From positions 868,001 through 932,000 of the forward strand of contig NC_015559.1 in the NCBI RefSeq assembly GCF_000214215.1: a stretch of 64,000 bases of DNA, in the 5' to 3' direction. This DNA comes from Marinomonas posidonica IVIA-Po-181. GTDB taxonomy: Bacteria; Pseudomonadota; Gammaproteobacteria; Pseudomonadales; Marinomonadaceae. Below, piece by piece: positions 1 through 64,000 of the stretch (the first letter of the stretch is position 1; each line of letters opens with the position of its first letter). The notes under the pieces were generated by a model. The model saw only the letters and a list, made by a program, of their open reading frames with translations. It searched no databases and was not told the DNA's origin. Both the position numbers and the translations under genes were made by a program.

Positions 1-32
1 AGGGGACTCTTTACAATAATTGCTCATTATCT

Positions 33-128
33 CATGGGGTGCTTGGTTGATAAAAAACCAAAGCTGAGAAGCGAAGGCTCGCTAACCCATTGAACCTGAT
101 CCAGATTATGCTGGCGTAGGAATTGAGA
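33..128 (+). promoter_or_regulatory. TPP riboswitch (THI element)
   Basis: This matches the conserved thiamine pyrophosphate aptamer: GGGGTGC near 37-43, GCTGAGA at 63-69, ACCC at 84-87, GAACCTGATC at about 92-101 and GTAGGAA near 116-122, in the correct order. It lies upstream of thiBPQ, a usual target of this riboswitch. A TACAAT at 13-18 could be the -10 box; its -35 would lie outside the window. No T-run terminator is seen between the aptamer and thiB, so control of translation start is more likely than attenuation. Confidence 0.95.
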
Positions 129-170
129 TAGCAAGTCTGTCAATCATACCTTGCCGTTTCACCTATACGC

Positions 171-192
171 CGCTCACTTATTATTAGGAGCG
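171..192 (+). promoter_or_regulatory. Possible SD-sequestering hairpin before thiB
   Basis: CGCTC at 171-175 can pair with GAGCG at 188-192. The right arm overlaps the thiB Shine-Dalgarno AGGAG (186-190), so the hairpin would hide the ribosome site. It is a natural candidate for the expression platform of the upstream TPP riboswitch, off when TPP is bound. The stem is only 5 bp, and the competing anti-sequestering pairing was not worked out. Confidence 0.4.
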
Positions 193-197
193 ACACC

Positions 198-1211
198 TTG
201 AAAACACTTTCTTTTCGTACTTATTCTAGTATTGCTTTGGCCACCTTTACGCTGTCTTTTTCTGCTCTTTCGTCAGCGGCTCAAACACTTAATGTTTATA
301 CCTATGATTCCTTTGCATCCGACTGGGGGCCTGGTCCGAAGATTAAAGAAAACTTCGAGAAGCTGTGTGACTGTGAGGTTAACTTTGTCGCTTTGGATTC
401 TTCCGTTGGTATTCTGTCTCGTGTGCAATTAGAGGGGAAATCTTCATCTGCTGATGTGTTATTAGGTCTGGATTTGAACTTGATGGAGGCCGCTAAAAAA
501 ACAGGCTTGTTGGCTGAGCATGGGGTTGATACCTCAGTGGTAAATCTGGAGGGGGGGTGGTCTGATAAAGACTTTGTTCCTTTTGATCATGGGCATTTCG
601 CGTTTATTTACAATGCGGAAACACTAGAGAACCCTCCCAAAAGTTTGGCGGACATTGTTGAAAACCAAGAATTAAAAGTCATCTATCAAGACCCTAGAAC
701 TAGTACGCCAGGTTTGGGGTTATTGCTTTGGATGAAGTCAGTGTATGGTGAGAAAGCAGCGTCTGCATGGTCTACTTTAGCCTCTCATACGGTAACGGTG
801 ACTAAGGGCTGGTCTGATGCGTATGGTTTATTTTTGAAAGGTGAGGCCGATTTGGTGTTGAGTTATACCACCTCACCTGCTTATCACATAGAGGCGGAAG
901 GTGAGACCAAATACCAAGCGGTTGAAACGACAGAAGGTCGTTATCCTCAAGTTGAAGTGGCGGCGATGATGAAATCGGCACCGAATAAAGTCTTAGCAGA
1001 GCGTTTTATGTCATTCATTTTGACACACGACTTTCAGTCGACGATTGCTACAGGCAATTGGATGTTACCTGTGGTTGATCTTGATCAGCCTTTACCAGAG
1101 GCTTTTGCAGCGGCGATGAAGCCAGTGACTAGCTTGATGTTACCGGCGGACCAAGTGGCCGAGGAGCGTAAGGCCTGGGTGAATGAATGGTTGAATGCGA
1201 CCACTGAATAA
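198..1211 (+). CDS. thiB: Thiamine ABC transporter, periplasmic binding protein ThiB
   Basis: Periplasmic thiamine/TPP-binding component of ThiBPQ. The 337-residue protein has a signal peptide (hydrophobic run about 12-26, likely cut after A28) and then a start typical of mature ThiB, LNVYTYDSF, followed by a type II periplasmic binding fold; the family is about 330 residues. The start codon is TTG, chosen because AGGAG lies 7 nt upstream and the signal peptide begins directly after it. First gene of a three-gene operon behind a TPP riboswitch, which supports thiamine as substrate over iron or other relatives of this fold. Confidence 0.93.
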   Translation: MKTLSFRTYSSIALATFTLSFSALSSAAQTLNVYTYDSFASDWGPGPKIKENFEKLCDCEVNFVALDSSVGILSRVQLEGKSSSADVLLGLDLNLMEAAKKTGLLAEHGVDTSVVNLEGGWSDKDFVPFDHGHFAFIYNAETLENPPKSLADIVENQELKVIYQDPRTSTPGLGLLLWMKSVYGEKAASAWSTLASHTVTVTKGWSDAYGLFLKGEADLVLSYTTSPAYHIEAEGETKYQAVETTEGRYPQVEVAAMMKSAPNKVLAERFMSFILTHDFQSTIATGNWMLPVVDLDQPLPEAFAAAMKPVTSLMLPADQVAEERKAWVNEWLNATTE

Positions 1212-1222
1212 GCTGAATTAGT

Positions 1223-2815
1223 TTGAATCGATTGATTGGAATATCAAGCCTGCTTCCCGCGATGTTGGGGGTGGGCTTGTTTGTTTGTATTGGTGTTTTT
1301 AGCTTGATGGCTTTATTACGCTACAGCGATGTGGCTGAGTGGTCGTCCTTTTTGTCTCAGCCTTATCTGTGGCGTTTGATTCGCTTTTCTTTATGGCAAG
1401 CTTTATTAAGCAGTTTGCTTAGTCTTGTTATTGCTGTGCCAGTGGCGTCCTGCTTATTTCATCGTTCTTTTTGGGGGCGATCTTTTTTGTTGCAGTTATT
1501 TTCCGTGTCTATGGTGGTGCCTAGCATTGTTGCCATTCTAGGGATCGTTGTGGTGTATGGTCGAACGGGTTGGTTGGCACAGATTTCTGGTATTGAGCTT
1601 CCATTATATGGTTTGACCGGTATTTTGTTGGCGCACGTATTTTTTAATATGCCATTGGCGGTTAGGTTGCTATTACAGGTCTATGCTTTAATTCCAACTG
1701 GTCAGTGGCGTCAAGCTTACCAGTTAGGTTTTGATCGATGGTCTGCTTTTCGTTTTATAGAATGGAGTTACTTACGCAAAGCTTTACCTGGCGCATTTGT
1801 ATTGATTTTTATGCTTTGTTTTTCCAGTTTTGCTGTGGTGCTCAGCTTAGGAGGTGGTCCTAAGTCGAGCACCCTTGAGGTAGCCATATATCAAGCATTA
1901 AGGTTTGACTTTGATTTGAATAAAGCCAGCTTTTTAGCACTATTACAGGTGCTGATTTGTACAGTGATTGCCCTTTTTGTGTACAAGCTGGCGCCTGTGA
2001 ATCATCAGGACTCAAGTTTGTTAGCGCAATCCCGTTTTTCTATTCGAGATTCCTATGGTGCCAAAGCCTTAGATGTGATCGCATTTCTGTGTGTATTGGT
2101 ATTTGTGTTGCCGCCTTTTATTGCCATTTTGGATCCGATGTTTTCCACGCAATTCCTTCAAACACTTAGCTCCTTGAGGCTTTGGCAGGCGGTTTTAGTG
2201 TCACTCAAGATTGCTTTTCCTGCCGCCTTTATAAGCTTACTGCTGGGGCTGAGTTTTTGTGTGCTGGCGCGTTATTGTATGGGAAGGGGAAAACTCGATA
2301 TCTGGTCAACAAAGTTAGAACAGTTAGGTAATCTAATTTTAATGGTTCCTGGTTTGGTCATCGCGACAGGCTTATTCTTATGGTTGAGAGATTTGGGGCT
2401 GAGTTTTTCATCCAGTTATTGGATTGTGGTTTGGGTTAATGCGGTGATGGCTTTGCCATTTGTATTACGTTGTATGATGCCCTGTTTTTATCAGCAAGAG
2501 CGTCGCTTTCGGCATCTGTATTCCAGTTTAGGGCTTCAGGCTTGGTCTCGCTGTAAAATAGAATGGCCTTTGGTGCGAAGTTCTGTTGCACAGGCATTTG
2601 CGTTTGCTTTGCTACTATCTTTGGGAGATATGGGTGTGATCGCGTTATTTGGTAGTCAAGGCATGGTCTCGTTGCCGCTGTATTTATTTCAATTGATCGG
2701 TGCTTATCGCCTAGAAGAGGGAGCCTGTGTTGCCGTGGTGTTGATTTTGTTGTGCTTGGGATTGTATGTGTTGTTTTCTCGTATTGTTGGGGGAAGGTGG
2801 CATGCTCAAGGTTGA
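1223..2815 (+). CDS. thiP: Thiamine ABC transporter permease ThiP
   Basis: Inner-membrane permease of the thiamine importer. The 530-residue protein is a tandem of two permease halves with about 12 hydrophobic segments in total, the usual length and layout for ThiP. Each half carries an EAA-type loop that contacts the ATPase, for example around AYQLGFDRWSAF and the matching LYSSLGLQAWSRC. It starts with TTG only 11 nt after thiB, with no obvious strong ribosome site, so translational coupling is likely. Its end overlaps thiQ by 14 bp. Confidence 0.92.
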   Translation: MNRLIGISSLLPAMLGVGLFVCIGVFSLMALLRYSDVAEWSSFLSQPYLWRLIRFSLWQALLSSLLSLVIAVPVASCLFHRSFWGRSFLLQLFSVSMVVPSIVAILGIVVVYGRTGWLAQISGIELPLYGLTGILLAHVFFNMPLAVRLLLQVYALIPTGQWRQAYQLGFDRWSAFRFIEWSYLRKALPGAFVLIFMLCFSSFAVVLSLGGGPKSSTLEVAIYQALRFDFDLNKASFLALLQVLICTVIALFVYKLAPVNHQDSSLLAQSRFSIRDSYGAKALDVIAFLCVLVFVLPPFIAILDPMFSTQFLQTLSSLRLWQAVLVSLKIAFPAAFISLLLGLSFCVLARYCMGRGKLDIWSTKLEQLGNLILMVPGLVIATGLFLWLRDLGLSFSSSYWIVVWVNAVMALPFVLRCMMPCFYQQERRFRHLYSSLGLQAWSRCKIEWPLVRSSVAQAFAFALLLSLGDMGVIALFGSQGMVSLPLYLFQLIGAYRLEEGACVAVVLILLCLGLYVLFSRIVGGRWHAQG

Positions 2816-3509
2816 TTTAAAGTACGACTGGGAGCGTTTTCACGCGCATTATCAAGTTCAGATCGATCAAGGTATCACGACTTTACTGGGAGCGAGTGGT
2901 GAAGGTAAAAGTACCTTACTGCATTTACTTGGCGGCTTTTTGCAAGGTCATGGTGTATTGGATTATCAGGCTCAATCTTTGTTGGCTTTGCCCGCTTACA
3001 AGCGTCCCATTTCGACCTTGTTTCAAAGTGATAATTTATTTCCGCAATTGACGGTTTGGCAGAATGTGGCGATTGGACTGTCACCGCATCTTCGTTTGAG
3101 TTCAGAGCAATGCGAAAGAGTGACTTGGGCATTAGAGCAAATACAGTTAGCTTCCAAAGCGGATGTTTATCCTCAGGCACTGTCGGGTGGACAGGCGCAG
3201 CGTATCGCCATTGCCAGAGTGCTGGTGAGAAAAAAGCCTATCCTATTGTTAGATGAGCCGTTCAGTGCTCTTGATCCAGTGCTCAGAGAGGAAATGCTGT
3301 TTTTAGTGAAGCAGGTGACGGAAAGCTTTTCGTTAACCACCTTGATGGTTTCTCATTTGCCCAGTGAGGCATCGTTGGTTGGTGGGGGTGTTATTCTGAT
3401 AGAGCAAGGTCGAGTGGTTGCTCATGAAGCGGCGGACGTTTTAGCCAGTAAACAGACTCCCAACGCGTTTACGCAGTATTTGGGGGAGTCGAAAAGCTCG
3501 ACAAGCTAG
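2802..3509 (+). CDS. thiQ: Thiamine ABC transporter ATP-binding protein ThiQ
   Basis: ATPase that powers thiamine uptake through ThiP. The 235-residue protein has Walker A GASGEGKST (30-38), the ABC signature LSGGQAQR and Walker B LLLDEP followed by the D-loop SALD. ATG at 2802 is preferred over an upstream in-frame start at 2766 because a GGGGGAAGG ribosome site sits just before it and ThiQ proteins are about 230 residues. It overlaps the end of thiP, as expected for a coupled ABC operon. Confidence 0.93.
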   Translation: MLKVDLKYDWERFHAHYQVQIDQGITTLLGASGEGKSTLLHLLGGFLQGHGVLDYQAQSLLALPAYKRPISTLFQSDNLFPQLTVWQNVAIGLSPHLRLSSEQCERVTWALEQIQLASKADVYPQALSGGQAQRIAIARVLVRKKPILLLDEPFSALDPVLREEMLFLVKQVTESFSLTTLMVSHLPSEASLVGGGVILIEQGRVVAHEAADVLASKQTPNAFTQYLGESKSSTS

Positions 3510-3542
3510 ATGGATTAAGTTACATATTGCTTAACGATCTAG
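3506..3542 (+). other. Imperfect stem-loop after thiQ
   Basis: CTAGAT (3506-3511) pairs with ATCTAG (3537-3542), and the stem continues through TTAAG/CTTAA after a small internal mismatch. No T-run follows, so it is not a standard intrinsic terminator. It may stabilise the thiBPQ mRNA end or be incidental. Confidence 0.3.
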
Positions 3543-3568
3543 TGAATTGAAGTGGGCGCTTAGTCTTA

Positions 3569-4432
3569 ATGGACGATAGAGAGTTAATCAAAAAGGGCAT
3601 TTTTGCGACAATTGCTTATGCCTTTGTTATGTCTTTGACGGCCATAGCAGCCAAGCAAGCGCAAACAGTTATTGCTGTGTCTACACTGGTTTTTTGGCAA
3701 AGTCTTTTTTGTGTATTGGTTCTTCTGCCACAAATGCGTGGGCGTTGGCAAAAGCGCCCATGGTCGGTTTGGCGTATCCATTTTTTGCGTAGTTTTGGTG
3801 GCTTTATCGGCTTTCTGTTTTATTACTGGGCGCTGAATCATATTCCACTTGTTGAAGCCTCTTTATTGCGAACTTGTGCGCCTTTGTGTGTGCCTTTTAT
3901 TGTTTTGGCATTACATGGTATTCGTATTCCTAAAGCCAGATGGTTGCCCTTATTGATCGGCTTTGCAGGGGTTGCGTTCGTTATTCAGCCGACCCCAAGC
4001 CATTTAAATCCTTGGCATCTGGTTGGGTTTGTTTCTGCAATCGGTTTGGCCTTGTCTATGGTGACGACGCGCATGTTGTCGCATCAGGTATCAGGTCAAG
4101 AAACCTTGTTAGTATACTTTGCTGTCTCTTGTTTGTTATCCATACCCTTGATGCTTTGGCAGGGGGATGGGGTGGTGGTGCCCTTAGATGTTTGGCCTCT
4201 TGTTGGCGTGGTCGTCACGACACTCTATATTGGCATGTTCTTGTATAACAAGGCATATACTTATGCTCCCGCCAGTATTGTTTCACCTGTCAGTTATATC
4301 GGTGTGGCTTTTAGTGGCTTCTGGGGGCTTGTGATCTGGCACCATGTGCCAGATATTTACGCTGTTTTGGGAGTAGTGCTGATTTTTATGAGTATCTTAA
4401 TCAGTACCAGAATCGCGCGGAATAGAGGTTAG
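3569..4432 (+). CDS. EamA/DMT-family transporter
   Basis: A 287-residue membrane protein with about ten hydrophobic helices in two repeated halves, the pattern of the EamA drug/metabolite transporter family (for example RhaT/YdcZ-like exporters and S-adenosylmethionine carriers). The motif region SPVSYIGVAFSGFWGLVIW near the C-terminus matches the end of the second EamA repeat. The substrate cannot be told from sequence. It lies 59 bp after thiQ on the same strand and could be read with the thiamine genes. It converges on the next gene, with a 4-bp overlap of the stop codons. Confidence 0.85.
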   Translation: MDDRELIKKGIFATIAYAFVMSLTAIAAKQAQTVIAVSTLVFWQSLFCVLVLLPQMRGRWQKRPWSVWRIHFLRSFGGFIGFLFYYWALNHIPLVEASLLRTCAPLCVPFIVLALHGIRIPKARWLPLLIGFAGVAFVIQPTPSHLNPWHLVGFVSAIGLALSMVTTRMLSHQVSGQETLLVYFAVSCLLSIPLMLWQGDGVVVPLDVWPLVGVVVTTLYIGMFLYNKAYTYAPASIVSPVSYIGVAFSGFWGLVIWHHVPDIYAVLGVVLIFMSILISTRIARNRG

Positions 4433-5325
4433 TCTGTGGTGTTTTGTCTCTTGTTGTTTAAAATGGTTGCCACAAAAATGCCAGTAAAAATCAAAAATAT
4501 ACCCATGTAATGGAAGCTAAATAACCGCTCGCCCAGAAATATCACCGATAGACCAATACTAAAGACAGGTAGAAGATGAATGAAGTGTCCTGCTGTTGCG
4601 GCGCCGAGTTTCTGAATGCCAATGTTCCAGCACAAAAATGCGCCAATCGAAGCAAAAATCCCCATATATATAATGCTTCCCCAGTTGGCGCTAGTTAGTT
4701 CACTCAATGAGGTTTCAGCGAAAAGTAAGAATAGTGGTGCTTGGATGCCGGTGCCGATGAGAGCGGTGCTAGTAAAGAAGCCAATTAATGACATGTCTTT
4801 TGGGCGGCGAATTATCATCACTGAGTAAATGGCCCAACTAACGGCCGCAGTTAAGATCCATAGGTCACCTTTTGATATGGTGAGATGCAAAAAAGTGTCT
4901 AAACTACCGCGGCTAACTATGATGATAGCACCGATAGTTGAGATGATAATGCCAGTGTTTTGCCGCCAGTTTGTTCTATTACCTAATAAAATGCGGGCAG
5001 TGATGAGAATCATCACCGGCATGATGGAATTCAATAAGACGGCATTGGTGACGGTTGTTGATGTTAAACCAATATACAAAAATAAGTTGTAATTACAGAT
5101 GCCTAACCAACCAAAAAGGATTAGCAAGGGCCAGTGTTGGCGTATGATGTGTCTTTCTTGGCAAAGCTTTTTGTAAGCAAAGGGTAAGAGAATCAGACAA
5201 GCTAAACTCCAGCGCAGAAATGAAATTGTGTAAGGATCAATGCCGGTCGATACTGTCATGCGACCTAAGACATAGTTACCAGACCAAAAGAGTATGGGCA
5301 GTAGCAAATAAACAAATGCTGGCAT
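4429..5325 (-). CDS. EamA/DMT-family transporter
   Basis: A 298-residue protein with ten predicted membrane helices in two EamA repeats (LPILFWSGNYVLGRM in the first, LGAATAGHFIHLLPVFSIGL in the second). GGNYVxGR-like openings of this kind are common in DMT exporters of amino acids or other small metabolites; the substrate is unknown. An AAGGAAG ribosome site precedes the ATG by about 6 nt. It is last in a minus-strand run mipA-EamA-EamA with gaps of 14 and 21 bp, so the three are probably co-transcribed. Confidence 0.85.
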   Translation of the reverse strand: MPAFVYLLLPILFWSGNYVLGRMTVSTGIDPYTISFLRWSLACLILLPFAYKKLCQERHIIRQHWPLLILFGWLGICNYNLFLYIGLTSTTVTNAVLLNSIMPVMILITARILLGNRTNWRQNTGIIISTIGAIIIVSRGSLDTFLHLTISKGDLWILTAAVSWAIYSVMIIRRPKDMSLIGFFTSTALIGTGIQAPLFLLFAETSLSELTSANWGSIIYMGIFASIGAFLCWNIGIQKLGAATAGHFIHLLPVFSIGLSVIFLGERLFSFHYMGIFLIFTGIFVATILNNKRQNTTD

Positions 5326-5346
5326 TGGTGCTTCCTTTTATTATTT

Positions 5347-6243
5347 TTAAGATGGCTTTCTTTTAGACCAGTTTTGTACAAAGAGGCCGAGCAAAATACA
5401 GCTAAGACCTACTAGTGTCGAGGCTAAAATGGGCTCGTTAGCAAGTTGTGTAAGCCAAACAATAGACAGTAATGGTGCTAAGAAAATCAGGTTGGCAACT
5501 TGGCTGGCATTGGTGGTGAGCTTCAGAGCTCGATTCCATAAAACAAAACTGATCCCCATCTCAAATAAGCCGATATAAACCGCTCCCCAAATACCTTCAG
5601 GTTGCCAATGTGTTAGCTCACCTGTTGCCGCAGCAAAGGTCAGGATAATAGGCAAGGCAAAAGCAAAATTGAGTGTCAGTCCAATTAGACTTGGTCGATC
5701 GTCTTTTGTGTTTAACAGCCAATAAAGCGCCCAGATGATGGTGCTTAGTATTGCGAACCCTACGCCAATGATATTAGAAAACGCCAATGTGGTGATTTCG
5801 CCTCGGGTGGAAATATACAAAACACCAAAATAACAACTGGCGGCGGCTATATAATCGGCTAGCGTCAGTCGTTGTTTTAAAATAGGAACAGCCATAAAAC
5901 TGAGCATAATGGCCCAAGTGTAATTAATGGCTTGTGCTTCCTGTGCCGGCAATAAGTCATAAGCCTGCAGTAAAATGAGGTAATACAAGAAAGGGTTGAT
6001 AACGCCATAGAATAAAGAAGCTTTCCAGGACTGTGTGGCATGATATTTAAGCTGGTTGAGCTGACCTTTATAGCCAAGTAAGGCGAGTAAAAAAATCAGT
6101 GAAACCGCGCAGGCAATCAGCAAAAGCTGCGTCGGAGACAGACTTTTTAATGATAGTGAAAATGCCGTGGCGACCGTTGACCAGAGAACAACGGCGCCCA
6201 AGCCAAAGGCCATGGCTTTTGTATTATTTGAAAAAGAAGGCAT
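5347..6243 (-). CDS. EamA/DMT-family transporter
   Basis: A 298-residue protein with about ten hydrophobic segments. GLGAVVLWSTVATAF at the N-terminus is typical of EamA proteins, and the second repeat carries FEMGISFVLWNRALK. It resembles the branch of this family that includes aromatic amino acid exporters such as YddG, but the match is not specific enough to name a substrate. It sits 14 bp after the mipA-like gene and 21 bp before the next EamA gene on the same strand. Confidence 0.83.
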   Translation of the reverse strand: MPSFSNNTKAMAFGLGAVVLWSTVATAFSLSLKSLSPTQLLLIACAVSLIFLLALLGYKGQLNQLKYHATQSWKASLFYGVINPFLYYLILLQAYDLLPAQEAQAINYTWAIMLSFMAVPILKQRLTLADYIAAASCYFGVLYISTRGEITTLAFSNIIGVGFAILSTIIWALYWLLNTKDDRPSLIGLTLNFAFALPIILTFAAATGELTHWQPEGIWGAVYIGLFEMGISFVLWNRALKLTTNASQVANLIFLAPLLSIVWLTQLANEPILASTLVGLSCILLGLFVQNWSKRKPS

Positions 6244-6257
6244 GGTTTTTTATGGCC

Positions 6258-7007
6258 TTAAAAGTTGTAGATAATGCCGACAATAACAGAATTAAAACGC
6301 TTTTGGTCGATAATGGGACTGTCTAATACATTATCGCTGTATTGGTTGTGTTTAAGCGCAAGCATGAAATTCGTACTCGGTGTGAGTTTATAAATGCTTC
6401 TTAAACCAATGCTGGAGACAGATGTGGCATCTGCATTATAAGCGGCAATGCCTCCTGAGGTGCGGTCTGATTCTGTCTGTGACACACCATATAAATGTTG
6501 ACTCATTTTACGACTCGTATATTGGTGACTAATAGAAGGGATAAATACCCAGTTACCATTTGGTATGGGTAAGCCGATTGAAAAGCGGACATAATAACCA
6601 TCGTGTGTACCACTGATATCCTGAGCTACTTTGGTGGATAACAAGCCAAAACGATATTGGGCAAAGGCCATAACACTGTCATCACGGTCATTAAGTTGTT
6701 GGATATCGCTATTGTCTGAGTCGTCAGGATCAAAGTCTGCTGTTTGATAGGATAATCCTGCAGACAGAGCTTGCAGTTTAGTTTGTGGAATCAGGTGATA
6801 CCCTATGTCTGGAAAGGTTGCATAAAAACGTTCGCCCTTAACCGAAAGATTAGGGATGAGTCGAGTGTCGGTTTCCATGTCTTTGTAGATGGACTCAGAA
6901 AGCGCGCCTAAAACACCAATACTACCCTTGGCTTTCACTGTTGTGGTTGTTAACGAAAGAGTAATGAAGACTGATATCAGGCAGTATTTAAAAAAGTATG
7001 GAGTCAT
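6258..7007 (-). CDS. MipA/OmpV family outer membrane protein
   Basis: A 249-residue protein with a signal peptide (hydrophobic 9-24, likely cut after VKA) and a beta-rich body ending in the aromatic VGIIYNF, typical of outer membrane barrels. A YGVS segment and the length fit the MipA/OmpV family, whose members range from a murein-hydrolase scaffold protein to general outer membrane proteins. The scaffold role should not be assumed here. It is first in a minus-strand group with two EamA exporters, which could mean an export pair, but this is only inference. Confidence 0.75.
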   Translation of the reverse strand: MTPYFFKYCLISVFITLSLTTTTVKAKGSIGVLGALSESIYKDMETDTRLIPNLSVKGERFYATFPDIGYHLIPQTKLQALSAGLSYQTADFDPDDSDNSDIQQLNDRDDSVMAFAQYRFGLLSTKVAQDISGTHDGYYVRFSIGLPIPNGNWVFIPSISHQYTSRKMSQHLYGVSQTESDRTSGGIAAYNADATSVSSIGLRSIYKLTPSTNFMLALKHNQYSDNVLDSPIIDQKRFNSVIVGIIYNF

Positions 7008-7062
7008 GTTTTTTGTTCCATCATAAAACGCGGTAAGATGGCGTGATTCTATGACCTTTTAG

Positions 7063-7084
7063 ACAGGCTGTAAAACAAGCCTGT
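7063..7084. other. Inverted repeat between mipA-like gene and rpsF
   Basis: ACAGGCT (7063-7069) and AGCCTGT (7078-7084) are perfect 7-bp arms around an 8-nt spacer. The repeat lies in the divergent region, 55 bp from the mipA-like start and upstream of the rpsF promoter. It could be an operator for either direction or a small hairpin; no known regulator site was recognised. Confidence 0.35.
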
Positions 7085-7123
7085 GATGACTGAGTGAAAG
7101 CATCGAAAATGTTTCTTAATGCG

Positions 7124-7153
7124 TTTACTTAATGGCCAACTTTGCTATATAAT
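7124..7153 (+). promoter_or_regulatory. Sigma-70 promoter of the rpsF operon
   Basis: A perfect TATAAT is at 7148-7153, with TTTACT at 7124-7129 upstream (18-nt spacer; 17 if TTACTT is used). The transcript would start near 7160, about 78 nt before rpsF, leaving space for a structured leader. Confidence 0.7.
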
Positions 7154-7159
7154 TCGCGT

Positions 7160-7237
7160 CCCTGTAAATCAATACTCCTTGTCTCACAGCTTTTTAACAG
7201 GGGAAGCGTGGAGACTAAGAACCCATAAGGAGCTTAA
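7160..7237 (+). promoter_or_regulatory. Structured 5' leader of rpsF, possible S6:S18 autoregulatory element
   Basis: Two nested pairings are visible: CTCCTT (7175-7180) with the Shine-Dalgarno AAGGAG (7227-7232), and GTCTC (7181-7185) with GAGAC (7211-7215). A competing pairing joins CCCTGT (7160-7165) and ACAGGG (7197-7202). Hiding the ribosome site fits autoregulation of this operon, known in other bacteria through binding of the S6:S18 complex to the rpsF leader. I could not confirm the family's conserved bulge, so the assignment is tentative. Confidence 0.45.
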
Positions 7238-7642
7238 ATGCGTCATTATGAAATCGTCTTTCTGGTTCACCCAGATCAAAGCGAGCAAGTACCAGCAATG
7301 GTTGAGCGTTACACTAACCTAATCACAGAAGATGGTGGTCAAGTACACCGTTTCGAAGATTGGGGTCGTCGTCAACTTGCTTACCCAATCAACAAAATTC
7401 ACAAAGCACACTATGTTCTTATGAACGTTGAGTGTTCTGATAGTGTTTTGTCTGAACTAAACGAAACGTTCCGCTACAACGATGCCATCATCCGTAACTT
7501 GGTGGTCCGTCGTAAAGATGCGGTAACAGAAGTTTCTCCTATCAAAGCATCTGAAGGTCGTGAAGAGCGTCGTTCTGCACCACAGCGTGAAGAGCGTAAC
7601 GTTGAAGCGTCTACAGAAACTACTGAAGAATCTGAAGATTAA
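7238..7642 (+). CDS. rpsF: 30S ribosomal protein S6
   Basis: Small-subunit protein that pairs with S18 in the platform. The 134-residue sequence opens with [18 protein letters not shown] and contains the conserved [11 protein letters not shown] stretch, which identifies S6. A charged tail of about 30 residues rich in E and R follows the core, as in many gammaproteobacteria. AAGGAG lies 5 nt before the ATG. First gene of rpsF-rpsR-membrane protein-rplI. Confidence 0.98.
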
Positions 7643-7665
7643 TCTATTTGAATTAGGAGATACTC

Positions 7666-7896
7666 ATGGCTCGTTTTTTCCGTCGTCGTAAGTTCTGCCG
7701 TTTCACAGCAGAAGGCGTTAAAGAGATCGATTACAAAGATCTAGACACACTAAAAGGTTACATCACTGAAACTGGTAAAATCGTACCTAGCCGTATTACT
7801 GGCACTAAGGCTCGTTACCAGCGTCAGCTAGCGACTGCAATCAAACGCGCTCGCTACATTGCTTTACTTCCTTACACTGATAGCCACTTTAATTAA
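7666..7896 (+). CDS. rpsR: 30S ribosomal protein S18
   Basis: A 76-residue basic protein beginning [13 protein letters not shown], with the conserved [12 protein letters not shown] and [23 protein letters not shown] blocks of S18. It binds S6 on the platform of the small subunit. A good TAGGAGA ribosome site precedes the start, and it lies 23 bp after rpsF. Cysteine 12 is the only cysteine; a zinc-binding set is not present. Confidence 0.98.
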
Positions 7897-7914
7897 TAGG
7901 CAAGAAGTACCCTA

Positions 7915-8778
7915 ATGAGTGGTTTAGCCAAATGGATAATGGAAAAACGCCGTAACGCCATCATAGGTGTCATGGTGTTTGGTTTGATCCCCGTTATGTT
8001 TTGGCTGGCTGCGGCCATTTTAGGCTTAGTGGTACTTCGTAAAGGTGTAAAAGAAGGAATACCTGTTTTTGCTTGGGGCTGTTTACCAGGTCTTGTTATC
8101 TGGATGCTTCAGGGTGATGCAACTGCGTTACTGGTTATGTTAGATGTGGCTTTGTTGGCTTATTTATTAAGAGAAACAAGGTCATGGAGTTGGGTGTTAT
8201 TAGCCGGTAGTTTATTGGCGTCATTTAATACCTTGATTCAACCTCTGCTCATGTCAGATGTCTTGAACTTTGCAGTTGACTTGGTTCAGACTGTTTTGCA
8301 ACGAGAGGCGGTTGAAGTACCTGAAAGATCTATGATCTTTTCCCAAGCGGTGATGGCGGTGTCCATTTTCCAAGTGGTGATTGCGGTTTTCGCGCTTTTA
8401 TTGGCGAGAAAGTGGCAAGCAGGGCTCTATAATCCGGGTGGGTTACGTAGCGAATTTCATCAATTAAGATTGCCTGTGGCATTCAGTCTGGTGCTTGGCA
8501 CTATGATATTGATTGGTGAGAGTGTGGGAGGGGCGCTTTCTGTGCTTTCTCAAGCCGCCGTACCCGCTTTGATATTGCCAGGATTAGCATTAGTACACGG
8601 TATTTTAGCAAAAAAAGAAATTGGGGTTGTTGGACTGATCGCATTTTATCTGGTGGGATTTTTTATCCTGAATGTTTATTTTGCGAACCTTTTGATCGCG
8701 CTATGCGTGATTGATAGTTTTGTGGATATACGTTCCAAGATCCAAGGTAAGGCGTCCAACTCAAGTGATAGCGAATGA
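7915..8778 (+). CDS. DUF2232/YybS-like membrane protein in the ribosomal operon
   Basis: A 287-residue integral membrane protein with about eight hydrophobic helices and a short polar tail. A protein of this size and topology sits between rpsR and rplI in Pseudomonas and relatives and is usually described as a DUF2232 (YybS-like) protein; the call rests mainly on position, size and topology. Its function is unknown. It starts 18 bp after rpsR and ends 19 bp before rplI, so it is clearly within the operon. Confidence 0.7.
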   Translation: MSGLAKWIMEKRRNAIIGVMVFGLIPVMFWLAAAILGLVVLRKGVKEGIPVFAWGCLPGLVIWMLQGDATALLVMLDVALLAYLLRETRSWSWVLLAGSLLASFNTLIQPLLMSDVLNFAVDLVQTVLQREAVEVPERSMIFSQAVMAVSIFQVVIAVFALLLARKWQAGLYNPGGLRSEFHQLRLPVAFSLVLGTMILIGESVGGALSVLSQAAVPALILPGLALVHGILAKKEIGVVGLIAFYLVGFFILNVYFANLLIALCVIDSFVDIRSKIQGKASNSSDSE

Positions 8779-8797
8779 TTAATTAGAGGTGATCGAG

Positions 8798-9241
8798 ATG
8801 GAAGTTATTCTACTCGACAAAGTAAACAAGCTAGGCGGTATTGGTGACGTTGCAGTTGTTAAACCAGGCTACGCTCGTAACTTTTTGATTCCAAACAAAA
8901 AAGCTGTAATGGCTACGAAAGCTAACTTGGCTAGCTTTGAAGAGCGTCGTGCTGAGCTTGAAGCTCAAGCTGCTGAGCGTAAAGCGGAAGCTGAAACACG
9001 TGCTCAATCACTAGAAGGTAAAACTTTCACAATCGCTGCGAATGCTGGTGATGAAGGTAAGCTTTTTGGTTCTATCGGTACTCGCGACATCGCTGAAGCC
9101 ATTTCTGCAGAAGTAGAAGTGTCTAAAGCAGAAGTTCGTCTACCTGAAGGTACTATCCGCCACACAGGTTCTTTCGAGATCGATCTTCAGCTTCACTCTG
9201 AAGTTGTTGTTGCTGTGACATTGGTTGTGACGGCTGAATAA
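8798..9241 (+). CDS. rplI: 50S ribosomal protein L9
   Basis: The 147-residue protein begins [17 protein letters not shown] and has the signature [14 protein letters not shown] of L9, then the long connecting helix rich in E, A and R, and the C-terminal domain with [17 protein letters not shown] at 8798 is chosen over an in-frame GTG at 8789 because AGAGGT lies 7 nt upstream and every L9 starts at MxVILL. Last gene of the rpsF operon, followed by a strong terminator. Confidence 0.98.
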
Positions 9242-9264
9242 TTTATTTCGATAAATTATTTGCT

Positions 9265-9305
9265 AAAAAAAGGGTGTCTTGCTGATTGCAAGATGCCCTT
9301 TTTTT
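9265..9305 (+). terminator. Intrinsic terminator after rplI
   Basis: An 11-bp stem GGGTGTCTTGC/GCAAGATGCCC (with two G-U pairs) around a TGATT loop is flanked by an A-run on the left and a seven-T run on the right. It ends the rpsF-rplI transcript and separates it from dnaB. Confidence 0.93.
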
Positions 9306-9362
9306 GTGGCCATGATAAGCTAATCCAACTGTTTTTTGACCTTTATAAATGGATATTGTTGC

Positions 9363-10739
9363 GTGCAATTAGATGATTCTGAAGTGGCTTCTATTAAGTT
9401 GCCTCCCTATTCGGTAGAAGCTGAACGTTCTGTCGTTGGCGGTTTGATGTTGGACCCGCAGGCTTGGGAAAAAGTGTCCGAGCTGGTTATTGCTGATGAT
9501 TTTTATCGACCTGAGCATAAGTTAATCTTCGCGGTAATTGCTCGGTTGGCTGATGAGTCTGAGCCGGTCGATGTCGTGACCATTGGTGAGCGCCTAGACA
9601 AGCGAGGTGATTTGGAATCAATTGGTGGAATGGCTTATCTGATTGAGGTAGCCGAAGCGACCCCCAGTGCGTCCAACATTGCCTCATATGCGGACATTGT
9701 GCGTGAGCGTTCGATCTTACGCCGTTTGATTTCAACCACCAATGACATTTCCTCTCGTGCTTTTCATCCTGAAGGGATGACAGCAGCAGAAGTATTGGAT
9801 GAAGCGGAACGTAAGATTTTTCAAATTGCCGAAGGCGGTGAAAAGAAAGGTGGACCAAGAATTGCTTCTGATATCTTGAGTGCGACTGTTGATAAAATCG
9901 ATGAGCTTTATCATCAAGATGGTGCGATTACAGGGTTGAGTACAGGGTTTACCGATTTGGATGCCATGACCGCAGGATTACAACCAGCTGATTTGGTTAT
10001 TGTGGCGGGTCGTCCCTCTATGGGTAAAACCACCTTCGCAATGAATTTGGTCGAAAATGCCGCGATGATCAGTGACCTTCCTGTAATTGTTTTCAGTTTG
10101 GAGATGCCTTCAGAGTCGTTGATGATGCGTATGTTGTCATCGCTGGGGCGAATTGATCAAACGCGCATGCGTTCGGGCCAATTGATCCAAGAAGATTGGG
10201 ACAAATTGATGTCAGCGGTGAAGATGCTGAAGGATCGGAAGTTATTCATTGATGATACGGGTGGCATTAGCCCGACTGAAATGCGATCACGGGTTCGCCG
10301 TATTGCCCGAGAGCATGGTGGTGTGGCCCTTATCATGGTCGATTACCTTCAATTGATGCAGATTCCTGGCTTTACTGAAGGTCGAACGAACGAGATTTCT
10401 GAAATATCACGATCCCTTAAGGCCATTGCGAAAGAAATGGACTGTCCTATGGTGGCATTGTCCCAGCTAAACCGTAGTTTGGAGAACCGACCCAATAAGC
10501 GCCCAGTCAACTCGGACTTGCGTGAATCCGGAGCGATTGAGCAGGATGCGGATGTGATCTCCTTTGTATACCGTGACGAAGTGTACCACGAAGATACGCC
10601 ACATAAAGGGATTGCAGAAATCATTATTGGTAAGCAGCGTAATGGTCCGATAGGTACTTGTCGTTTGGCTTTTGTGGGTAAATATACTCGTTTTGAAGAT
10701 TTGGCGCCGGATGCTTACCGTGATTTTGATGACGAATAA
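9363..10739 (+). CDS. dnaB: Replicative DNA helicase DnaB
   Basis: Hexameric helicase that unwinds DNA at the replication fork. The N-terminal domain has PPYSVEAERSVVGGLMLD, and the RecA-like domain has Walker A GRPSMGKT and the conserved DYLQLM and SQLNRSLENR segments. The start is uncertain: GTG 9363 gives 458 residues with a weak GGA nine bases upstream, while TTG at 9336 would add nine residues. It follows the rplI terminator closely, as in many gammaproteobacteria, but the alanine racemase gene often found downstream is not here. Confidence 0.96.
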   Translation: MQLDDSEVASIKLPPYSVEAERSVVGGLMLDPQAWEKVSELVIADDFYRPEHKLIFAVIARLADESEPVDVVTIGERLDKRGDLESIGGMAYLIEVAEATPSASNIASYADIVRERSILRRLISTTNDISSRAFHPEGMTAAEVLDEAERKIFQIAEGGEKKGGPRIASDILSATVDKIDELYHQDGAITGLSTGFTDLDAMTAGLQPADLVIVAGRPSMGKTTFAMNLVENAAMISDLPVIVFSLEMPSESLMMRMLSSLGRIDQTRMRSGQLIQEDWDKLMSAVKMLKDRKLFIDDTGGISPTEMRSRVRRIAREHGGVALIMVDYLQLMQIPGFTEGRTNEISEISRSLKAIAKEMDCPMVALSQLNRSLENRPNKRPVNSDLRESGAIEQDADVISFVYRDEVYHEDTPHKGIAEIIIGKQRNGPIGTCRLAFVGKYTRFEDLAPDAYRDFDDE

Positions 10740-10811
10740 TGTGTGACTAAAAATGAGTTCGGGTGCGATGGCTGCATCTTAATATAATAACGATAAGATC
10801 GAGGATGATAT

Positions 10812-12374
10812 ATGCGTAAGATGCCTGTAACTGGAAAGGAAAATGATTTCCCTGAAAGCGATGTTTTAGTATCCAGCACGGATGTGAAAGGGCGAATTAC
10901 CTTTGTTAATGATGCGTTTTGTGAGGTCGCAGGTTATCAACAAGCGAGCCTTATTGGCGCGCCTCATAACTTGATTCGACATCCTGATGTGCCGTCTGCT
11001 GTGTTTGCGGATATGTGGGCCAACTTAAAGCAAGGTCGTAGTTGGATGGGGATAGTGAAAAACCGTTGTGAAAATGGCGATCATTATTGGGTGAGTGCAC
11101 ACGTAAGTCCCTTGTTGGATGGCAGTAAAGTTATTGGTTATGAGTCCGTGCGTCGTAAAGCTACGACGGCTGAAAAGCAGCACGCTCAATCCATTTATGA
11201 TCGAATTAATGCAGGAAAAAGTCTCTTGCCTTGGTCTATTAAGGCGACGTCTCATTTGGCAAATGCGAGTTGGCCTGTTCTCTTGTGTTTTGTGTTGTTG
11301 GCTTGCACGGGGGTGTTGTCTGGAAACCTGTTTTATCAGGTGTTAGCACCACTGTTGGCTTTATTGGGTGCAGGGCTAGTTTATCTTCAAGGTCAGTCTG
11401 TTAATAAGTTGGTCGCTTTATTGTCTGAAGAGTCGAATAATCCGATTGGCCAGTATCTGTATTGTCGTTCTGTGGGGGCAAAAGCCGCCATTCGCTTCGA
11501 TAAAATCCATCAAGAAGCGGCCGGTCATACGTTTCGCTATCGTCTAAAAGAAGGGGCGAATCAATTAAGTAAGCGAGCTTCGGACGCGAAAGGCAGCGTG
11601 ACCACCAACTTGACGAACTTTAATAAACAGCGCGGTACGTTCCAAGATGTGGTCGCAGCAAGTTCGCAATTGCTTTCCAGTGTGACTCAGGTGTCGTCTC
11701 ATATTCAGGTGGCAGTTGAGGCGACAGAGGCGGTTGGCAGTTTAACAATAGAAAGTCGTCATCTTGCTCAACAAACGGGCACGACCATAGGTCAGGTTTA
11801 TCAAGAGGTGGCAGAGGCAAAACAAGTGGTCTCTGTGTTATCTGAGCAAAGTGATAAAATCAATGAGTTGGTTCACTCAATTAGTGACATTGCCGAGCAG
11901 ACAAACCTGTTGGCATTGAATGCTGCGATTGAGTCAGCTCGTGCCGGTGAGGCTGGTCGAGGTTTTGCTGTGGTGGCGGATGAGGTGCGAGCCTTGGCCA
12001 TTCGTACGCAAAATGCGACACAAAGTATTCATAGCATGACGGAGGAGTTGAAAAAGAAAACCTCTGATGTCACGTCTACCATAGATAAAGGTGCTTTGGT
12101 GGCTCAGCAAGGAGTTGAAAGTGTGAATCAGGTCGCTGAAAAAATGAGTGAAATAGAGGCGTCTATTCAGCGTGTGGTGGAAATGACTGCGCAAATTAAT
12201 GTTTCCTCTGAAGAGCAGGCAGGGGTTGCTCGCAACTTGAACGACAAAATGGAAGTGGTCGATGAGTTAAGTGTAAACAGTATCGAACGTGCTGAAAATA
12301 TTGTGTTAAATATTACTCATATTGAAGAAGAGGCTTATGAGCAAGGTAACCTTGCTGAGCGCATGAAGCAGTAG
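10812..12374 (+). CDS. Aer-type PAS methyl-accepting chemotaxis protein (aerotaxis receptor)
   Basis: A 520-residue energy or oxygen sensor for chemotaxis. Residues 15-115 form a PAS domain of the Aer type ([22 protein letters not shown], RWxGIVKNR-like), which in Aer binds FAD. Two close membrane helices follow at about 150-195, with no periplasmic sensor domain. The signalling hairpin [21 protein letters not shown] is present. It is a lone gene between dnaB and bioA, with its own upstream gap of 72 bp. FAD binding is inferred from the family. Confidence 0.9.
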
Positions 12375-12404
12375 GTTTGTAACACAGGTTCCAGTTTAAA
12401 TGAT

Positions 12405-12445
12405 AAAAAGCCCTTTGTTGAAGTGATTTGCAAAGGGCTTTTTTA
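12405..12445. terminator. Bidirectional intrinsic terminator between the chemoreceptor gene and bioA
   Basis: A perfect stem AGCCCTTTG/CAAAGGGCT around a 12-nt loop has A-runs on its left and T-runs on its right, so it works on both strands. It separates two convergent genes, the chemoreceptor (plus) and bioA (minus). Confidence 0.92.
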
Positions 12446-12448
12446 GAT

Positions 12449-13735
12449 CTATTGATTAAGAATGGTATAGATGGCTTGCCCCAATTTTTGAACGTCTTGT
12501 TGGCTGATGACATAGGGTGGCATCAGATAGATGAGTTTTCCAAATGGGCGAATCCAAACACCAAGTTCAACAAACTTTGGTTGTATTTCGTTTAGGTCGA
12601 TTGGCTCATTAAGTTCGACGACGCCAATGGCGCCTAGGCAACGTACATCTTTGACGGGTTCTAATGACAAACAAGGTGAGAGAGCTTGAGTAAGCCAGTC
12701 TTCAAGTTGAGCAACGGTTTGGGTTATGTCGCTAGAGCCTAGTAAAGATAAACTGGCGTTTGCGGCGGCGCAGGCTAAAGGATTGGCCATAAAAGTTGGT
12801 CCATGCATGAATACCCCATCCTTTTCGCTAATGCCAAGGGCCACTTTATTGTTCGTTAGCGTGGCTGCTAAGGTCATGTAACCCCCCGTTAAGGCTTTAC
12901 CAACACACATAATGTCAGGGCAAATGTTACTGTGTTCGGTGGCAAAGAGTTTTCCGGTTCGGCCAAAGCCAGTGGCAATTTCATCAAAAATCAGCAGGAT
13001 GTCGAATTCGTCACAGAGTGAGCGAATGTGATTAAGATAGTCTGGGTTGTAAAAGCGCATGCCGCCAGCGTTTTGTACAACAGGTTCGATGATGAATCCA
13101 GCAATGTTCTGATGGTTCTCTGTTAATACGTGGCGAATTTCAGCAAGGTATTCTGGGTCGACTGGTGTATCGATTCCTGTTGGTGGTGGGGAGATAAAAT
13201 ATTGTTGGGTTAGCGCGCCTGTGAAGAGGTTGTGCATGCCATTTTCAGGGTCGCAAACTGACATGGCTGCGAAAGTATCGCCATGATAGCCGCTTCTTGG
13301 GGTGACAAAATATTGCTTATCGGCTTTGTCTTGAGTGTGCCAGTACTGTATGGCCATTTTTAGAGCCACTTCCACTGAGACAGAACCGGAATCTGAGAAG
13401 AAGACTCGTTGTAATGGCTCTGGAGTCATTTCGATCAGTTGTTTGGCGAGATGGATGGCTGGTTTGTGTGTTAAGCCACCAAACATAACATGAGAAAACT
13501 GGTTTAACTGTGTCTGTATGGCTTGGTTCATGGCGGGGTGATTGTAGCCATGAATGACACTCCACCAGGAAGACATGCCGTCAATTAGGGTCTTGCCATT
13601 GCTTAAGGTAATCTCACAGCCTTGGGCGCTGTCGACCAAAAACTGTGGGCTTGGGTGGCTCATGGAGGTGTAAGGGTGCCAGAGTAGTTGTTTGTCTAGC
13701 GCTAAATAATCTTGTTGTGATAGCTCATCTTGCAT
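12449..13735 (-). CDS. bioA: Adenosylmethionine-8-amino-7-oxononanoate aminotransferase BioA
   Basis: PLP enzyme that converts KAPA to DAPA using S-adenosylmethionine as amino donor, the third step of ring assembly in biotin synthesis. The 428-residue protein matches the family length. It has LWHPYTSM at the N-terminus, the DEIATGFGRTG block (251-261) and the PLP lysine at K280 in CVGKALTGG. It lies downstream of comF on the minus strand, apart from the other bio genes, and ends in a shared terminator. Confidence 0.96.
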   Translation of the reverse strand: MQDELSQQDYLALDKQLLWHPYTSMSHPSPQFLVDSAQGCEITLSNGKTLIDGMSSWWSVIHGYNHPAMNQAIQTQLNQFSHVMFGGLTHKPAIHLAKQLIEMTPEPLQRVFFSDSGSVSVEVALKMAIQYWHTQDKADKQYFVTPRSGYHGDTFAAMSVCDPENGMHNLFTGALTQQYFISPPPTGIDTPVDPEYLAEIRHVLTENHQNIAGFIIEPVVQNAGGMRFYNPDYLNHIRSLCDEFDILLIFDEIATGFGRTGKLFATEHSNICPDIMCVGKALTGGYMTLAATLTNNKVALGISEKDGVFMHGPTFMANPLACAAANASLSLLGSSDITQTVAQLEDWLTQALSPCLSLEPVKDVRCLGAIGVVELNEPIDLNEIQPKFVELGVWIRPFGKLIYLMPPYVISQQDVQKLGQAIYTILNQ

Positions 13736-13802
13736 AATGTGACACCTTTATAGATTCTGCGGGCATACTAAACAAAGCCAATATAAATGACCAGAGGGTA
13801 GG

Positions 13803-14549
13803 TTAATGGGTTTTGTCTGGTGTTCTGGCAATGACCCAAACATCAATGCGTTTGGCGCCTGCTTTTAATAGTTGCTTGCAGCAGGCCTCGATTGTGCTGC
13901 CTGTTGTCATGACGTCATCAAATAGAGCCACATGTTCCGCAATCTGGCCTTGTATCTGGTAATTTTTGTTGGGGGCTGTTAGTCGCGCTTTACGAGGCAG
14001 AGTATGTTGTGCTTGGCTGTACTGAACCTTGAGGATTGGGTTTGTCTTGGGAAAGTCAGGCGTTTCTTTTCCAAGTATGGCTTGAAGCTGTTTATGTAGC
14101 TGCTTGGCCATAAGTTGAGTTTGACAGAAGCCTCGTTGTCGAATGCGCTTGGGGTGGCTCGGGACAAAGAGCAGTTGTTGTGGCCAGGAGCGAGATTGAT
14201 ATTCGGACACTAAATTTTGGCATATGCATTCTGTTAGTGGGCGAATAAAATGCCCGCCATGGTTAAATTTAATCTGATGGATGAGGGTTCTCATGGTGCC
14301 ATTAAATAAGTAGGGGGCAATGCATACTTGATAGCTTGGCTTGTTGCTTTGGCATTGTCCACAGATTGATTGTGGCTGATTGCTTGGACGTTTGCATTGC
14401 TGGCAGCAAATTAGGTTTGGGTTAAGCCCTTGTTGGCAGTGATGGCAAAAGATTTGTTTGCTGGGGGATTGGCATAAATAGCATTGTCTAAAAAACAACC
14501 TGTAGTAAATCTCTCTGATTTTTTGGGTTGACAGCAATTTCCAGTCCAT
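13803..14549 (-). CDS. comF: ComF/GntX family phosphoribosyltransferase-like protein
   Basis: A 248-residue protein with an N-terminal zinc-ribbon-like region (CYLCQ, CHHCQ, CQQCK, CGQCQ, four CxxC pairs in residues 23-66) and a C-terminal phosphoribosyltransferase domain with the PRPP-binding motif [12 protein letters not shown]. ComF proteins take part in DNA uptake during natural transformation in several bacteria; the role in this organism is not shown. It starts 35 bp from bioB on the opposite strand, so the two promoters overlap each other's coding ends, and bioA follows 67 bp downstream. Confidence 0.9.
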
Positions 14550-14584
14550 TAGTATTGCTCCATTATTTCATGTTCGAGGGTATT

Positions 14585-15655
14585 ATGTCTGTTTCAAGCG
14601 CTGCTTCAATGAATTCTACTGGTCCACGTTTTGATTGGACTCATGCAGAGATAAAAGCTTTATTTGATCTTCCTTTCATGGATTTGATGTTTCGTGCACA
14701 GACTGTCCATAGAGAAAATTTCGCGCCCAATGAAGTTCAAGTAAGTACCCTTTTATCCATTAAAACAGGCGCTTGTCCAGAAGACTGTAAATACTGCCCA
14801 CAAAGTGGCCACTATAATACAGAGCTTGAAAAAGAAAAATTGATGGAAGTGAGAAAGGTGTTGGAAGAAGCGGCCCTTGCAAAAGAAAAGGGCGCTAGTC
14901 GTTTCTGTATGGGGGCGGCGTGGAAGCATCCTTCTGAAAAAGATTTTCCTTATGTGTTGGAAATGATCAAAGGGGTTAAGTCGCTTGGTTTAGAGTCTTG
15001 TGTCACTTTAGGTACATTGAATGATGATCAGGCCAAACGTCTTTCAGATGCCGGTTTGGATTATTATAATCATAACTTGGACACCTCAGCGGAATACTAC
15101 GATAGCATTATCACTACTCGTAGCTATCAAGATCGATTGGATACCCTTTCTCGTGTCCGTGATTCGGGCATTAAGTTATGTTGTGGTGGCATCATGGGAA
15201 TGGGCGAAGAGCAAAAGGACCGCGTTGGCTTGTTGCGTCAATTGTCACAAATGCAACCACATCCAGAAAGTGTGCCAATCAATATGCTGGTAAAGGTAGA
15301 AGGCACGCCACTTGAAAATGTGGATGACTTAGATACTTTTGAATTCATTCGTACCATAGCGGTTGCTCGAATCATTATGCCTAAATCTCATGTGCGTTTA
15401 TCGGCTGGCCGACAAGGGATGAATGAACAGACGCAAGCTTTATGTTTCATGGCTGGCGCAAACTCCATTTTTTACGGAGAGAAATTACTAACGACTGGTA
15501 ACCCTGAAGCGGACAAAGATATGGCGTTGTTTGCTAAATTAGGTATCAACCCTGAGAAACGTGAAGAACATTCTGACGAGGCGGTTGCCGAAGCCATTGC
15601 CGCTCAAGTTGTCAAACAAGAAGACGCTAAGTTTTTCTATGAAGCCAGCGTTTAA
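14585..15655 (+). CDS. bioB: Biotin synthase BioB
   Basis: Radical SAM enzyme that inserts sulfur into dethiobiotin, the last step of biotin synthesis. The 356-residue protein carries the CxxxCxxC cluster motif (C64, C68, C71 in [12 protein letters not shown]), [14 protein letters not shown] and YNHNLDTS, all diagnostic of BioB. ATG at 14585 is chosen because GAGGG lies 4 nt upstream; an in-frame ATG at 14570 is possible. First gene of bioBFHCD, overlapping bioF by 17 bp. Confidence 0.97.
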
Positions 15656-16820
15656 TACGCCTTCATGGATGCTGGCGGCGCTTGATGAAAGGCGTCGTCA
15701 GGACCTTATGCGTCATACGGTGACCTTAGATAGTCCTCAAGTGCCTCATACTCAAATTAATGGTCAGCGTTATACCGCGTTTTGCTCAAACGATTATTTA
15801 GGGTTGGCAAATCATCCTTCGTTAATCCGAGCTATGCAGCAAAGTGCCGATGAATATGGCGTTGGCGGCGGTTCCTCGCATTTGGTAGCAGGGCATCTTA
15901 CTCCCCACCATAGATTGGAAGAGGCGTTGGCCGAATGGCTTGGGTATGAGCGTGTTTTGTTATTTAGCACAGGTTACATGGCCAATCTCGGGGTGATCTC
16001 CGCTTTAGCGAATAAACAGCGCCCCGTCATTCAGGATAAACTAAATCACGCTTCTTTAATTGATGGTGCGCAATTGGCGCAGGCCCCCATGCGTCGCTAT
16101 CTTCACGCCACCCCTTTGAGTGCTAAAAAGCTGATGATGAAGTCCGAACAAAGTGGATTATTGGTGACGGACGGCGTTTTTAGTATGGACGGAGACATAG
16201 CGCCTTTGTCAGAGTTATCGGATTTGGCCTCTCAGTATGATTGGACTTTTATGGTAGATGATGCTCATGGATTAGGGTGCTTGGGTGAAAAAGGGCGTGG
16301 CAGTTTGGCGCTATCCGATTTGGCGATGGCACAAGTTCCTTTATTAATGGGAACGTTTGGTAAAGCATTTGGAACGTCAGGGGCTTTTGTCGCAACGACG
16401 CGCGATTTCGCGGACTATTTGACTCAGTTCGCCCGTCCATATGTGTATACCACGTCAATGTCCCCAGCTATGGCTGGTGCCAGTTTAGCTGCACTTGAGT
16501 TGATTTGTTCTCAAGAAGGAGAAGATCGAAGAGTGAGGCTGGCCGAGCACATTGCTTACTTTAGGCAGAGAGTGGCGAGTTTGCCAGTAGAGTTGATGGT
16601 GTCTAAAACGGCTATTCAGCCTATTGTGATTGGCGATAGTTCGACAGCCTTGGCGGTGAGTGAACAACTTAAAGCGTTCGGTATTTGGTGTACTGCGATT
16701 CGACCACCGACTGTTCCAAAGGGTAAAGCAAGATTGAGAATTACCCTGAGTGCTGGACACTCAAAGCAAGATTTAGTGTTATTATGTGATGCACTTGAGC
16801 AAGTATTAACAGCTAAATAA
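15639..16820 (+). CDS. bioF: 8-amino-7-oxononanoate synthase BioF
   Basis: PLP enzyme that joins pimeloyl-ACP and alanine to make KAPA. The 393-residue protein has the alpha-oxoamine synthase motifs [19 protein letters not shown] (206-213) and the PLP lysine K242 in [11 protein letters not shown] 15639, inside the end of bioB, gives a family-like length; the longer frame from 15561 would add 26 unlike residues. The ribosome site is weak, so coupling to bioB translation is likely. Confidence 0.95.
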
Positions 16821-16832
16821 TTGAGGGGCAGC

Positions 16833-17636
16833 ATGCGTACACCTATTGAAACGGAAGCTTTCGGCGACGAGTCTAAACAAGCTATATTTATGGTGTCTGG
16901 TTGGGCCATGCCAAAAGAGGTTATGGCCAATTTTGCGCGACGTTTGAGTGAGCGTTTCTATGTTGTGGTAGCGAATTTGCCGGGTGTTTCTCTTGATGAA
17001 CAGTGGATCTCTCGAACTCGTATTGGGCCAAATTACGATATCGATGCCTTGACTGAGCAGCTGATTGATTTAGCACCGGGCAATGCTTGGTGGTTGGGTT
17101 GGTCTTTGGGTGGGATGATCTCAACCTATGTAGCGGCTCGCCGTTCCAGTTGCGTTATGGGGCTTATTACCTTTTCCAGTTCCCCTAGTTTTGTGCAGCG
17201 AGAGGGGTGGTCTGATGCTATGTCAGAAATCGATTTTGATGCCTTTGTTGCTTTGGTTGATCAACAGCCAGAACAAGGTCTTAAGCGTTTTGTGATGTTG
17301 CAGGCCAAAGGGGCACAGAGCGACCGTCAATTGGTTAAGCAATTGCAGTCCTTATTGCCTGTTGCTACCTTGAATCAAGCCGCTTTGATTGGCGGTTTGC
17401 GCATGCTTAAGTCGCTTGATGTGCGCCGTGAGCTGTCATTATTGGATAGGCCAAACTTACACGTATTTGGTGGCAAGGATGCGCTAGTGTCTGCGCAATG
17501 TTTAGAGCAGCAGACGGACGTAAACCCTCTACAAGAGATTTTGATCATGCCAAATTGTGCTCATCAAGCGTTTTTGGAAGAAGAAGAGGCTTGTGTGCAA
17601 GCGGTTGAAAACTTCATAGATGCTAATAACTCCTAA
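16833..17636 (+). CDS. bioH: Pimeloyl-ACP methyl ester carboxylesterase BioH
   Basis: Alpha/beta hydrolase that removes the methyl group from pimeloyl-ACP methyl ester and ends the disguised fatty acid cycle begun by BioC. In the 267-residue protein S91 lies in GWSLGG, with D216 (GGKDALVS) and H244 (NCAHQAF) completing a visible catalytic triad. ATG 16833 has GAGGGG 5 nt upstream. Its place between bioF and bioC supports BioH over other hydrolases, although sequence divergence in this family is high. It overlaps bioC by 17 bp. Confidence 0.9.
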   Translation: MRTPIETEAFGDESKQAIFMVSGWAMPKEVMANFARRLSERFYVVVANLPGVSLDEQWISRTRIGPNYDIDALTEQLIDLAPGNAWWLGWSLGGMISTYVAARRSSCVMGLITFSSSPSFVQREGWSDAMSEIDFDAFVALVDQQPEQGLKRFVMLQAKGAQSDRQLVKQLQSLLPVATLNQAALIGGLRMLKSLDVRRELSLLDRPNLHVFGGKDALVSAQCLEQQTDVNPLQEILIMPNCAHQAFLEEEEACVQAVENFIDANNS

Positions 17637-18432
17637 CCTTTCTTCAGCAAGCGCCTATAAACGGCAGCTTGCAAAGCGTTTTGATCGTGCTGCTTCGTCT
17701 TATGATGCTTATGCTCAGTTTCAATTGGATGTTCTCAACAGGTTGCTACTTTGTTTACCTGACTCTCCAACCCATACCATCATGGATCTGGGGACTGGAA
17801 CTGGGTTAGCTTTACCCTCGTTAATGACTAAATGTACGCCGAATCATTGTGTTGCTCTCGATTTATCTCCGGCTATGTTGGCTGTGTCGCGTGCTCGTAT
17901 GTCTGATGATTTTCCAATTCATTATGTCTGTGCTGATGCGGAAACCTTCCCTTTTGCAGGGAGCTGCTTTGATGTGATTTTTTCCAGTTTGGCGATTCAG
18001 TGGTGTTTGCAGCCAGAAAGTTTATTTCGCTCTTTGTTTGCGGCTAGCTGTCACGAGGGGTATTTGGTTTTTTCTACGTTATTAGTAGGTTCTATGCCAG
18101 AGTTATCGACAGCTTGGTTAGGCGTGGATGGACGTGAACACGTTCATCAGTACATCACTGAAGAAGCGTTAAAAAATCAGCTCTTGGCCGCATCGTGGCA
18201 AATTGAGTCATTATCCGTCGAGCAGGTAGAGATGTGGTTTGATTCGCCTGAAGCTGCGGTGGCGTCTTTGAAGAAGGTGGGTGCTAGTCTGATTTCAACG
18301 GAAAAACAGCAGGCGATATCGCCTTCAACCTGGAAAGCTTTTTTGCAGCAATATGAAAAACAGCGTCAAGTGAAGGGGATTCCTTTGAGTTATCAGGTGG
18401 CGTTTGTTGTCGCCCGTAAACATGTTAGTTAG
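17620..18432 (+). CDS. bioC: Malonyl-ACP O-methyltransferase BioC
   Basis: SAM-dependent methyltransferase that methylates malonyl-ACP so that fatty acid enzymes can extend it to pimeloyl-ACP methyl ester. The 270-residue protein begins with the BioC signature KRFDRAASSYDAYAQFQ, followed by the SAM-binding loop IMDLGTGTGL (54-63) and the FDVIFSSLAIQWC segment. It lies between bioH and bioD and overlaps bioH, so the full BioC-BioH route is encoded in one operon. Confidence 0.95.
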   Translation: MLITPNLSSASAYKRQLAKRFDRAASSYDAYAQFQLDVLNRLLLCLPDSPTHTIMDLGTGTGLALPSLMTKCTPNHCVALDLSPAMLAVSRARMSDDFPIHYVCADAETFPFAGSCFDVIFSSLAIQWCLQPESLFRSLFAASCHEGYLVFSTLLVGSMPELSTAWLGVDGREHVHQYITEEALKNQLLAASWQIESLSVEQVEMWFDSPEAAVASLKKVGASLISTEKQQAISPSTWKAFLQQYEKQRQVKGIPLSYQVAFVVARKHVS

Positions 18433-18444
18433 ATCGAGGCAGTT

Positions 18445-19125
18445 GTGAAAAAACGATTTTTTGTCACCGGAACAGATACTGATGCTGGAAAAACCTACTT
18501 TACCGTAGGTTTGTTAATGGCTGCTCAGAGAGCAGGGCAGAAGACTATTGGTTTGAAGCCTGTGGCGGCTGGGGCCGAGTTGATCGATGGCGTAAAGCGA
18601 AATAATGACGCTTGGGAAATTCAACAGGCCAGCAGTGTTTCCTTAGCTTACGAACAGGTTAACCCGGTTTTATTAGAGGACGCCATAGCGCCTCATATTG
18701 CTGCTCAACAAGAAGGGCGACTCGTCACTTCTTCACGGTTAGAAGGCTTTATTAAAGGAGCTTTGTTAACACCACATGATTTAGCCTTGATTGAAGGTGC
18801 TGGTGGCTGGCGTGTGCCGTTAAACGATAGAGAGCTTTTGTCTGATCTGGCTAAATCTCTGGGGTTTCCAGTGATTCTAGTGGTTAACATGAAGCTCGGC
18901 TGTATTAATCACGCCCTGTTAACGGCGGAATCCATTGTTCGAGATGGGTTGACTCTAGTAGGATGGGTTGCTAACACCGCTGGGCAAGATAAGATGTCCT
19001 GTTATGATGAGAACTTGGCGACGCTAAGGGCTATGTTATCGGCACCTTTATTGGGAGCCCTTTCCTGGTGTGAAAATGATCAAATAGCACAGGCTGAATT
19101 TGATAACCTGCTCTCAGCACTATAA
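18445..19125 (+). CDS. bioD: Dethiobiotin synthetase BioD
   Basis: ATP-dependent carboxylase that closes the ureido ring of DAPA to give dethiobiotin. The 226-residue protein starts with FVTGTDTDAGKT (P-loop GTDTDAGKT at 9-17) and has KPVAAGAE and EGAGGWRVPL, all conserved in BioD. It starts with GTG 12 bp after bioC. Last gene of the bio operon; no T-run terminator follows, only the inverted repeat at 19161-19187. Confidence 0.96.
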   Translation: MKKRFFVTGTDTDAGKTYFTVGLLMAAQRAGQKTIGLKPVAAGAELIDGVKRNNDAWEIQQASSVSLAYEQVNPVLLEDAIAPHIAAQQEGRLVTSSRLEGFIKGALLTPHDLALIEGAGGWRVPLNDRELLSDLAKSLGFPVILVVNMKLGCINHALLTAESIVRDGLTLVGWVANTAGQDKMSCYDENLATLRAMLSAPLLGALSWCENDQIAQAEFDNLLSAL

Positions 19126-19160
19126 ATTTCCCTTCAAAGCTTGAAAGTCTGGGATAAACA

Positions 19161-19187
19161 CGCATTAATACAAACTATATTAATGCG
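19161..19187. promoter_or_regulatory. Perfect inverted repeat upstream of the FleQ-like gene
   Basis: CGCATTAATA (19161-19170) and TATTAATGCG (19178-19187) are perfect 10-bp arms with a 7-nt spacer. The repeat lies 29 bp before the FleQ-like start and 36 bp after bioD. A possible promoter TTGAAA (19141-19146)-N17-ATTAAT would put the repeat over its -10 box, the position of an operator. As RNA it would form a hairpin, but with no T-run for termination. Confidence 0.55.
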
Positions 19188-19215
19188 AAGATACAGTAAA
19201 GGTTGAGGTGGTAAG

Positions 19216-19686
19216 GTGAAAGCTTGGTTATGTGGTTTAGATGACGACGAAATTTCCAGTGTTTCCAGTATACTCACTTTTATCGGTATTGAGCACAGTA
19301 CCTCTCTAACGGCATTTCAATTACCTGATTTCGTTGTTCTCGGGGGCCAAATTCAGTCATTTGAATTGGATGAAATGGTGCCAATTATTTCATTGAGTCA
19401 TTCTTTAATATCGCCGGATGGTGAGAACTTATGGTTGTGTCCTTTGCCTTGGCGATCTCAAGCCTTGTCTTCTATATTAAAAGAAATTAAGCAGTTACAT
19501 ACTTTTCCGCAAGCATCGGGCGTCAATTTAAATCTGCATGTTCGACACTTAGAGGCGTTGTTAATTCGTCAGGCTTTGGTGTCTACTCAAGGTGTGGTCT
19601 CTAAAGCTGCGCAGAATCTACAAATACAGCGTACTACTCTAATCGAAAAAATGCGTCGCTATAATATTGATAAGTCGGAGTTTTAG
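19216..19686 (+). CDS. FleQ-like regulator lacking the AAA+ domain (FleQ N-domain plus Fis-type HTH)
   Basis: A 156-residue protein directly upstream of fleSR, the place of the flagellar master regulator fleQ in Pseudomonas. Residues 1-95 resemble the degenerate receiver domain of FleQ (ILTFIGIEHS, VVLGGQI; no acidic phosphorylation pocket). Residues 110-152 are a Fis-type helix-turn-helix (RQALVSTQGVVSKAAQNLQI, then RTTLIEKMRRYNI). FleQ is about 490 residues; the central AAA+ sigma-54-interacting ATPase is missing. The frame is intact, with no stop or remnant between the domains, so it is not a recent truncation. It probably binds DNA without activating sigma-54. Confidence 0.65.
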   Translation: MKAWLCGLDDDEISSVSSILTFIGIEHSTSLTAFQLPDFVVLGGQIQSFELDEMVPIISLSHSLISPDGENLWLCPLPWRSQALSSILKEIKQLHTFPQASGVNLNLHVRHLEALLIRQALVSTQGVVSKAAQNLQIQRTTLIEKMRRYNIDKSEF

Positions 19687-20840
19687 TGACTAAAGATGAA
19701 GAGATAGCGGAGCTTAAGGCCGCTTTTAAAGCGTTTTCTGAGTCTTCAGATGTATTGGCAAAATCCTATTTGGATCTTCAGCAAGACGTGGTGCGTTTGC
19801 AAGAGCAATTGCAGAAGTCGGAGCAAGATAAGCGCCAAGAACAAGACAAAAACCGAGTCTTAGTCCTTCAGTTTCAGCAGTTGTTTGAGTCAATGCCGGT
19901 AGGGGTTTTGCTATTGAATGAAGAGGGCGTGATTGTGATGGCGAATCCAGTGGCTGAGCGATTATTTAATTTGTCCTTGATTGGTCAGGCTTGGGGAGAA
20001 GTCGTTCCGCGCAGCTTTCGACCACAAGAAGATGACGGTCATGATGTCACTATGGTGACGGGGCGCCGGGTTCGAGTTGAGACGGCTTCATTGGGGAATG
20101 TGCCGGGGCAGTTGGTTATCCTAGTGGATTTGACAGAAGCTTACTTTTTACAGAAAAAACTCAGTCATCATGAACGTTTGTCAAATATGGGCAAAATGGT
20201 GGCGGCATTAGCACACCAAATCCGAACGCCTTTGTCGTCAGCGTCTCTTTATGCCGGGCATTTGCAGAAAGCCGATTTAGCGCCTGTGATGCGACAGACT
20301 TTCGCAAATAAACTGGCGGATCGATTGGGAAATATTGAGAAACAGATCCGTGATATGCTGATTTTCTCTCGCAGCGAAATTAAATTAGATGAAACCATTT
20401 TATTGAATGACTTCACCGCAGATTTGGTGTCTCAATGTGAAGAGGTGTGTGAACAAAAAAATGTGACCTTGGATTTGTCTGGTCCTGAATTTGCTACGAA
20501 CGAAGTAATTCAGTGTAATAAAGAAACTCTACTGGGCGCTTTATTGAACCTGTTGAATAATGCCATCGATTCGCAGCATCCGGGTAGTACGGTTCGACTG
20601 TCTTGGCGCACGGTGGGAGCAAGCGCTGTATTTGTGTTTAAAGATCGTGGTGTTGGCATGTCGAAAGAACACTTAGAGCATGTTCAAGAAGGTTTTGTTA
20701 CCACTAAGCAACATGGTACTGGGTTAGGATTGATGGTGGTAAAAGCCATTGCTAGAGCGCACCATGGGCAGTTTGAAATTGATAGTATTGAAGGGGCTGG
20801 GACAACGGCCAGTTTAACCATTCCTCTCGTAAGGGTATAG
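19686..20840 (+). CDS. fleS: Flagellar two-component sensor kinase FleS
   Basis: Soluble histidine kinase of 384 residues. A coiled-coil start (30-60) and a PAS domain (about 65-150, MPVGVLLLNEEGVIVMANP) are followed by the H-box LAHQIRTPLSSA with H177, then an ATPase domain with NLLNNAID (N box) and GTGLGLMVVK (G2 box). There is no membrane segment, as in Pseudomonas FleS. The GTG start overlaps the stop of the preceding gene by one base, and fleR follows after one base. It should phosphorylate FleR to turn on middle flagellar genes. Confidence 0.9.
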   Translation: MTKDEEIAELKAAFKAFSESSDVLAKSYLDLQQDVVRLQEQLQKSEQDKRQEQDKNRVLVLQFQQLFESMPVGVLLLNEEGVIVMANPVAERLFNLSLIGQAWGEVVPRSFRPQEDDGHDVTMVTGRRVRVETASLGNVPGQLVILVDLTEAYFLQKKLSHHERLSNMGKMVAALAHQIRTPLSSASLYAGHLQKADLAPVMRQTFANKLADRLGNIEKQIRDMLIFSRSEIKLDETILLNDFTADLVSQCEEVCEQKNVTLDLSGPEFATNEVIQCNKETLLGALLNLLNNAIDSQHPGSTVRLSWRTVGASAVFVFKDRGVGMSKEHLEHVQEGFVTTKQHGTGLGLMVVKAIARAHHGQFEIDSIEGAGTTASLTIPLVRV

Positions 20841-20841
20841 C

Positions 20842-22191
20842 ATGTCGGATGTGAAATTATTAATAGTCGAAGATGACAAGGGATTGGCAGAAGCGTTAGA
20901 AGACACGCTCATGCTAGCAAGTTACCAATGTAAAATGGTCTACAGCGCAGAAGAAGCCGTGATCGCGTTAAAACACGGTCAGTTTGATATGGTGGTGTCG
21001 GACGTCAATTTACCTGGTATGGATGGTTACGGACTGCTGCACCATGTGGTGGATGCCTACCCTGAGCTACCTATTATGCTGATGACAGCTTATGGTGATA
21101 TCGCCCATGCGGTTGAAGCCATGCGTGATGGGGCGGTGGATTATCTTCTCAAACCATTTCAAGAAGAAGAGTTGTTAAATGCCATCGCCAAATACACGGT
21201 TAAGTTGGCTTCATCAACGGCCAGCCAGCCAATCGCAAAAGATTCGGCGAGTTTGGCATTGCTCGACTTGGCAAAGCGCGTAGCAGTGACAGACTCTACC
21301 GTACTAGTGTGCGGTGAAAGCGGCACGGGTAAAGAAGTGTTAGCTCACTATATTCATAATCAGTCTGGCCGTCGAAATGCACCTTTTGTGGCCATTAATT
21401 GTGCCGCCATTCCGGAAAATATGCTGGAAGCCATTTTGTTTGGTTATGAAAAAGGGGCCTATACTGGTGCGGTTTCTTCTCAAGCGGGTAAGTTTGAGCA
21501 AGCCAACGGCGGCACGTTGTTGCTGGATGAAATCACCGAAATGGATGTGGGCTTGCAAGCCAAGCTATTGAGGGTGCTGCAAGAGCAGGAAGTTGAACGA
21601 CTTGGCGGTAAAAAATCGATCCCGCTTGATGTGCGCATTATTGCCACCACCAACCGAGATCTAGCTGAGTATGTAAAAGAAGGGGGCTTCAGAGAGGATT
21701 TGTATTATCGTTTGAATGTTTTCCCGTTACGCTGGTTGCCAATTCGAGAACGTAAAGGGGATATTTTACCGATCGCTGAGCATTTATTGCATAAACATGC
21801 CGCCAAAATGCGTATCCCTGCCGCTATTTTGAAGCCTTCGGCACAGAGTAAATTAGATGCTCACCCTTGGCCCGGTAATGTTCGAGAGCTTGATAATGTT
21901 ATTCAAAGGGCGTTGATTTTAAGTCCTAATGGACAGATTCATGACGAACACATTGCTTTTGATATGATGGGAGGCGCACCTGCTCCAAGCGAACCGGTTG
22001 TCGAAGAGGAAGAAAGTGCAGCGTCTATTTTAGGGAAAGGTGTTCAGCAACATGAATTTAGGATTATTGCTCAAGCTTTGATTGATGCAAATGGCAAACG
22101 TAAAGAGGTTGCGGATAAATTGGGTATTAGCCCTAGAACATTGCGATATAAAATCGCTAAAATGCGAGAAAGTGGTATAGACGTTGATTGA
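20842..22191 (+). CDS. fleR: Sigma-54-dependent flagellar response regulator FleR
   Basis: A 449-residue NtrC-type activator. The receiver domain has phospho-acceptor D54 (VSDVNLPGMDG); the AAA+ domain has Walker A GESGTGKE (158-165), the sigma-54 loop GAYTGA (205-210, the Y variant of GAFTGA) and LLLDEITEM; a Fis-type helix-turn-helix ends the protein (RKEVADKLGISPRTLRYK). Partner of FleS. Because the FleQ-like protein upstream lacks its ATPase, FleR is the only sigma-54 activator encoded in this window. Confidence 0.92.
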   Translation: MSDVKLLIVEDDKGLAEALEDTLMLASYQCKMVYSAEEAVIALKHGQFDMVVSDVNLPGMDGYGLLHHVVDAYPELPIMLMTAYGDIAHAVEAMRDGAVDYLLKPFQEEELLNAIAKYTVKLASSTASQPIAKDSASLALLDLAKRVAVTDSTVLVCGESGTGKEVLAHYIHNQSGRRNAPFVAINCAAIPENMLEAILFGYEKGAYTGAVSSQAGKFEQANGGTLLLDEITEMDVGLQAKLLRVLQEQEVERLGGKKSIPLDVRIIATTNRDLAEYVKEGGFREDLYYRLNVFPLRWLPIRERKGDILPIAEHLLHKHAAKMRIPAAILKPSAQSKLDAHPWPGNVRELDNVIQRALILSPNGQIHDEHIAFDMMGGAPAPSEPVVEEEESAASILGKGVQQHEFRIIAQALIDANGKRKEVADKLGISPRTLRYKIAKMRESGIDVD

Positions 22192-22194
22192 TTT

Positions 22195-22223
22195 TTGTAT
22201 CTTGTTTTAATTAGCTTTATGCT
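22195..22223 (+). promoter_or_regulatory. Possible promoter upstream of fliE
   Basis: TTGTAT (22195-22200), a 17-nt spacer and TATGCT (22218-22223) give a plausible but weak sigma-70 promoter in the 66-bp gap between fleR and fliE. No sigma-54 GG-N10-GC signature was found in this gap, although fliE operons in Pseudomonas are FleR/sigma-54 controlled. Confidence 0.3.
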
Positions 22224-22257
22224 AAGCTTATGAAATGTGATTTTTTAGGTGAAGAGC

Positions 22258-22620
22258 ATGATTTCGGGTCGACCGGATATTAATCAAGTGTTATCCCAAA
22301 TGAGGGATCTCCGCTCGCAGGTTCAGGCACCTGGCTCAGCGGTATCTGAGGTTGCAAAGCCTGGCGGCAATGTGGAAGCTGGTCAGGCGGTGGAACGTGC
22401 CGATTTTGCTGAAATGTTGAAAAGTGCCGTTGATAATGTAAATTCGTTACAACAAGATGCGACGCAATTAGCCCAATCTTATGAGCGCGGTGACGAAGGG
22501 GTGGATTTGCCTCAAGTCATGATTGGTCTACAAAAGTCCAGTGTCTCTTTTGAGGCAATGACCCAAGTACGAAACAAACTTGTAGACGCGTACGAAAAAA
22601 TCATGAACATGCCGATTTAG
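22258..22620 (+). CDS. fliE: Flagellar hook-basal body protein FliE
   Basis: Small 120-residue protein that joins the MS ring to the rod. The C-terminal half carries the conserved DFAEMLKSAVDNVNSLQ and QVMIGLQKSSVSFEAMTQVRNKLVDAY features of FliE. ATG 22258 is used because AGGTGA lies 5 nt before it; an in-frame GTG at 22249 overlaps that site and is unlikely. First gene of fliEFGHIJ. Confidence 0.95.
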   Translation: MISGRPDINQVLSQMRDLRSQVQAPGSAVSEVAKPGGNVEAGQAVERADFAEMLKSAVDNVNSLQQDATQLAQSYERGDEGVDLPQVMIGLQKSSVSFEAMTQVRNKLVDAYEKIMNMPI

Positions 22621-22647
22621 GCTAGATAAACCGCTTGGCGCTTTTTA

Positions 22648-24321
22648 ATGGATAATGTCCCTGCAGAACAATCGGAGCGTAAGCTCTATTTAGAATTAGT
22701 CACAGGCTTTAACAAGCTAACGGTGATACGTCAGTTGGCCTTAATGGTCGGCTTAGCTGCCTCTATAGCAATTGGCTTGGCCGCCGTTTTATGGACAAAC
22801 GGCCCAGACTATAAACCTGTCTTAAGTAGCATTACGGATTATAACGCCGATCAGATCGTTGAAATCCTCAGTGTGAACAATATTCCCTTCAAGTTAGATG
22901 AAAATACGGGCGCATTATTAGTGGAAGCGGACTACTATCATCAGGCTCGTTTAAAATTAGCGGGTTCGGGAATAGTGTCAGATAATATCGTTGGTCTGGA
23001 AATCATGGACCAAGAACAAGGTCTGGGGACTTCTCAGTTTGTTGAGACGACTCGTTATCGTCGTGGTTTAGAAGGTGAGTTGAGTCGGACCATTTCCAGT
23101 TTACAAAGTATTAAATCAGCACGAGTTCATTTGGCCATACCGAAAGAATCTGTCTTTGTGCGTGATACGAGAAAGCCTTCCGCCTCCGTGTTTCTTGAAT
23201 TGTACCCAGGTAGACGTTTAGATCGTAGTCAAGTCGATGCGATTGTGAATTTGGTGGCGTCGAGTATTTCACAGCTGAGTGATAAAGATGTCACTGTGGT
23301 GGATCAGCGTGGTACCTTGTTGACTGAGAAAGATTCTAATTCAGAATTATCGGTTGCTGGTAAGCAATTCGACTACGCTCGTAAAGTAGAAGATGTGCTG
23401 TTACAGCGCGTTAATAACATCCTTGGCCCGGTTGTTGGACAAGGGCGTTTTAAAGCGGAAGTTTCGGCCGATGTGGACTTTACCGCTATTGAGAAGACGG
23501 ATGAACAATACAACCCAGATTTGTTGGCATTGCGAAGCGAGCAAACACTAAAGGAAAATCGTAGTGCGGGGGCTTCAGCCAGTGGCATTCCTGGCGCTTT
23601 AACAAATCAACCACCAGGGGCGGTAACGGCACCTGAAGCTGTTGACGAGAATGGTGCCCCGATTGGTGGTAACTCAGCAGCGGGTAATGGTCAATCTCGC
23701 GAAGAAACGACTCGTAATTTTGAGCTTGATCGAAGCATTAGTTATACCAAGCGTCAACAAGGCACAGTTCGACGTTTGTCGGTAGCTGTGGTTGTCGACG
23801 ATTTGGCCAGTTTAGATGCGGATACATCAACAATAGTACGAACGCCTTGGAGCGATGATGAGCTTGGTCGTTTGACCCTATTGGTTCGGGATGCGGTAGG
23901 TTATGATCCGTCGCGTGGGGACAGTGTTAGTGTGATCAATTCGCCTTTCGCGTTACCTGATCCAGAAGAGCCTGTGATAGAGCCGCCATTCTATAAACAG
24001 ACTTGGTTCTTGAATCTACTACAACCTACTTTGGTTGGTGTGTTTGTGTTGATTCTCTTGCTCATTGTGGTTCGACCTATACTGAAAACTCTTAGTGAGC
24101 AAAACAAAATTGCGGTTGCAGAGGACACGGAAGCCGCTATATTCTCAGATGAGACGGATGAAATTTCAGACGATCAAGTGTCTCTCGTGAGTGCTGAGGA
24201 TATTCTCGTGCCAGGTTCCCCTGAGAAAATTGATCGTCAACTTAATGCGATACGCGGTTTGATTGCTGAAGAGCCTGAACGTGTAGCGCAAGTTGTTAAA
24301 CAGTGGGTAATGGAAAGTTAA
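22648..24321 (+). CDS. fliF: Flagellar MS-ring protein FliF
   Basis: Inner-membrane ring protein of the basal body, 557 residues. The N-terminal TM (about 31-51) is followed by the ring-building region with LARxxLA-type DYYHQARLKLAGSG and ARVHLAIPKESVF, then a second TM (about 452-474, LVGVFVLILLLIVV). The cytoplasmic tail (485-557) includes the segment that binds FliG. It ends in TAATG, one base overlapping fliG. Confidence 0.96.
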   Translation: MDNVPAEQSERKLYLELVTGFNKLTVIRQLALMVGLAASIAIGLAAVLWTNGPDYKPVLSSITDYNADQIVEILSVNNIPFKLDENTGALLVEADYYHQARLKLAGSGIVSDNIVGLEIMDQEQGLGTSQFVETTRYRRGLEGELSRTISSLQSIKSARVHLAIPKESVFVRDTRKPSASVFLELYPGRRLDRSQVDAIVNLVASSISQLSDKDVTVVDQRGTLLTEKDSNSELSVAGKQFDYARKVEDVLLQRVNNILGPVVGQGRFKAEVSADVDFTAIEKTDEQYNPDLLALRSEQTLKENRSAGASASGIPGALTNQPPGAVTAPEAVDENGAPIGGNSAAGNGQSREETTRNFELDRSISYTKRQQGTVRRLSVAVVVDDLASLDADTSTIVRTPWSDDELGRLTLLVRDAVGYDPSRGDSVSVINSPFALPDPEEPVIEPPFYKQTWFLNLLQPTLVGVFVLILLLIVVRPILKTLSEQNKIAVAEDTEAAIFSDETDEISDDQVSLVSAEDILVPGSPEKIDRQLNAIRGLIAEEPERVAQVVKQWVMES

Positions 24322-25334
24322 TGAGTGATACAGGTCAAGGCGCAGATTTAACCTCAGTTCAAAAAGCCGCAGTGCTATTAATGTCGCTGGGGGAATCTGA
24401 TGCTGCTCAGGTCCTAAAGCACATGGGCCCAAAAGAAGTCCAGAAAATTGGTCAGACGATGGCGCAGTTGGCCAACGTTCAGCGTCATCAAGTTGAAAAA
24501 GTCTTAGACGACTTCTTGGTGCTGGTTGGTGATCAAACTGGTTTAGGGCTTGGGTCGGATGGCTATATTCGTAATATGCTTCGTGAAGCCTTGGGTGAAG
24601 AAAAAGCGGGTAGTTTAATTGATCGCATCTTACTGGGTGGGAGTACTACTGGTTTAGATACTTTAAAATGGATGGAATCTAGAGCCGTAGCGGATGTGAT
24701 TCGCTATGAGCACCCGCAGATTCAAGCCATCGTTATTTCCTATCTTGATCCTGACCAAGCCGCTGATATTTTGGCCAATTTTGATGAACGGGTTCGTTTG
24801 GATATTGTGCTGCGTGTGGCCGCTCTTGAGACGGTTCAGCCTGCGGCTTTGCAAGAGTTAAACAACATTCTAGAGCGTCAATTCTCAGGTAATAATTCAA
24901 CACAATCGACCACTATTGGTGGGGTTCGAACCGCGGCGAATATTATGAACTTCATTGACAGCTCCGTTGAGACAGAGTTAATGGAATCTATCCGTGATGT
25001 GGATGAAGATCTGGCCAATACCATCCAGGATTTGATGTTTGTGTTTGATAACCTATTGGAAGTCGATGACCGTGGTATTCAGGTTATCTTACGCGAAGTG
25101 GAATCAGAGACATTGATTCTGGCTTTGAAAGGGGCGGATCCAGATATGCAAGAAAAGATCTTCAAAAATATGTCCTCCCGAGCCGCGGATATGCTGAAAG
25201 ACGACTTGGAAGCCAAAGGCCCTGTTCGTGTGAGCGAAGTGGAAGTAGCACAGAAAGAGATTCTGGCCGTTGCTAGACGCCTTGCTGATAACGGTGAAAT
25301 CGTTCTCGGTGGCGGTGGCGAGCAGATGGTTTAA
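24321..25334 (+). CDS. fliG: Flagellar motor switch protein FliG
   Basis: C-ring component that contacts the stator, 337 residues. The N-domain AVLLMSLGESDAAQVLKHMGP binds FliF, the middle domain ALETVQPAALQELN is the FliM-contact type, and the C-domain has the charged torque helix (SSRAADMLKDDLEAKGPVR, with R and D/E in place). ATG 24321 overlaps the fliF stop; the upstream frame start at 24303 is not needed. Confidence 0.97.
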   Translation: MSDTGQGADLTSVQKAAVLLMSLGESDAAQVLKHMGPKEVQKIGQTMAQLANVQRHQVEKVLDDFLVLVGDQTGLGLGSDGYIRNMLREALGEEKAGSLIDRILLGGSTTGLDTLKWMESRAVADVIRYEHPQIQAIVISYLDPDQAADILANFDERVRLDIVLRVAALETVQPAALQELNNILERQFSGNNSTQSTTIGGVRTAANIMNFIDSSVETELMESIRDVDEDLANTIQDLMFVFDNLLEVDDRGIQVILREVESETLILALKGADPDMQEKIFKNMSSRAADMLKDDLEAKGPVRVSEVEVAQKEILAVARRLADNGEIVLGGGGEQMV

Positions 25335-25341
25335 TTAGAGT

Positions 25342-26145
25342 ATGTCTGATAAGGATAATAAAGAAGAGCGTAAGCTAACGGCTTATGAGCGTTGGGAGCT
25401 TCCGCATCTAGAAAGCAACGACGTTAAGGAAACAACAGGCCCCGCCATACTGGTTCAAAAAAATACTGTGATCACCTCGGAAGAGGTGGATCAAGACTCA
25501 TTGGTTTACGAACCTTTAACCGCCTCTCAACTAGAAGAAATTCGGTCTGCCGCTTATGACGAAGGTTTTATACAAGGCGAAGAAGAAGGTCATAAGCAAG
25601 GTTATGAGGGCGGGTTCTCAAAAGGTGAAGTAGATGGTTATGAGAAAGGCCAAGCCGATGGATTAGCCGCTGGTATGGAAGAAGGCCGACAGCAGGCTCA
25701 AGAGGCTGCGAAAAATCAATTCGCTCAAGTAGAGCAGTTACTCGAAGCTGTGGTTGCTGAGATAGCACAACCTCTGGAAGCGAGTCGAACAGCGGCTGAA
25801 AATTTACTGTATCAAACTATGGTTCGAATGGTCGAAAATGTTTGCCTAAGTAAGATGCAAGAAGATGGTCGAGTGTCCTTAAAAGAACAGTTGCTCAGAG
25901 TGTTTGATGAAATTGGCGAATACGAAGGCCGTATTCGTATTCGCTTAAATTCGGAAGATGTCGCCGTGTTAGATGCGATAGGAGTGAAGGATAGGCTCAC
26001 AATACAAATAGAAGAAGACGATGCCATGGTCAGTGGTGGTTTTGTTCTAGATTCGAAATCCTTTCATATTGACGGACGTGTTGAACAACGCCTAGTAGCG
26101 GTTTACGAAGAGCTTCGTCAGCTTACTTCGACTGAGCAGGATTAA
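25342..26145 (+). CDS. fliH: Flagellar export regulator FliH
   Basis: Negative regulator and peripheral stalk of the FliI ATPase, 267 residues. Residues 74-115 contain the row of GxxxG-like repeats typical of FliH ([17 protein letters not shown] and following), and the C-terminal half resembles an ATPase delta/b subunit. The N-terminal segment with [10 protein letters not shown] is the type that touches the C-ring. It lies between fliG and fliI with gaps of 7 and 2 bp. Confidence 0.92.
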
Positions 26146-26147
26146 TC

Positions 26148-27479
26148 GTGCCCACACTTGAAGAAAGACTCGCCAAATTAAATAACGCATTCACTTCACC
26201 TTACCAGCCTCAGTTGGAAGGTAAGGTAACGCGCATGGTTGGTTTAACCATGGAAGCGGTTGGCTGTGTGGTGGCGTTGGGGGATCGTTGTGCGGTTCAG
26301 GTAGGAAAAGAGCGTTGGGTGGAATCCGAGGTGGTTGGTTTCACCGGAGATCTCACCTATTTGATGCCAACTGAAGCCATTGAAGGTATCTCGCCTGGAG
26401 CACGTGTTCGCCCCCTATTAGATGAAAGTAAAATGCCTGTTGGAGACGAATTACTAGGACGAGTCGTGAACGGCTTAGGTAAGCCTTTGGATGGTAAGGG
26501 ACCGATTAATACCCAAGATTCTGTTGGTCTTCATGGGGGTATTATTAATCCTTTACAGCGCAAGCCCATAACTGAAACCTTAGATGTGGGCATTAAGGCT
26601 ATCAATAGCTTGTTAACTGTTGGTAAGGGTCAACGGCTTGGGTTATTTGCTGGTAGTGGTGTAGGTAAGAGTATTTTACTCGGTATGATGACGCGTTTTA
26701 CCGAAGCTGACATTACCATTGTGGGCTTGATTGGTGAGCGTGGGCGAGAAGTTAAAGAGTTTATTGAGCAAATTCTTGGTGAAGAAGGGTTAGCACGCTC
26801 TGTGGTAGTCGCTTCACCAGCTGATGATTCCGCTTTGATGCGGCTTCGAGCCGCTATGCTGGCGACTCGTATTGCTGAATATTATCGTGATCAGGGGAAG
26901 AATGTTCTTTTGTTGATGGACTCTCTGACGCGTTATGCACAAGCACAGAGGGAAATCGCCTTATCTGTAGGGGAGCCGCCAGCGACTAAGGGTTACCCGC
27001 CGTCAGTTTTTTCGAAATTGCCGCAGTTGGTTGAGCGTGCTGGTAATGGTCATGAGGGCAGTGGTTCGGTGACAGCCTTTTATACTGTACTGACCGAGGG
27101 TGATGATCAGCAAGACCCCATTGCGGATGCTTCAAGAGCGATTTTAGATGGCCATATTGTGTTGTCGAGACGTCTTGCGGAAGAAGGTCATTATCCAGCG
27201 ATTGATATTGAGGCATCGATCTCTCGAGCGATGCCTCAAATCGTTAGCGAAGATCATTTATATGGTGCCATGCGAGTAAAGCAGTTGTATTCTAAGTTCC
27301 AGCAGAATCAAGATATCATCTCAGTTGGTGCTTATGCTCAGGGCAGTGATCCTGATTTGGATCAAGCTATTGTGCAAATGCCTGAAATACGCAGTTTCTT
27401 GCAGCAAGCGTTAGGGGAAAGCTTTACCATAGATCAAAGTTTAGAGGCTTTAGTGACGGCGATGACCAAAGGGCAGTAG
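26148..27479 (+). CDS. fliI: Flagellum-specific ATPase FliI
   Basis: Hexameric ATPase of the flagellar export apparatus, 443 residues. It has Walker A GSGVGKS (169-175), the catalytic glutamate in [12 protein letters not shown], Walker [15 protein letters not shown] and [14 protein letters not shown], as in F1 beta-like FliI proteins. The start is GTG, 2 bp after fliH. Two strong inverted repeats lie in the 53 bp before fliJ. Confidence 0.97.
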
Positions 27480-27504
27480 ACGTAAGCTTACAAAAGCGTC
27501 TACT
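27474..27504 (+). other. Hairpin at the fliI stop codon
   Basis: AGTAGACG (27474-27481) and CGTCTACT (27497-27504) are perfect 8-bp arms around a 14-nt loop; the loop holds most of the 10-bp palindrome GTAAGCTTAC (27482-27491). The left arm contains the fliI stop codon. It overlaps the next hairpin by two bases, so the two cannot both form in full. Confidence 0.5.
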
Positions 27505-27525
27505 ATTTATTGAGTGAATAAATAG
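27503..27525 (+). promoter_or_regulatory. Hairpin overlapping the fliJ ribosome site
   Basis: CTATTTATT (27503-27511) and AATAAATAG (27517-27525) are perfect 9-bp arms with a GAGTG loop. The right arm runs into the fliJ Shine-Dalgarno AGGT (27524-27527), so pairing could lower fliJ translation. The stem is AT-rich and has no T-run, so it is not a terminator. Confidence 0.5.
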
Positions 27526-27532
27526 GTTGCTC

Positions 27533-27967
27533 ATGAAAAAATCTCATCGGATGCAAATATTGGTCGACCTTGCCAAGCGTAAAGAAGACTCTGTGGCGCA
27601 GCAATTGGCAAGAGATAAAGCCAAAGTGCTGCACGACGTGCAGAAACTGGCAGAACTTAAAGAATATGCTCAGCAATATGAGTCTGAGCGGAATTTGCTA
27701 GGCCTAAGCCCGTACCTAACAACCAATTATCAGCACTTTGTGGATCGGGTTCAGCAGGCCATTGCGCAGCAAGAGGCGGCGGTTGGACGGGCGGAGCAAC
27801 AAGCAGACATGAGTATGCGACTGTGGCTGCAAGCTCGATCTAAAACAAAGAGTATGGATGTGCTAAAAGAAAAAAATATAAAAATTGAGCAAAGCATCGA
27901 AGAGAAAAAAGAGCAGCGTCAAAGTGATGAATTCGCCATGCGGCGTTTTTTTGATGCAAACCGATAG
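27533..27967 (+). CDS. fliJ: Flagellar export chaperone FliJ
   Basis: A 144-residue, almost fully alpha-helical coiled-coil protein, the gamma-subunit-like stalk in the FliI ring and a general chaperone of the exporter. Order after fliI, length and heptad pattern support FliJ; sequence identity in this family is low. ATG 27533 is preferred over TTG 27527, which lies inside the ribosome site. Its translation may be limited by the hairpin just upstream. Confidence 0.87.
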   Translation: MKKSHRMQILVDLAKRKEDSVAQQLARDKAKVLHDVQKLAELKEYAQQYESERNLLGLSPYLTTNYQHFVDRVQQAIAQQEAAVGRAEQQADMSMRLWLQARSKTKSMDVLKEKNIKIEQSIEEKKEQRQSDEFAMRRFFDANR

Positions 27968-28012
27968 CGAAAAACCGGTCTGAGGGGATTATGACAATGG
28001 TTAGGACTTGCT

Positions 28013-29914
28013 ATGTCAGAACGTGATTTAGGGAAAGTAGATGCTTCCTTCCCTATGGTTGACATTGAAAGTGCTGTTGTAAGTTATGCCATCACACCTC
28101 GCTCTTCTTTATTGTCTTTGCAGTTGGCTTTGGAAGCTTTTGCTTTGAATGTAACAGACATTAATCTGCCTGTATTTCATCAGCGTCTTACCTCTCTTCA
28201 GTGCCTAGTGGCGCAACTAATCACTTCAGGTTCTCCTTATCGATTTGATTGTCAGCAGGTTATGTTGACGGCAAGCGATGCCTTATTTCAACTTACTATG
28301 GCCATGCCATTAGGCCGGGATTATTTACAAGCCCAGAGTCGTGTATTGTCTGAACATAACCCTTGTTGGCAACAACTTAATAATCTTCTATCTCAAGTTG
28401 AATTAGTTGCTGAAAAATATCGATTTGAAGGGCGAATAACGTCTTCGTCACAAACGGCGATAGAGCCATTGCTACGAGCTTTGTCGGAGTTTGGTCAGGT
28501 GGCTTTTCAGGTGGAGAGGATGGAAGCGGAAGGTTTGATTGGCGTGTTTTATTTGGAATCCATTCAAACGATAGAGGGATTGAATGAACGATTCCCGCAA
28601 TTAATCTGGCGACGACTTGAATCTTATCATGTTGAAAAGCCTGAAGCCCCTTCTTCAGCCTTGGTAAACGACTCTTTGTCTCGTATTGATGGGCAGGCGA
28701 AGCAATTAATGATGTCTGGTTTTCTGTCTTGGTTTCAGCCAAAAAAATTGTCTTATGCAGAGCGTGATCGACTTTTAAATCGTTATGAAATCAGCATGAA
28801 AGAGGCTTTTTATCAGCCTTTTGCGAATTGTTTTGATGTTGATGGGGGGCATTATGACGACATCAAAGAGGCGCATAGATTTGTTCCCTTTGAGAGTGGC
28901 GAGAAAGCGACTTTGTCCGATGGTGGGCAAGCGTATCCGCTTCGTCTTCTAGGTCGATATTATGCTGTGGTCTCAGACTCGAGTGATGAGCAGTCGCAAG
29001 CGCCTTATATTAGTTCATGCATGGGAGACGATGTATTACCAAGTTCACTTTATCAAATTGACTATTTATCGCATTTCTACGTGTTTGACCAGCAAGAAAG
29101 TTTTCTACACAAAGTAGATTGGCATGAATTGGTGTGGCGTGATGGTGTCGCGTATGTTGAGTTTGCAGTGAATCAAGAAGCTAGATTGGTCTTATCCTTG
29201 AAGGTATTTTCTAAGCCACCAGAAGAGGCCTGTTTGGTATTTGATCAGGTAGAGAAACAGGATGTTCTCATTGTTACTGTGGCGGGGAGGCATGTCGCGA
29301 TTCCTTTTTGCTCTGTTCGTCGCCTAGAGGCGTTTCCTTTGTTGGTTAATCATGAGATTCAGGGTGTAAAAAATATTTGGCAGGATAAATTTGGTCAATT
29401 ATTACTTGAACCTTGGTTAAATGCTTTTGAGATCAATCAGAAAAAGTTGCAAAAAATAAGGACCGAAGCGGTTTCGGGTACTGTTAAGAAGGGGTATTAT
29501 TTGGGAAGAAGCCAAAAGGCTTGCCTAATAGTATCAGCAGAGCTGGTGGCGGATGTGATTGCAAATCAAACGCCGACTTCCTTCTTCTTTGTTGATGATT
29601 TAGGGCGAGAAGAACGGTCTTTTTTGTCGAATCAGAATCAATGCATTGAACTGATTACCATGAATGCATTAGAGTCAGGGTTTAGAGAAACAAACTCTCG
29701 TCTCGATTTTTCTGTTATTCTTGAAGCTGACGGCTTATCAGTTGCATTGCAGTTTGCTTCTTTCGACTGGTACGAAGAGCCGCCATCACTTGAGCTAAGG
29801 AGTGGCCGCGAGCTTAGTAACGACCTAGAACATGAAGATCTTGTTGTACTAGATAAAAAAAACTATTTGTCTTTTGTCGCTGATCATTTGTCATCAGCGA
29901 CAGCTTGTAAGTGA
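28013..29914 (+). CDS. Unrecognised 633-residue soluble protein in the flagellar operon
   Basis: I do not recognise this protein. There is no signal peptide or membrane segment. Residues about 20-260 are mostly helical (for example FHQRLTSLQCLVAQLI). Residues 417-475 (DVLIVTVAGRHVAIPF, then IQGVKNIWQDKFGQLLLEPW) recall one half of a CheW-like fold, in which a VGG/AIP strand pair precedes a VRG-IxxLRG-type loop; the match is weak. No histidine-kinase, Hpt or receiver motif is seen. It sits 45 bp after fliJ and 9 bp before a receptor-like membrane protein, followed by STAS and PP2C regulators, so a signalling or coupling role is inferred from position only. Confidence 0.6.
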   Translation: MSERDLGKVDASFPMVDIESAVVSYAITPRSSLLSLQLALEAFALNVTDINLPVFHQRLTSLQCLVAQLITSGSPYRFDCQQVMLTASDALFQLTMAMPLGRDYLQAQSRVLSEHNPCWQQLNNLLSQVELVAEKYRFEGRITSSSQTAIEPLLRALSEFGQVAFQVERMEAEGLIGVFYLESIQTIEGLNERFPQLIWRRLESYHVEKPEAPSSALVNDSLSRIDGQAKQLMMSGFLSWFQPKKLSYAERDRLLNRYEISMKEAFYQPFANCFDVDGGHYDDIKEAHRFVPFESGEKATLSDGGQAYPLRLLGRYYAVVSDSSDEQSQAPYISSCMGDDVLPSSLYQIDYLSHFYVFDQQESFLHKVDWHELVWRDGVAYVEFAVNQEARLVLSLKVFSKPPEEACLVFDQVEKQDVLIVTVAGRHVAIPFCSVRRLEAFPLLVNHEIQGVKNIWQDKFGQLLLEPWLNAFEINQKKLQKIRTEAVSGTVKKGYYLGRSQKACLIVSAELVADVIANQTPTSFFFVDDLGREERSFLSNQNQCIELITMNALESGFRETNSRLDFSVILEADGLSVALQFASFDWYEEPPSLELRSGRELSNDLEHEDLVVLDKKNYLSFVADHLSSATACK

Positions 29915-29923
29915 TTATTAACT

Positions 29924-31801
29924 ATGAATACATTGCATTCACCGTTTGGCGCACCGCGAAAAGAATTAATTAATGGGCTGCATAAAACAGTTGTTATTTT
30001 ACTGTTTTTTTTGCTGTTGGCTTTTGCTGGTCTGTATTATTTGGTGAATACCAATTTACAGCAACAAAATGCAAAGCAAGAGCAGCTGACTGAATTGTTA
30101 GGGTTAGTGCACAGTGCTGAAGAGCATTGGTTAGAGTGGTTGTTAGTAGAAGATCTTAAAGCCATTGATGGCAATTTGAATACCTCGCCTGCAAGTCATT
30201 TCCATCAAATATTGACTAGTGAATATAAACTAATTCAAGACCAGCTTGTTGGTTTTGACGATGTTCAAGAGGCTGATATATCTGGTGCAATGGCGTTGTT
30301 AATCGCGTTTTCAGGTCGAGAATTAGACACTTATCCTCTATCCAACCAAGAGCGTATTCAGGCTTATCAAGAATTTGAAAAATTAGAGTCGTTGGGTGAT
30401 CGCTTAATGCAAATCAGTGTGGCACTCGATTATCAGCGTGAATTGTTTGTTGGTCGAATGGTTTGGGCTCCTGTTGGTTTGTTTGTGGTGATCGTGCTTG
30501 TGGTGATCGTACTCGCGGCTCGTTTAAATCGTCAGCTGACATCTGGCTTTGCGACCATTCATCATGTCATAGATCACAGAAAACATGGTCATGCTTCTGT
30601 GTTACCAGAACGCCCACTGGTTGATGAATTAACGGATTTAAGCCATTTAATTGATCATGAAATTTCTTCCCGTGATATGGATATTCGTCAGCAGCTAGGT
30701 CGCTTGTCATTAATTGATGAGGCGATGTCTGTCATTGAATTGCCATTTTTTATGGTGAATGAAGAGCGAGACATTGTTTGGCAAACTCAGGGCGCTGAGC
30801 GACTATGGAATAAAAACTCTCAGTTTTTTGAGTCTATGTTTGGCATCGATCCGGGATTGGATTCACCTGTTGGAGAACAGGTGTCGGAATCCATTTTATT
30901 GTCTGATGAAGCGTTAAGGCTGTCTCTGTCCGATGGCGTATACGAATTGACGGTAAGGCAATTTAAAGTACAAGGTGAAGAGTCTAGTATGCGTTATCTG
31001 ATACAGGTTCAACACAAATCTGAAACGGCTGAGTTTGATGTTTTGTACAATAGTTTGAAGCTCATGTCGAAGGATGTATGGGATGCGCCGATCCGTCTCT
31101 TGCGTGAGAATTCACCTTATGCGATTTTTGCGCATTCACTTGAAGAGATTCGGGTGAAAGTAGCAGATGTTATTCGTGCAAGTAATAAGTTCGTGATGAC
31201 TACAGATCAGGCCGGAAAGATTACTAAATTACAACAAATAGCATCCCTTATTGACGCAAAAACAGACCACAATGATTCTGAGGTAGAAAGGCCTTTGCCT
31301 GTTGTATCTGTACCCGTACCAGAGTTAAGTGTTCACCAAGTGATGGATCTTTCGGATCAAATTCAAGATTCTCTGCTGTTAGGGTATGAGATGGTTATCC
31401 AGCGTTTATTGTTGGTTGAAAAGGATTTGTCATCAAATGTTATTCTTTTGGAGAGTGTGAGTCGTTGTCTGAATGAAGTCAGAGCGGGCGTATTATCCAG
31501 TCTGGCGGCTACCGAAGGGGAGAGTGACGCAATTCGTCACCGTTTTGCAGTTGACCTTGACCATGACATAAGTGAGGTTCAGGGGCAGGTGCAAGAAATG
31601 TCCTCTTTGATTGGAACTACTTTATCTTTGCTCGAATCAGATCGAAGTGTTGGAAACGCCAGACTAATGAGAGTTCGGGAAACAGTTGAAGACATAGTTA
31701 AGCGAATTGAAATAATAACGACCGAAACATCGGCTGAATTGGAAGATAAAAGCCAAAAGTCAGTCGATGATGATTTAGATGAAGAATGGGAAGAATGGTA
31801 G
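29924..31801 (+). CDS. Receptor-like membrane protein without a chemoreceptor hairpin
   Basis: A 625-residue protein with TM1 at about 24-43, a 130-residue periplasmic part, TM2 at about 180-203, a HAMP-like linker (about 203-250) and a PAS-like segment (VIELPFFMVNEERDIVW). A long helical C-terminal region (about 460-610) follows. The plan is that of a chemoreceptor, but the highly conserved signalling tip (as in [11 protein letters not shown]) is absent. The last five residues, EWEEW, fit the x-W-x-x-aromatic pentapeptide pattern that tethers CheR or CheB in some receptors. Gaps to its neighbours are 9 and 30 bp. Ligand and partner are unknown. Confidence 0.6.
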   Translation: MNTLHSPFGAPRKELINGLHKTVVILLFFLLLAFAGLYYLVNTNLQQQNAKQEQLTELLGLVHSAEEHWLEWLLVEDLKAIDGNLNTSPASHFHQILTSEYKLIQDQLVGFDDVQEADISGAMALLIAFSGRELDTYPLSNQERIQAYQEFEKLESLGDRLMQISVALDYQRELFVGRMVWAPVGLFVVIVLVVIVLAARLNRQLTSGFATIHHVIDHRKHGHASVLPERPLVDELTDLSHLIDHEISSRDMDIRQQLGRLSLIDEAMSVIELPFFMVNEERDIVWQTQGAERLWNKNSQFFESMFGIDPGLDSPVGEQVSESILLSDEALRLSLSDGVYELTVRQFKVQGEESSMRYLIQVQHKSETAEFDVLYNSLKLMSKDVWDAPIRLLRENSPYAIFAHSLEEIRVKVADVIRASNKFVMTTDQAGKITKLQQIASLIDAKTDHNDSEVERPLPVVSVPVPELSVHQVMDLSDQIQDSLLLGYEMVIQRLLLVEKDLSSNVILLESVSRCLNEVRAGVLSSLAATEGESDAIRHRFAVDLDHDISEVQGQVQEMSSLIGTTLSLLESDRSVGNARLMRVRETVEDIVKRIEIITTETSAELEDKSQKSVDDDLDEEWEEW

Positions 31802-31831
31802 TGCTTTTCATTGCGGCTTGTGAGGTGTTCA

Positions 31832-32134
31832 GTGGTTGAGAGCTCTTTTGATGATAAAACAGAATGCCTGACGATTTCTATCGATGGACGTTTTGATTAT
31901 AGCTGTCACAAGCTGTTCAAAGAGGCTTTTGTTTCAGTAAATAAGGCTGTTGCATACGAGATTGATTTGTCTCGTGTCACCTATTTGGACAGCTCTGCTT
32001 TAGGGATGCTGTTACTGCTAAGAGATCACGCTGGTGGTGAAAAAGCGAATGTACATTTAAAGAAGCCGAATGGCGCAGTATTGGATATTCTTAAAATTGC
32101 TAACTTCCATCGACTTTTTGAAATCGAAGAGTAG
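31832..32134 (+). CDS. STAS-domain anti-sigma factor antagonist, HsbA-like
   Basis: A 100-residue STAS protein with the hallmark DLSRVTYLDSSALGML; S54, after the aspartate, is the expected phosphorylation site. In Pseudomonas the analogous HsbA is switched by phosphorylation through HsbR and then acts on FlgM or a diguanylate cyclase. GTG 31832 is chosen because GAGG lies about 6 nt upstream and the length then fits the family; TTG 31811 would add seven residues. The next gene, 5 bp downstream, encodes the matching phosphatase/kinase. Confidence 0.8.
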   Translation: MVESSFDDKTECLTISIDGRFDYSCHKLFKEAFVSVNKAVAYEIDLSRVTYLDSSALGMLLLLRDHAGGEKANVHLKKPNGAVLDILKIANFHRLFEIEE

Positions 32135-32139
32135 ATTGT

Positions 32140-33849
32140 ATGGAACAAATCCTGAATATCCTTATCGCGGATGATAACCCATCTGACCGAATCTTATTGA
32201 AAGCGATTCTGAGTCAGTTTGGTCACAATGTTATTTCAGCTGTCGATGGTCAGGATGCAGTAGAAAAGTTTGACCCTGACACCATTCAATTAGTTTGTCT
32301 GGATGTTAAAATGCCGCGCAAAGATGGTTGGGAGGCGGCTTTGGAAATTCAGCGTGCAGCTGGAGATCTGTTTGTTCCTATTATTTTCCTTTCTGGTGTG
32401 GCGGATCCTATCGCTTTGTCCAACTGCTTGCGCATCGGTGGCACTGATTTCATCTCTAAACCCTACAGTCCTGCGTTAATTACGGCAAAGTTAAATGCCA
32501 TTGTGCGCCTTCTAGTGATGCAAAAAACATTGGAAGAGCAAAGGGATGCTATGTCCCTTTATAATGAACAGTTGGTGCATGATCAGAATGTCGCTAAAGT
32601 TGTTTATGAAAACATTACTCACTCCAATTGTTTAAAAGATCCTGCCCTATCAACTGTTCACTATGGCACTCACACATTTAATGGTGATGTTATTTTGGCT
32701 GCTTATAAGCCAAATGGTGGAATGCATTTGCTATTGGGAGATTTTACAGGGCATGGTTTGTCGGCGGCGATTGGTGCCTTGCCATTGGCGGATATCTTCT
32801 TTGATTGGACTAAAAAAGGCTTTTTGATGCGGCAAATTATTCCTGAAATTAATGCCAGATTAAAAAGTATCTTGCCAGCAAATATGTTTTGTAGTGCGGC
32901 GTTTATTGATATTAAAGTTAATAATAAAAGCATTGATATTTGGAACGGCGGCTTGCCTGATTTGTTATTTTTTTCTCAACAATCCAAAGTGCCAGTGCGT
33001 TTTGAATCAAAAAATTTACCTCTTGGTATCTTGCCTCCAGATGTTTTTGAGTGCCAAATTGATCCTGTGACCTTTGTGCCAGGTAACCGTCTTGTGGTGT
33101 TTTCCGATGGTGTTTATGAGGCGCAAGATAAGTCTGGCGCTATGTTTTGTCATTCCGTTTTGAATCCTTTGTATGAGGGTGAGATAGCAGATGATCAAGC
33201 ATTAGATTGGATGGTTGAGCAGCTGACTCAAGAGGGGGTGCTTGAAAACCCACATGATGATATTTCGTGTTTGTCAATTCGTTTGGATAGCAATATTGGC
33301 ATTGAGTCCCATGATCATGGCGTGCCTACCAGTCATCATGAAGCACCGGCAGACTTTTCATTTGAATATGTACTTAATGCTGATTCATTGCGTAATACGG
33401 ATCCTTTACCGTACGTGTTGCAAATTATCACGACAGTACCTGGGTTGAGTAGTTTTTCCAGTCAAGTTTTTATGATCTTATCTGAGCTGTATTCCAATGC
33501 GCTAGAGCATGGTGTGCTCGGTCTTAAATCGGATAAGAAGAGTTCCAGCGATGGTTTTTCTCAATATTACGATGAGCGAGAGCAAAGGCTGGCTGCACTT
33601 AAAGACGGTTTTGTTAAAATTTCTGTGAAGGTTACCTCTAGCGATAATGAACGGGTGTTGGCTTTGTACGTTGAAGATAGCGGCTCTGGGTTTGATTATC
33701 AGAATGTTAACTTTGACATGTCGAGCAGTGAACTTCTTTATAATCGGGGTTTGGCGCTATTGGATCAGTTGTGCCATAAGCTTGAGTTTTGTAAAGGCGG
33801 GCGTGGTGTAACAGCCTATTATCACTGGCAAGTAGGTCAAGACGACTAG
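32140..33849 (+). CDS. Receiver/PP2C phosphatase/HATPase regulator, HsbR-like
   Basis: A 569-residue three-domain protein: receiver (phospho-acceptor D55 in CLDVKMPRKDG), a SpoIIE/PP2C serine phosphatase (GDFTGHG, FSDGVYEA, DDISCLSIR) and a C-terminal anti-sigma-type ATPase domain (LSELYSNALEHG as N box, VEDSGSGF). The order and length match HsbR of Pseudomonas, which phosphorylates and dephosphorylates the STAS partner HsbA. Normally the receiver is fed by the Hpt protein HptB; no Hpt gene lies here. fliK follows 45 bp later. Confidence 0.85.
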   Translation: MEQILNILIADDNPSDRILLKAILSQFGHNVISAVDGQDAVEKFDPDTIQLVCLDVKMPRKDGWEAALEIQRAAGDLFVPIIFLSGVADPIALSNCLRIGGTDFISKPYSPALITAKLNAIVRLLVMQKTLEEQRDAMSLYNEQLVHDQNVAKVVYENITHSNCLKDPALSTVHYGTHTFNGDVILAAYKPNGGMHLLLGDFTGHGLSAAIGALPLADIFFDWTKKGFLMRQIIPEINARLKSILPANMFCSAAFIDIKVNNKSIDIWNGGLPDLLFFSQQSKVPVRFESKNLPLGILPPDVFECQIDPVTFVPGNRLVVFSDGVYEAQDKSGAMFCHSVLNPLYEGEIADDQALDWMVEQLTQEGVLENPHDDISCLSIRLDSNIGIESHDHGVPTSHHEAPADFSFEYVLNADSLRNTDPLPYVLQIITTVPGLSSFSSQVFMILSELYSNALEHGVLGLKSDKKSSSDGFSQYYDEREQRLAALKDGFVKISVKVTSSDNERVLALYVEDSGSGFDYQNVNFDMSSSELLYNRGLALLDQLCHKLEFCKGGRGVTAYYHWQVGQDD

Positions 33850-33894
33850 GTTGGCCTTGCAATTGCATAGCCCTTCATATCTTTGGAGGATATT

Positions 33895-35835
33895 ATGCGA
33901 ACAGATTCTAATACCCTATTACCGATTGCTTCCGCTTCAACGGCCAAAAAATCGTCGATGGTCAGAGCGCCAGAAAAACAAGGTGCGGCTTTTTCGGAGG
34001 ATTTTAACCGGGCAAAAGACGTTATATCGAGTAACAAACGCGACGACAAGCCCAGAGTCGTCAGCACTGATGAACCGCGTCAATCCTCCGCAATATCAGA
34101 TAAATCAAGTCATCCCAGTACAAAAGATGACAGCATTAATCCGTCTGAAAAAGAATCTACCGTTGCTTCGAAAACGGTTCCGTCTCCTGTTCAGAGTAAG
34201 GCAGATGAGACGCATTCGGTTCATTCAAAATCAGATAATGCAGAGGCTGAAAAAGGGGCGCAGTCGGTTGTATCTAATTCAAATCAAGTTGATGAAAGCG
34301 GCAAAAAATTGCAGTTGAGTGGCGAAGCTTCTCCTGAATCAAGTGATCTTGCCAATGGTGATAAGGCTATGTTGCTTGGTGGGCAGGTTGTTACAGCAAG
34401 TGCTGCGGTTGAAGCGTTGCAGAAATCACCAGAGCTTAATCAAAAGATGACTTTGTCAAATGATGGTGAGGTGGCTTCGGAGGTTGGTGCGAGCAAGACA
34501 GAGTTGCTAGAGACGGACGTTTCTTTAGATGATGTGGTTGTGGGAGATGAGCATGCATTGGCCAACAGTGTGCCCCGTCAGCAAGGCTTGATGGATGCCG
34601 GTCAAGTGGAAGGCTCATTATTAGATCCCTCGTCTGTTGTTCAGCCATCTGACGTTCAGTCTCTGCCTGGAATTAGCGCTTCTGCACATCAAGAACTTGG
34701 TCAAGCCGCTATTCAAGTTGATGGTTTGCCTATTGAAGGTTTGCCTAGTGGCCAAGTTGGTGGTGTATCTATTGAAGGTTTGCCTAGTGGCCAAGTTGAT
34801 GCTGTGCCTAATAGTCTGGTTAATGGTCAGGTTGCGGAAGCCTCGAAGCTTGACGGAATCGACTTAAAGAAAGTAAATGAGACAGGTGTTATTGCAATGG
34901 CCCCTGTCGCTGCGGCGGTTGCGACTGGAGTAAATCAGGCTGTGACTCAGGGGCAAGAGGTTGCAGGAAGTGATGAAGAATTATCTTGGGTACTTGATCA
35001 AATGAGTTCGACCCCGAGAAAAACATCAACTGATGGAGTCGTTACAGGCTTGTTGGCAGAGGCGCCGGAAGTTGAGCTGGTTAAGTCGGCTTCTCTTGCT
35101 GGTGCGGGTGCTGGATTGGCACTTGGGGTTACTGGTAAATTAAATGCGGATTCTACAGGTGGTTCAGCAACAGACTTATTGCAAGGAGCAGAGCTAACGA
35201 CAGATGATGTGATTGGAAATGAACCTATAGAACTTAGAAAGAAAGAGCATGAAGCCATGTTAGGTCGTATGGCTGGTAATGTGGATGCGAAGCTGGATGA
35301 GGTTGGTGGATTGAGCTCATCGTTCAATCAACAAATGGGCCGGGCGGCAGCTTCGTTGGGAGTCGCAGGTCAAGTGGTCAGTGCAAATCAGCCGTTGAAT
35401 ATGGCAATGAATGTACCGCCAGGGCATCCAAACTGGGCGGCTGAGATGGGGCAGAAAGTGGCTTGGGTGGCTAGAGAGGGTGGTCATACAGCACGCATTC
35501 GCTTGGATCCACCTGAGCTTGGGAGTTTGACAGTAAAAGTATCGGTGGATAGTGATTCTAATACACAGATAAACTTTGTCGCGGCAACAACACAGGCACG
35601 AGATTTATTAGAAGGGCAAATGGGGCGCTTGCGTGATATGTTAGCGCAACAGGGCATAGATTTAAGCCGTGCCGAAGTGGATGTGTCTCAACAAGACACT
35701 TCTGGTACTCAGAGAGATGCCCGTCAGACTGGGGTAGTGAATAATTCCGATGCCAGTGTGGAAGAAGAAACGGATGACGTTATGCCTGGAGTCATGTCTT
35801 ATGTCTCTGCTACAGGGGTGGATTTTTATGCCTAA
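33895..35835 (+). CDS. fliK: Flagellar hook-length control protein FliK
   Basis: Molecular ruler that sets hook length and switches export specificity. The 646-residue protein has a long, low-complexity N-terminal part rich in S, D, K and then V, G, Q, and a compact C-terminal Flg_hook domain (about 510-620) with RIRLDPPELGSLTVKV and LLEGQMGRLRDMLAQQGID. ATG 33895 has GGAGG 7 nt before it. A 13-codon tandem repeat lies in the ruler region. It stands just before fliLMNOPQR, as usual. Confidence 0.93.
   Translation: MRTDSNTLLPIASASTAKKSSMVRAPEKQGAAFSEDFNRAKDVISSNKRDDKPRVVSTDEPRQSSAISDKSSHPSTKDDSINPSEKESTVASKTVPSPVQSKADETHSVHSKSDNAEAEKGAQSVVSNSNQVDESGKKLQLSGEASPESSDLANGDKAMLLGGQVVTASAAVEALQKSPELNQKMTLSNDGEVASEVGASKTELLETDVSLDDVVVGDEHALANSVPRQQGLMDAGQVEGSLLDPSSVVQPSDVQSLPGISASAHQELGQAAIQVDGLPIEGLPSGQVGGVSIEGLPSGQVDAVPNSLVNGQVAEASKLDGIDLKKVNETGVIAMAPVAAAVATGVNQAVTQGQEVAGSDEELSWVLDQMSSTPRKTSTDGVVTGLLAEAPEVELVKSASLAGAGAGLALGVTGKLNADSTGGSATDLLQGAELTTDDVIGNEPIELRKKEHEAMLGRMAGNVDAKLDEVGGLSSSFNQQMGRAAASLGVAGQVVSANQPLNMAMNVPPGHPNWAAEMGQKVAWVAREGGHTARIRLDPPELGSLTVKVSVDSDSNTQINFVAATTQARDLLEGQMGRLRDMLAQQGIDLSRAEVDVSQQDTSGTQRDARQTGVVNNSDASVEEETDDVMPGVMSYVSATGVDFYA
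34732..34798 (+). repeat. 13-codon tandem repeat in fliK
   Basis: A 28-bp identical stretch at 34732-34759 recurs at 34771-34798, offset by 39 bp, so the frame is kept. It encodes IEGLPSGQV twice in the ruler region. Copy-number change here would alter FliK length by 13 residues a unit. Confidence 0.85.
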
Positions 35836-35877
35836 TTCTCTAATGTTGATTGATAAATGATTAAGAAATAGATGGTG

Positions 35878-35906
35878 CTCTGTATTATTCTTTGTAGAAT
35901 ATAGAG
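35878..35906 (+). other. Imperfect hairpin between fliK and fliL
   Basis: CTCTGTA and TATAGAG pair (one G-U), followed after a 3-nt bulge by TTCT with AGAA around a TTGT loop. It lies in the 129-bp gap, the longest break within the fliK-fliR run. No T-run follows. It may mark processing or be incidental; no clear promoter was found in the gap. Confidence 0.3.
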
Positions 35907-35964
35907 TTAGTTGTTTGGCGTTGGTATCCGTTAAAAATATTGATTGCACCTAAGGTTTAGGAAT

Positions 35965-36474
35965 ATGGCTGAAGAAGACGGTTTAGATGTTGGCTCCGAG
36001 GAAGGGAAGTCAGGCGGTAAAAAGAAACTTATTATCATCATTGCTTTAGTGGTTTTGTTATTGGGTGGCGGTGCAGCTGCCTATTTTTTGATGTTTAGTG
36101 GTTCTGATTCGCCAGTGGATCCTGCTGAGGCAGAAGCGGCAGCTTTAGCCAATGAACCATCGATTTATTTGACGCTGGAGCCGGCTTTTACGATTGATAT
36201 GATGGTGAATGATCGACAGCGCTATGTGCAATTAAACATGACAATTAAGTCGAAGAATGAAGAACAAATGGAAGCGGTGACATCCCATATGCCATTGATT
36301 CGAAACAGCTTGGTATTGCTTTTTTCCAGTCAATCGTTTGATGAATTAAAGACGACGGAAGGTAAAGAGGCATTGAAGCTTGCGGCGTTGGATTCCATTA
36401 ATGGTATCCTTGAGCAAGAAACTGGACAGGGCGGCATTGATGGCGTTTTGTTTACTAATTTTGTGATGCAGTAA
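35965..36474 (+). CDS. fliL: Flagellar basal body protein FliL
   Basis: A single-pass inner-membrane protein of 169 residues that surrounds the stator. It has a short cytoplasmic N-terminus with lysines, TM at about 18-38 (LIIIIALVVLLLGGG) and a periplasmic domain with LEPAFTIDMM and RYVQLNMTIKSKN, as in FliL. ATG 35965 gives the usual MAEED-like start; the longer frame from 35944 adds seven residues without a better ribosome site. fliM follows after 6 bp. Confidence 0.92.
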   Translation: MAEEDGLDVGSEEGKSGGKKKLIIIIALVVLLLGGGAAAYFLMFSGSDSPVDPAEAEAAALANEPSIYLTLEPAFTIDMMVNDRQRYVQLNMTIKSKNEEQMEAVTSHMPLIRNSLVLLFSSQSFDELKTTEGKEALKLAALDSINGILEQETGQGGIDGVLFTNFVMQ

Positions 36475-36480
36475 AAGATT

Positions 36481-37458
36481 ATGTCAGCTCAAGATTTATT
36501 ATCCCAGGACGAGATTGATGCGCTCTTACATGGCGCGGATGAGAAGCCGGCTGACGATGATAATGCAGATGCAAATGGTGTCGCGTCCTATGATATAACC
36601 AGTCAAGAGCGCATCGTTCGTGGGCGAATGCCGACGTTGGAAATGATAAATGAGCGATTTGCGCGTTACACGCGGATCAGCTTGTTTAATATGTTGCGAC
36701 GTACGGCCGATGTGTCTTCTGGTGGTTTGCAAGTAATGAAATTTGGTGAGTATGTGCATACTTTGTACGTTCCAACAAGCTTGAATTTGGTGAAATTTCG
36801 CCCGTTACGCAGCACCGCTTTGTTTATATTAGATGCCAAGCTCGTTTTTAAGCTGGTGGATAATTTTTTTGGTGGTGATGGTCGTCACGCCAAAATTGAA
36901 GGTCGTGAGTTTACGCCTACTGAAATTCGTATTGTCCAGTTGATGTTAGAACAAGTGTTTGTGGATCTCACTGAAGCATGGGCACCGGTTCTTAAGCTGG
37001 AGCTTGAATACATAAGTTCGGAAGTGAATCCGGCGATGGCAAACATTGTTAGCCCGAGTGAAGTGGTTGTGGTATCAACATTCCATATCGAATTGGATGG
37101 TGGTGGTGGTGAACTGCACATTACCTTGCCTTATTCGATGATTGAGCCTGTTCGAGAGCTGCTAGATGCTGGTGTGCAAAGTGATGTCGATGAAAAAGAC
37201 GATCGTTGGGGTAAATCTCTAGAGCAGGATGTTCAAGATATTGGTGTTAAACTCTCAGTGAATGTCACCAATAAAAAGGCTACACTGAGAGAAATTTTGA
37301 AATACAAAGCGGGCGATATTATCCCTGTGGAAATGCCTGAATACATTACGGTTCGTGCTAATGGTGTACCGAGCTTTAAAGGGAAATTGGGCGTCAGTAA
37401 TGAACGCTATTCGATTCAGGTGACAGAAAATATTAAATCGAACAAGGTAACGAAATAG
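36481..37458 (+). CDS. fliM: Flagellar motor switch protein FliM
   Basis: C-ring protein that receives CheY-P, 325 residues. The N-terminal peptide LLSQDEIDALLHG (about 6-18) is the CheY-binding motif; the middle CheC-like domain (GRMPTLEMINERFARYTRISL onward) and the C-terminal SpoA domain (KYKAGDIIPVEMPEYITV) are complete. The same short EDE/DEI-x-x-LL code appears in the CheZ tail and four times in the CheA linker in this window. One base separates it from fliN. Confidence 0.97.
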   Translation: MSAQDLLSQDEIDALLHGADEKPADDDNADANGVASYDITSQERIVRGRMPTLEMINERFARYTRISLFNMLRRTADVSSGGLQVMKFGEYVHTLYVPTSLNLVKFRPLRSTALFILDAKLVFKLVDNFFGGDGRHAKIEGREFTPTEIRIVQLMLEQVFVDLTEAWAPVLKLELEYISSEVNPAMANIVSPSEVVVVSTFHIELDGGGGELHITLPYSMIEPVRELLDAGVQSDVDEKDDRWGKSLEQDVQDIGVKLSVNVTNKKATLREILKYKAGDIIPVEMPEYITVRANGVPSFKGKLGVSNERYSIQVTENIKSNKVTK

Positions 37459-37459
37459 C

Positions 37460-37927
37460 ATGGCAGAAGAGCAATCTCCAGATCAAGAAGGAATGGACGA
37501 GAACTTGGCGGATGAGTGGGCAGCCGCTATGACCGAAGCGGGTGAGACTGGCGATTCGGATGAAGGTGCTGTGGACGATGAATGGGCCGCTGCCATGAAT
37601 GAGCAGGAAGCGGAACCTGTTAAATTGGAAACCTTGACGGCACCAAATGTGCCGGAAGGTGGCATCGGGTCTGATCTAGACCTTATTATGGATATTCCAG
37701 TTGTATTGTCGATGGAGTTGGGTAATACAGACATTGCCATTCGCAATTTGATGCAGCTAACGCAAGGTTCGGTTGTTGAGTTAGATCGCTTTGCTGGTGA
37801 GCCGTTGGATGTGTTAGTTAATGGCACCCTAATCGCTCATGGAGAGGTGGTTGTGGTGAATGACAAATATGGTATTCGTCTGACGGATGTTGTGAGTCCT
37901 TCGGAGCGTATTAAACGCCTTAAGTAA
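37460..37927 (+). CDS. fliN: Flagellar motor switch protein FliN
   Basis: C-ring protein of 155 residues. The C-terminal SpoA domain (75-152) has DIPVVLSMELGNTDIAI, LTQGSVVELDRFAGEPLDVLVNG and EVVVVNDKYGIRLTDVVSP, all typical. The N-terminal extension carries the peptide DEWAAAM twice (about 18-24 and 40-46), separated by acidic linkers. Such EWAAA peptides are also found in Pseudomonas FliN; their role is not established here. Confidence 0.96.
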   Translation: MAEEQSPDQEGMDENLADEWAAAMTEAGETGDSDEGAVDDEWAAAMNEQEAEPVKLETLTAPNVPEGGIGSDLDLIMDIPVVLSMELGNTDIAIRNLMQLTQGSVVELDRFAGEPLDVLVNGTLIAHGEVVVVNDKYGIRLTDVVSPSERIKRLK

Positions 37928-37949
37928 GTAGTCTACTTTGATTTTATCA

Positions 37950-38354
37950 ATGTTCAATAAAGTTATGTTGGCCAGTAGTATCATTCTGTATGCTGCTGGC
38001 GTTTCTGCATCTGGCGTACAGGAAATGTCTGTCGCTTCCTCTATGTGGAAAGTGGTTGCTTCTTTGGTGTTTATTGTTGCTTTCATTCCAGCCTGTTTAT
38101 GGTTGGTGAAGCGGTTTCAGTTGACCCAGATGAAGTTGGGCCGCCAATCGGACATTAAAATACTAAGCGTTCAGTCTTTAGGTGCCAAGGAAAAAATCAT
38201 GCTGCTTGAAGTTGAGCATGAAAAAGTTTTGATTGGGGTAACTGGTCACACTATTTCACATCTTAAAAGTTTTCCGGCCAGAGGCGCTTCCTTCACCAAT
38301 GAATTGGCTGAGGCTCAACAGCAATCCGCCTCGGCGGAGGAAAAAGGTAAATGA
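37950..38354 (+). CDS. fliO: Flagellar export apparatus protein FliO
   Basis: A small 134-residue membrane protein that helps assemble the FliP ring. A hydrophobic N-terminal stretch precedes a clear TM ([19 protein letters not shown]), followed by the FliO domain with [26 protein letters not shown]. The start is uncertain: ATG 37950 is used, with TTG 37938 and ATG 37965 as alternatives and no clear ribosome site. Its stop overlaps fliP in ATGA. Confidence 0.9.
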
Positions 38355-39088
38355 TTCGCCTGCTGTTATTGTCTTTGCTACTGCTGCCATGTTTGTCTTG
38401 GGCTGAAGTCGGGTTGCCAGCCGTTAAGCTTGTAACCAATCCTGATGGTAGTCAGGAATATTCAGTTTCTCTGCAAATTCTTTTCATTATGACAGCCTTG
38501 ACGCTGTTGCCCGCTGCCTTAATGATGATGACGTCGTTTACTCGTATCGTTGTGGTGTTGGCCATTCTGCGTCAGGCTATTGGTTTGCAGCAAACGCCGT
38601 CTAATCAGATTATGATTGGAATGGCCTTGTTTCTAACCTTGTTTATTATGACGCCAACATTGGATCGAGTGAATCAAGTAGCGTTGCAGCCGTATCTAAA
38701 TGAAGAGATGACGTCGGTGCAAGCGGTTGAAGCCGCGTCAGGTCCAATTCGAGATTTCATGCTGGCTCAGACTCGGGAAGATGATATCAATCTTTTTGTG
38801 AAGTTAGCGGGGCGAGAAGGCAGTATTGATTCTTTGGATAGTTTGCCATTTACCATTCTAATGCCTGCCTTTGTGACGAGTGAGTTAAAGACCGCATTTC
38901 AAATTGGATTCATGATTTTTATTCCCTTTTTGATTGTTGATATGGTGGTGGCCAGTGTGTTGATGGCCATGGGTATGATGATGTTGTCTCCAGTCATTAT
39001 CTCATTGCCATTCAAAATTATGCTCTTTGTCATGGTGGATGGTTGGGCTATGATTATGGGGACATTAGCAGCGAGCTTTGGGATTTAG
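38351..39088 (+). CDS. fliP: Flagellar export gate protein FliP
   Basis: Core of the export gate, 245 residues. A signal peptide (1-18, likely cut after SWA) is followed by four membrane helices. The conserved blocks [40 protein letters not shown] and [20 protein letters not shown] identify FliP. It overlaps fliO by 4 bp and ends 2 bp before fliQ. Confidence 0.97.
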
Positions 39089-39090
39089 TT

Positions 39091-39360
39091 ATGAACCCGC
39101 AGGTGGTATTGGATCTATACGGACAAGGCTTTTATCTCATTGTCTTGATTGTTGGCGTGGTGATGATGCCAAGTTTGCTGGTGGGTTTGATGGTCAGTGT
39201 GTTTCAAGCGGCAACACAGATAAATGAGCAGACCTTGTCGTTTTTGCCAAGGTTGATCGTGACGATTTTAGTGATTATGCAGCTTGGTCCTTGGATTTTA
39301 ACGAAATTGATGGATTTCACTACTAACCTGTTTATTAATATCCCAATGATAATCGGCTAA
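39091..39360 (+). CDS. fliQ: Flagellar export gate protein FliQ
   Basis: An 89-residue protein with two membrane helices and the conserved VVLDLYGQGFYLIVL and GLMVSVFQAATQINEQTLSFLPRL. ATG 39091 is chosen; a longer frame starting inside fliP (39043) is not needed and would be unlike FliQ. The stop overlaps the fliR start by one base (TAATG). Confidence 0.96.
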   Translation: MNPQVVLDLYGQGFYLIVLIVGVVMMPSLLVGLMVSVFQAATQINEQTLSFLPRLIVTILVIMQLGPWILTKLMDFTTNLFINIPMIIG

Positions 39361-40142
39361 TGCTTGAGCTTAATACTGAACAGCTACTCGAATTAACCAT
39401 CAGTTTTCTATTGCCTTTCTTTCGTATCGGCGCCTTTTTTATGGCTTTACCATTGTTTGGTAGTCGATTGGTCAGCCCACCCGTTCGAATTTCTTTTGCA
39501 TTTATTGTGTCTATCATTATCACGCCAGTGATTAATGTGCCGCCATATGATCCTATTTCGCCCGGCTATATTCTGTTAATAGCGGAGCAGTTGGTGATTG
39601 GTTTCGTGCTTGGGTTTGTGGTGACGATTTTATTCCAGTTGTTTTCCTTGGCAGGTCAGCTCGCAGCTATGAAGGCGGGCTTAGGTTTTGCTATGTCAAA
39701 TGATCCGGCTAACGGTATTTCGGTAGCCACGTTAGGACAGTATTATCTTTCTATGGTAGCACTGGCTTTTTTGGGAACAAATGGCCATTTGGTTATGATT
39801 GAATATTTGGCGGAAAGTTTTACCTATTGGCCAATTGGTGGTGGTTTTGATAGTCAGCGATATTGGCAGTTAGTGTTGCTTGGTGGTTGGATGTTTGAGA
39901 AGGCGTTGTTGATCGTATTGCCTTTGGCGATAGCCGTTCTTATTATTAACTTGGCGTTTGGGGTGGTGGCAAAAGCATCGCCACAGTTAAACATCTTTGC
40001 GCTTGGTTTTCCGATTATTATGCTGTTTTCCCTGTTTTTCTTTTGGATTATGTTGGAAGAGTTTTTGCGCATCTATACTTTATTCTTTGAAGAGATGACA
40101 AACTGGCTTAAGGTCACGTGGGGGATTCAAGTCAATGGCTGA
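39360..40142 (+). CDS. fliR: Flagellar export gate protein FliR
   Basis: A 260-residue gate protein with about six membrane helices. FFRIGAFFMALPLFGSRLVSPPVRI near the N-terminus and the GQLAAMKAGLGFAMSNDP segment are typical of FliR. It overlaps fliQ by one base and flhB by 8 bp, the usual tight spacing for gate subunits made together. Confidence 0.96.
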   Translation: MLELNTEQLLELTISFLLPFFRIGAFFMALPLFGSRLVSPPVRISFAFIVSIIITPVINVPPYDPISPGYILLIAEQLVIGFVLGFVVTILFQLFSLAGQLAAMKAGLGFAMSNDPANGISVATLGQYYLSMVALAFLGTNGHLVMIEYLAESFTYWPIGGGFDSQRYWQLVLLGGWMFEKALLIVLPLAIAVLIINLAFGVVAKASPQLNIFALGFPIIMLFSLFFFWIMLEEFLRIYTLFFEEMTNWLKVTWGIQVNG

Positions 40143-41271
40143 AAACGAAGATGGTAGCGAAAAAACGGAAAGTGCCAGTAGTAAGAAGCTTCAAGATGCT
40201 CGTAACAAGGGTAATATTCCTCGTTCTAAGGATTTGAGTACGGCGCTCTTATTGATTGTGGCGGCTGTGACTTTATATGGTACCGGTACTTTACTGGTTA
40301 GAGATTTAGTAATCTTGTTTGACTTTAACTTCTTGGTAGATCGAGCCGATTTGTTTGACCTGAATCGCATGGTGTTCCACCTTTATGAGTCGGTGGTAGC
40401 CATGATGGATTCAATGGTGTTGTTGATGTCTGTACTCGCGGTAGCGGGCGTTATTGGTAGTATTGCGTTAGGAGGCTTGAACTTTTCATGGGAGCCTTTA
40501 ACGCCAAAACTGAGTAAAATGAATCCTATTGCTGGACTCAAGCGGATGTTCTCTGTGCAGTCTCTTGTTGAGTTATTAAAATCCATTGCTAAGGTGAGTT
40601 TGGTAACGCTTATTTCAGTCTTGGTCGTGCTGCATTTTTTGCCCGAAACCATTGGCTTGACGTTTCAAAATATAGAGCTGGCGATGGAACATGGCATTGA
40701 TATTATTATTTGGTCATTTATTTTTGTGACTTTGGCTTTGGTCTTTATTGCGGCGATTGATGTGCCGTTTCAGGTTTGGTCTCATAAGGAAAAATTGAAA
40801 ATGACCAAGCAAGAAGTGAAAGACGAATTTAAACAGCAGGAAGGCGACCCCTTGGTACGAGGTCGTATTCGCCAATTACAGCGTCAGGCAGCGATGAGTC
40901 GAATGATGTCTGATGTTCCTGAGGCGGATGTTATTATTACCAACCCGACACACTTTTCGGTGGCGCTAAAATACGATCAAGTGAGTGGCGAAGCCCCTGT
41001 TTTGCTAGCAAAGGGTGGGGATTTTATCGCGTTGAAGATTCGTGAAGTGGGCAATCATTATGATATCCCTGTGATACAATCACCTGCTTTGGCTCGTGCG
41101 GTTTATCACCATACGGAAATTGGCGAGGAAATACCGCAAGGCTTGTTTAAGGTTGTTGCTCAGTTGTTGGCATATGTCTACCAGTTGCGTAATGCTCGGA
41201 CTGGTGCGCCAATGCCAGATGTTATGCCCAATTTAGATGTGCCTGATGAATTTCAATGGGATGGTAATTGA
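40135..41271 (+). CDS. flhB: Flagellar export switch protein FlhB
   Basis: Specificity switch of the exporter, 378 residues. GSEKTESASSKKLQDARNKG opens the protein, four membrane helices follow, and the cytoplasmic domain carries the self-cleaving NPTH site (N270-P271-T272-H273). The C-terminal part after NPTH is the piece mimicked by the small minus-strand gene at 54731. It overlaps fliR by 8 bp. Confidence 0.97.
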   Translation: MAENEDGSEKTESASSKKLQDARNKGNIPRSKDLSTALLLIVAAVTLYGTGTLLVRDLVILFDFNFLVDRADLFDLNRMVFHLYESVVAMMDSMVLLMSVLAVAGVIGSIALGGLNFSWEPLTPKLSKMNPIAGLKRMFSVQSLVELLKSIAKVSLVTLISVLVVLHFLPETIGLTFQNIELAMEHGIDIIIWSFIFVTLALVFIAAIDVPFQVWSHKEKLKMTKQEVKDEFKQQEGDPLVRGRIRQLQRQAAMSRMMSDVPEADVIITNPTHFSVALKYDQVSGEAPVLLAKGGDFIALKIREVGNHYDIPVIQSPALARAVYHHTEIGEEIPQGLFKVVAQLLAYVYQLRNARTGAPMPDVMPNLDVPDEFQWDGN

Positions 41272-41305
41272 TCATGTTTTTAATTTTAACTGCTAGGAAT
41301 ATTGT

Positions 41306-43423
41306 GTGAATTTCGACCGGAGCCGTGTTGCTGGACAAGTTCAGAGTATTTTTAGCGGGAACTTAGGAATACCTGTTTTATTGTTGTCGCTTCTGGCGAT
41401 GATGATCCTGCCTATCCCAGCTTTTTTGCTGGATGTATTATTTACTTTCAATATTGCTTTGGCCATCGTTGTGTTGTTGGTGGCCATTTATTCAATGCGT
41501 CCTTTAGATTTTGCTGTATTTCCGACCGTTTTATTGGTTTCCACCCTGATGCGATTGGCTTTGAATGTCGCGTCTACTCGAGTTGTGTTGCTAAATGGTC
41601 ATGAAGGCGGTGATGCGGCTGGAAAGGTGATTCAGGCATTTGGCGAGGTTGTGATTGGTGGCAATTATGTTGTTGGTTTTGTTGTTTTTGCTATCTTGAT
41701 GATTATTAACTTCGCGGTTGTCACTAAGGGTGCGGGTCGTATCTCGGAAGTGAGTGCACGTTTCACCTTAGACGCTATGCCAGGTAAGCAAATGGCCATT
41801 GATGCGGATTTAAATGCGGGCATGATTGATGCGGATCAGGCCAAGCAGCGCCGTACTGAGATAGCATCTGAGGCAGAGTTCTATGGTTCTATGGATGGTG
41901 CCTCTAAGTTTGTAAAAGGTGATGCGATTGCCGGGCTGCTGATTCTTGGGATTAACATTATTGGTGGTTTGTCCATTGGCATGGCGCAGCATGATTTGTC
42001 TTTTACCGAAGCAATAGAGCGATACTCTTTGTTGACTATTGGGGATGGTCTGGTTGCACAGTTGCCTTCCCTTATGTTGTCTACTGCAGCGGCTATTATG
42101 GTTACCCGAGTCAATGAAACGGGTGATATGGGGTCGCAAGTTGTTAAGCAGATGTTCGGTTCTTCTAAAGCGCTTTATATTGCTGCGGGTGTGATGACCA
42201 TAATGGGAATTGTGCCTGGTATGCCGCATTTTGCGTTTCTTTCTTTGGCTTCATGTTTGGGCGGTTTGGCGTATTTCCTTGAGTATCGTAAGAAGCAAAA
42301 AGCCAAAGAAGGTCAAAAACCGTCTGCGTCCGCTTCTGGTGATGCTCCAATGCCAGCTGAAGCAAAGGACTTGAGTTGGGATGATGTGGCGCCCGTTGAC
42401 ATGTTGGGATTGGAAGTAGGTTATCGTCTGATTCCTTTGGTTGATAAAACCCAAGGTGGTGAGCTGTTGGCGCGTATCAAAGGAGTGCGTCGTAAGTTGT
42501 CTCAAGATTTGGGATTCTTAGTACCAAGTGTGCATATTCGAGATAACTTAGATCTGATGCCAAATGCGTATCGTGTGACCTTGATGGGCGTCAGTTTGGC
42601 TGAGGCTGAGGTGCACCCAGATAAAGATTTGGCGATTGATCCAGGTCAGGTGTTTGGTACCATTGATGGAGTGCCGGGGAAAGACCCTTCTTTTGGTTTG
42701 GATGCGGTCTGGATTGACCCTAAAAAGCGTGACCAAGCTCAAACTTATGGTTATACCGTGGTGGATGTGAGTACGGTTGTTGCCACGCATGTTAATCAAA
42801 TTATGCATAAACATGCCTATGAGTTAATTGGTCATGATGAAGTTCAGCAGCTTCTTAGTCTGTTAAAACAATATAATCCTAAGTTGGCTGAGGAATTGGT
42901 GCCTAATACGGTCCCTTTGAGTGTTTTGTTGAAAGTTCTGCAAAACTTATTGATTGAAGGGGTGCCGCTTCGAGATATGAGAACCATTGCGGAGGCTATA
43001 ATGGGCGTGCAGCCGAAAACGCAGGACCCAATGATTTTGACCGCCGCTGTTCGAACCGCCTTGTCACGTTTAATTATTCAAACTTTAGCGGATGGTATTG
43101 AAGAAATACCTGTGTTGACGCTTGAGCCTCAGTTGGAAAAAATGCTGATGCAAACGGTGCAACAGAGTCAGCAATCGGGTATTAAGAATGAAGAAGCCTT
43201 GATTTTAGAGCCGCAGATGGCGGAGCAATTGCAAACCTCATTGCGTCAGTCTGCTGAGCAGCAAGAGGCAATGGGGAATACGCCAATTTTGATAGTGTCT
43301 GCTCCAATTAGGCCTATGCTAGCACGCTTTATGCGTTATGGTATGGTGAATATGGCGGTGCTATCTTATCAGGAAGTGCCAGATCATAAGCGCATTACTG
43401 TGGTTGGTGTAATTGGTCAATAA
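41306..43423 (+). CDS. flhA: Flagellar export protein FlhA
   Basis: Nonameric export gate ring of 705 residues: about eight membrane helices (1-330) with the FHIPEP-type motif region PLDFAVFPTVLLVSTLMRLALNVASTR, then a large cytoplasmic domain that docks chaperone-substrate complexes. The start is GTG with TAGGAAT 6 nt upstream. flhF follows after a 101-bp gap with no clear promoter. Confidence 0.97.
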   Translation: MNFDRSRVAGQVQSIFSGNLGIPVLLLSLLAMMILPIPAFLLDVLFTFNIALAIVVLLVAIYSMRPLDFAVFPTVLLVSTLMRLALNVASTRVVLLNGHEGGDAAGKVIQAFGEVVIGGNYVVGFVVFAILMIINFAVVTKGAGRISEVSARFTLDAMPGKQMAIDADLNAGMIDADQAKQRRTEIASEAEFYGSMDGASKFVKGDAIAGLLILGINIIGGLSIGMAQHDLSFTEAIERYSLLTIGDGLVAQLPSLMLSTAAAIMVTRVNETGDMGSQVVKQMFGSSKALYIAAGVMTIMGIVPGMPHFAFLSLASCLGGLAYFLEYRKKQKAKEGQKPSASASGDAPMPAEAKDLSWDDVAPVDMLGLEVGYRLIPLVDKTQGGELLARIKGVRRKLSQDLGFLVPSVHIRDNLDLMPNAYRVTLMGVSLAEAEVHPDKDLAIDPGQVFGTIDGVPGKDPSFGLDAVWIDPKKRDQAQTYGYTVVDVSTVVATHVNQIMHKHAYELIGHDEVQQLLSLLKQYNPKLAEELVPNTVPLSVLLKVLQNLLIEGVPLRDMRTIAEAIMGVQPKTQDPMILTAAVRTALSRLIIQTLADGIEEIPVLTLEPQLEKMLMQTVQQSQQSGIKNEEALILEPQMAEQLQTSLRQSAEQQEAMGNTPILIVSAPIRPMLARFMRYGMVNMAVLSYQEVPDHKRITVVGVIGQ

Positions 43424-43524
43424 AATTTGCCTATTAATGGTAAATATTGTGGCTATATTTATCTGAGTCTTTCGGGTAAGCTATGGATTTGTAAGAAAAA
43501 TAAGCTGGAAGGATTAGGTTATTC

Positions 43525-44931
43525 ATGCAAATTAGGCGGTTTCGAGCACCTGACATGCGGCAAGCGATACGGAAAGTCCGTGACGCCGTAGGTCCAGACG
43601 CGGTGATTTTATCAAATCAGCGTCTCCCCACTGGGGAAATAGAAATTGTAGCGGCTCTCGATTATGATGGCTCTTTGCCGACGTCTATGTCAAAAAAAGC
43701 GTCAACGACTCGCTCTGAATATGCTCGCCAAGCACCAGTTGAAGATCCTTCCACGAAGTTAGATGCAGTACAAAATCCAAGTGCAGATTACTTAGAGCGT
43801 ATTGAACGTGCGAAACAACAAAATATTCCTAATCCACAGTCGCTCCAAGGTAGCTCAGCATCGGTTCGTTCAGAATATGTGAATGATGCGCAAGCAATCT
43901 CATCATCGCATCATTCGGCCTCAGCCTCATTGCATCGCAATCAACCTGCATCAACGCAGTTTGATATGCCGGCTACAGATGATGGTGAGCAGCCTGAAGT
44001 TGAAGAGGCTTTGTCTATTCTGCATTCAGACAGCACGCAGCAACTCAGGGAAATGGAAAAAGAGTTACAAAGCGTTCGTGCTATGCTTGAACAGCGTCAA
44101 AAAGAAGATTCGTCAAACAAGGGTAAGCGTGATAGCTTGGAAATGAAGGCGCGTCAGAAGCTAAAAAGCTTGGGCTTGTCCGATTTAGTCGCGTCACGTT
44201 TAATGGATGATATTGACCTTAAGGGTAGAGAAGACGACTGGAATCGTTTGTTGGCTCATTTAGCCGATTATATTCCAGTGCGTTCCAATGCTTCTGAATT
44301 AAGTGGTTGTATTGCCTTTATGGGACCAACAGGCGTTGGTAAGACCACTTCTATTGGTAAGATTGCAGCTCAGCATGTGCTAAAGCATGGTTCGGATGGC
44401 GTGGTACTGATTACCACAGATACTTACCGTATTGCCGCCCATGAACAACTGCGCACGTTTGGGCGTATCTTAAATGTGCCAGTTGAAGTGGTAAATGAAT
44501 ATTCGGACTTAAATGAAGTGTTGGCAAAATATGCCCATTATTCTTTAGTTTTGGTCGACACGGCGGGAATGAATCCGCGAGATTCGAATTTGGAACGTCA
44601 GTTATTAATGATGAAACGCGCCCGGGCAGGCCTTAAAAAATTGTTGGTGTTGCCTTGTACTAGTCAAAGGCAAGTGTTGAAAACCGTTGTTGATGTTTAC
44701 TCTCAAGTTCAACTTGATGGTTGTGTGTTAAGCAAACTTGATGAGTCGGCTTCCTTAGGGGAGGCAATAAGTGTGGTGATTGAAGAAGGTTTGCCTGTAG
44801 TATATTTGGCAGATGGTCAACGTATACCTGATGATATTGAGCCAGCTCGAGCACATAATTTAATTAGTCGAGCGGTATACACGGCAGAGCACTATAGCCA
44901 GCTTTTTGGGTCACTAAAGTATGGTAGTTAG
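43525..44931 (+). CDS. flhF: Flagellar placement GTPase FlhF
   Basis: SRP-type GTPase that marks the pole for flagellar assembly, 468 residues. The N-terminal B domain is variable (KASTTRSEYARQ, low-complexity S/Q region 50-150), followed by NG domains with P-loop GPTGVGKTT (267-275), DTYRIAAHEQLRTF, DTAGMNPRD and SKLDESASLGEA. FlhF normally works with the MinD-like FlhG encoded next to it; here flhG is absent and fliA follows after 96 bp. Confidence 0.96.
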   Translation: MQIRRFRAPDMRQAIRKVRDAVGPDAVILSNQRLPTGEIEIVAALDYDGSLPTSMSKKASTTRSEYARQAPVEDPSTKLDAVQNPSADYLERIERAKQQNIPNPQSLQGSSASVRSEYVNDAQAISSSHHSASASLHRNQPASTQFDMPATDDGEQPEVEEALSILHSDSTQQLREMEKELQSVRAMLEQRQKEDSSNKGKRDSLEMKARQKLKSLGLSDLVASRLMDDIDLKGREDDWNRLLAHLADYIPVRSNASELSGCIAFMGPTGVGKTTSIGKIAAQHVLKHGSDGVVLITTDTYRIAAHEQLRTFGRILNVPVEVVNEYSDLNEVLAKYAHYSLVLVDTAGMNPRDSNLERQLLMMKRARAGLKKLLVLPCTSQRQVLKTVVDVYSQVQLDGCVLSKLDESASLGEAISVVIEEGLPVVYLADGQRIPDDIEPARAHNLISRAVYTAEHYSQLFGSLKYGS

Positions 44932-44955
44932 TAAAATTATGTTATTTCTGAAAGC

Positions 44956-44993
44956 GTTGCGCCAAACTATGTAGTACAGTTTGATTGCGCAAC
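44956..44993. other. Long inverted repeat between flhF and fliA
   Basis: GTTGCGC and CAAACT (44956-44968) pair with AGTTTG and GCGCAAC (44978-44993), giving a 13-bp stem broken only by ATT on one side, around a 9-nt loop. It lies in the 96-bp gap where flhG is found in related genomes. There is no T-run, so it is not a standard terminator; it may be an mRNA processing or stability element, or an operator for fliA. Confidence 0.55.
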
Positions 44994-45027
44994 TAACTTA
45001 AATGTAAAAGGTTGCTCAAACGATTTT

Positions 45028-45765
45028 ATGCAAACCAAAAGCGGATATAACACCTATTCAAAGAAGGCAACGTTATCGATTGATGCGATTGTTGAGCAGT
45101 ATGGGTATTTGGTAAAAAAAATTGCCTATCATCTTTTAGCTCGTTTACCGGATAGTGTGGATATAGATGATTTAACTCAAGCTGGCATGATGGGGCTGAT
45201 AGAAGCCTATAAGCGGTTTGAGTCAAGTAAAGGTGCCAGCTTCGAAACCTATGCCGGTATTCGTATTCGTGGTTCCATTATGGATGAGGTGCGAAAGTCT
45301 GATTGGGCACCGAGATCTGTTCGACGTAATGGTCGAGCTGTTACCAATGCTATTAAAGAATTAGAAGCAAAGTTAGGAAGAGATGTGTCCGATATGGAAG
45401 TGGCAGCCCATATGGGAATTGGAATGGATGAATATCATGAAATGTTGCATTCATCCATGTCCACTCAGCTGTTTAGCTACGAAGAGATGCTAGACTCTGA
45501 TACAAACAATTTCGATGGGGCGGAAACAGATAGTGAGAATGCCCCATATTCTTTGGTAGAAGAAAACGGTTTTCAAGGTCAATTGGCCAGCGAAATCGAA
45601 AACTTACCAGAGAGAGAAAAGTTAGTTTTATCCTTGTATTACAATGATGAGCTAAACTTAAAGGAGATTGGCGCCGTGTTAGGTGTCAGTGAATCAAGAG
45701 TCAGTCAGATCCATAGCCAGGCGGCTATGAGATTACGGTCAAGACTAAGCGATTGGCGAGATTAA
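45028..45765 (+). CDS. fliA: Flagellar sigma factor FliA (sigma-28)
   Basis: A 245-residue sigma-70-family factor for late flagellar genes. Region 2 is shown by LPDSVDIDDLTQAGMMGLIEAYKRF and FETYAGIRIRGSIMDEVRKSDWAPRSVR; region 4 by LSLYYNDELNLKEIGAVLGVSESRVSQI. It is held inactive by FlgM in relatives. In this window the HsbA/HsbR-like pair may feed into that control. cheY starts 43 bp downstream. Confidence 0.97.
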   Translation: MQTKSGYNTYSKKATLSIDAIVEQYGYLVKKIAYHLLARLPDSVDIDDLTQAGMMGLIEAYKRFESSKGASFETYAGIRIRGSIMDEVRKSDWAPRSVRRNGRAVTNAIKELEAKLGRDVSDMEVAAHMGIGMDEYHEMLHSSMSTQLFSYEEMLDSDTNNFDGAETDSENAPYSLVEENGFQGQLASEIENLPEREKLVLSLYYNDELNLKEIGAVLGVSESRVSQIHSQAAMRLRSRLSDWRD

Positions 45766-45808
45766 ATTATGAGTTGTGGAAATATACCTTTGGGGTGTGG
45801 AGGTTGCA

Positions 45809-46201
45809 TTGGATAAAAACATGAAGATCCTGATTGTTGATGATTTCTCGACAATGAGACGAATCATTAAAAACTTGTTACGGGATTTAGGGTTTACCAA
45901 TACAGTTGAAGCGGATGATGGAACGACTGCGTTGCCTATACTTCAAGCTGGTACGATTGATTTCTTAGTAACGGATTGGAATATGCCTGGAATGACGGGT
46001 ATTGAGCTTTTACGCGCTGTCCGTGCTGATGAAAAATTAAAAAGTATTCCTGTATTGATGGTAACGGCGGAAGCCAAACGTGATCAGATTATTTCGGCCG
46101 CACAGGCTGGGGTAAATGGTTATGTTGTGAAGCCCTTCACCGCAGTGGCACTGAAAGAAAAAATTGAAAAGATATTCGAACGAATCGATGCTGCCAAGTA
46201 G
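45809..46201 (+). CDS. cheY: Chemotaxis response regulator CheY
   Basis: Single receiver domain of 130 residues that binds FliM when phosphorylated. DD at 11-12, phospho-acceptor D56 ([10 protein letters not shown]), T in [10 protein letters not shown] and K in VVKPFTA are all present. A TTG start at 45809 is preferred because GGAGG lies 5 nt before it; ATG 45821 has no ribosome site at the right distance, and GTG 45776 would add unlike residues. First of cheYZAB. Confidence 0.95.
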
Positions 46202-46211
46202 GGATGTTTAG

Positions 46212-46997
46212 ATGTCAAATGTATTGGGATCTGGAATAGTGGATTTTGAAAAACTTGTAAAAGATGGCGCAGTGGACCTTTTAAACCATATTGAAGTCGG
46301 TGATTTCAGTAGTGCGATTAAAATAATCCAGGAATTAAGTGAAGCTCGTCACAACAGCTTTTATAACGAAGTTGGTTATCTGACGCGAAGTTTGCATGAT
46401 GCTATTCGTGATTTTCAAGTAGACTCTATGGACTTAGCGGCCGGTGAAGGTGCAGATTCTGCTACCAAAATCACTGATGCGTCTGACCGACTAACTTATG
46501 TCATCGAAACGACTAGTTCAGCGGCCAATAAAACCATGGATATGGTGGATAGCAGTGTGCCTGTGGCGAGTGAGTTACAGACACAGGCAAGAGAGCTACG
46601 CAAAGATTGGGGACGCTTGATACAACGAGACCTCACCCCGCAAGAATTTCGTGATTTGTATAAAAGAATCGATGTGTTTTTAACTTATGCAGATGAAAGT
46701 GCGACCACCTTGCATTCTAATTTAAATTCAATCCTTCTTGAGCAAGGCTACCAAGACTTAACTGGTCAGGTAATCTCAAGGGTGAATGAACTGATCCGTG
46801 ATGTAGAAGAAAAACTTGTGCATCTGGTTGCTGTCGCTGGACGTGTTGACAGTATCTCTGGCATTGAGCATCAAGAGAAAGAGTCTGAACAGGATGATAC
46901 ACGTGGTCATGGCCCGTCTATTAATAAACAAAACAACCCTGAAGTACTGAATAGTCAAGACGAAGTAGACGACTTGCTATCAAGTCTTGGTTTCTAG
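46212..46997 (+). CDS. cheZ: CheY-P phosphatase CheZ
   Basis: A 261-residue helical protein that removes phosphate from CheY. The catalytic QDLTGQ lies at 181-186. The C-terminal peptide SQDEVDDLLSSLGF (248-261) is the CheY-binding tail and closely resembles the FliM N-terminus. It lies 10 bp after cheY and 12 bp before cheA. Confidence 0.95.
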   Translation: MSNVLGSGIVDFEKLVKDGAVDLLNHIEVGDFSSAIKIIQELSEARHNSFYNEVGYLTRSLHDAIRDFQVDSMDLAAGEGADSATKITDASDRLTYVIETTSSAANKTMDMVDSSVPVASELQTQARELRKDWGRLIQRDLTPQEFRDLYKRIDVFLTYADESATTLHSNLNSILLEQGYQDLTGQVISRVNELIRDVEEKLVHLVAVAGRVDSISGIEHQEKESEQDDTRGHGPSINKQNNPEVLNSQDEVDDLLSSLGF

Positions 46998-47009
46998 AAG
47001 GAGCTGAGG

Positions 47010-49313
47010 ATGAGTTTCGAAGTCGATGAAGAAATTCTACAGGATTTTTTGGTAGAGGCTGGAGAAATCCTTGAGCAGCTTTCCGAACAATTAGTAGATC
47101 TAGAGCAAAATCCAGATGACAAGCCTCTATTGAATGCAATATTTCGAGGTTTTCACACTGTTAAAGGTGGTGCGGGGTTCTTACAGTTAACTGCTTTGGT
47201 TGACTGCTGTCACTATGCGGAGAACGTCTTTGACATTCTGAGGAATGGGCAACGTCAGATTGACTCTGAATTGATGGATACGGTATTGCAAGCACTGGAT
47301 GCTGTTAATGAAATGTTTGATGTTGTTCGTGCTGGCGGAGAGCCTGAGCCTGCAGATCCTGAATTGATTGCTACTTTGAGTACCTATGCGACACCGCCGA
47401 CGGAAGAAGAGTTGGCTGGCGAAGTAGAGGAAGAAGCTGAAGTGGTAGAGGAATCTGTGCCAGAAGAAGCTGAGGTGGAAACACCTTCATCTGACGATAA
47501 ACAAGAAAGCGATGCATCTGTTGATATTTCTGATGATGAATTTGAAAACTTATTAGATGCATTAGGCGATGATTCCGCTCCCGAACAAGCCGCTTCTGAA
47601 AGTGCTCCAGCAAGTGATGACGACATCACTGAAGACGAATTTGATGCTCTACTTGATCAACTTCATGGTGGTAGTGCGCCAGGTGTAAACGAAGAGGCAA
47701 AAGACACAGCTCCACAAGGTAATGATTCAGCACCAGAGTCTGACGAAATTACAGAAGATGAATTTGAGCAACTGCTGGACACTCTTCATGGTGAAAGCGC
47801 ACCAGGATCTCCGGATGCGGAAGGGGCAGCTGAAAAGCCTGCTGCAGATGCAAAAGATTCGAAGGCAGCACCTAAAGCGGATGGTGCTCCTGCCAACGGG
47901 GAATCTGACCTAATTACAGAAGATGAATTTGAGTCTTTATTGGACAGTTTGCAAGCAAAAGAAAGTGAGCAAAAAGCCCAACCAAAGGCTGCAGAAAGCA
48001 GTACATCTAAACCTAAGGTTGAGCCTAAAAAGGCTGAGCCAGCGAAACCAAAAGCGGCGCCTAAGCCAAAAGTAGCGGAAGCACCGCCTAAGACAAAAGC
48101 AGCGGAAGCACCGCCTAAAGATAAAACAGCCAATGCTCCAGTAACACAAGAAGCCACTGTTCGAGTAGACACCAAGCGTCTTGATGACATCATGAACATG
48201 GTGGGTGAGCTGGTGTTGGTTCGTAATCGATTGGTGCGTTTGGGACTGCAAAGTGAAGATGAGTCCATGGGCAAGGCCGTGGCGAATCTGGATGTTGTGA
48301 CGGGTGATTTGCAAAACGCTGTCATGAAGACCCGTATGCAGCCGATCAAAAAGGTTTTCGGACGTTTTCCTCGAGTGGTACGAGATCTTGCTCGTAACAT
48401 GAAAAAAGAAGTGAACTTGGTTCTTAAAGGTGAAGAGACAGACTTAGATAAGAATCTAGTAGAAGCCCTTGCTGATCCACTGGTTCACTTGGTGCGTAAC
48501 TCGGTTGACCATGGTGTTGAATCACCTGAAAAGCGTGAAGCGAATGGCAAACCTAGAATGGGGACTGTTATTCTTTCTGCAGAGCAGGAAGGTGATCATA
48601 TTCTGTTGTCCATTGAAGACGATGGCGCCGGTATGGATGCAGATGTGCTGCGTAAGAAAGCCGTTGAAAAAGGCTTAATGGATACGGATGCAGCAGAGCG
48701 TTTATCTGATGATGAAGCTTTTAATTTGATCTTTGCGCCTGGTTTTTCTACTAAAGTTGAAATTACTGATGTATCAGGTCGTGGTGTGGGAATGGATGTG
48801 GTGAAAACCAAAATTTCCCAGCTTAACGGCACACTGGATATTAAATCGGTATTAGGCCAAGGTTCTCGTTTCATTATTAAAGTGCCTTTGACTTTGGCGA
48901 TTATGCCAACCTTGATGGTAACTTTGTCTAATCAAGCGTTTGCTTTCCCATTGGTTAGCGTTAATGAAATTTTCCACTTGGATTTAAAGAAAACCAATAT
49001 AGTGGATGGTCAGCAAGTTGTGGTGATTCGTGGTAAAACTTTACCAATATTTCACCTGAAGAGCTGGCTAGTGAAAGGCTCAAAAACGGATGAAAATCCT
49101 TCTGAAGCTCACGTTGTTGTAGTTCAGGTAGGGATGAGTGAAGTTGGCTTTGTTGTGGATCAACTGGTCGGACAGGAAGAAGTTGTTATTAAACCATTAG
49201 GGAAAATGTTGCAAGGTACTGCAGGTATGGCAGGAGCAACAATTACCGGCGACGGCCGTATTGCATTGATTCTGGATGTGCCAAGTATGCTAAAAAGTTA
49301 TGCATCAAGGTAA
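47010..49313 (+). CDS. cheA: Chemotaxis histidine kinase CheA
   Basis: A 767-residue kinase: Hpt (P1) domain with phospho-accepting H49 in FRGFHTVKGG; an acidic, repeat-rich linker (about 115-375) in place of a folded P2 domain; dimerisation domain from DTKRLDDIMNMVGELV; ATPase domain with DPLVHLVRNSVDHG (N box) and VSGRGVGMDVV; CheW-like P5 at the C-terminus. The linker holds four related peptides at 172-185, 206-218, 247-259 and 302-314, then a K/P/A-rich stretch. The repeats probably recruit CheY or CheB. Confidence 0.97.
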   Translation: MSFEVDEEILQDFLVEAGEILEQLSEQLVDLEQNPDDKPLLNAIFRGFHTVKGGAGFLQLTALVDCCHYAENVFDILRNGQRQIDSELMDTVLQALDAVNEMFDVVRAGGEPEPADPELIATLSTYATPPTEEELAGEVEEEAEVVEESVPEEAEVETPSSDDKQESDASVDISDDEFENLLDALGDDSAPEQAASESAPASDDDITEDEFDALLDQLHGGSAPGVNEEAKDTAPQGNDSAPESDEITEDEFEQLLDTLHGESAPGSPDAEGAAEKPAADAKDSKAAPKADGAPANGESDLITEDEFESLLDSLQAKESEQKAQPKAAESSTSKPKVEPKKAEPAKPKAAPKPKVAEAPPKTKAAEAPPKDKTANAPVTQEATVRVDTKRLDDIMNMVGELVLVRNRLVRLGLQSEDESMGKAVANLDVVTGDLQNAVMKTRMQPIKKVFGRFPRVVRDLARNMKKEVNLVLKGEETDLDKNLVEALADPLVHLVRNSVDHGVESPEKREANGKPRMGTVILSAEQEGDHILLSIEDDGAGMDADVLRKKAVEKGLMDTDAAERLSDDEAFNLIFAPGFSTKVEITDVSGRGVGMDVVKTKISQLNGTLDIKSVLGQGSRFIIKVPLTLAIMPTLMVTLSNQAFAFPLVSVNEIFHLDLKKTNIVDGQQVVVIRGKTLPIFHLKSWLVKGSKTDENPSEAHVVVVQVGMSEVGFVVDQLVGQEEVVIKPLGKMLQGTAGMAGATITGDGRIALILDVPSMLKSYASR
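47523..47951 (+). repeat. Four EDEF-x-x-LLD repeats in the cheA linker
   Basis: The peptide pattern I-[ST]-[ED]-D-E-F-x-x-L-L-D-x-L occurs at CheA residues 173-185, 206-218, 247-259 and 302-314, with acidic, alanine-rich spacers of 20-42 residues; three copies are followed within a few residues by SAP. They resemble the CheY-binding peptides of FliM and CheZ in this window. A further 18-bp repeat (48074-48091, 48101-48118) encodes AEAPPK twice downstream. Confidence 0.85.
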
Positions 49314-49343
49314 CAACTAAGTTTTTCATTTTGGAGATGTAAT

Positions 49344-50408
49344 ATGCCGGTGAAAGTACTGGTTGTTGATGACTCAGGCTTTTTTAGACGTCGATTGGTA
49401 GAGATATTCGAAGCAGACCCTAGGCTATCGGTGGTTGGGACAGCGAATAATGGTAAGGAAGCGATTGATAAAGTTCAGTCACTTTCTCCTGACGTTGTTA
49501 CCATGGATTATGAAATGCCGGTGATGGATGGCATTGCTGCTGTGTCAAACATTATGGACATTAAGCCGACACCTGTGCTGATGTTTTCATCTCTGACACA
49601 CGAAGGTGCGAAAGTCACCCTCGATGCTCTAGAAGCCGGTGCTGTGGATTTTATGCCGAAGAATTTCGAGGACATATCTCGTGACTCTGCGGTGGTAAAA
49701 AAAGCCTTGGTTGATAGGGTGCTTGCCGTTGCACGTACTCGCCTTTCAGGCGCTGCTGTGAATCTTGAGCCTTTGGCGCCTCGACAAGACCATAAACCGA
49801 TTGTAACGGAACGAGGCGTTATTATTCCTCGTGCCCGTAAACGAGTGAGCCTTGTAGCGATTGGTACGTCAACAGGTGGTCCGATGGCACTTCAAGCGGT
49901 ATTGAGTAAAATACCGGCTGATTTTTCAGCACCTTTGGTGTTAGTGCAGCACATGCCAGCGGCCTTTACGGGAGCGTTTGCAGAGCGTTTGAATAATATT
50001 TGCCAGATCAAAGTCAAAGAAGCACAAGACGGTGACCGATTAGAGCCTGGTTTGGCTTTGCTTGCACCGGGTGGTAAGCAAATGATGATTGATCCTCGAA
50101 ATGGTGGTTGTGTTCGTATTTTAGATGGCGATGAGCGTTTAAACTACAAGCCATCAGTGGATGTAACATTTGGTTCAGCGTCTAAATGCTACCCAGGTAA
50201 AGTGTTATCCGTAGTTATGACTGGCATGGGTGTCGACGGCCGAGAAGGGGCTCGTATGTTGAAAAGTTCGGGTTCTAAAGTGTGGATCCAGAGCGAAGAT
50301 ACATGTGTCATTTACGGTATGCCAATGGCGGTTGAAAAAGCCAATTTGGCTGACGAGACAATTGATTTAAATCATATTGGTGAACGAATCGTACGCGAGG
50401 TTGGTTAG
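49344..50408 (+). CDS. cheB: Chemoreceptor methylesterase CheB
   Basis: A 354-residue methylesterase/deamidase that adjusts receptor sensitivity. The receiver domain has D55 (TMDYEMPVMDG); the esterase domain has the triad S176 (GTSTGGP), H203 (QHMP) and D298 (GMGVDGREG). CheR is not encoded in this window. It is 30 bp after cheA, and its stop overlaps motC by one base. Confidence 0.96.
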   Translation: MPVKVLVVDDSGFFRRRLVEIFEADPRLSVVGTANNGKEAIDKVQSLSPDVVTMDYEMPVMDGIAAVSNIMDIKPTPVLMFSSLTHEGAKVTLDALEAGAVDFMPKNFEDISRDSAVVKKALVDRVLAVARTRLSGAAVNLEPLAPRQDHKPIVTERGVIIPRARKRVSLVAIGTSTGGPMALQAVLSKIPADFSAPLVLVQHMPAAFTGAFAERLNNICQIKVKEAQDGDRLEPGLALLAPGGKQMMIDPRNGGCVRILDGDERLNYKPSVDVTFGSASKCYPGKVLSVVMTGMGVDGREGARMLKSSGSKVWIQSEDTCVIYGMPMAVEKANLADETIDLNHIGERIVREVG

Positions 50409-51145
50409 TGGATTTTGTCACGTTAGCAGGCCTATTAATCGCGTTCAGTTCGGTCTTTCTTGCTAATTGGTTAGGCGGCGGAGAAGTTTTTCTGCTGCTT
50501 AATTTACCATCCGCTATCATTGTGATTGTTGGTAGTATCGGGGCAACATTAATCCAAAGCAGTATTCAGGATGCAATACGTGCTTTGGCATTAATGAAAT
50601 GGAGTTTGTTTCCACCTATTTATGATTTTAATTCCGCACGTTCTTCCATTAATAATTTAGCCCATAAAGCTCGTCGTTTATCGCTCCTTGCCTTGGAGTC
50701 AGATGTGAACGCGATCAATAACCCCTTTTCGACTCGTGCTTTGCAAATGGCGATTGATGGTACAGATCCTAATATTTTGTCTGATCGTCTTCATGATGAT
50801 GCCGTGCGCATTCATGAAAGGCGGATGAAAAGCGTTAACTTCCTAGAATCTATTGGAGGTTATGCGCCAACTTTAGGCATTATGGGGTCCGTACTAGGCT
50901 TAATTCAAGCAATGGCTAATCTTGATAGCCCTGAGGCATTGGGTCATGGTATTGCTGTGGCGTTTGTTTCAACGCTTTACGGTCAAGGTTTTGCGAATTT
51001 AGTGATCTTTCCTATTGCGAAAAAACTCTCTACTTATGTCGATAAAGAGTTGCTTTACCATCAGCTATTAATTGATGGTATTTGTGGTATTGCCATTGGT
51101 AAACACCCTTATCGACTTGAACTTGAGCTGGCGACTTATGAATGA
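50408..51145 (+). CDS. motC: Flagellar motor stator protein MotC (MotA family)
   Basis: A 245-residue MotA-type proton-channel subunit with four membrane helices (two near the N-terminus, two at about 147-200). The large cytoplasmic loop holds the FliG-facing charges, and GGYAPTLGIMGSVLGLIQAM is the conserved TM3 block. Next to motD and within the chemotaxis cluster, the position of the second stator set MotCD in Pseudomonas. It starts with GTG and overlaps motD by 8 bp. Confidence 0.92.
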   Translation: MDFVTLAGLLIAFSSVFLANWLGGGEVFLLLNLPSAIIVIVGSIGATLIQSSIQDAIRALALMKWSLFPPIYDFNSARSSINNLAHKARRLSLLALESDVNAINNPFSTRALQMAIDGTDPNILSDRLHDDAVRIHERRMKSVNFLESIGGYAPTLGIMGSVLGLIQAMANLDSPEALGHGIAVAFVSTLYGQGFANLVIFPIAKKLSTYVDKELLYHQLLIDGICGIAIGKHPYRLELELATYE

Positions 51146-51953
51146 TGCCGAGTCTCGTGCCTCAAAACGTCGTAAGCTGGTTAAGTCAGTTTCTTCGAGT
51201 GCGCCGGGAAAAGATCGTTGGATCTTATCCTACGCCGATTTTATAACCTTATTGTTCGCTTTCTTTGTGGCACTTTACTCTCTTTCGTTAAAAAACGCGG
51301 ATGACGAAGAGCGTCTTAAAGAAAGTTTGCAAGGTGTGTTTAATGCGGTGCAAAAGTCGGTTAAACCAATCAATATCGGCGATCCTATTGTGGGTGAGCC
51401 GGAAGATTCTGAATTGATTGAAAGCATTCCAATCCCTGAGAGCACCCCCATTGTTGAGGAAGATCAATCGTCAGCAGTTTATGCTTTATTAAGTCAATTA
51501 GTGGAGCAGCAATTTTCAGGTCTGCATAAAACAGGGCAAATTGAAGTCTCTGAGTCAGCCGATTGGGTAAGTCTGGAAATGAAATCGGCTTTGTTATTTG
51601 GGCAAGGTGAATACGAGCTTACGAATGAGGCGGTTGCCTTATTGATCATGGTTACGAACCTTCTTAAGGCCTATCCATCTGCTGTCATAGTGGAAGGACA
51701 CACAGATAATTTACCGATTAATTCCCAGCGACTTGGTAATAACTGGAATTTATCCAGTTTAAGAGCTTCTTCTGTCGTGGATGAACTGGTTTATCGTGGG
51801 CTCAATTCAGAACTGATTGCCCCAATGGGGTTTGCCAGTGAGCACCCTAAAGTGAGAAATACCAATGACTTTGCTCGTCAGCAAAATCGTCGGGTTATTA
51901 TACGAATTAGTAAGCGAAGAGCTGATAATCTCTATGATTACTTGTTTAAGTAG
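51138..51953 (+). CDS. motD: Flagellar motor stator protein MotD (MotB family)
   Basis: A 271-residue stator subunit with one TM (about 34-52). The channel aspartate lies in WILSYADFITLLFAFFVALY, and the C-terminal OmpA-like peptidoglycan-binding domain has VIVEGHTDNLPI and NxxLSxxRA (NWNLSSLRASSV). ATG 51138 is chosen over a longer frame from 51072, which would run far inside motC. With MotC it forms an additional stator. Confidence 0.93.
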   Translation: MNDAESRASKRRKLVKSVSSSAPGKDRWILSYADFITLLFAFFVALYSLSLKNADDEERLKESLQGVFNAVQKSVKPINIGDPIVGEPEDSELIESIPIPESTPIVEEDQSSAVYALLSQLVEQQFSGLHKTGQIEVSESADWVSLEMKSALLFGQGEYELTNEAVALLIMVTNLLKAYPSAVIVEGHTDNLPINSQRLGNNWNLSSLRASSVVDELVYRGLNSELIAPMGFASEHPKVRNTNDFARQQNRRVIIRISKRRADNLYDYLFK

Positions 51954-52024
51954 TCAATTACTGTATATGATTGATTACAAAGAATTCGTAAGCATAGAAA
52001 TAGTTTGGATAGCGGAGAGTCAGA

Positions 52025-52798
52025 GTGCACATTTGGGCAGTGGCGAATCAAAAAGGTGGTGTAGGAAAGACAACAACGGTGGTGTCTTTGGCGGGGTTAT
52101 TAGCGGATGCGGGACACCGTGTATTGATGATTGATTTGGATCCCCATGGATCTTTAACCAGCTATTTTCGTTTTGACCCAGACTCTATTGAAAACAGTGC
52201 TTACAATCTCTTTCAAGTCTCTGGAAAAATTCCTGAAGATTTACCGCCATCGTTAATATTAGAAACAGGCCATCCAAATCTTTCTTTGCTGCCGTCTTCA
52301 ACTGCCTTAGCAACGTTAGAACGTCATGCGCAGGCGCAAGGTGGGATGGGACTCGTCATGTCAAAAACGTTGGCGATTTTGTGGGATGATTATGATTATG
52401 TGTTAATTGATAGTCCGCCAGTATTGGGTGTGCTGATGATTAACGCTTTAGCAGCATGTCAGCAATTAGTGATTCCGGTTCAGACGGAGTTTTTGGCGAT
52501 TAAAGGATTGGAGCGAATGGTTCGAACCTTGACTATGATTAATCGAGCAAGAAAGCGCCCCGTGCCGTATGTTATAGTGCCGACCTTGTTTGATCGTCGT
52601 ACTCAGGCATCGAATAAGAGCCTGCGAAATTTAAAAGATCTTTATGAAGAGCTGGTGTGGCACTCAGTTATACCTGTTGATACAAAATTGCGGGATGCCA
52701 GTACCGCTGGTATAGCACCATCGGCGTTGGATCCAAACGCCAGAGGAATAAAAGCATACGCCAGTCTGATGGATTCTTTGTTGAATCCAGCGGGATAG
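52025..52798 (+). CDS. parC: ParA-like polar localisation ATPase of the chemotaxis cluster (ParC type)
   Basis: A 257-residue MinD/ParA ATPase with deviant Walker A KGGVGKTTT (10-18), MIDLDPHGSLTSYF and LIDSPPVLGV. Proteins of this kind next to motCD and cheW (ParC in Vibrio, PA1462 type in Pseudomonas) place chemotaxis arrays at the pole; the name here does not mean topoisomerase IV subunit ParC. It starts with GTG, with GGAG 7 nt upstream. It is not the missing FlhG, which would lie after flhF and has a different N-terminus. Confidence 0.88.
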   Translation: MHIWAVANQKGGVGKTTTVVSLAGLLADAGHRVLMIDLDPHGSLTSYFRFDPDSIENSAYNLFQVSGKIPEDLPPSLILETGHPNLSLLPSSTALATLERHAQAQGGMGLVMSKTLAILWDDYDYVLIDSPPVLGVLMINALAACQQLVIPVQTEFLAIKGLERMVRTLTMINRARKRPVPYVIVPTLFDRRTQASNKSLRNLKDLYEELVWHSVIPVDTKLRDASTAGIAPSALDPNARGIKAYASLMDSLLNPAG

Positions 52799-52807
52799 TA
52801 AGAATTT

Positions 52808-53788
<981 letters not shown>

Positions 53789-53824
53789 AGCTAATGATCA
53801 CTGTGTGATCTTGGGAGATGAATA

Positions 53825-54316
53825 ATGTCTACGAGTATCGCGCTAAAGAGCGCCAATCAATCAGAAGATCCAATGTTGCAATGGGTGACCTTTCGTTTAG
53901 AAAACGAAATTTATGGCGTCAATGTGATGCAAGTAAAAGAGGTGCTGAGGTATTCTGAAATCGCACCCGTACCGGGCGCACCAGCGTTTGTATTAGGTAT
54001 TATTCATTTGCGCGGCACGGTCGTGACAGTGGTTGATAGTTGTCAGCGTTTTGGTTTGCCATCTGGCGAAATCACCGATGCCACTCGGATCATGATTTTG
54101 GAAGTGGATGGGCATGTTATTGGCATTTTGGTCGATGCAGTTTCTGAGGTGGTGTATCTTCGCCAATCAGAAATTGAAGTAACACCCAGTGTGGGAAATG
54201 ATGAATCTTCCAAGTTTATTCAAGGGGTTTGCCATAAAAATGACACCTTGTTGATATTGGTTGACCTAGATAAGCTGTTATCAGAAGATGAGTGGTCTGA
54301 AGTCTCTTCAATGTAA
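53825..54316 (+). CDS. cheW: Chemotaxis coupling protein CheW
   Basis: A 163-residue adaptor between receptors and CheA. The CheW fold is complete: WVTFRLENEIYGVNVMQVKEVL, the receptor-binding arginine in IIHLRGTVVTVVD, and VIGILVDAVSEVVYLRQSEIEVTP. A good GGGAG ribosome site lies before the ATG. Last chemotaxis gene of the cluster, 36 bp after parP. Confidence 0.96.
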   Translation: MSTSIALKSANQSEDPMLQWVTFRLENEIYGVNVMQVKEVLRYSEIAPVPGAPAFVLGIIHLRGTVVTVVDSCQRFGLPSGEITDATRIMILEVDGHVIGILVDAVSEVVYLRQSEIEVTPSVGNDESSKFIQGVCHKNDTLLILVDLDKLLSEDEWSEVSSM

Positions 54317-54335
54317 ATTAGGGTAGTTGTTTTTG

Positions 54336-54740
54336 ATGGAATCTCAATGGTTGTTTAACCTTCTTCTTGTTCTGCAGTTTGTTATGCTGCTGGTTTTGGT
54401 GACTTGGGCATTTCGTATGTCTAAACGAATTAAGCAGCTGAAAGTGCAACAAATGGAAGCAGGTGTCGACCATAAGAAGCAGGTGCAGGTGTTAGCATCC
54501 GGTTCGATTGGTATGGGAAGACGGTTAGTTGCCATTGAGAAGAAATTGAATTTGGCGGTTGAGAAGCAATCTGAAATCTTATCAAAAGAGGGCAGTGTTT
54601 CTTACAACCGTGCGATGGAACTATTAGAAATGGGGGCCACTATCGATGATTTGGTGTCTAAGTGCGGTTTAATACGTGCTGAAGCCGAGTTGATTAGCTT
54701 GCTGAAAAAAGAGTCTCGTAAAAACTCTGATTACCATTGA
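54336..54740 (+). CDS. DUF2802 protein
   Basis: A 134-residue protein with an N-terminal TM (about 7-25), a helical stretch and a C-terminal DUF2802-type domain (about 60-125, MGRRLVAIEKKLNLAVEKQ; AMELLEMGATIDDLVSKCG). A gene of this type follows cheW in Pseudomonas; its function is unknown. ATG 54336 is used; the upstream TTG adds three residues. Its 3' end overlaps the convergent gene by 10 bp. Confidence 0.8.
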   Translation: MESQWLFNLLLVLQFVMLLVLVTWAFRMSKRIKQLKVQQMEAGVDHKKQVQVLASGSIGMGRRLVAIEKKLNLAVEKQSEILSKEGSVSYNRAMELLEMGATIDDLVSKCGLIRAEAELISLLKKESRKNSDYH

Positions 54741-54982
54741 TGATCTTTAATTTGGTGAGCAAAGGCTATAATCTCTGCCACCGCTAAATATAACGCCTCT
54801 GGAATTTCTTCTCCTAGCTCTAGCGTACTGAGCATTTCAACCAGCTCAGGGCTTTGGTGCAACATGACACCATTTTCTTCTGCTACTTCCATGATCTTTT
54901 CGGCCAATAAACCACTGCCTTTTGCTGCGACAGTCGGTGCGTTATTGTAATCATATTTCAGAGCCACGGCTTTTTGCATCAT
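54731..54982 (-). CDS. FlhB C-terminal-domain homologue (FhlB/YlqH type)
   Basis: An 83-residue protein equal to the part of FlhB after the NPTH site: AVALKYDYNNAPTVAAKGSG, AEKIMEVAEENGV and LGEEIPEALYLAVAEIIAF align with the FlhB tail. Such free-standing FlhB C-domains can replace or modulate the cleaved FlhB piece in substrate switching. It is translationally coupled (ATGA) to the FliK-like gene upstream, which supports a shared role. ATG 54979 is an alternative start. Confidence 0.85.
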   Translation of the reverse strand: MMQKAVALKYDYNNAPTVAAKGSGLLAEKIMEVAEENGVMLHQSPELVEMLSTLELGEEIPEALYLAVAEIIAFAHQIKDHQW

Positions 54983-56901
54983 GTCCTCACATCGATTAAA
55001 GAAGGCTGATTGGTGTGTTTGGTTTTCTCTGCCTTTTTAAGGTTGGCTTGAAAGGCGTCTAATCGATCAATTTCAATGTCTTTTTGACTGAGTTTGTCTT
55101 TTAAATTGGGCATGTTTCTTTGTAGCTTTTGTACCGTATCTAAGCTTTCAGCAGCAAATAAAATGCCTACTTTATTACCTTGAATACTGGTTCTTGCGTC
55201 AAAGCGGCCGGTTTCTTCAAAATCAAATTGCAGCTTCACTAACCAGCGTCGGTCATGATCAGTGACGTCGGATTGGCTGGGGTCCTTATCTATCTCAACT
55301 TGAATCAGTCTATGCTGTTGATGTTCCTTGATGGGGATCTCAATCTGTAATGGGTAGATCTGTGTGTTAATCTGCCCGGGCTCGGCTAAATGACGTAGTT
55401 GATTGGTGGTGATCCTTTCAATGGCGTTTGCAATTTGCTCGGTGGGTAAGGATGTTGTATTGCGTTGAGTGGGTAGTACTTCTTGAGTGTCTTTGAGCCT
55501 TTCAAGATTGAGTTTTAGGTCGGCTGGAATTTGTGATTTCTGATCGTTTAATAATAAAGATTCTGAGAATAAGCCGCTGACTTGCATGGCTTGTTTCATA
55601 GAATCTGCCCCTGAGGTAATTTGTGAAAGACTTGGAAGGTGCTGAATCAGTTGCTTAAGGGCTTCTTGAGTTCGGGCTGGCATTTCTCCATCCGGTGAAT
55701 CTGCAAGTGATTGCAACTGGTTGATGAGTCGTGTCATATCGGCGGCGGGCAATTGTTTGGGTAAACTTTGCCTTAAGGCTTGAGTTTGAATCGGCAGTGT
55801 CGAGTTTTGTTCTTTTGCTGGTAAGGTTTGCAGCTGATGATTCGCATCAACAAAGACACGTATGATATCGCCTTTTTTGAGCGGTGTTTGACTGATGATT
55901 TGAAATTCAGTTTTGCCGTCGCTGACTCTTACGGCTTGAGCTTGATTTGATGTTGTGGATGATTGAGTAAATGTTTGTTGGCTGCTGAGCGATGAAGTCG
56001 TTTGAGAATACTGCGTTGGTACCTTGCTTGTATCAATGGCTTTGCTTGCATCACTGCTTGTCTGTCCGAGTCGTGTTTTAGGCCCAATTGTCTGATTCTG
56101 AGTCGCTTGGTTCTGAGCCGTTTGGTTCTGCGGTAATGGCCCTTGTGTTGATGGTCCTTGTATCGGCGGAACTTGTGAAGAGGTTGTTTGTACTGTCGTC
56201 GCGTAGCGGTTTGGTATTGGATTTGGCTGACTCGATGGCATGGTTGAGCTTGATGTCTGATTGTTTGACTGAGGTATTGCTGGTGTTGTAGTCGTATTGG
56301 TTTGGTTTGTGGTTGTTACCCTTGTACTGCTCGTATTGGCGGCTGATGTAGTTTGTGTTTGGTTCGTGGTTGCCGTTGTGCCATTTGTGCTGGTGGTCGG
56401 TGGGGTAATGGTGGGCGCTTGATTTGCTGTCACCGCAGTTGAGCCAGTAGATATTTGGCTGGCGACTGAGTTTGATAAATTAGATACCACTGTTAGCTGA
56501 ATAACTTGCGATGCAATATTCAGATTGTGTGTGCGACTCGGTGTTCCAATAGCTGGTTGATTGCTGAGTTTGGTTGCAGATTGGTTGGCGGGGAGCTCAA
56601 GAGTAGCTTGATTCGAGCCAATTTTGTTGAGTTTGACATTGTTCAAGTCAGTGATGTCGATTGGCGAGCCATGATTGATTAAGGTAAAGGGTTGATGTTG
56701 GCTCGAAGCATGCAGTAGTTGGACAGGCTTGCCTTGAAATAAGGTGGTCTCGCTGCCTTGGAATTTAATCAAACTCAGGTTTTCGATCAATTTCATTTCA
56801 TTGCTTAATTTTGCAATGGTGCCTAGATTGCTGACATTGACCGACCCATTGTCAGAAGAAGAGGGTCGGCCAGTGATTAAGGATTTTATGTCAGAGATCA
56901 T
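54979..56901 (-). CDS. Second FliK-like hook-length control protein
   Basis: A 640-residue protein with a very long T/N/Q/S-rich low-complexity N-terminal region (about 140-340, repeated NQT units such as NQTAQNQATQNQT) and a compact C-terminal region (about 500-620) of the FliK type (YPLQIEIPIKEH, FDARTSIQGNKVGILFAAES, LQRNMPNLKDKL). It is unlike the fliK in the operon at 33895 but shares the plan of disordered ruler plus globular tail. It is paired with an FlhB tail homologue on the minus strand and divergent from ccmA. Confidence 0.75.
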   Translation of the reverse strand: MISDIKSLITGRPSSSDNGSVNVSNLGTIAKLSNEMKLIENLSLIKFQGSETTLFQGKPVQLLHASSQHQPFTLINHGSPIDITDLNNVKLNKIGSNQATLELPANQSATKLSNQPAIGTPSRTHNLNIASQVIQLTVVSNLSNSVASQISTGSTAVTANQAPTITPPTTSTNGTTATTNQTQTTSAANTSSTRVTTTNQTNTTTTPAIPQSNNQTSSSTMPSSQPNPIPNRYATTVQTTSSQVPPIQGPSTQGPLPQNQTAQNQATQNQTIGPKTRLGQTSSDASKAIDTSKVPTQYSQTTSSLSSQQTFTQSSTTSNQAQAVRVSDGKTEFQIISQTPLKKGDIIRVFVDANHQLQTLPAKEQNSTLPIQTQALRQSLPKQLPAADMTRLINQLQSLADSPDGEMPARTQEALKQLIQHLPSLSQITSGADSMKQAMQVSGLFSESLLLNDQKSQIPADLKLNLERLKDTQEVLPTQRNTTSLPTEQIANAIERITTNQLRHLAEPGQINTQIYPLQIEIPIKEHQQHRLIQVEIDKDPSQSDVTDHDRRWLVKLQFDFEETGRFDARTSIQGNKVGILFAAESLDTVQKLQRNMPNLKDKLSQKDIEIDRLDAFQANLKKAEKTKHTNQPSLIDVRT

Positions 56902-56937
56902 CTTGACTGCCTATTAGATCGTTATTTTAGAAAGATT

Positions 56938-56950
56938 CTCATATAATGAG
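56938..56950. promoter_or_regulatory. TATAAT and small palindrome between FliK-like gene and ccmA
   Basis: A TATAAT at 56942-56947 lies inside the palindrome CTCAT-ATA-ATGAG (56938-56950), in the 109-bp divergent gap. It is the best -10 candidate for the ccm operon, but no good -35 sits 16-18 bp upstream. An activator-dependent promoter is possible. Confidence 0.3.
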
Positions 56951-57010
56951 TCTAAGCTATTTTAGTGTAATTTGTGTTATTCCCTTTATCGGCAAAAATG
57001 GATAAATCTT

Positions 57011-57625
57011 TTGCAGTCTTATGTATCTTTAACATTGTCGAACATTTCGATTGAGCGTGGAGAGCGTGATCTATGCAAGGGGTTGTCAGTGGTTGCGAAG
57101 TTTGGTCGTTTGTATCGAATTGTTGGGGAAAATGGCGCTGGTAAAACCTCTTTATTAAAAGTCATCGCAGGATTGTTGATGCCCGTAGAGGGAGAAATCT
57201 ATCTGGATGATAGGGCTATCGCCGCACAGGTTAATCCATGGTCGCGAGATTGTCTTTATCTTGGTCATCAACATGGTGTTAAAAAACTATTAACGGTCGA
57301 AGAAAATATTCGGTGTTATTGTCCAAATGCTTCTGCTGAAAATATTCATAAGGTACTGACTCAGTTAGGCCTGCTGCCTTATCAAGATACTTCAGTGAAA
57401 CAGCTATCCGCAGGACAAGCTAAGCGTGTGGCTTTGTCTCGTTTGTGGTTATCCAATCAAGCCATTTGGCTATTAGATGAGCCGTTTAGTTCTCTCGATA
57501 TGAAGGGGAGTGCCTTGCTGGAAGAGAAGCTAGAGCAACATCTTGGGCATGGAGGTCTCGTCATTTTAACGACACATCAAGCTTTATTGAGAGTCGATGC
57601 CCAGTTGATTGAATTAACCTTATGA
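57011..57625 (+). CDS. ccmA: Heme exporter ATP-binding protein CcmA
   Basis: ATPase of the CcmABCD complex that releases holo-CcmE for cytochrome c assembly, 204 residues. Walker A is GENGAGKT (39-46), the signature LSAGQAKRVALSRL and Walker B WLLDEPFSSLD. The start is uncertain: no ATG lies in frame, and TTG 57011 gives the family length, while TTG 56972 adds 13 residues unlike CcmA. It overlaps ccmB in ATGA. Confidence 0.9.
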   Translation: MQSYVSLTLSNISIERGERDLCKGLSVVAKFGRLYRIVGENGAGKTSLLKVIAGLLMPVEGEIYLDDRAIAAQVNPWSRDCLYLGHQHGVKKLLTVEENIRCYCPNASAENIHKVLTQLGLLPYQDTSVKQLSAGQAKRVALSRLWLSNQAIWLLDEPFSSLDMKGSALLEEKLEQHLGHGGLVILTTHQALLRVDAQLIELTL

Positions 57626-58284
57626 CTTATGTTTCTTTTCTCCGGGCAGAATGTCACCTAGTGTGGCGACGCAAGCAAAACGTGATCAACAGTGTGTTGT
57701 TTTTTCTCTTAGTGATTGTGCTGTTTCCACTCGGCATTGATGCCACGCCGATGTTTTTATCAAAAGCCGCGAGTGGCATTATTTGGTGTGCGGCCGCATT
57801 GGCCATTTTGACGTCTGTTGAAAGTCTGTTTAAAGAAGATTATCACGACGGTTCGTTAGAACAATGGCTTGTCAGTGGCTTGTCTGTTCCTATCTTGGTG
57901 TTAATCAAGATGACCCTGCATTGGTTGTTTATTGCTTTACCATTGTTGCTGCTTTTGCCTGTTTTGAGTGAAGTTTTATACTTGCCTGATAACAGTTTTT
58001 GGCCTTTATTTATCAGCATTGTGTTGGCCACACCCAGTTTGTTTTTATTGGGGGGAATCGGTTCTGCGGTAACGGTGTCTTTGCGTCAAGGGGGAGTGTT
58101 GATGATATTGATTATCTTGCCTTTGTATTTACCGATTATCATCTTTGCGACTTCTGTCACCAAGGCCGCTCAAGTGGGTTTACCTTATGATGCGCCTTTG
58201 GCCATTTTAGCCGCGATTTTTTTAGTCAGTTTGGTGGTGTCGCCGTTAATGACGGCTATTAGTATTAAAGCGAGTGTGAATTAA
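57622..58284 (+). CDS. ccmB: Heme exporter protein CcmB
   Basis: Inner-membrane partner of CcmA, 220 residues with six hydrophobic helices. ECHLVWRRKQNVINSVLFFLLV and EDYHDGSLEQWLVSG are typical of CcmB. It overlaps ccmA by 4 bp and ccmC by one base. Confidence 0.95.
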   Translation: MTYVSFLRAECHLVWRRKQNVINSVLFFLLVIVLFPLGIDATPMFLSKAASGIIWCAAALAILTSVESLFKEDYHDGSLEQWLVSGLSVPILVLIKMTLHWLFIALPLLLLLPVLSEVLYLPDNSFWPLFISIVLATPSLFLLGGIGSAVTVSLRQGGVLMILIILPLYLPIIIFATSVTKAAQVGLPYDAPLAILAAIFLVSLVVSPLMTAISIKASVN

Positions 58285-59030
58285 TGAGTTGGGCTTGGTT
58301 TCATCGGTTAGGGTCGCCAAAGTGGTTTTATGGTCGTTTTAAAGCTTGGCCAAAGCCTTTATTTTGCTTGGCTTGTCTGTGCTTAATGGTGGCTATGGTA
58401 TGGGGATTGGCCATTGCGCCACCGGATTATCAACAAGGCAACAGCTTTCGTATTATCTATATGCATGTCCCCTCAGCCATCTTAGCTCAGTCTTGTTACT
58501 TTTTTATGGGAGTGGCTGGGTTGGTGTATCTGGTGTGGCAAATAAAAATGTCACCCATATTCTTAAAGGCAGTCGCGCCTTTTGGCGCATTAATGGCGTT
58601 TATCGCCTTACTAACGGGCTCAATTTGGGGCAAACCTACTTGGGGCACTTGGTGGGTTTGGGATGCTAGGTTAACGTCTGTTTTGGTTTTGCTGTTCTTA
58701 TACATGGGGATTATTGCGGTTCAGTCGGCGCTGGAAGAAAGATCCTTGGCGGATAAAGCGGCAGCGGTGGTCAGTGTGGTGGGATTACTGAACTTACCCG
58801 TTATTAAATATTCAGTAGAGTGGTGGAACACGCTACATCAAGGGGCAACATTTTCGATTACGGAACCGCCTAGTATGCCAATGGCAATGTGGTTACCTTT
58901 ATTGTTTGCTGTGATTGGAATGTATTTATTGGCTGCTGCGGTGATTATGTGGCGGATGCAAACCGAGATTATGCGGCGTGAAGCGAAAACTCATTGGTTA
59001 AAGCAAGAGGTGCTAAGCGATGGCGTTTGA
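58284..59030 (+). CDS. ccmC: Heme handling protein CcmC
   Basis: A 248-residue membrane protein with six helices that places heme on CcmE. The tryptophan-rich WWD motif is WGTWWVWDARLTS (about 116-128), flanked by the heme-ligand histidines in YMHVPSA and LHQGAT. It overlaps ccmD by 11 bp. Confidence 0.96.
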   Translation: MSWAWFHRLGSPKWFYGRFKAWPKPLFCLACLCLMVAMVWGLAIAPPDYQQGNSFRIIYMHVPSAILAQSCYFFMGVAGLVYLVWQIKMSPIFLKAVAPFGALMAFIALLTGSIWGKPTWGTWWVWDARLTSVLVLLFLYMGIIAVQSALEERSLADKAAAVVSVVGLLNLPVIKYSVEWWNTLHQGATFSITEPPSMPMAMWLPLLFAVIGMYLLAAAVIMWRMQTEIMRREAKTHWLKQEVLSDGV

Positions 59031-59190
59031 TAGTGCCGCAGACTTTTTCGCCATGGGAAAGCATGGGCTGTATGTATGGTCTGCTTACGGAATAAGTGGT
59101 TCGGTGCTGGTGGGGTTCATCCTACTTAGTTTACGCGAGCGTCGTAAAGTTCGACGTCAGTTGCATAAACGTTTTTTGAGAGATCAATAA
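59020..59190 (+). CDS. ccmD: Heme exporter protein CcmD
   Basis: A 56-residue single-pass membrane protein that stabilises CcmC-CcmE and helps release holo-CcmE. It starts MAFDSAADFFAMGKHGLYVW, as in other CcmD proteins, with a TM at about 17-37 and a strongly basic tail (RERRKVRRQLHKRF). It overlaps the end of ccmC by 11 bp and ends 3 bp before ccmE. Its position and tail leave little doubt, despite the size. Confidence 0.92.
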   Translation: MAFDSAADFFAMGKHGLYVWSAYGISGSVLVGFILLSLRERRKVRRQLHKRFLRDQ

Positions 59191-59193
59191 ATT

Positions 59194-59640
59194 ATGCATG
59201 CGGTACGTCGTAAGCGTTTGCTGTTTATCATGTTAATTGTCTCTTTGCTGGCTTCAGCTTTGGGGTTGGTGTTGTATGCGTTACAACAAAATATCAACCT
59301 CTTTTATTCGCCAACTCAGATCGCCGCCAGTGAGGCTCCGCTAGAGACGACGATCCGTGCTGGTGGAATGGTAGTGAAAGGGAGTCTGGCTCGCCAGCCT
59401 GATAATCTCACTCTGGCATTTGATGTGACGGATTTTCAACACTCATTACGTATTGAATATACTGGTATTTTGCCTGATTTGTTTCGCGAAGGTCAGGGTA
59501 TTGTTGCGCTTGGAAAGCTTAGGGCGGATGGTGTCTTTGAGGCTTCTGAAGTATTAGCGAAACACGATGAAAAATACATGCCACCTGAAGTGACAGATGC
59601 GTTAAAGTCTCGCCAAATGACTTCAGAATCATTTTATTAA
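59194..59640 (+). CDS. ccmE: Heme chaperone CcmE
   Basis: Periplasmic-side heme chaperone of 148 residues anchored by an N-terminal helix (9-28). The heme-binding histidine is H124 in [13 protein letters not shown], with Y128 following in the usual spacing. The OB-fold core with GGMVVKGSL precedes it. It lies 7 bp before ccmF. Confidence 0.96.
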
Positions 59641-59647
59641 GGACATT

Positions 59648-61603
59648 GTGACGCGATTTATGTTTCCCGAAATAGGTCAGTTTTCTCTTATTCTTGCTCT
59701 GTTTTTTGCCATCGCATTGGCGACCTTGCCTATGCTCGGCTATTTCCGTCAAAGTCTGCTATTGCTCAATACGGCTCGTCCTCTGACTCATATTATGGCG
59801 TTGTTGATTGTGATTGCGTTTTTGCTGTTAGCCTGGGCGTTCATCACGGATGACTTTTCCGTCTTATACGTTAGCCAAAATTCCAATGTAGACTTACCGT
59901 TTCGCTACAAATTTAGTGCGGTTTGGGGAGGGCATGAAGGCTCATTGTTATTATGGGTTTTGATTCTGGCCTTGTGGTGTCTGGCGGTGGCACTGAGATT
60001 GGATACTTTGCCTCAGACGATTGGTCCGCTGGTTTTATCTGTGCTGGGTTGGGTAGCGAGTGGCTTTTTAGCGTTTCTGTTGTTTACCTCTTCACCTTTT
60101 GTTCGGATTTTGCCAGATGTGCCTGTCAGTGGAGGCGATTTAAACCCCTTATTGCAAGATATTGGCCTGATTCTTCACCCTCCTATTTTATACATGGGCT
60201 ATGTCGGCTTCTCCGTGGCGTTCGCCTTTGCTGTGGTTGCTTTGATAACAGGTAATTTAAATGCTTACTGGGCCCGTTGGGCTCGCCCTTGGACGGCCGC
60301 CGCTTGGGCTTCACTCACCTTAGGGATTACATTAGGAAGCTGGTGGGCATATTACGAACTTGGTTGGGGTGGCTGGTGGTTTTGGGATCCAGTCGAAAAT
60401 GCTTCCTTTATGCCTTGGTTGGCTGGTACGGCCTTACTGCATTCGTTAGTAGTAACGGAGAAGCGCGGGGTGTTTAAGAGTTGGACAGTGTTACTCGCCA
60501 TTTTCACCTTTAGCCTATCGTTGCTTGGGACTTTTCTTGTTCGCTCTGGTGTGTTGACTTCTGTTCATGCCTTTGCGGCTGACCCCACTCGGGGCGTATT
60601 TATTCTGGCGCTATTAATTGCTTTAGTCGGGGGGAGTTTATTGCTTTATGCCCTGCGAGCTGGACAAGTGCGTTCACTGGTCAGCTTTGGTTTCAGTGGT
60701 CGAGAAGCCTGGTTATTGTTGAATAATATTTTATTGAGCGTACTGACTTTAACTGTACTGCTGGGCACCTTGTACCCACTTTTGTTTGATGCTTTGGGCA
60801 TGGGACGAATTTCAGTGGGGGCGCCTTATTTTAATGCCGTGTTTGGTCCTATCGCTTTATGTCTGATGGTGTTTATGGCGATCGGACCTTTCTCTAAATG
60901 GCATCAAACAAAGCTTGCTGCCTGGTGGAAGCCCATGTTGGGAGCCGCACTGCTATCAACAGGCTTGGCGGCTGCGATTGCACTTCGGCAAGAATATGAT
61001 TGGCTTACTTGGTGCAGTTTAGCGGTGGCATTCTGGGTGATGTTTATGACCTTGCTGGACTGGTTTAACAAGCAATTTGTAACAAAAAGGCAAAAAATTC
61101 AGCCGTGGCGCGCCTTGCCAAGTCGTTATTACGCTATGGTGATTGCTCATTTGGGTATGGCGATCAGTTTGGTTGGCGTCATTATGGTGAGCGTGAACAG
61201 TCATGAAGCCATGTTGAAAATGTCGCCAGGTAGTCAAGCTGAAGTCGGTGGCTATGTGTTTGTATTTGATTCTATGGAATTGATAAAAGGCCCTAATTAT
61301 CTTTCTGATCGTGGCCATTTTCAGGTCTATCAGCAAGGTCAGTTGGTAGCGGATTTACATCCCGAAAAACGTTTTTTTACGACCCGACAACAAGTCATGA
61401 CGGAAGCCGCATTAGGTGCAGGTTTCACCCGTGATTTATACCTGTCATTAGGTGAGAAACTGGAAGACGGTGCTTGGGGCGTACGCATTCATATTAAATC
61501 CTTTGTTCGTTGGATCTGGTTCGGTGGTTTACTAATGGTGCTGGGCGGGATGTTGGCGGCTTTCGACAAAGGTTATCGACAGAAAAAGGAGAAGACACAA
61601 TGA
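59648..61603 (+). CDS. ccmF: Cytochrome c heme lyase subunit CcmF
   Basis: A 651-residue membrane protein of the heme lyase that joins heme to apocytochrome c. It has about 14 helices, and the WWD motif region WGGWWFWDPVENASFMPW and the periplasmic heme-facing histidines (HPPILYMGY, LLHSLVVTEKRG) are present. The start is GTG with AAGGA 5 nt upstream. Its stop overlaps ccmG by 4 bp. Confidence 0.97.
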   Translation: MTRFMFPEIGQFSLILALFFAIALATLPMLGYFRQSLLLLNTARPLTHIMALLIVIAFLLLAWAFITDDFSVLYVSQNSNVDLPFRYKFSAVWGGHEGSLLLWVLILALWCLAVALRLDTLPQTIGPLVLSVLGWVASGFLAFLLFTSSPFVRILPDVPVSGGDLNPLLQDIGLILHPPILYMGYVGFSVAFAFAVVALITGNLNAYWARWARPWTAAAWASLTLGITLGSWWAYYELGWGGWWFWDPVENASFMPWLAGTALLHSLVVTEKRGVFKSWTVLLAIFTFSLSLLGTFLVRSGVLTSVHAFAADPTRGVFILALLIALVGGSLLLYALRAGQVRSLVSFGFSGREAWLLLNNILLSVLTLTVLLGTLYPLLFDALGMGRISVGAPYFNAVFGPIALCLMVFMAIGPFSKWHQTKLAAWWKPMLGAALLSTGLAAAIALRQEYDWLTWCSLAVAFWVMFMTLLDWFNKQFVTKRQKIQPWRALPSRYYAMVIAHLGMAISLVGVIMVSVNSHEAMLKMSPGSQAEVGGYVFVFDSMELIKGPNYLSDRGHFQVYQQGQLVADLHPEKRFFTTRQQVMTEAALGAGFTRDLYLSLGEKLEDGAWGVRIHIKSFVRWIWFGGLLMVLGGMLAAFDKGYRQKKEKTQ

Positions 61604-62106
61604 AGCGCATTTTATTGTTTATGCCTTTTCTGGTGTTCTTAGTTTTGGGCGTTGTGTTCTATTTTCTACTGGGTAAAGATACCCAATATATGCCATCTGC
61701 TTTGATTGGTCAGTCTGTTCCTCCGTTTCAGTTGGTAACGTTGAAGGGAGAGAAACTTAAACAGACGGACGACTTGCCCAAAGGCTCATATTTAATTAAT
61801 TTTTGGGGAACCTGGTGTCCGTCTTGTCATGTTGAGCACCCTTACTTAATGACCTTGGCTGAACAAGGAGTCACCATTATTGGCATCGATTATAAAGACC
61901 AACAGACGGCGGCTAAGCAATGGTTGCGAGACAAAGGTGATCCGTATGCTTTGGTGCTGATGGATGAATTAGGTCAGTTTGGTTTGGATATGGGAGTGAC
62001 AGGCGCACCAGAAACCTTTGTTGTCAATGCTGAAGGGAAAATTGCTTATCGATTGCAGGGAGTTTTGAATGCGCAAAGTTGGCAAATGATCAAGGCGTAT
62101 TTGTGA
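61600..62106 (+). CDS. ccmG: Thiol:disulfide interchange protein CcmG/DsbE
   Basis: Membrane-anchored thioredoxin-like protein of 168 residues that keeps the CXXCH thiols of apocytochrome c reduced. An N-terminal anchor (about 5-24) is followed by the active site WCPSC (C73, C76) and the cis-proline loop GVTGAPETF. ATG 61600 overlaps the ccmF stop; the longer frame from 61510 runs inside ccmF. Confidence 0.95.
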   Translation: MKRILLFMPFLVFLVLGVVFYFLLGKDTQYMPSALIGQSVPPFQLVTLKGEKLKQTDDLPKGSYLINFWGTWCPSCHVEHPYLMTLAEQGVTIIGIDYKDQQTAAKQWLRDKGDPYALVLMDELGQFGLDMGVTGAPETFVVNAEGKIAYRLQGVLNAQSWQMIKAYL

Positions 62107-62507
62107 TGATAAAACAACTCCTGATGTGTCTGACTTTATTCGCTCTAGTAAATACTGCGTTAGCTGAAGAGCTACTGACGTTCCGTTCTGAATTGAATCA
62201 AGTGCGCTATCAAAGCTTGATTAAAGAACTGCGTTGTCCAAAGTGTCAAAATCAAAATCTTGCTGACTCTAACTCGGGTATCTCAGTAGACTTAAGACAG
62301 CAAGTACATAACATGATTGAAGCAGGTAAAACCGATCAAGAAATTATTGACTACATGGTCACACGTTACGGTACCTTTGTGCTTTACCGACCACAAAATA
62401 CGCCAGCCACTTTTTTGCTCTGGTATGGTCCCTTTATTTTGCTATTGGGTGGCGTCGTATTGTTTGTGGTGGTACTAATGAAAAGTCGTCGTAGGAGAAG
62501 AAAATGA
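62106..62507 (+). CDS. ccmH: Cytochrome c maturation protein CcmH
   Basis: A 133-residue thiol-redox subunit of the heme lyase. Signal peptide 1-20 (cut after ALA), the active site LRCPKCQNQ (C44, C47) and a C-terminal TM (about 103-125) are present. In this organism CcmH and CcmI are separate genes, as in Pseudomonas, not fused as in E. coli. It overlaps ccmG by one base and ccmI by 4 bp. Confidence 0.95.
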   Translation: MIKQLLMCLTLFALVNTALAEELLTFRSELNQVRYQSLIKELRCPKCQNQNLADSNSGISVDLRQQVHNMIEAGKTDQEIIDYMVTRYGTFVLYRPQNTPATFLLWYGPFILLLGGVVLFVVVLMKSRRRRRK

Positions 62508-63682
62508 TGGTGGCGAGTCTCCTCATAGTGACCTTGTTAATAAGCTGCTTTGGTTATTTTTTCTGGTATTTAGGTCGGCAACAAACATTAAATGATCGAA
62601 CTCATGAGATTTTTTTCGACATTCGTCGAACTGAAATTGCAGACGAAAAGCAATCGGGACAGCTTTCAGTGGAGGAATCCAAACAGTTAACTGCGGACTT
62701 AGCGTTTGAGCAGAGGGCGAGTCAAACAAAGTCGAGTTTTAGTTCAGCATCGTATAGTCGATTCGCTCAATGGAGTGTGTTGCTGTTTTTCATCCTATCA
62801 GTTATCGGTAGCATTAGCCTTTATCAAGGCTTGGGTTATGCAAAAGACGTTCAGTTTCATCAAGCCATGAGGTCGGAATCATTAACCCCGCAACAAATTT
62901 CGACTTTCTTACAATATCGCAGTCGGCGCTATGATCGTGCTGAAGATTGGTATTATGAGGCGGTTGATGAAGTGCAAGCTGGTCAGTATTCCAAGGCCGT
63001 GCAGGCATTTGAAAAAGCCTTAGCCAGATTGCCGGAAGAAAGTCAGGACAGGTTAAACTTGTTAGTTGAATACGCTCAAGCGGTTTTTTATGCGAACAAG
63101 AATCAAAGCTCAGAGAGGTTGGAAAGGGTTCTACAGCGTATCTTTGCTATCGCGCCAAATCAGCCCAACGCATTAGGTTTAAAGGGCGTGATTGAGTTTG
63201 ATCAGGCTAATTATCTGGGCGCAGTTTTAGCTTGGCAAGAGGCCATTCGCTATAACCCTAATTCTGCAGAACGTATGGCCTTATTGACGGCCATTAACAA
63301 AGCCAGACAGATTGGCCATATTAGTTATCAAACGTTAGCACCAATCATTACCGACCAAATTACCGTGCAATTAACATGGCAAGCCTCTGATATACAATGG
63401 CAGCCAAATGATGTGCTTTTAGTGTATGCTCAAGTGCCTGGGCAAAAAATGCCTGTGGCCATACAGAGAGTTTTACCAAAGGATTTAGCAAGTCCAATCT
63501 TATTAACAAACCTTGATGCTTTAATGCCAACCGCAAATTTAGCTGAGGTGGAACAGGTTGATCTTGTTGTGAAATTAGCCAATTTGCAGGAGGCAGATTT
63601 GACCACAGGTCAAATTATCGGCACAAAACGAGGCGTGGTTACAAATCGTAAAAAGATTTTTACGATCAAGTTGGCCTTATAA
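62504..63682 (+). CDS. ccmI: Cytochrome c maturation protein CcmI
   Basis: A 392-residue apocytochrome chaperone of the heme lyase. Two membrane helices (about 2-20 and 88-108) flank a cytoplasmic loop, and the periplasmic part has TPR repeats (about 150-270, AVQAFEKALARLPEESQDRL, NALGLKGVIEFDQANYLGAV) and a C-terminal beta domain. ATG 62504 or 62507 may be used. Last gene of the ccm operon. Confidence 0.93.
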   Translation: MMVASLLIVTLLISCFGYFFWYLGRQQTLNDRTHEIFFDIRRTEIADEKQSGQLSVEESKQLTADLAFEQRASQTKSSFSSASYSRFAQWSVLLFFILSVIGSISLYQGLGYAKDVQFHQAMRSESLTPQQISTFLQYRSRRYDRAEDWYYEAVDEVQAGQYSKAVQAFEKALARLPEESQDRLNLLVEYAQAVFYANKNQSSERLERVLQRIFAIAPNQPNALGLKGVIEFDQANYLGAVLAWQEAIRYNPNSAERMALLTAINKARQIGHISYQTLAPIITDQITVQLTWQASDIQWQPNDVLLVYAQVPGQKMPVAIQRVLPKDLASPILLTNLDALMPTANLAEVEQVDLVVKLANLQEADLTTGQIIGTKRGVVTNRKKIFTIKLAL

Positions 63683-63711
63683 TTGAATACTGATGCGCTT
63701 CGTCTGATAAT
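63683..63711 (+). promoter_or_regulatory. Predicted sigma-70 promoter of zipA
   Basis: TTGAAT (63683-63688), a 17-nt spacer and GATAAT (63706-63711) form a good sigma-70 promoter in the 66-bp gap between ccmI and zipA, placing the start about 30 nt before the zipA ATG. Confidence 0.55.
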
Positions 63712-63748
63712 ATATCCTACTTTCACTTAATGTATTTCGGAATGAGTA

Positions 63749-64000
63749 ATGGAATTTAGCTTGCGTGAGTGGCTAATCTTAATTGGTGTCGTCATTATTG
63801 TCGTCATCCTAATAGATGGTTTTCGTCGTTATAAAAAGGGCCATGAGGCAAACTCAACGGGTCAAAGTTCATCTCGTTCTTCGGACGAGATCGTATTACG
63901 TCATCGGTCCTCTGTGGAGTTTGATGAGAGCGAATTTGAAGAGCCTGACATATCTCATAAAGATCCCATTTCGAGTGCCTTCGAAACAGCACGTAAAACA
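63749..64000 (+). CDS. zipA: Cell division protein ZipA, N-terminal part (cut by window end)
   Basis: Membrane anchor of the FtsZ ring. The first 84 residues are in the window and the frame is open at the end. It begins MEFSLREWLILIGVVIIVVI, the N-out membrane helix followed by DGFRRYKKGH that is characteristic of ZipA, then the charged, flexible linker. The C-terminal FtsZ-binding domain lies beyond the window. An ATG at 63742 in another frame stops at once and is not used. Confidence 0.92.
   Translation, partial: MEFSLREWLILIGVVIIVVILIDGFRRYKKGHEANSTGQSSSRSSDEIVLRHRSSVEFDESEFEEPDISHKDPISSAFETARKT

Follow-up and report, generated by a model that had tools for sequence, protein, structure and literature searches.

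The interval between the flagellar genes fliJ and fliK of Marinomonas posidonica IVIA-Po-181 (genome G000) raises the question of how a sigma-factor partner switch may be controlled when the genes directly in front of it encode two large proteins of no recognized family. Within the window, the 64,000-nucleotide stretch of this genome analyzed here, the interval holds four open reading frames, all on the + strand, and these frames, together with the Pfam matches of the flanking genes, agree with the tight run described in the initial annotation.

27527-27967, flanking the run before P633: fliJ (PF02050, E 8.5e-23)
28013-29914, + strand: P633, 633 aa
29924-31801, + strand: P625, 625 aa
31811-32134, + strand: STAS protein of HsbA/CrsA type, 107 aa, start TTG, DSSALG at residue 60
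32140-33849, + strand: receiver-PP2C-HATPase protein of HsbR/CrsR type, 569 aa, with motifs of all three domains
33883-35835, flanking the run after HsbR: fliK (PF02120, E 2.6e-22)

A conserved gene run ending in a partner switch

From fliJ to fliK the intergenic gaps measure 45, 9, 9, 5, and 33 nucleotides. The gaps inside the run had been given as 9, 30, and 5 bp, of which the first and last stand, while the second is 9 nucleotides when counted from the TTG at 31811 and would be 30 with a later start. A pattern scan placed no terminator-like site on the + strand within the gaps among the four genes; the scan returned 13 promoter-like sites where 15.5 were expected and 13 terminator-like sites where 7.2 were expected. 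Marinomonas records L052-L082, whose HsbR is at most 96% identical to that of the window, carry the same neighboring genes. Both large genes are under purifying selection, as judged from dN/dS in Marinomonas pairs that were hand-picked and are mutually non-independent: values are 0.16-0.31 for P633 (10 pairs, with one further pair saturated), 0.07-0.13 for P625 (11 pairs), and 0.02-0.05 for HsbR (10 pairs). This selection and the wide occurrence of the genes in Marinomonas argue that P633 and P625 are not chance open reading frames.

The identities first proposed for the last two members of the run, a STAS protein and a receiver/PP2C/HATPase protein, are borne out by Pfam (STAS_2 8.4e-13, SpoIIE/PP2C 5e-30, Response_reg 1e-19); the HATPase_c_2 match in HsbR (2.7e-4) lies under the cut-off, the HATPase motifs being nonetheless present. 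The HsbR of the window has LIADDN at residue 8, LDVKMPR at 54, SKPY at 106, GDFTGHG at 200, FSDGV at 321, DDIS at 373, ELYSNALEHG at 449, and EDSGSGF at 512, and these and the DSSALG of the STAS protein are motifs that we take to be those of the active sites. With these motifs kept, the pair is predicted from its sequences to be an HsbA-HsbR (CrsA-CrsR) partner switch. FlgM and RpoS are present in all 10 Marinomonas genomes searched. In Pseudomonas, according to the partial text of PMC5085249, HsbR receives its phosphate from HptB and in that state removes the phosphate of HsbA, which can then bind FlgM. In the other state, phosphorylated HsbA is bound to HsbR and HsbD. An excerpt of PMC6482189 adds that RpoS is freed in this alternative state, with phosphorylated HsbA bound to HsbR, and that the HATPase part of HsbR/CrsR is the sigma-binding D3 domain.

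P633, a kinase-less relative of CheA

Neither P633 nor P625 had a convincing sequence match in Pfam, NCBIfam, or the PDB, in keeping with the initial description of both as unrecognized. At E values up to 1, P625 has no match in Pfam or NCBIfam, and P633 has none in NCBIfam and a single one in Pfam, to RecG_wedge at 0.028. Among 28 homologues of P633 the lowest Pfam E-value is 0.0054, in one member only, and among 32 homologues of P625 it is 0.0074, likewise in one member, among the matches listed, which cover 25 of 45 families. Assignment of P633 as a RecG wedge protein was rejected, its match being under the cut-off and seen in one homologue only.

The structure search that had been suggested for the 633-residue protein was more informative, as Foldseek and VIA found CheA P1, P5, and CheW in order. 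The top seven Foldseek PDB matches of the model are CheA-containing entries (among them 6s1k_A at 8.3e-6 and 1b3q_A at 4.3e-5), and VIA places P1 at residues 5-131, P5 at 341-471, and CheW at 493-633.

28025-28405, + strand: CheA P1-like helical domain of P633, residues 5-131, with no conserved phospho-histidine
28406-28633, + strand: P2-like beta-alpha-beta-beta-alpha-beta domain, residues 132-207, from model secondary structure and hhalign
29033-29425, + strand: CheA P5-like domain, residues 341-471
29489-29902, + strand: second CheW-like domain, residues 493-630

Profile comparison of the 28-sequence alignment points the same way. The P1, P2, and P5 slices each score highest against their own CheA domain and, in hhalign, do better than the reversed profile and than every one of 40 column-shuffled versions; none of 20 control slices reaches P 0.0135 for P1, P2, or P5; the deep CheA set used comprised 21 of 30 fetched loci and 8 of A3. 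For the P2-like slice against CheA P2 the hhalign P is 0.013, with 0 of 40 shuffles as good. Thus, the three folds occur in CheA order; for P1 and P5 this is seen in both the structure and the profile comparison, for P2 in profile and secondary structure. Comparison of the whole-length P633 alignment (A1) with CheA and CheW by hhalign was not significant, and it was the domain-by-domain comparison that recovered the assignment. Residues 208-280 are mostly helical with no profile match to P3, and the alignment to 1b3q_A starts at 216 with an rmsd of 9.3. A search of viral structures returned nothing for P633 at E 0.001.

What distinguishes P633 from a working CheA is the center of the molecule and the phosphorylation site. 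No HATPase (P4) domain is matched in any of the 28 homologues at E values up to 1, and in the model only about 80 residues separate the P2-like part from the beta-rich part that follows. A conserved phospho-histidine is absent from P1, the best histidine column of residues 1-131 being occupied in 12 of 28 sequences. Taken together, sequence profiles and the model make it fairly firm that P633 derives from CheA, having kept P1-, P2-, and P5-like domains and a second CheW-like domain and lost P4 and the phospho-histidine. Lacking both of these, it would be a scaffold rather than a kinase. CheA3 of Rhodobacter sphaeroides offers a parallel: it too is related to CheA, has P1 and P5, and is without a working kinase, and among structures its P1 matches the P633 P1 best. 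As given in part of PMC10782961, however, CheA3 has retained its phospho-histidine together with a kinase domain that is degenerate, and it partners CheA4, whereas P633 has neither the histidine nor the domain.

P625, a receptor-like membrane protein

The AlphaFold2 model of P625, read with Foldseek and VIA and with transmembrane (TM) segments assigned by eye, suggests a receptor.

29924-31801, + strand: P625 architecture, consisting of TM, four-helix periplasmic part, TM, HAMP, PAS, and helical hairpin
30461-30709, + strand: TM2 and HAMP-like segment, residues 180-262
30746-31015, + strand: PAS-like domain, residues 275-364, by Foldseek (e.g. 4hi4_A, E 4.8e-3, TMt 0.56)
31331-31750, + strand: antiparallel helical hairpin, residues 470-609

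The TM-sensor-TM-HAMP front end is as found in methyl-accepting chemotaxis proteins (MCPs), but it is also typical of sensor kinases and so is not MCP-specific; the best Foldseek match is WalK. MCPsignal is not matched by Pfam in P625, nor in its 32 homologues among the matches listed (25 of 45 families). The hairpin fold is compatible with the MCPsignal hairpin but not specific to it, and its profile scores no better against MCPs (a set from 12 of 30 loci) than the reversed profile does. Whole-length hhalign of the P625 alignment (A2) against MCPs was not significant, and here domain-wise comparison brought no rescue. On the model, P625 is thus probably a TM-helical-TM-HAMP-PAS receptor, perhaps of MCP descent.

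Distribution within Marinomonas

When single sequences were searched against 35 Marinomonas genomes, 34 had a P625 match and 20 a P633 match. The P633 profile matched all 10 Marinomonas searched and, elsewhere in the order, none of 234 genomes, and the P625 profile matched the same 10 along its full length and, outside the genus, six genomes around TM2/HAMP only (E 4e-9 to 2e-5). Occurrence of the large proteins in unrelated contexts, which would have spoken against a system, was not seen: P633 was found only in Marinomonas in these searches and between fliJ and fliK in the loci examined. The one Marinomonas genome of the 35 with no P625 match, G021, has a best FliI match of 30% identity and therefore probably has no such flagellar locus; two stretches of it fetched blind (L253, L286) are other regions.

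A strict four-gene system, as first envisaged, holds in part. In a table of 45 loci, 44 of them distinct by P625, all four genes are present at length (480 aa for P633 and P625, 90 for STAS, 540 for HsbR) in 33 of the 44, one P633 (L065) being cut at the contig start; other loci are without P633 or STAS. P625 is the sole constant member, present in all 44 loci; HsbR, not P625, had been the basis for choosing 31 of them. P633 is split into two frames in L062, possibly by sequencing error, and is absent from L064, L066, L254, and L255; in L287 it is a 626-aa frame with a weak match (1.9e-5 in one search, missed in another). STAS is broken in L067 and absent in L066. In L247, L287, L291, and L292, HsbR is without PP2C and STAS is missing, and in L255 HsbR is reduced to its HATPase part; that this part outlasts STAS and PP2C fits the D3 sigma-binding role. 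The front part of the HsbR relatives in L287, L291, and L292 is not recognized by Pfam and looks receiver-like by eye, their HATPase being over the cut-off. The receiver of L247 has lost its Asp motif and P633 is retained there, whereas in L254 and L255 receiver and P633 are both missing; retention of P633 beside a receiver without the Asp motif, and its loss with the receiver, is suggestive only, the cases being few.

In G002 (L254:4972-6840), P625 is the only gene remaining between fliJ and fliK, and this points to a possible function for it apart from the partner switch.

Counterparts in related genera and known systems

An HsbR relative at E 1e-30 occurs in 57 of 115 genomes of the order, including 4 Marinomonas. 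One locus each was surveyed from 40 of the 53 non-Marinomonas genomes, several being cut by contig ends. By reading of the gene listings, 14 of the 40 have cheA or cheB relatives upstream of STAS-HsbR, and in 8 fliJ immediately precedes STAS. In related genera, the place taken by P633 and P625 can be occupied by a chemosensory operon of F7 type, followed by STAS-HsbR-HptB-fliK; the Pfam order in L121 is CheA, CheW, MCP, CheR, CheD, CheB, STAS, HsbR, and Hpt. Membrane proteins directly before STAS-HsbR, as P625 is, occur in L122, L139, L125, L132, and L127 (four genera), and these keep an MCPsignal match (4.7e-25, 1.7e-17, 1.2e-8, 1.3e-5, and 0.072, respectively), whereas P625 has none and carries HAMP-PAS. 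Across the loci of the order, the MCP signature of the STAS-adjacent membrane protein fades stepwise.

Two known systems are instructive. In the class F7 che1 of Shewanella, the same che genes are joined with crsR and crsA, and in Shewanella oneidensis chemosensory genes and receptors share one transcription unit with STAS and receiver/anti-sigma genes, as described in part of PMC9855816. The Marinomonas locus differs in having no cheY, cheW, cheR, cheD, or cheB in the window, in a CheA relative without the kinase domain, and in lying between fliJ and fliK. The HptB-HsbR-HsbA pathway of Pseudomonas has STAS and HsbR proteins of the same architecture, which in species other than P. aeruginosa are also encoded in the flagellar region with fliK (PMC5085249, in part), but the Marinomonas locus has two large genes in front in place of HptB. 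The cassette of CheA relative, receptor, STAS, and HsbR would represent a further step of reduction. Among the papers listed in a literature search, none was recognized as describing it, and a 2018 partner-switch survey may have noted the locus; in a Halomonas chemosensory paper (PMC5907407), STAS, anti-sigma, and fliK do not occur.

Proposed docking in place of phosphate

A receptor-like protein beside HsbA/HsbR, the missing HptB, and the CheA/CheW-like nature of P633 make a path from receptor to HsbR plausible. The signal route from the two large proteins to the phosphoswitch that had been suggested earlier is therefore retained, with P633 recast as a kinase-less CheA derivative and the Shewanella F7 che1-crsRA locus as nearest precedent. 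The reading we favor, at somewhat less than an even chance, is that the cassette is a reduced, kinase-less F7-type che1-crsRA locus in which receptor and CheA derivative act on HsbR by docking; the evolutionary part is fairly firm and the mechanism is inference. The C-terminal hairpin of P625, acting as the receptor, would dock on the P5/CheW-like domains of P633, whose P1/P2-like part would dock on the HsbR receiver-like domain in the way that P1/P2 of CheA dock on CheY. Receptor state might then shift HsbR among kinase, phosphatase, and sigma-binding states, and the state of HsbR would set HsbA phosphorylation and release of FliA (through FlgM) or RpoS; RpoS is proposed as a target as likely as FlgM/FliA. 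Docking would do the work of a phosphate group, which in Pseudomonas comes from HptB and in a che1-type locus might come from a working CheA. It is the loss of HptB from the locus, with a P633 that has no kinase domain, that leads us to propose control of HsbR by P625 through P633, and docking without phosphate fits L247, L254, and L255. The stronger claim, that a receptor and a CheA derivative with neither ATPase nor phospho-histidine steer the switch purely by docking, appears doubtful.

The absence of HptB noted at the outset holds across the Marinomonas loci compared: no HptB-like frame occurs in the fliJ-fliK gap of 43 distinct Marinomonas loci covering it, a count that leaves out L080, whose contig ends inside hsbR. 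Outside Marinomonas, a stand-alone frame with the HptB-type motif is found in 36 of the 40 loci of the order, and after HsbR in 10 of 10 among those listed. A relocated Hpt, or the chemotaxis CheA (the one H-kinase_dim match of G000), could still drive HsbR by supplying phosphate, with P633 and P625 only tuning HsbR, for example as a decoy competing for the receiver. The window HsbR does retain LIADDN, LDVKMPR, and SKPY, and stand-alone Hpts elsewhere in G000, G012, and G030 match an HptB profile (2e-17 to 1.3e-16). Hpt parts of larger proteins score higher on that profile, however (L194, 1.6e-20), so that a match is not HptB-specific; the G000 Hpt lies behind a 605-aa gene and may serve another relay; and G027 has no Hpt in open frames under 390 aa, yet keeps all four cassette genes (L246). 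We consider phosphate control unlikely.

Rather unlikely is a role in the main chemotaxis array, with P633 as an adaptor or spacer of extra-CheW-like type, P625 as a further array receptor, and the STAS/HsbR neighbors historical. Retention of array domains (P5- and CheW-like), the 35 MCPsignal matches beside one H-kinase_dim CheA in G000, and the persistence of P625 without STAS/HsbR in L254 would suit such a role, but P625 has no recognizable MCP signaling tip, the P1/P2-like parts would be superfluous in an adaptor, and most loci link P633/P625 to a full HsbR. That the cassette is decaying, its large genes being remnants of a chemosensory operon in the course of loss, is improbable: P633 is the fastest-changing member and is split or missing in the five loci named above, but dN/dS is far under 1, long frames survive in most of the genus, and P625 is constant even in the loci picked by HsbR.

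Control of HsbR by docking would have wider meaning. A 2023 survey of CheA architecture (PMC10782961, in part) describes a set of CheA homologues all of which contain the kinase domain. A kinase-less CheA relative under selection across a genus whose relatives can have an F7 che operon would show that the scaffold of an array can be put to new use in coupling that does not depend on phosphorylation, and the Marinomonas cassette would offer a natural experiment on the steering of HsbR/CrsR switches. For Shewanella, the text seen of PMC9855816 calls the link between Che1 and RpoS possible or probable, not demonstrated.

Two Hpt proteins of G000 may be described in more detail. The stand-alone Hpt at L249:2198-2539 (113 aa, PF01627 3.6e-10), directly behind the 605-aa gene, is possibly a relocated HptB or a piece of another phosphorelay. 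At L248:1487-2596 (C1:1245500-1250500), a 369-aa protein carries a CheA-P1-like Hpt (HSMKG), and it has counterparts in all 4 complete Marinomonas genomes compared (L197, L209, L210, L211).
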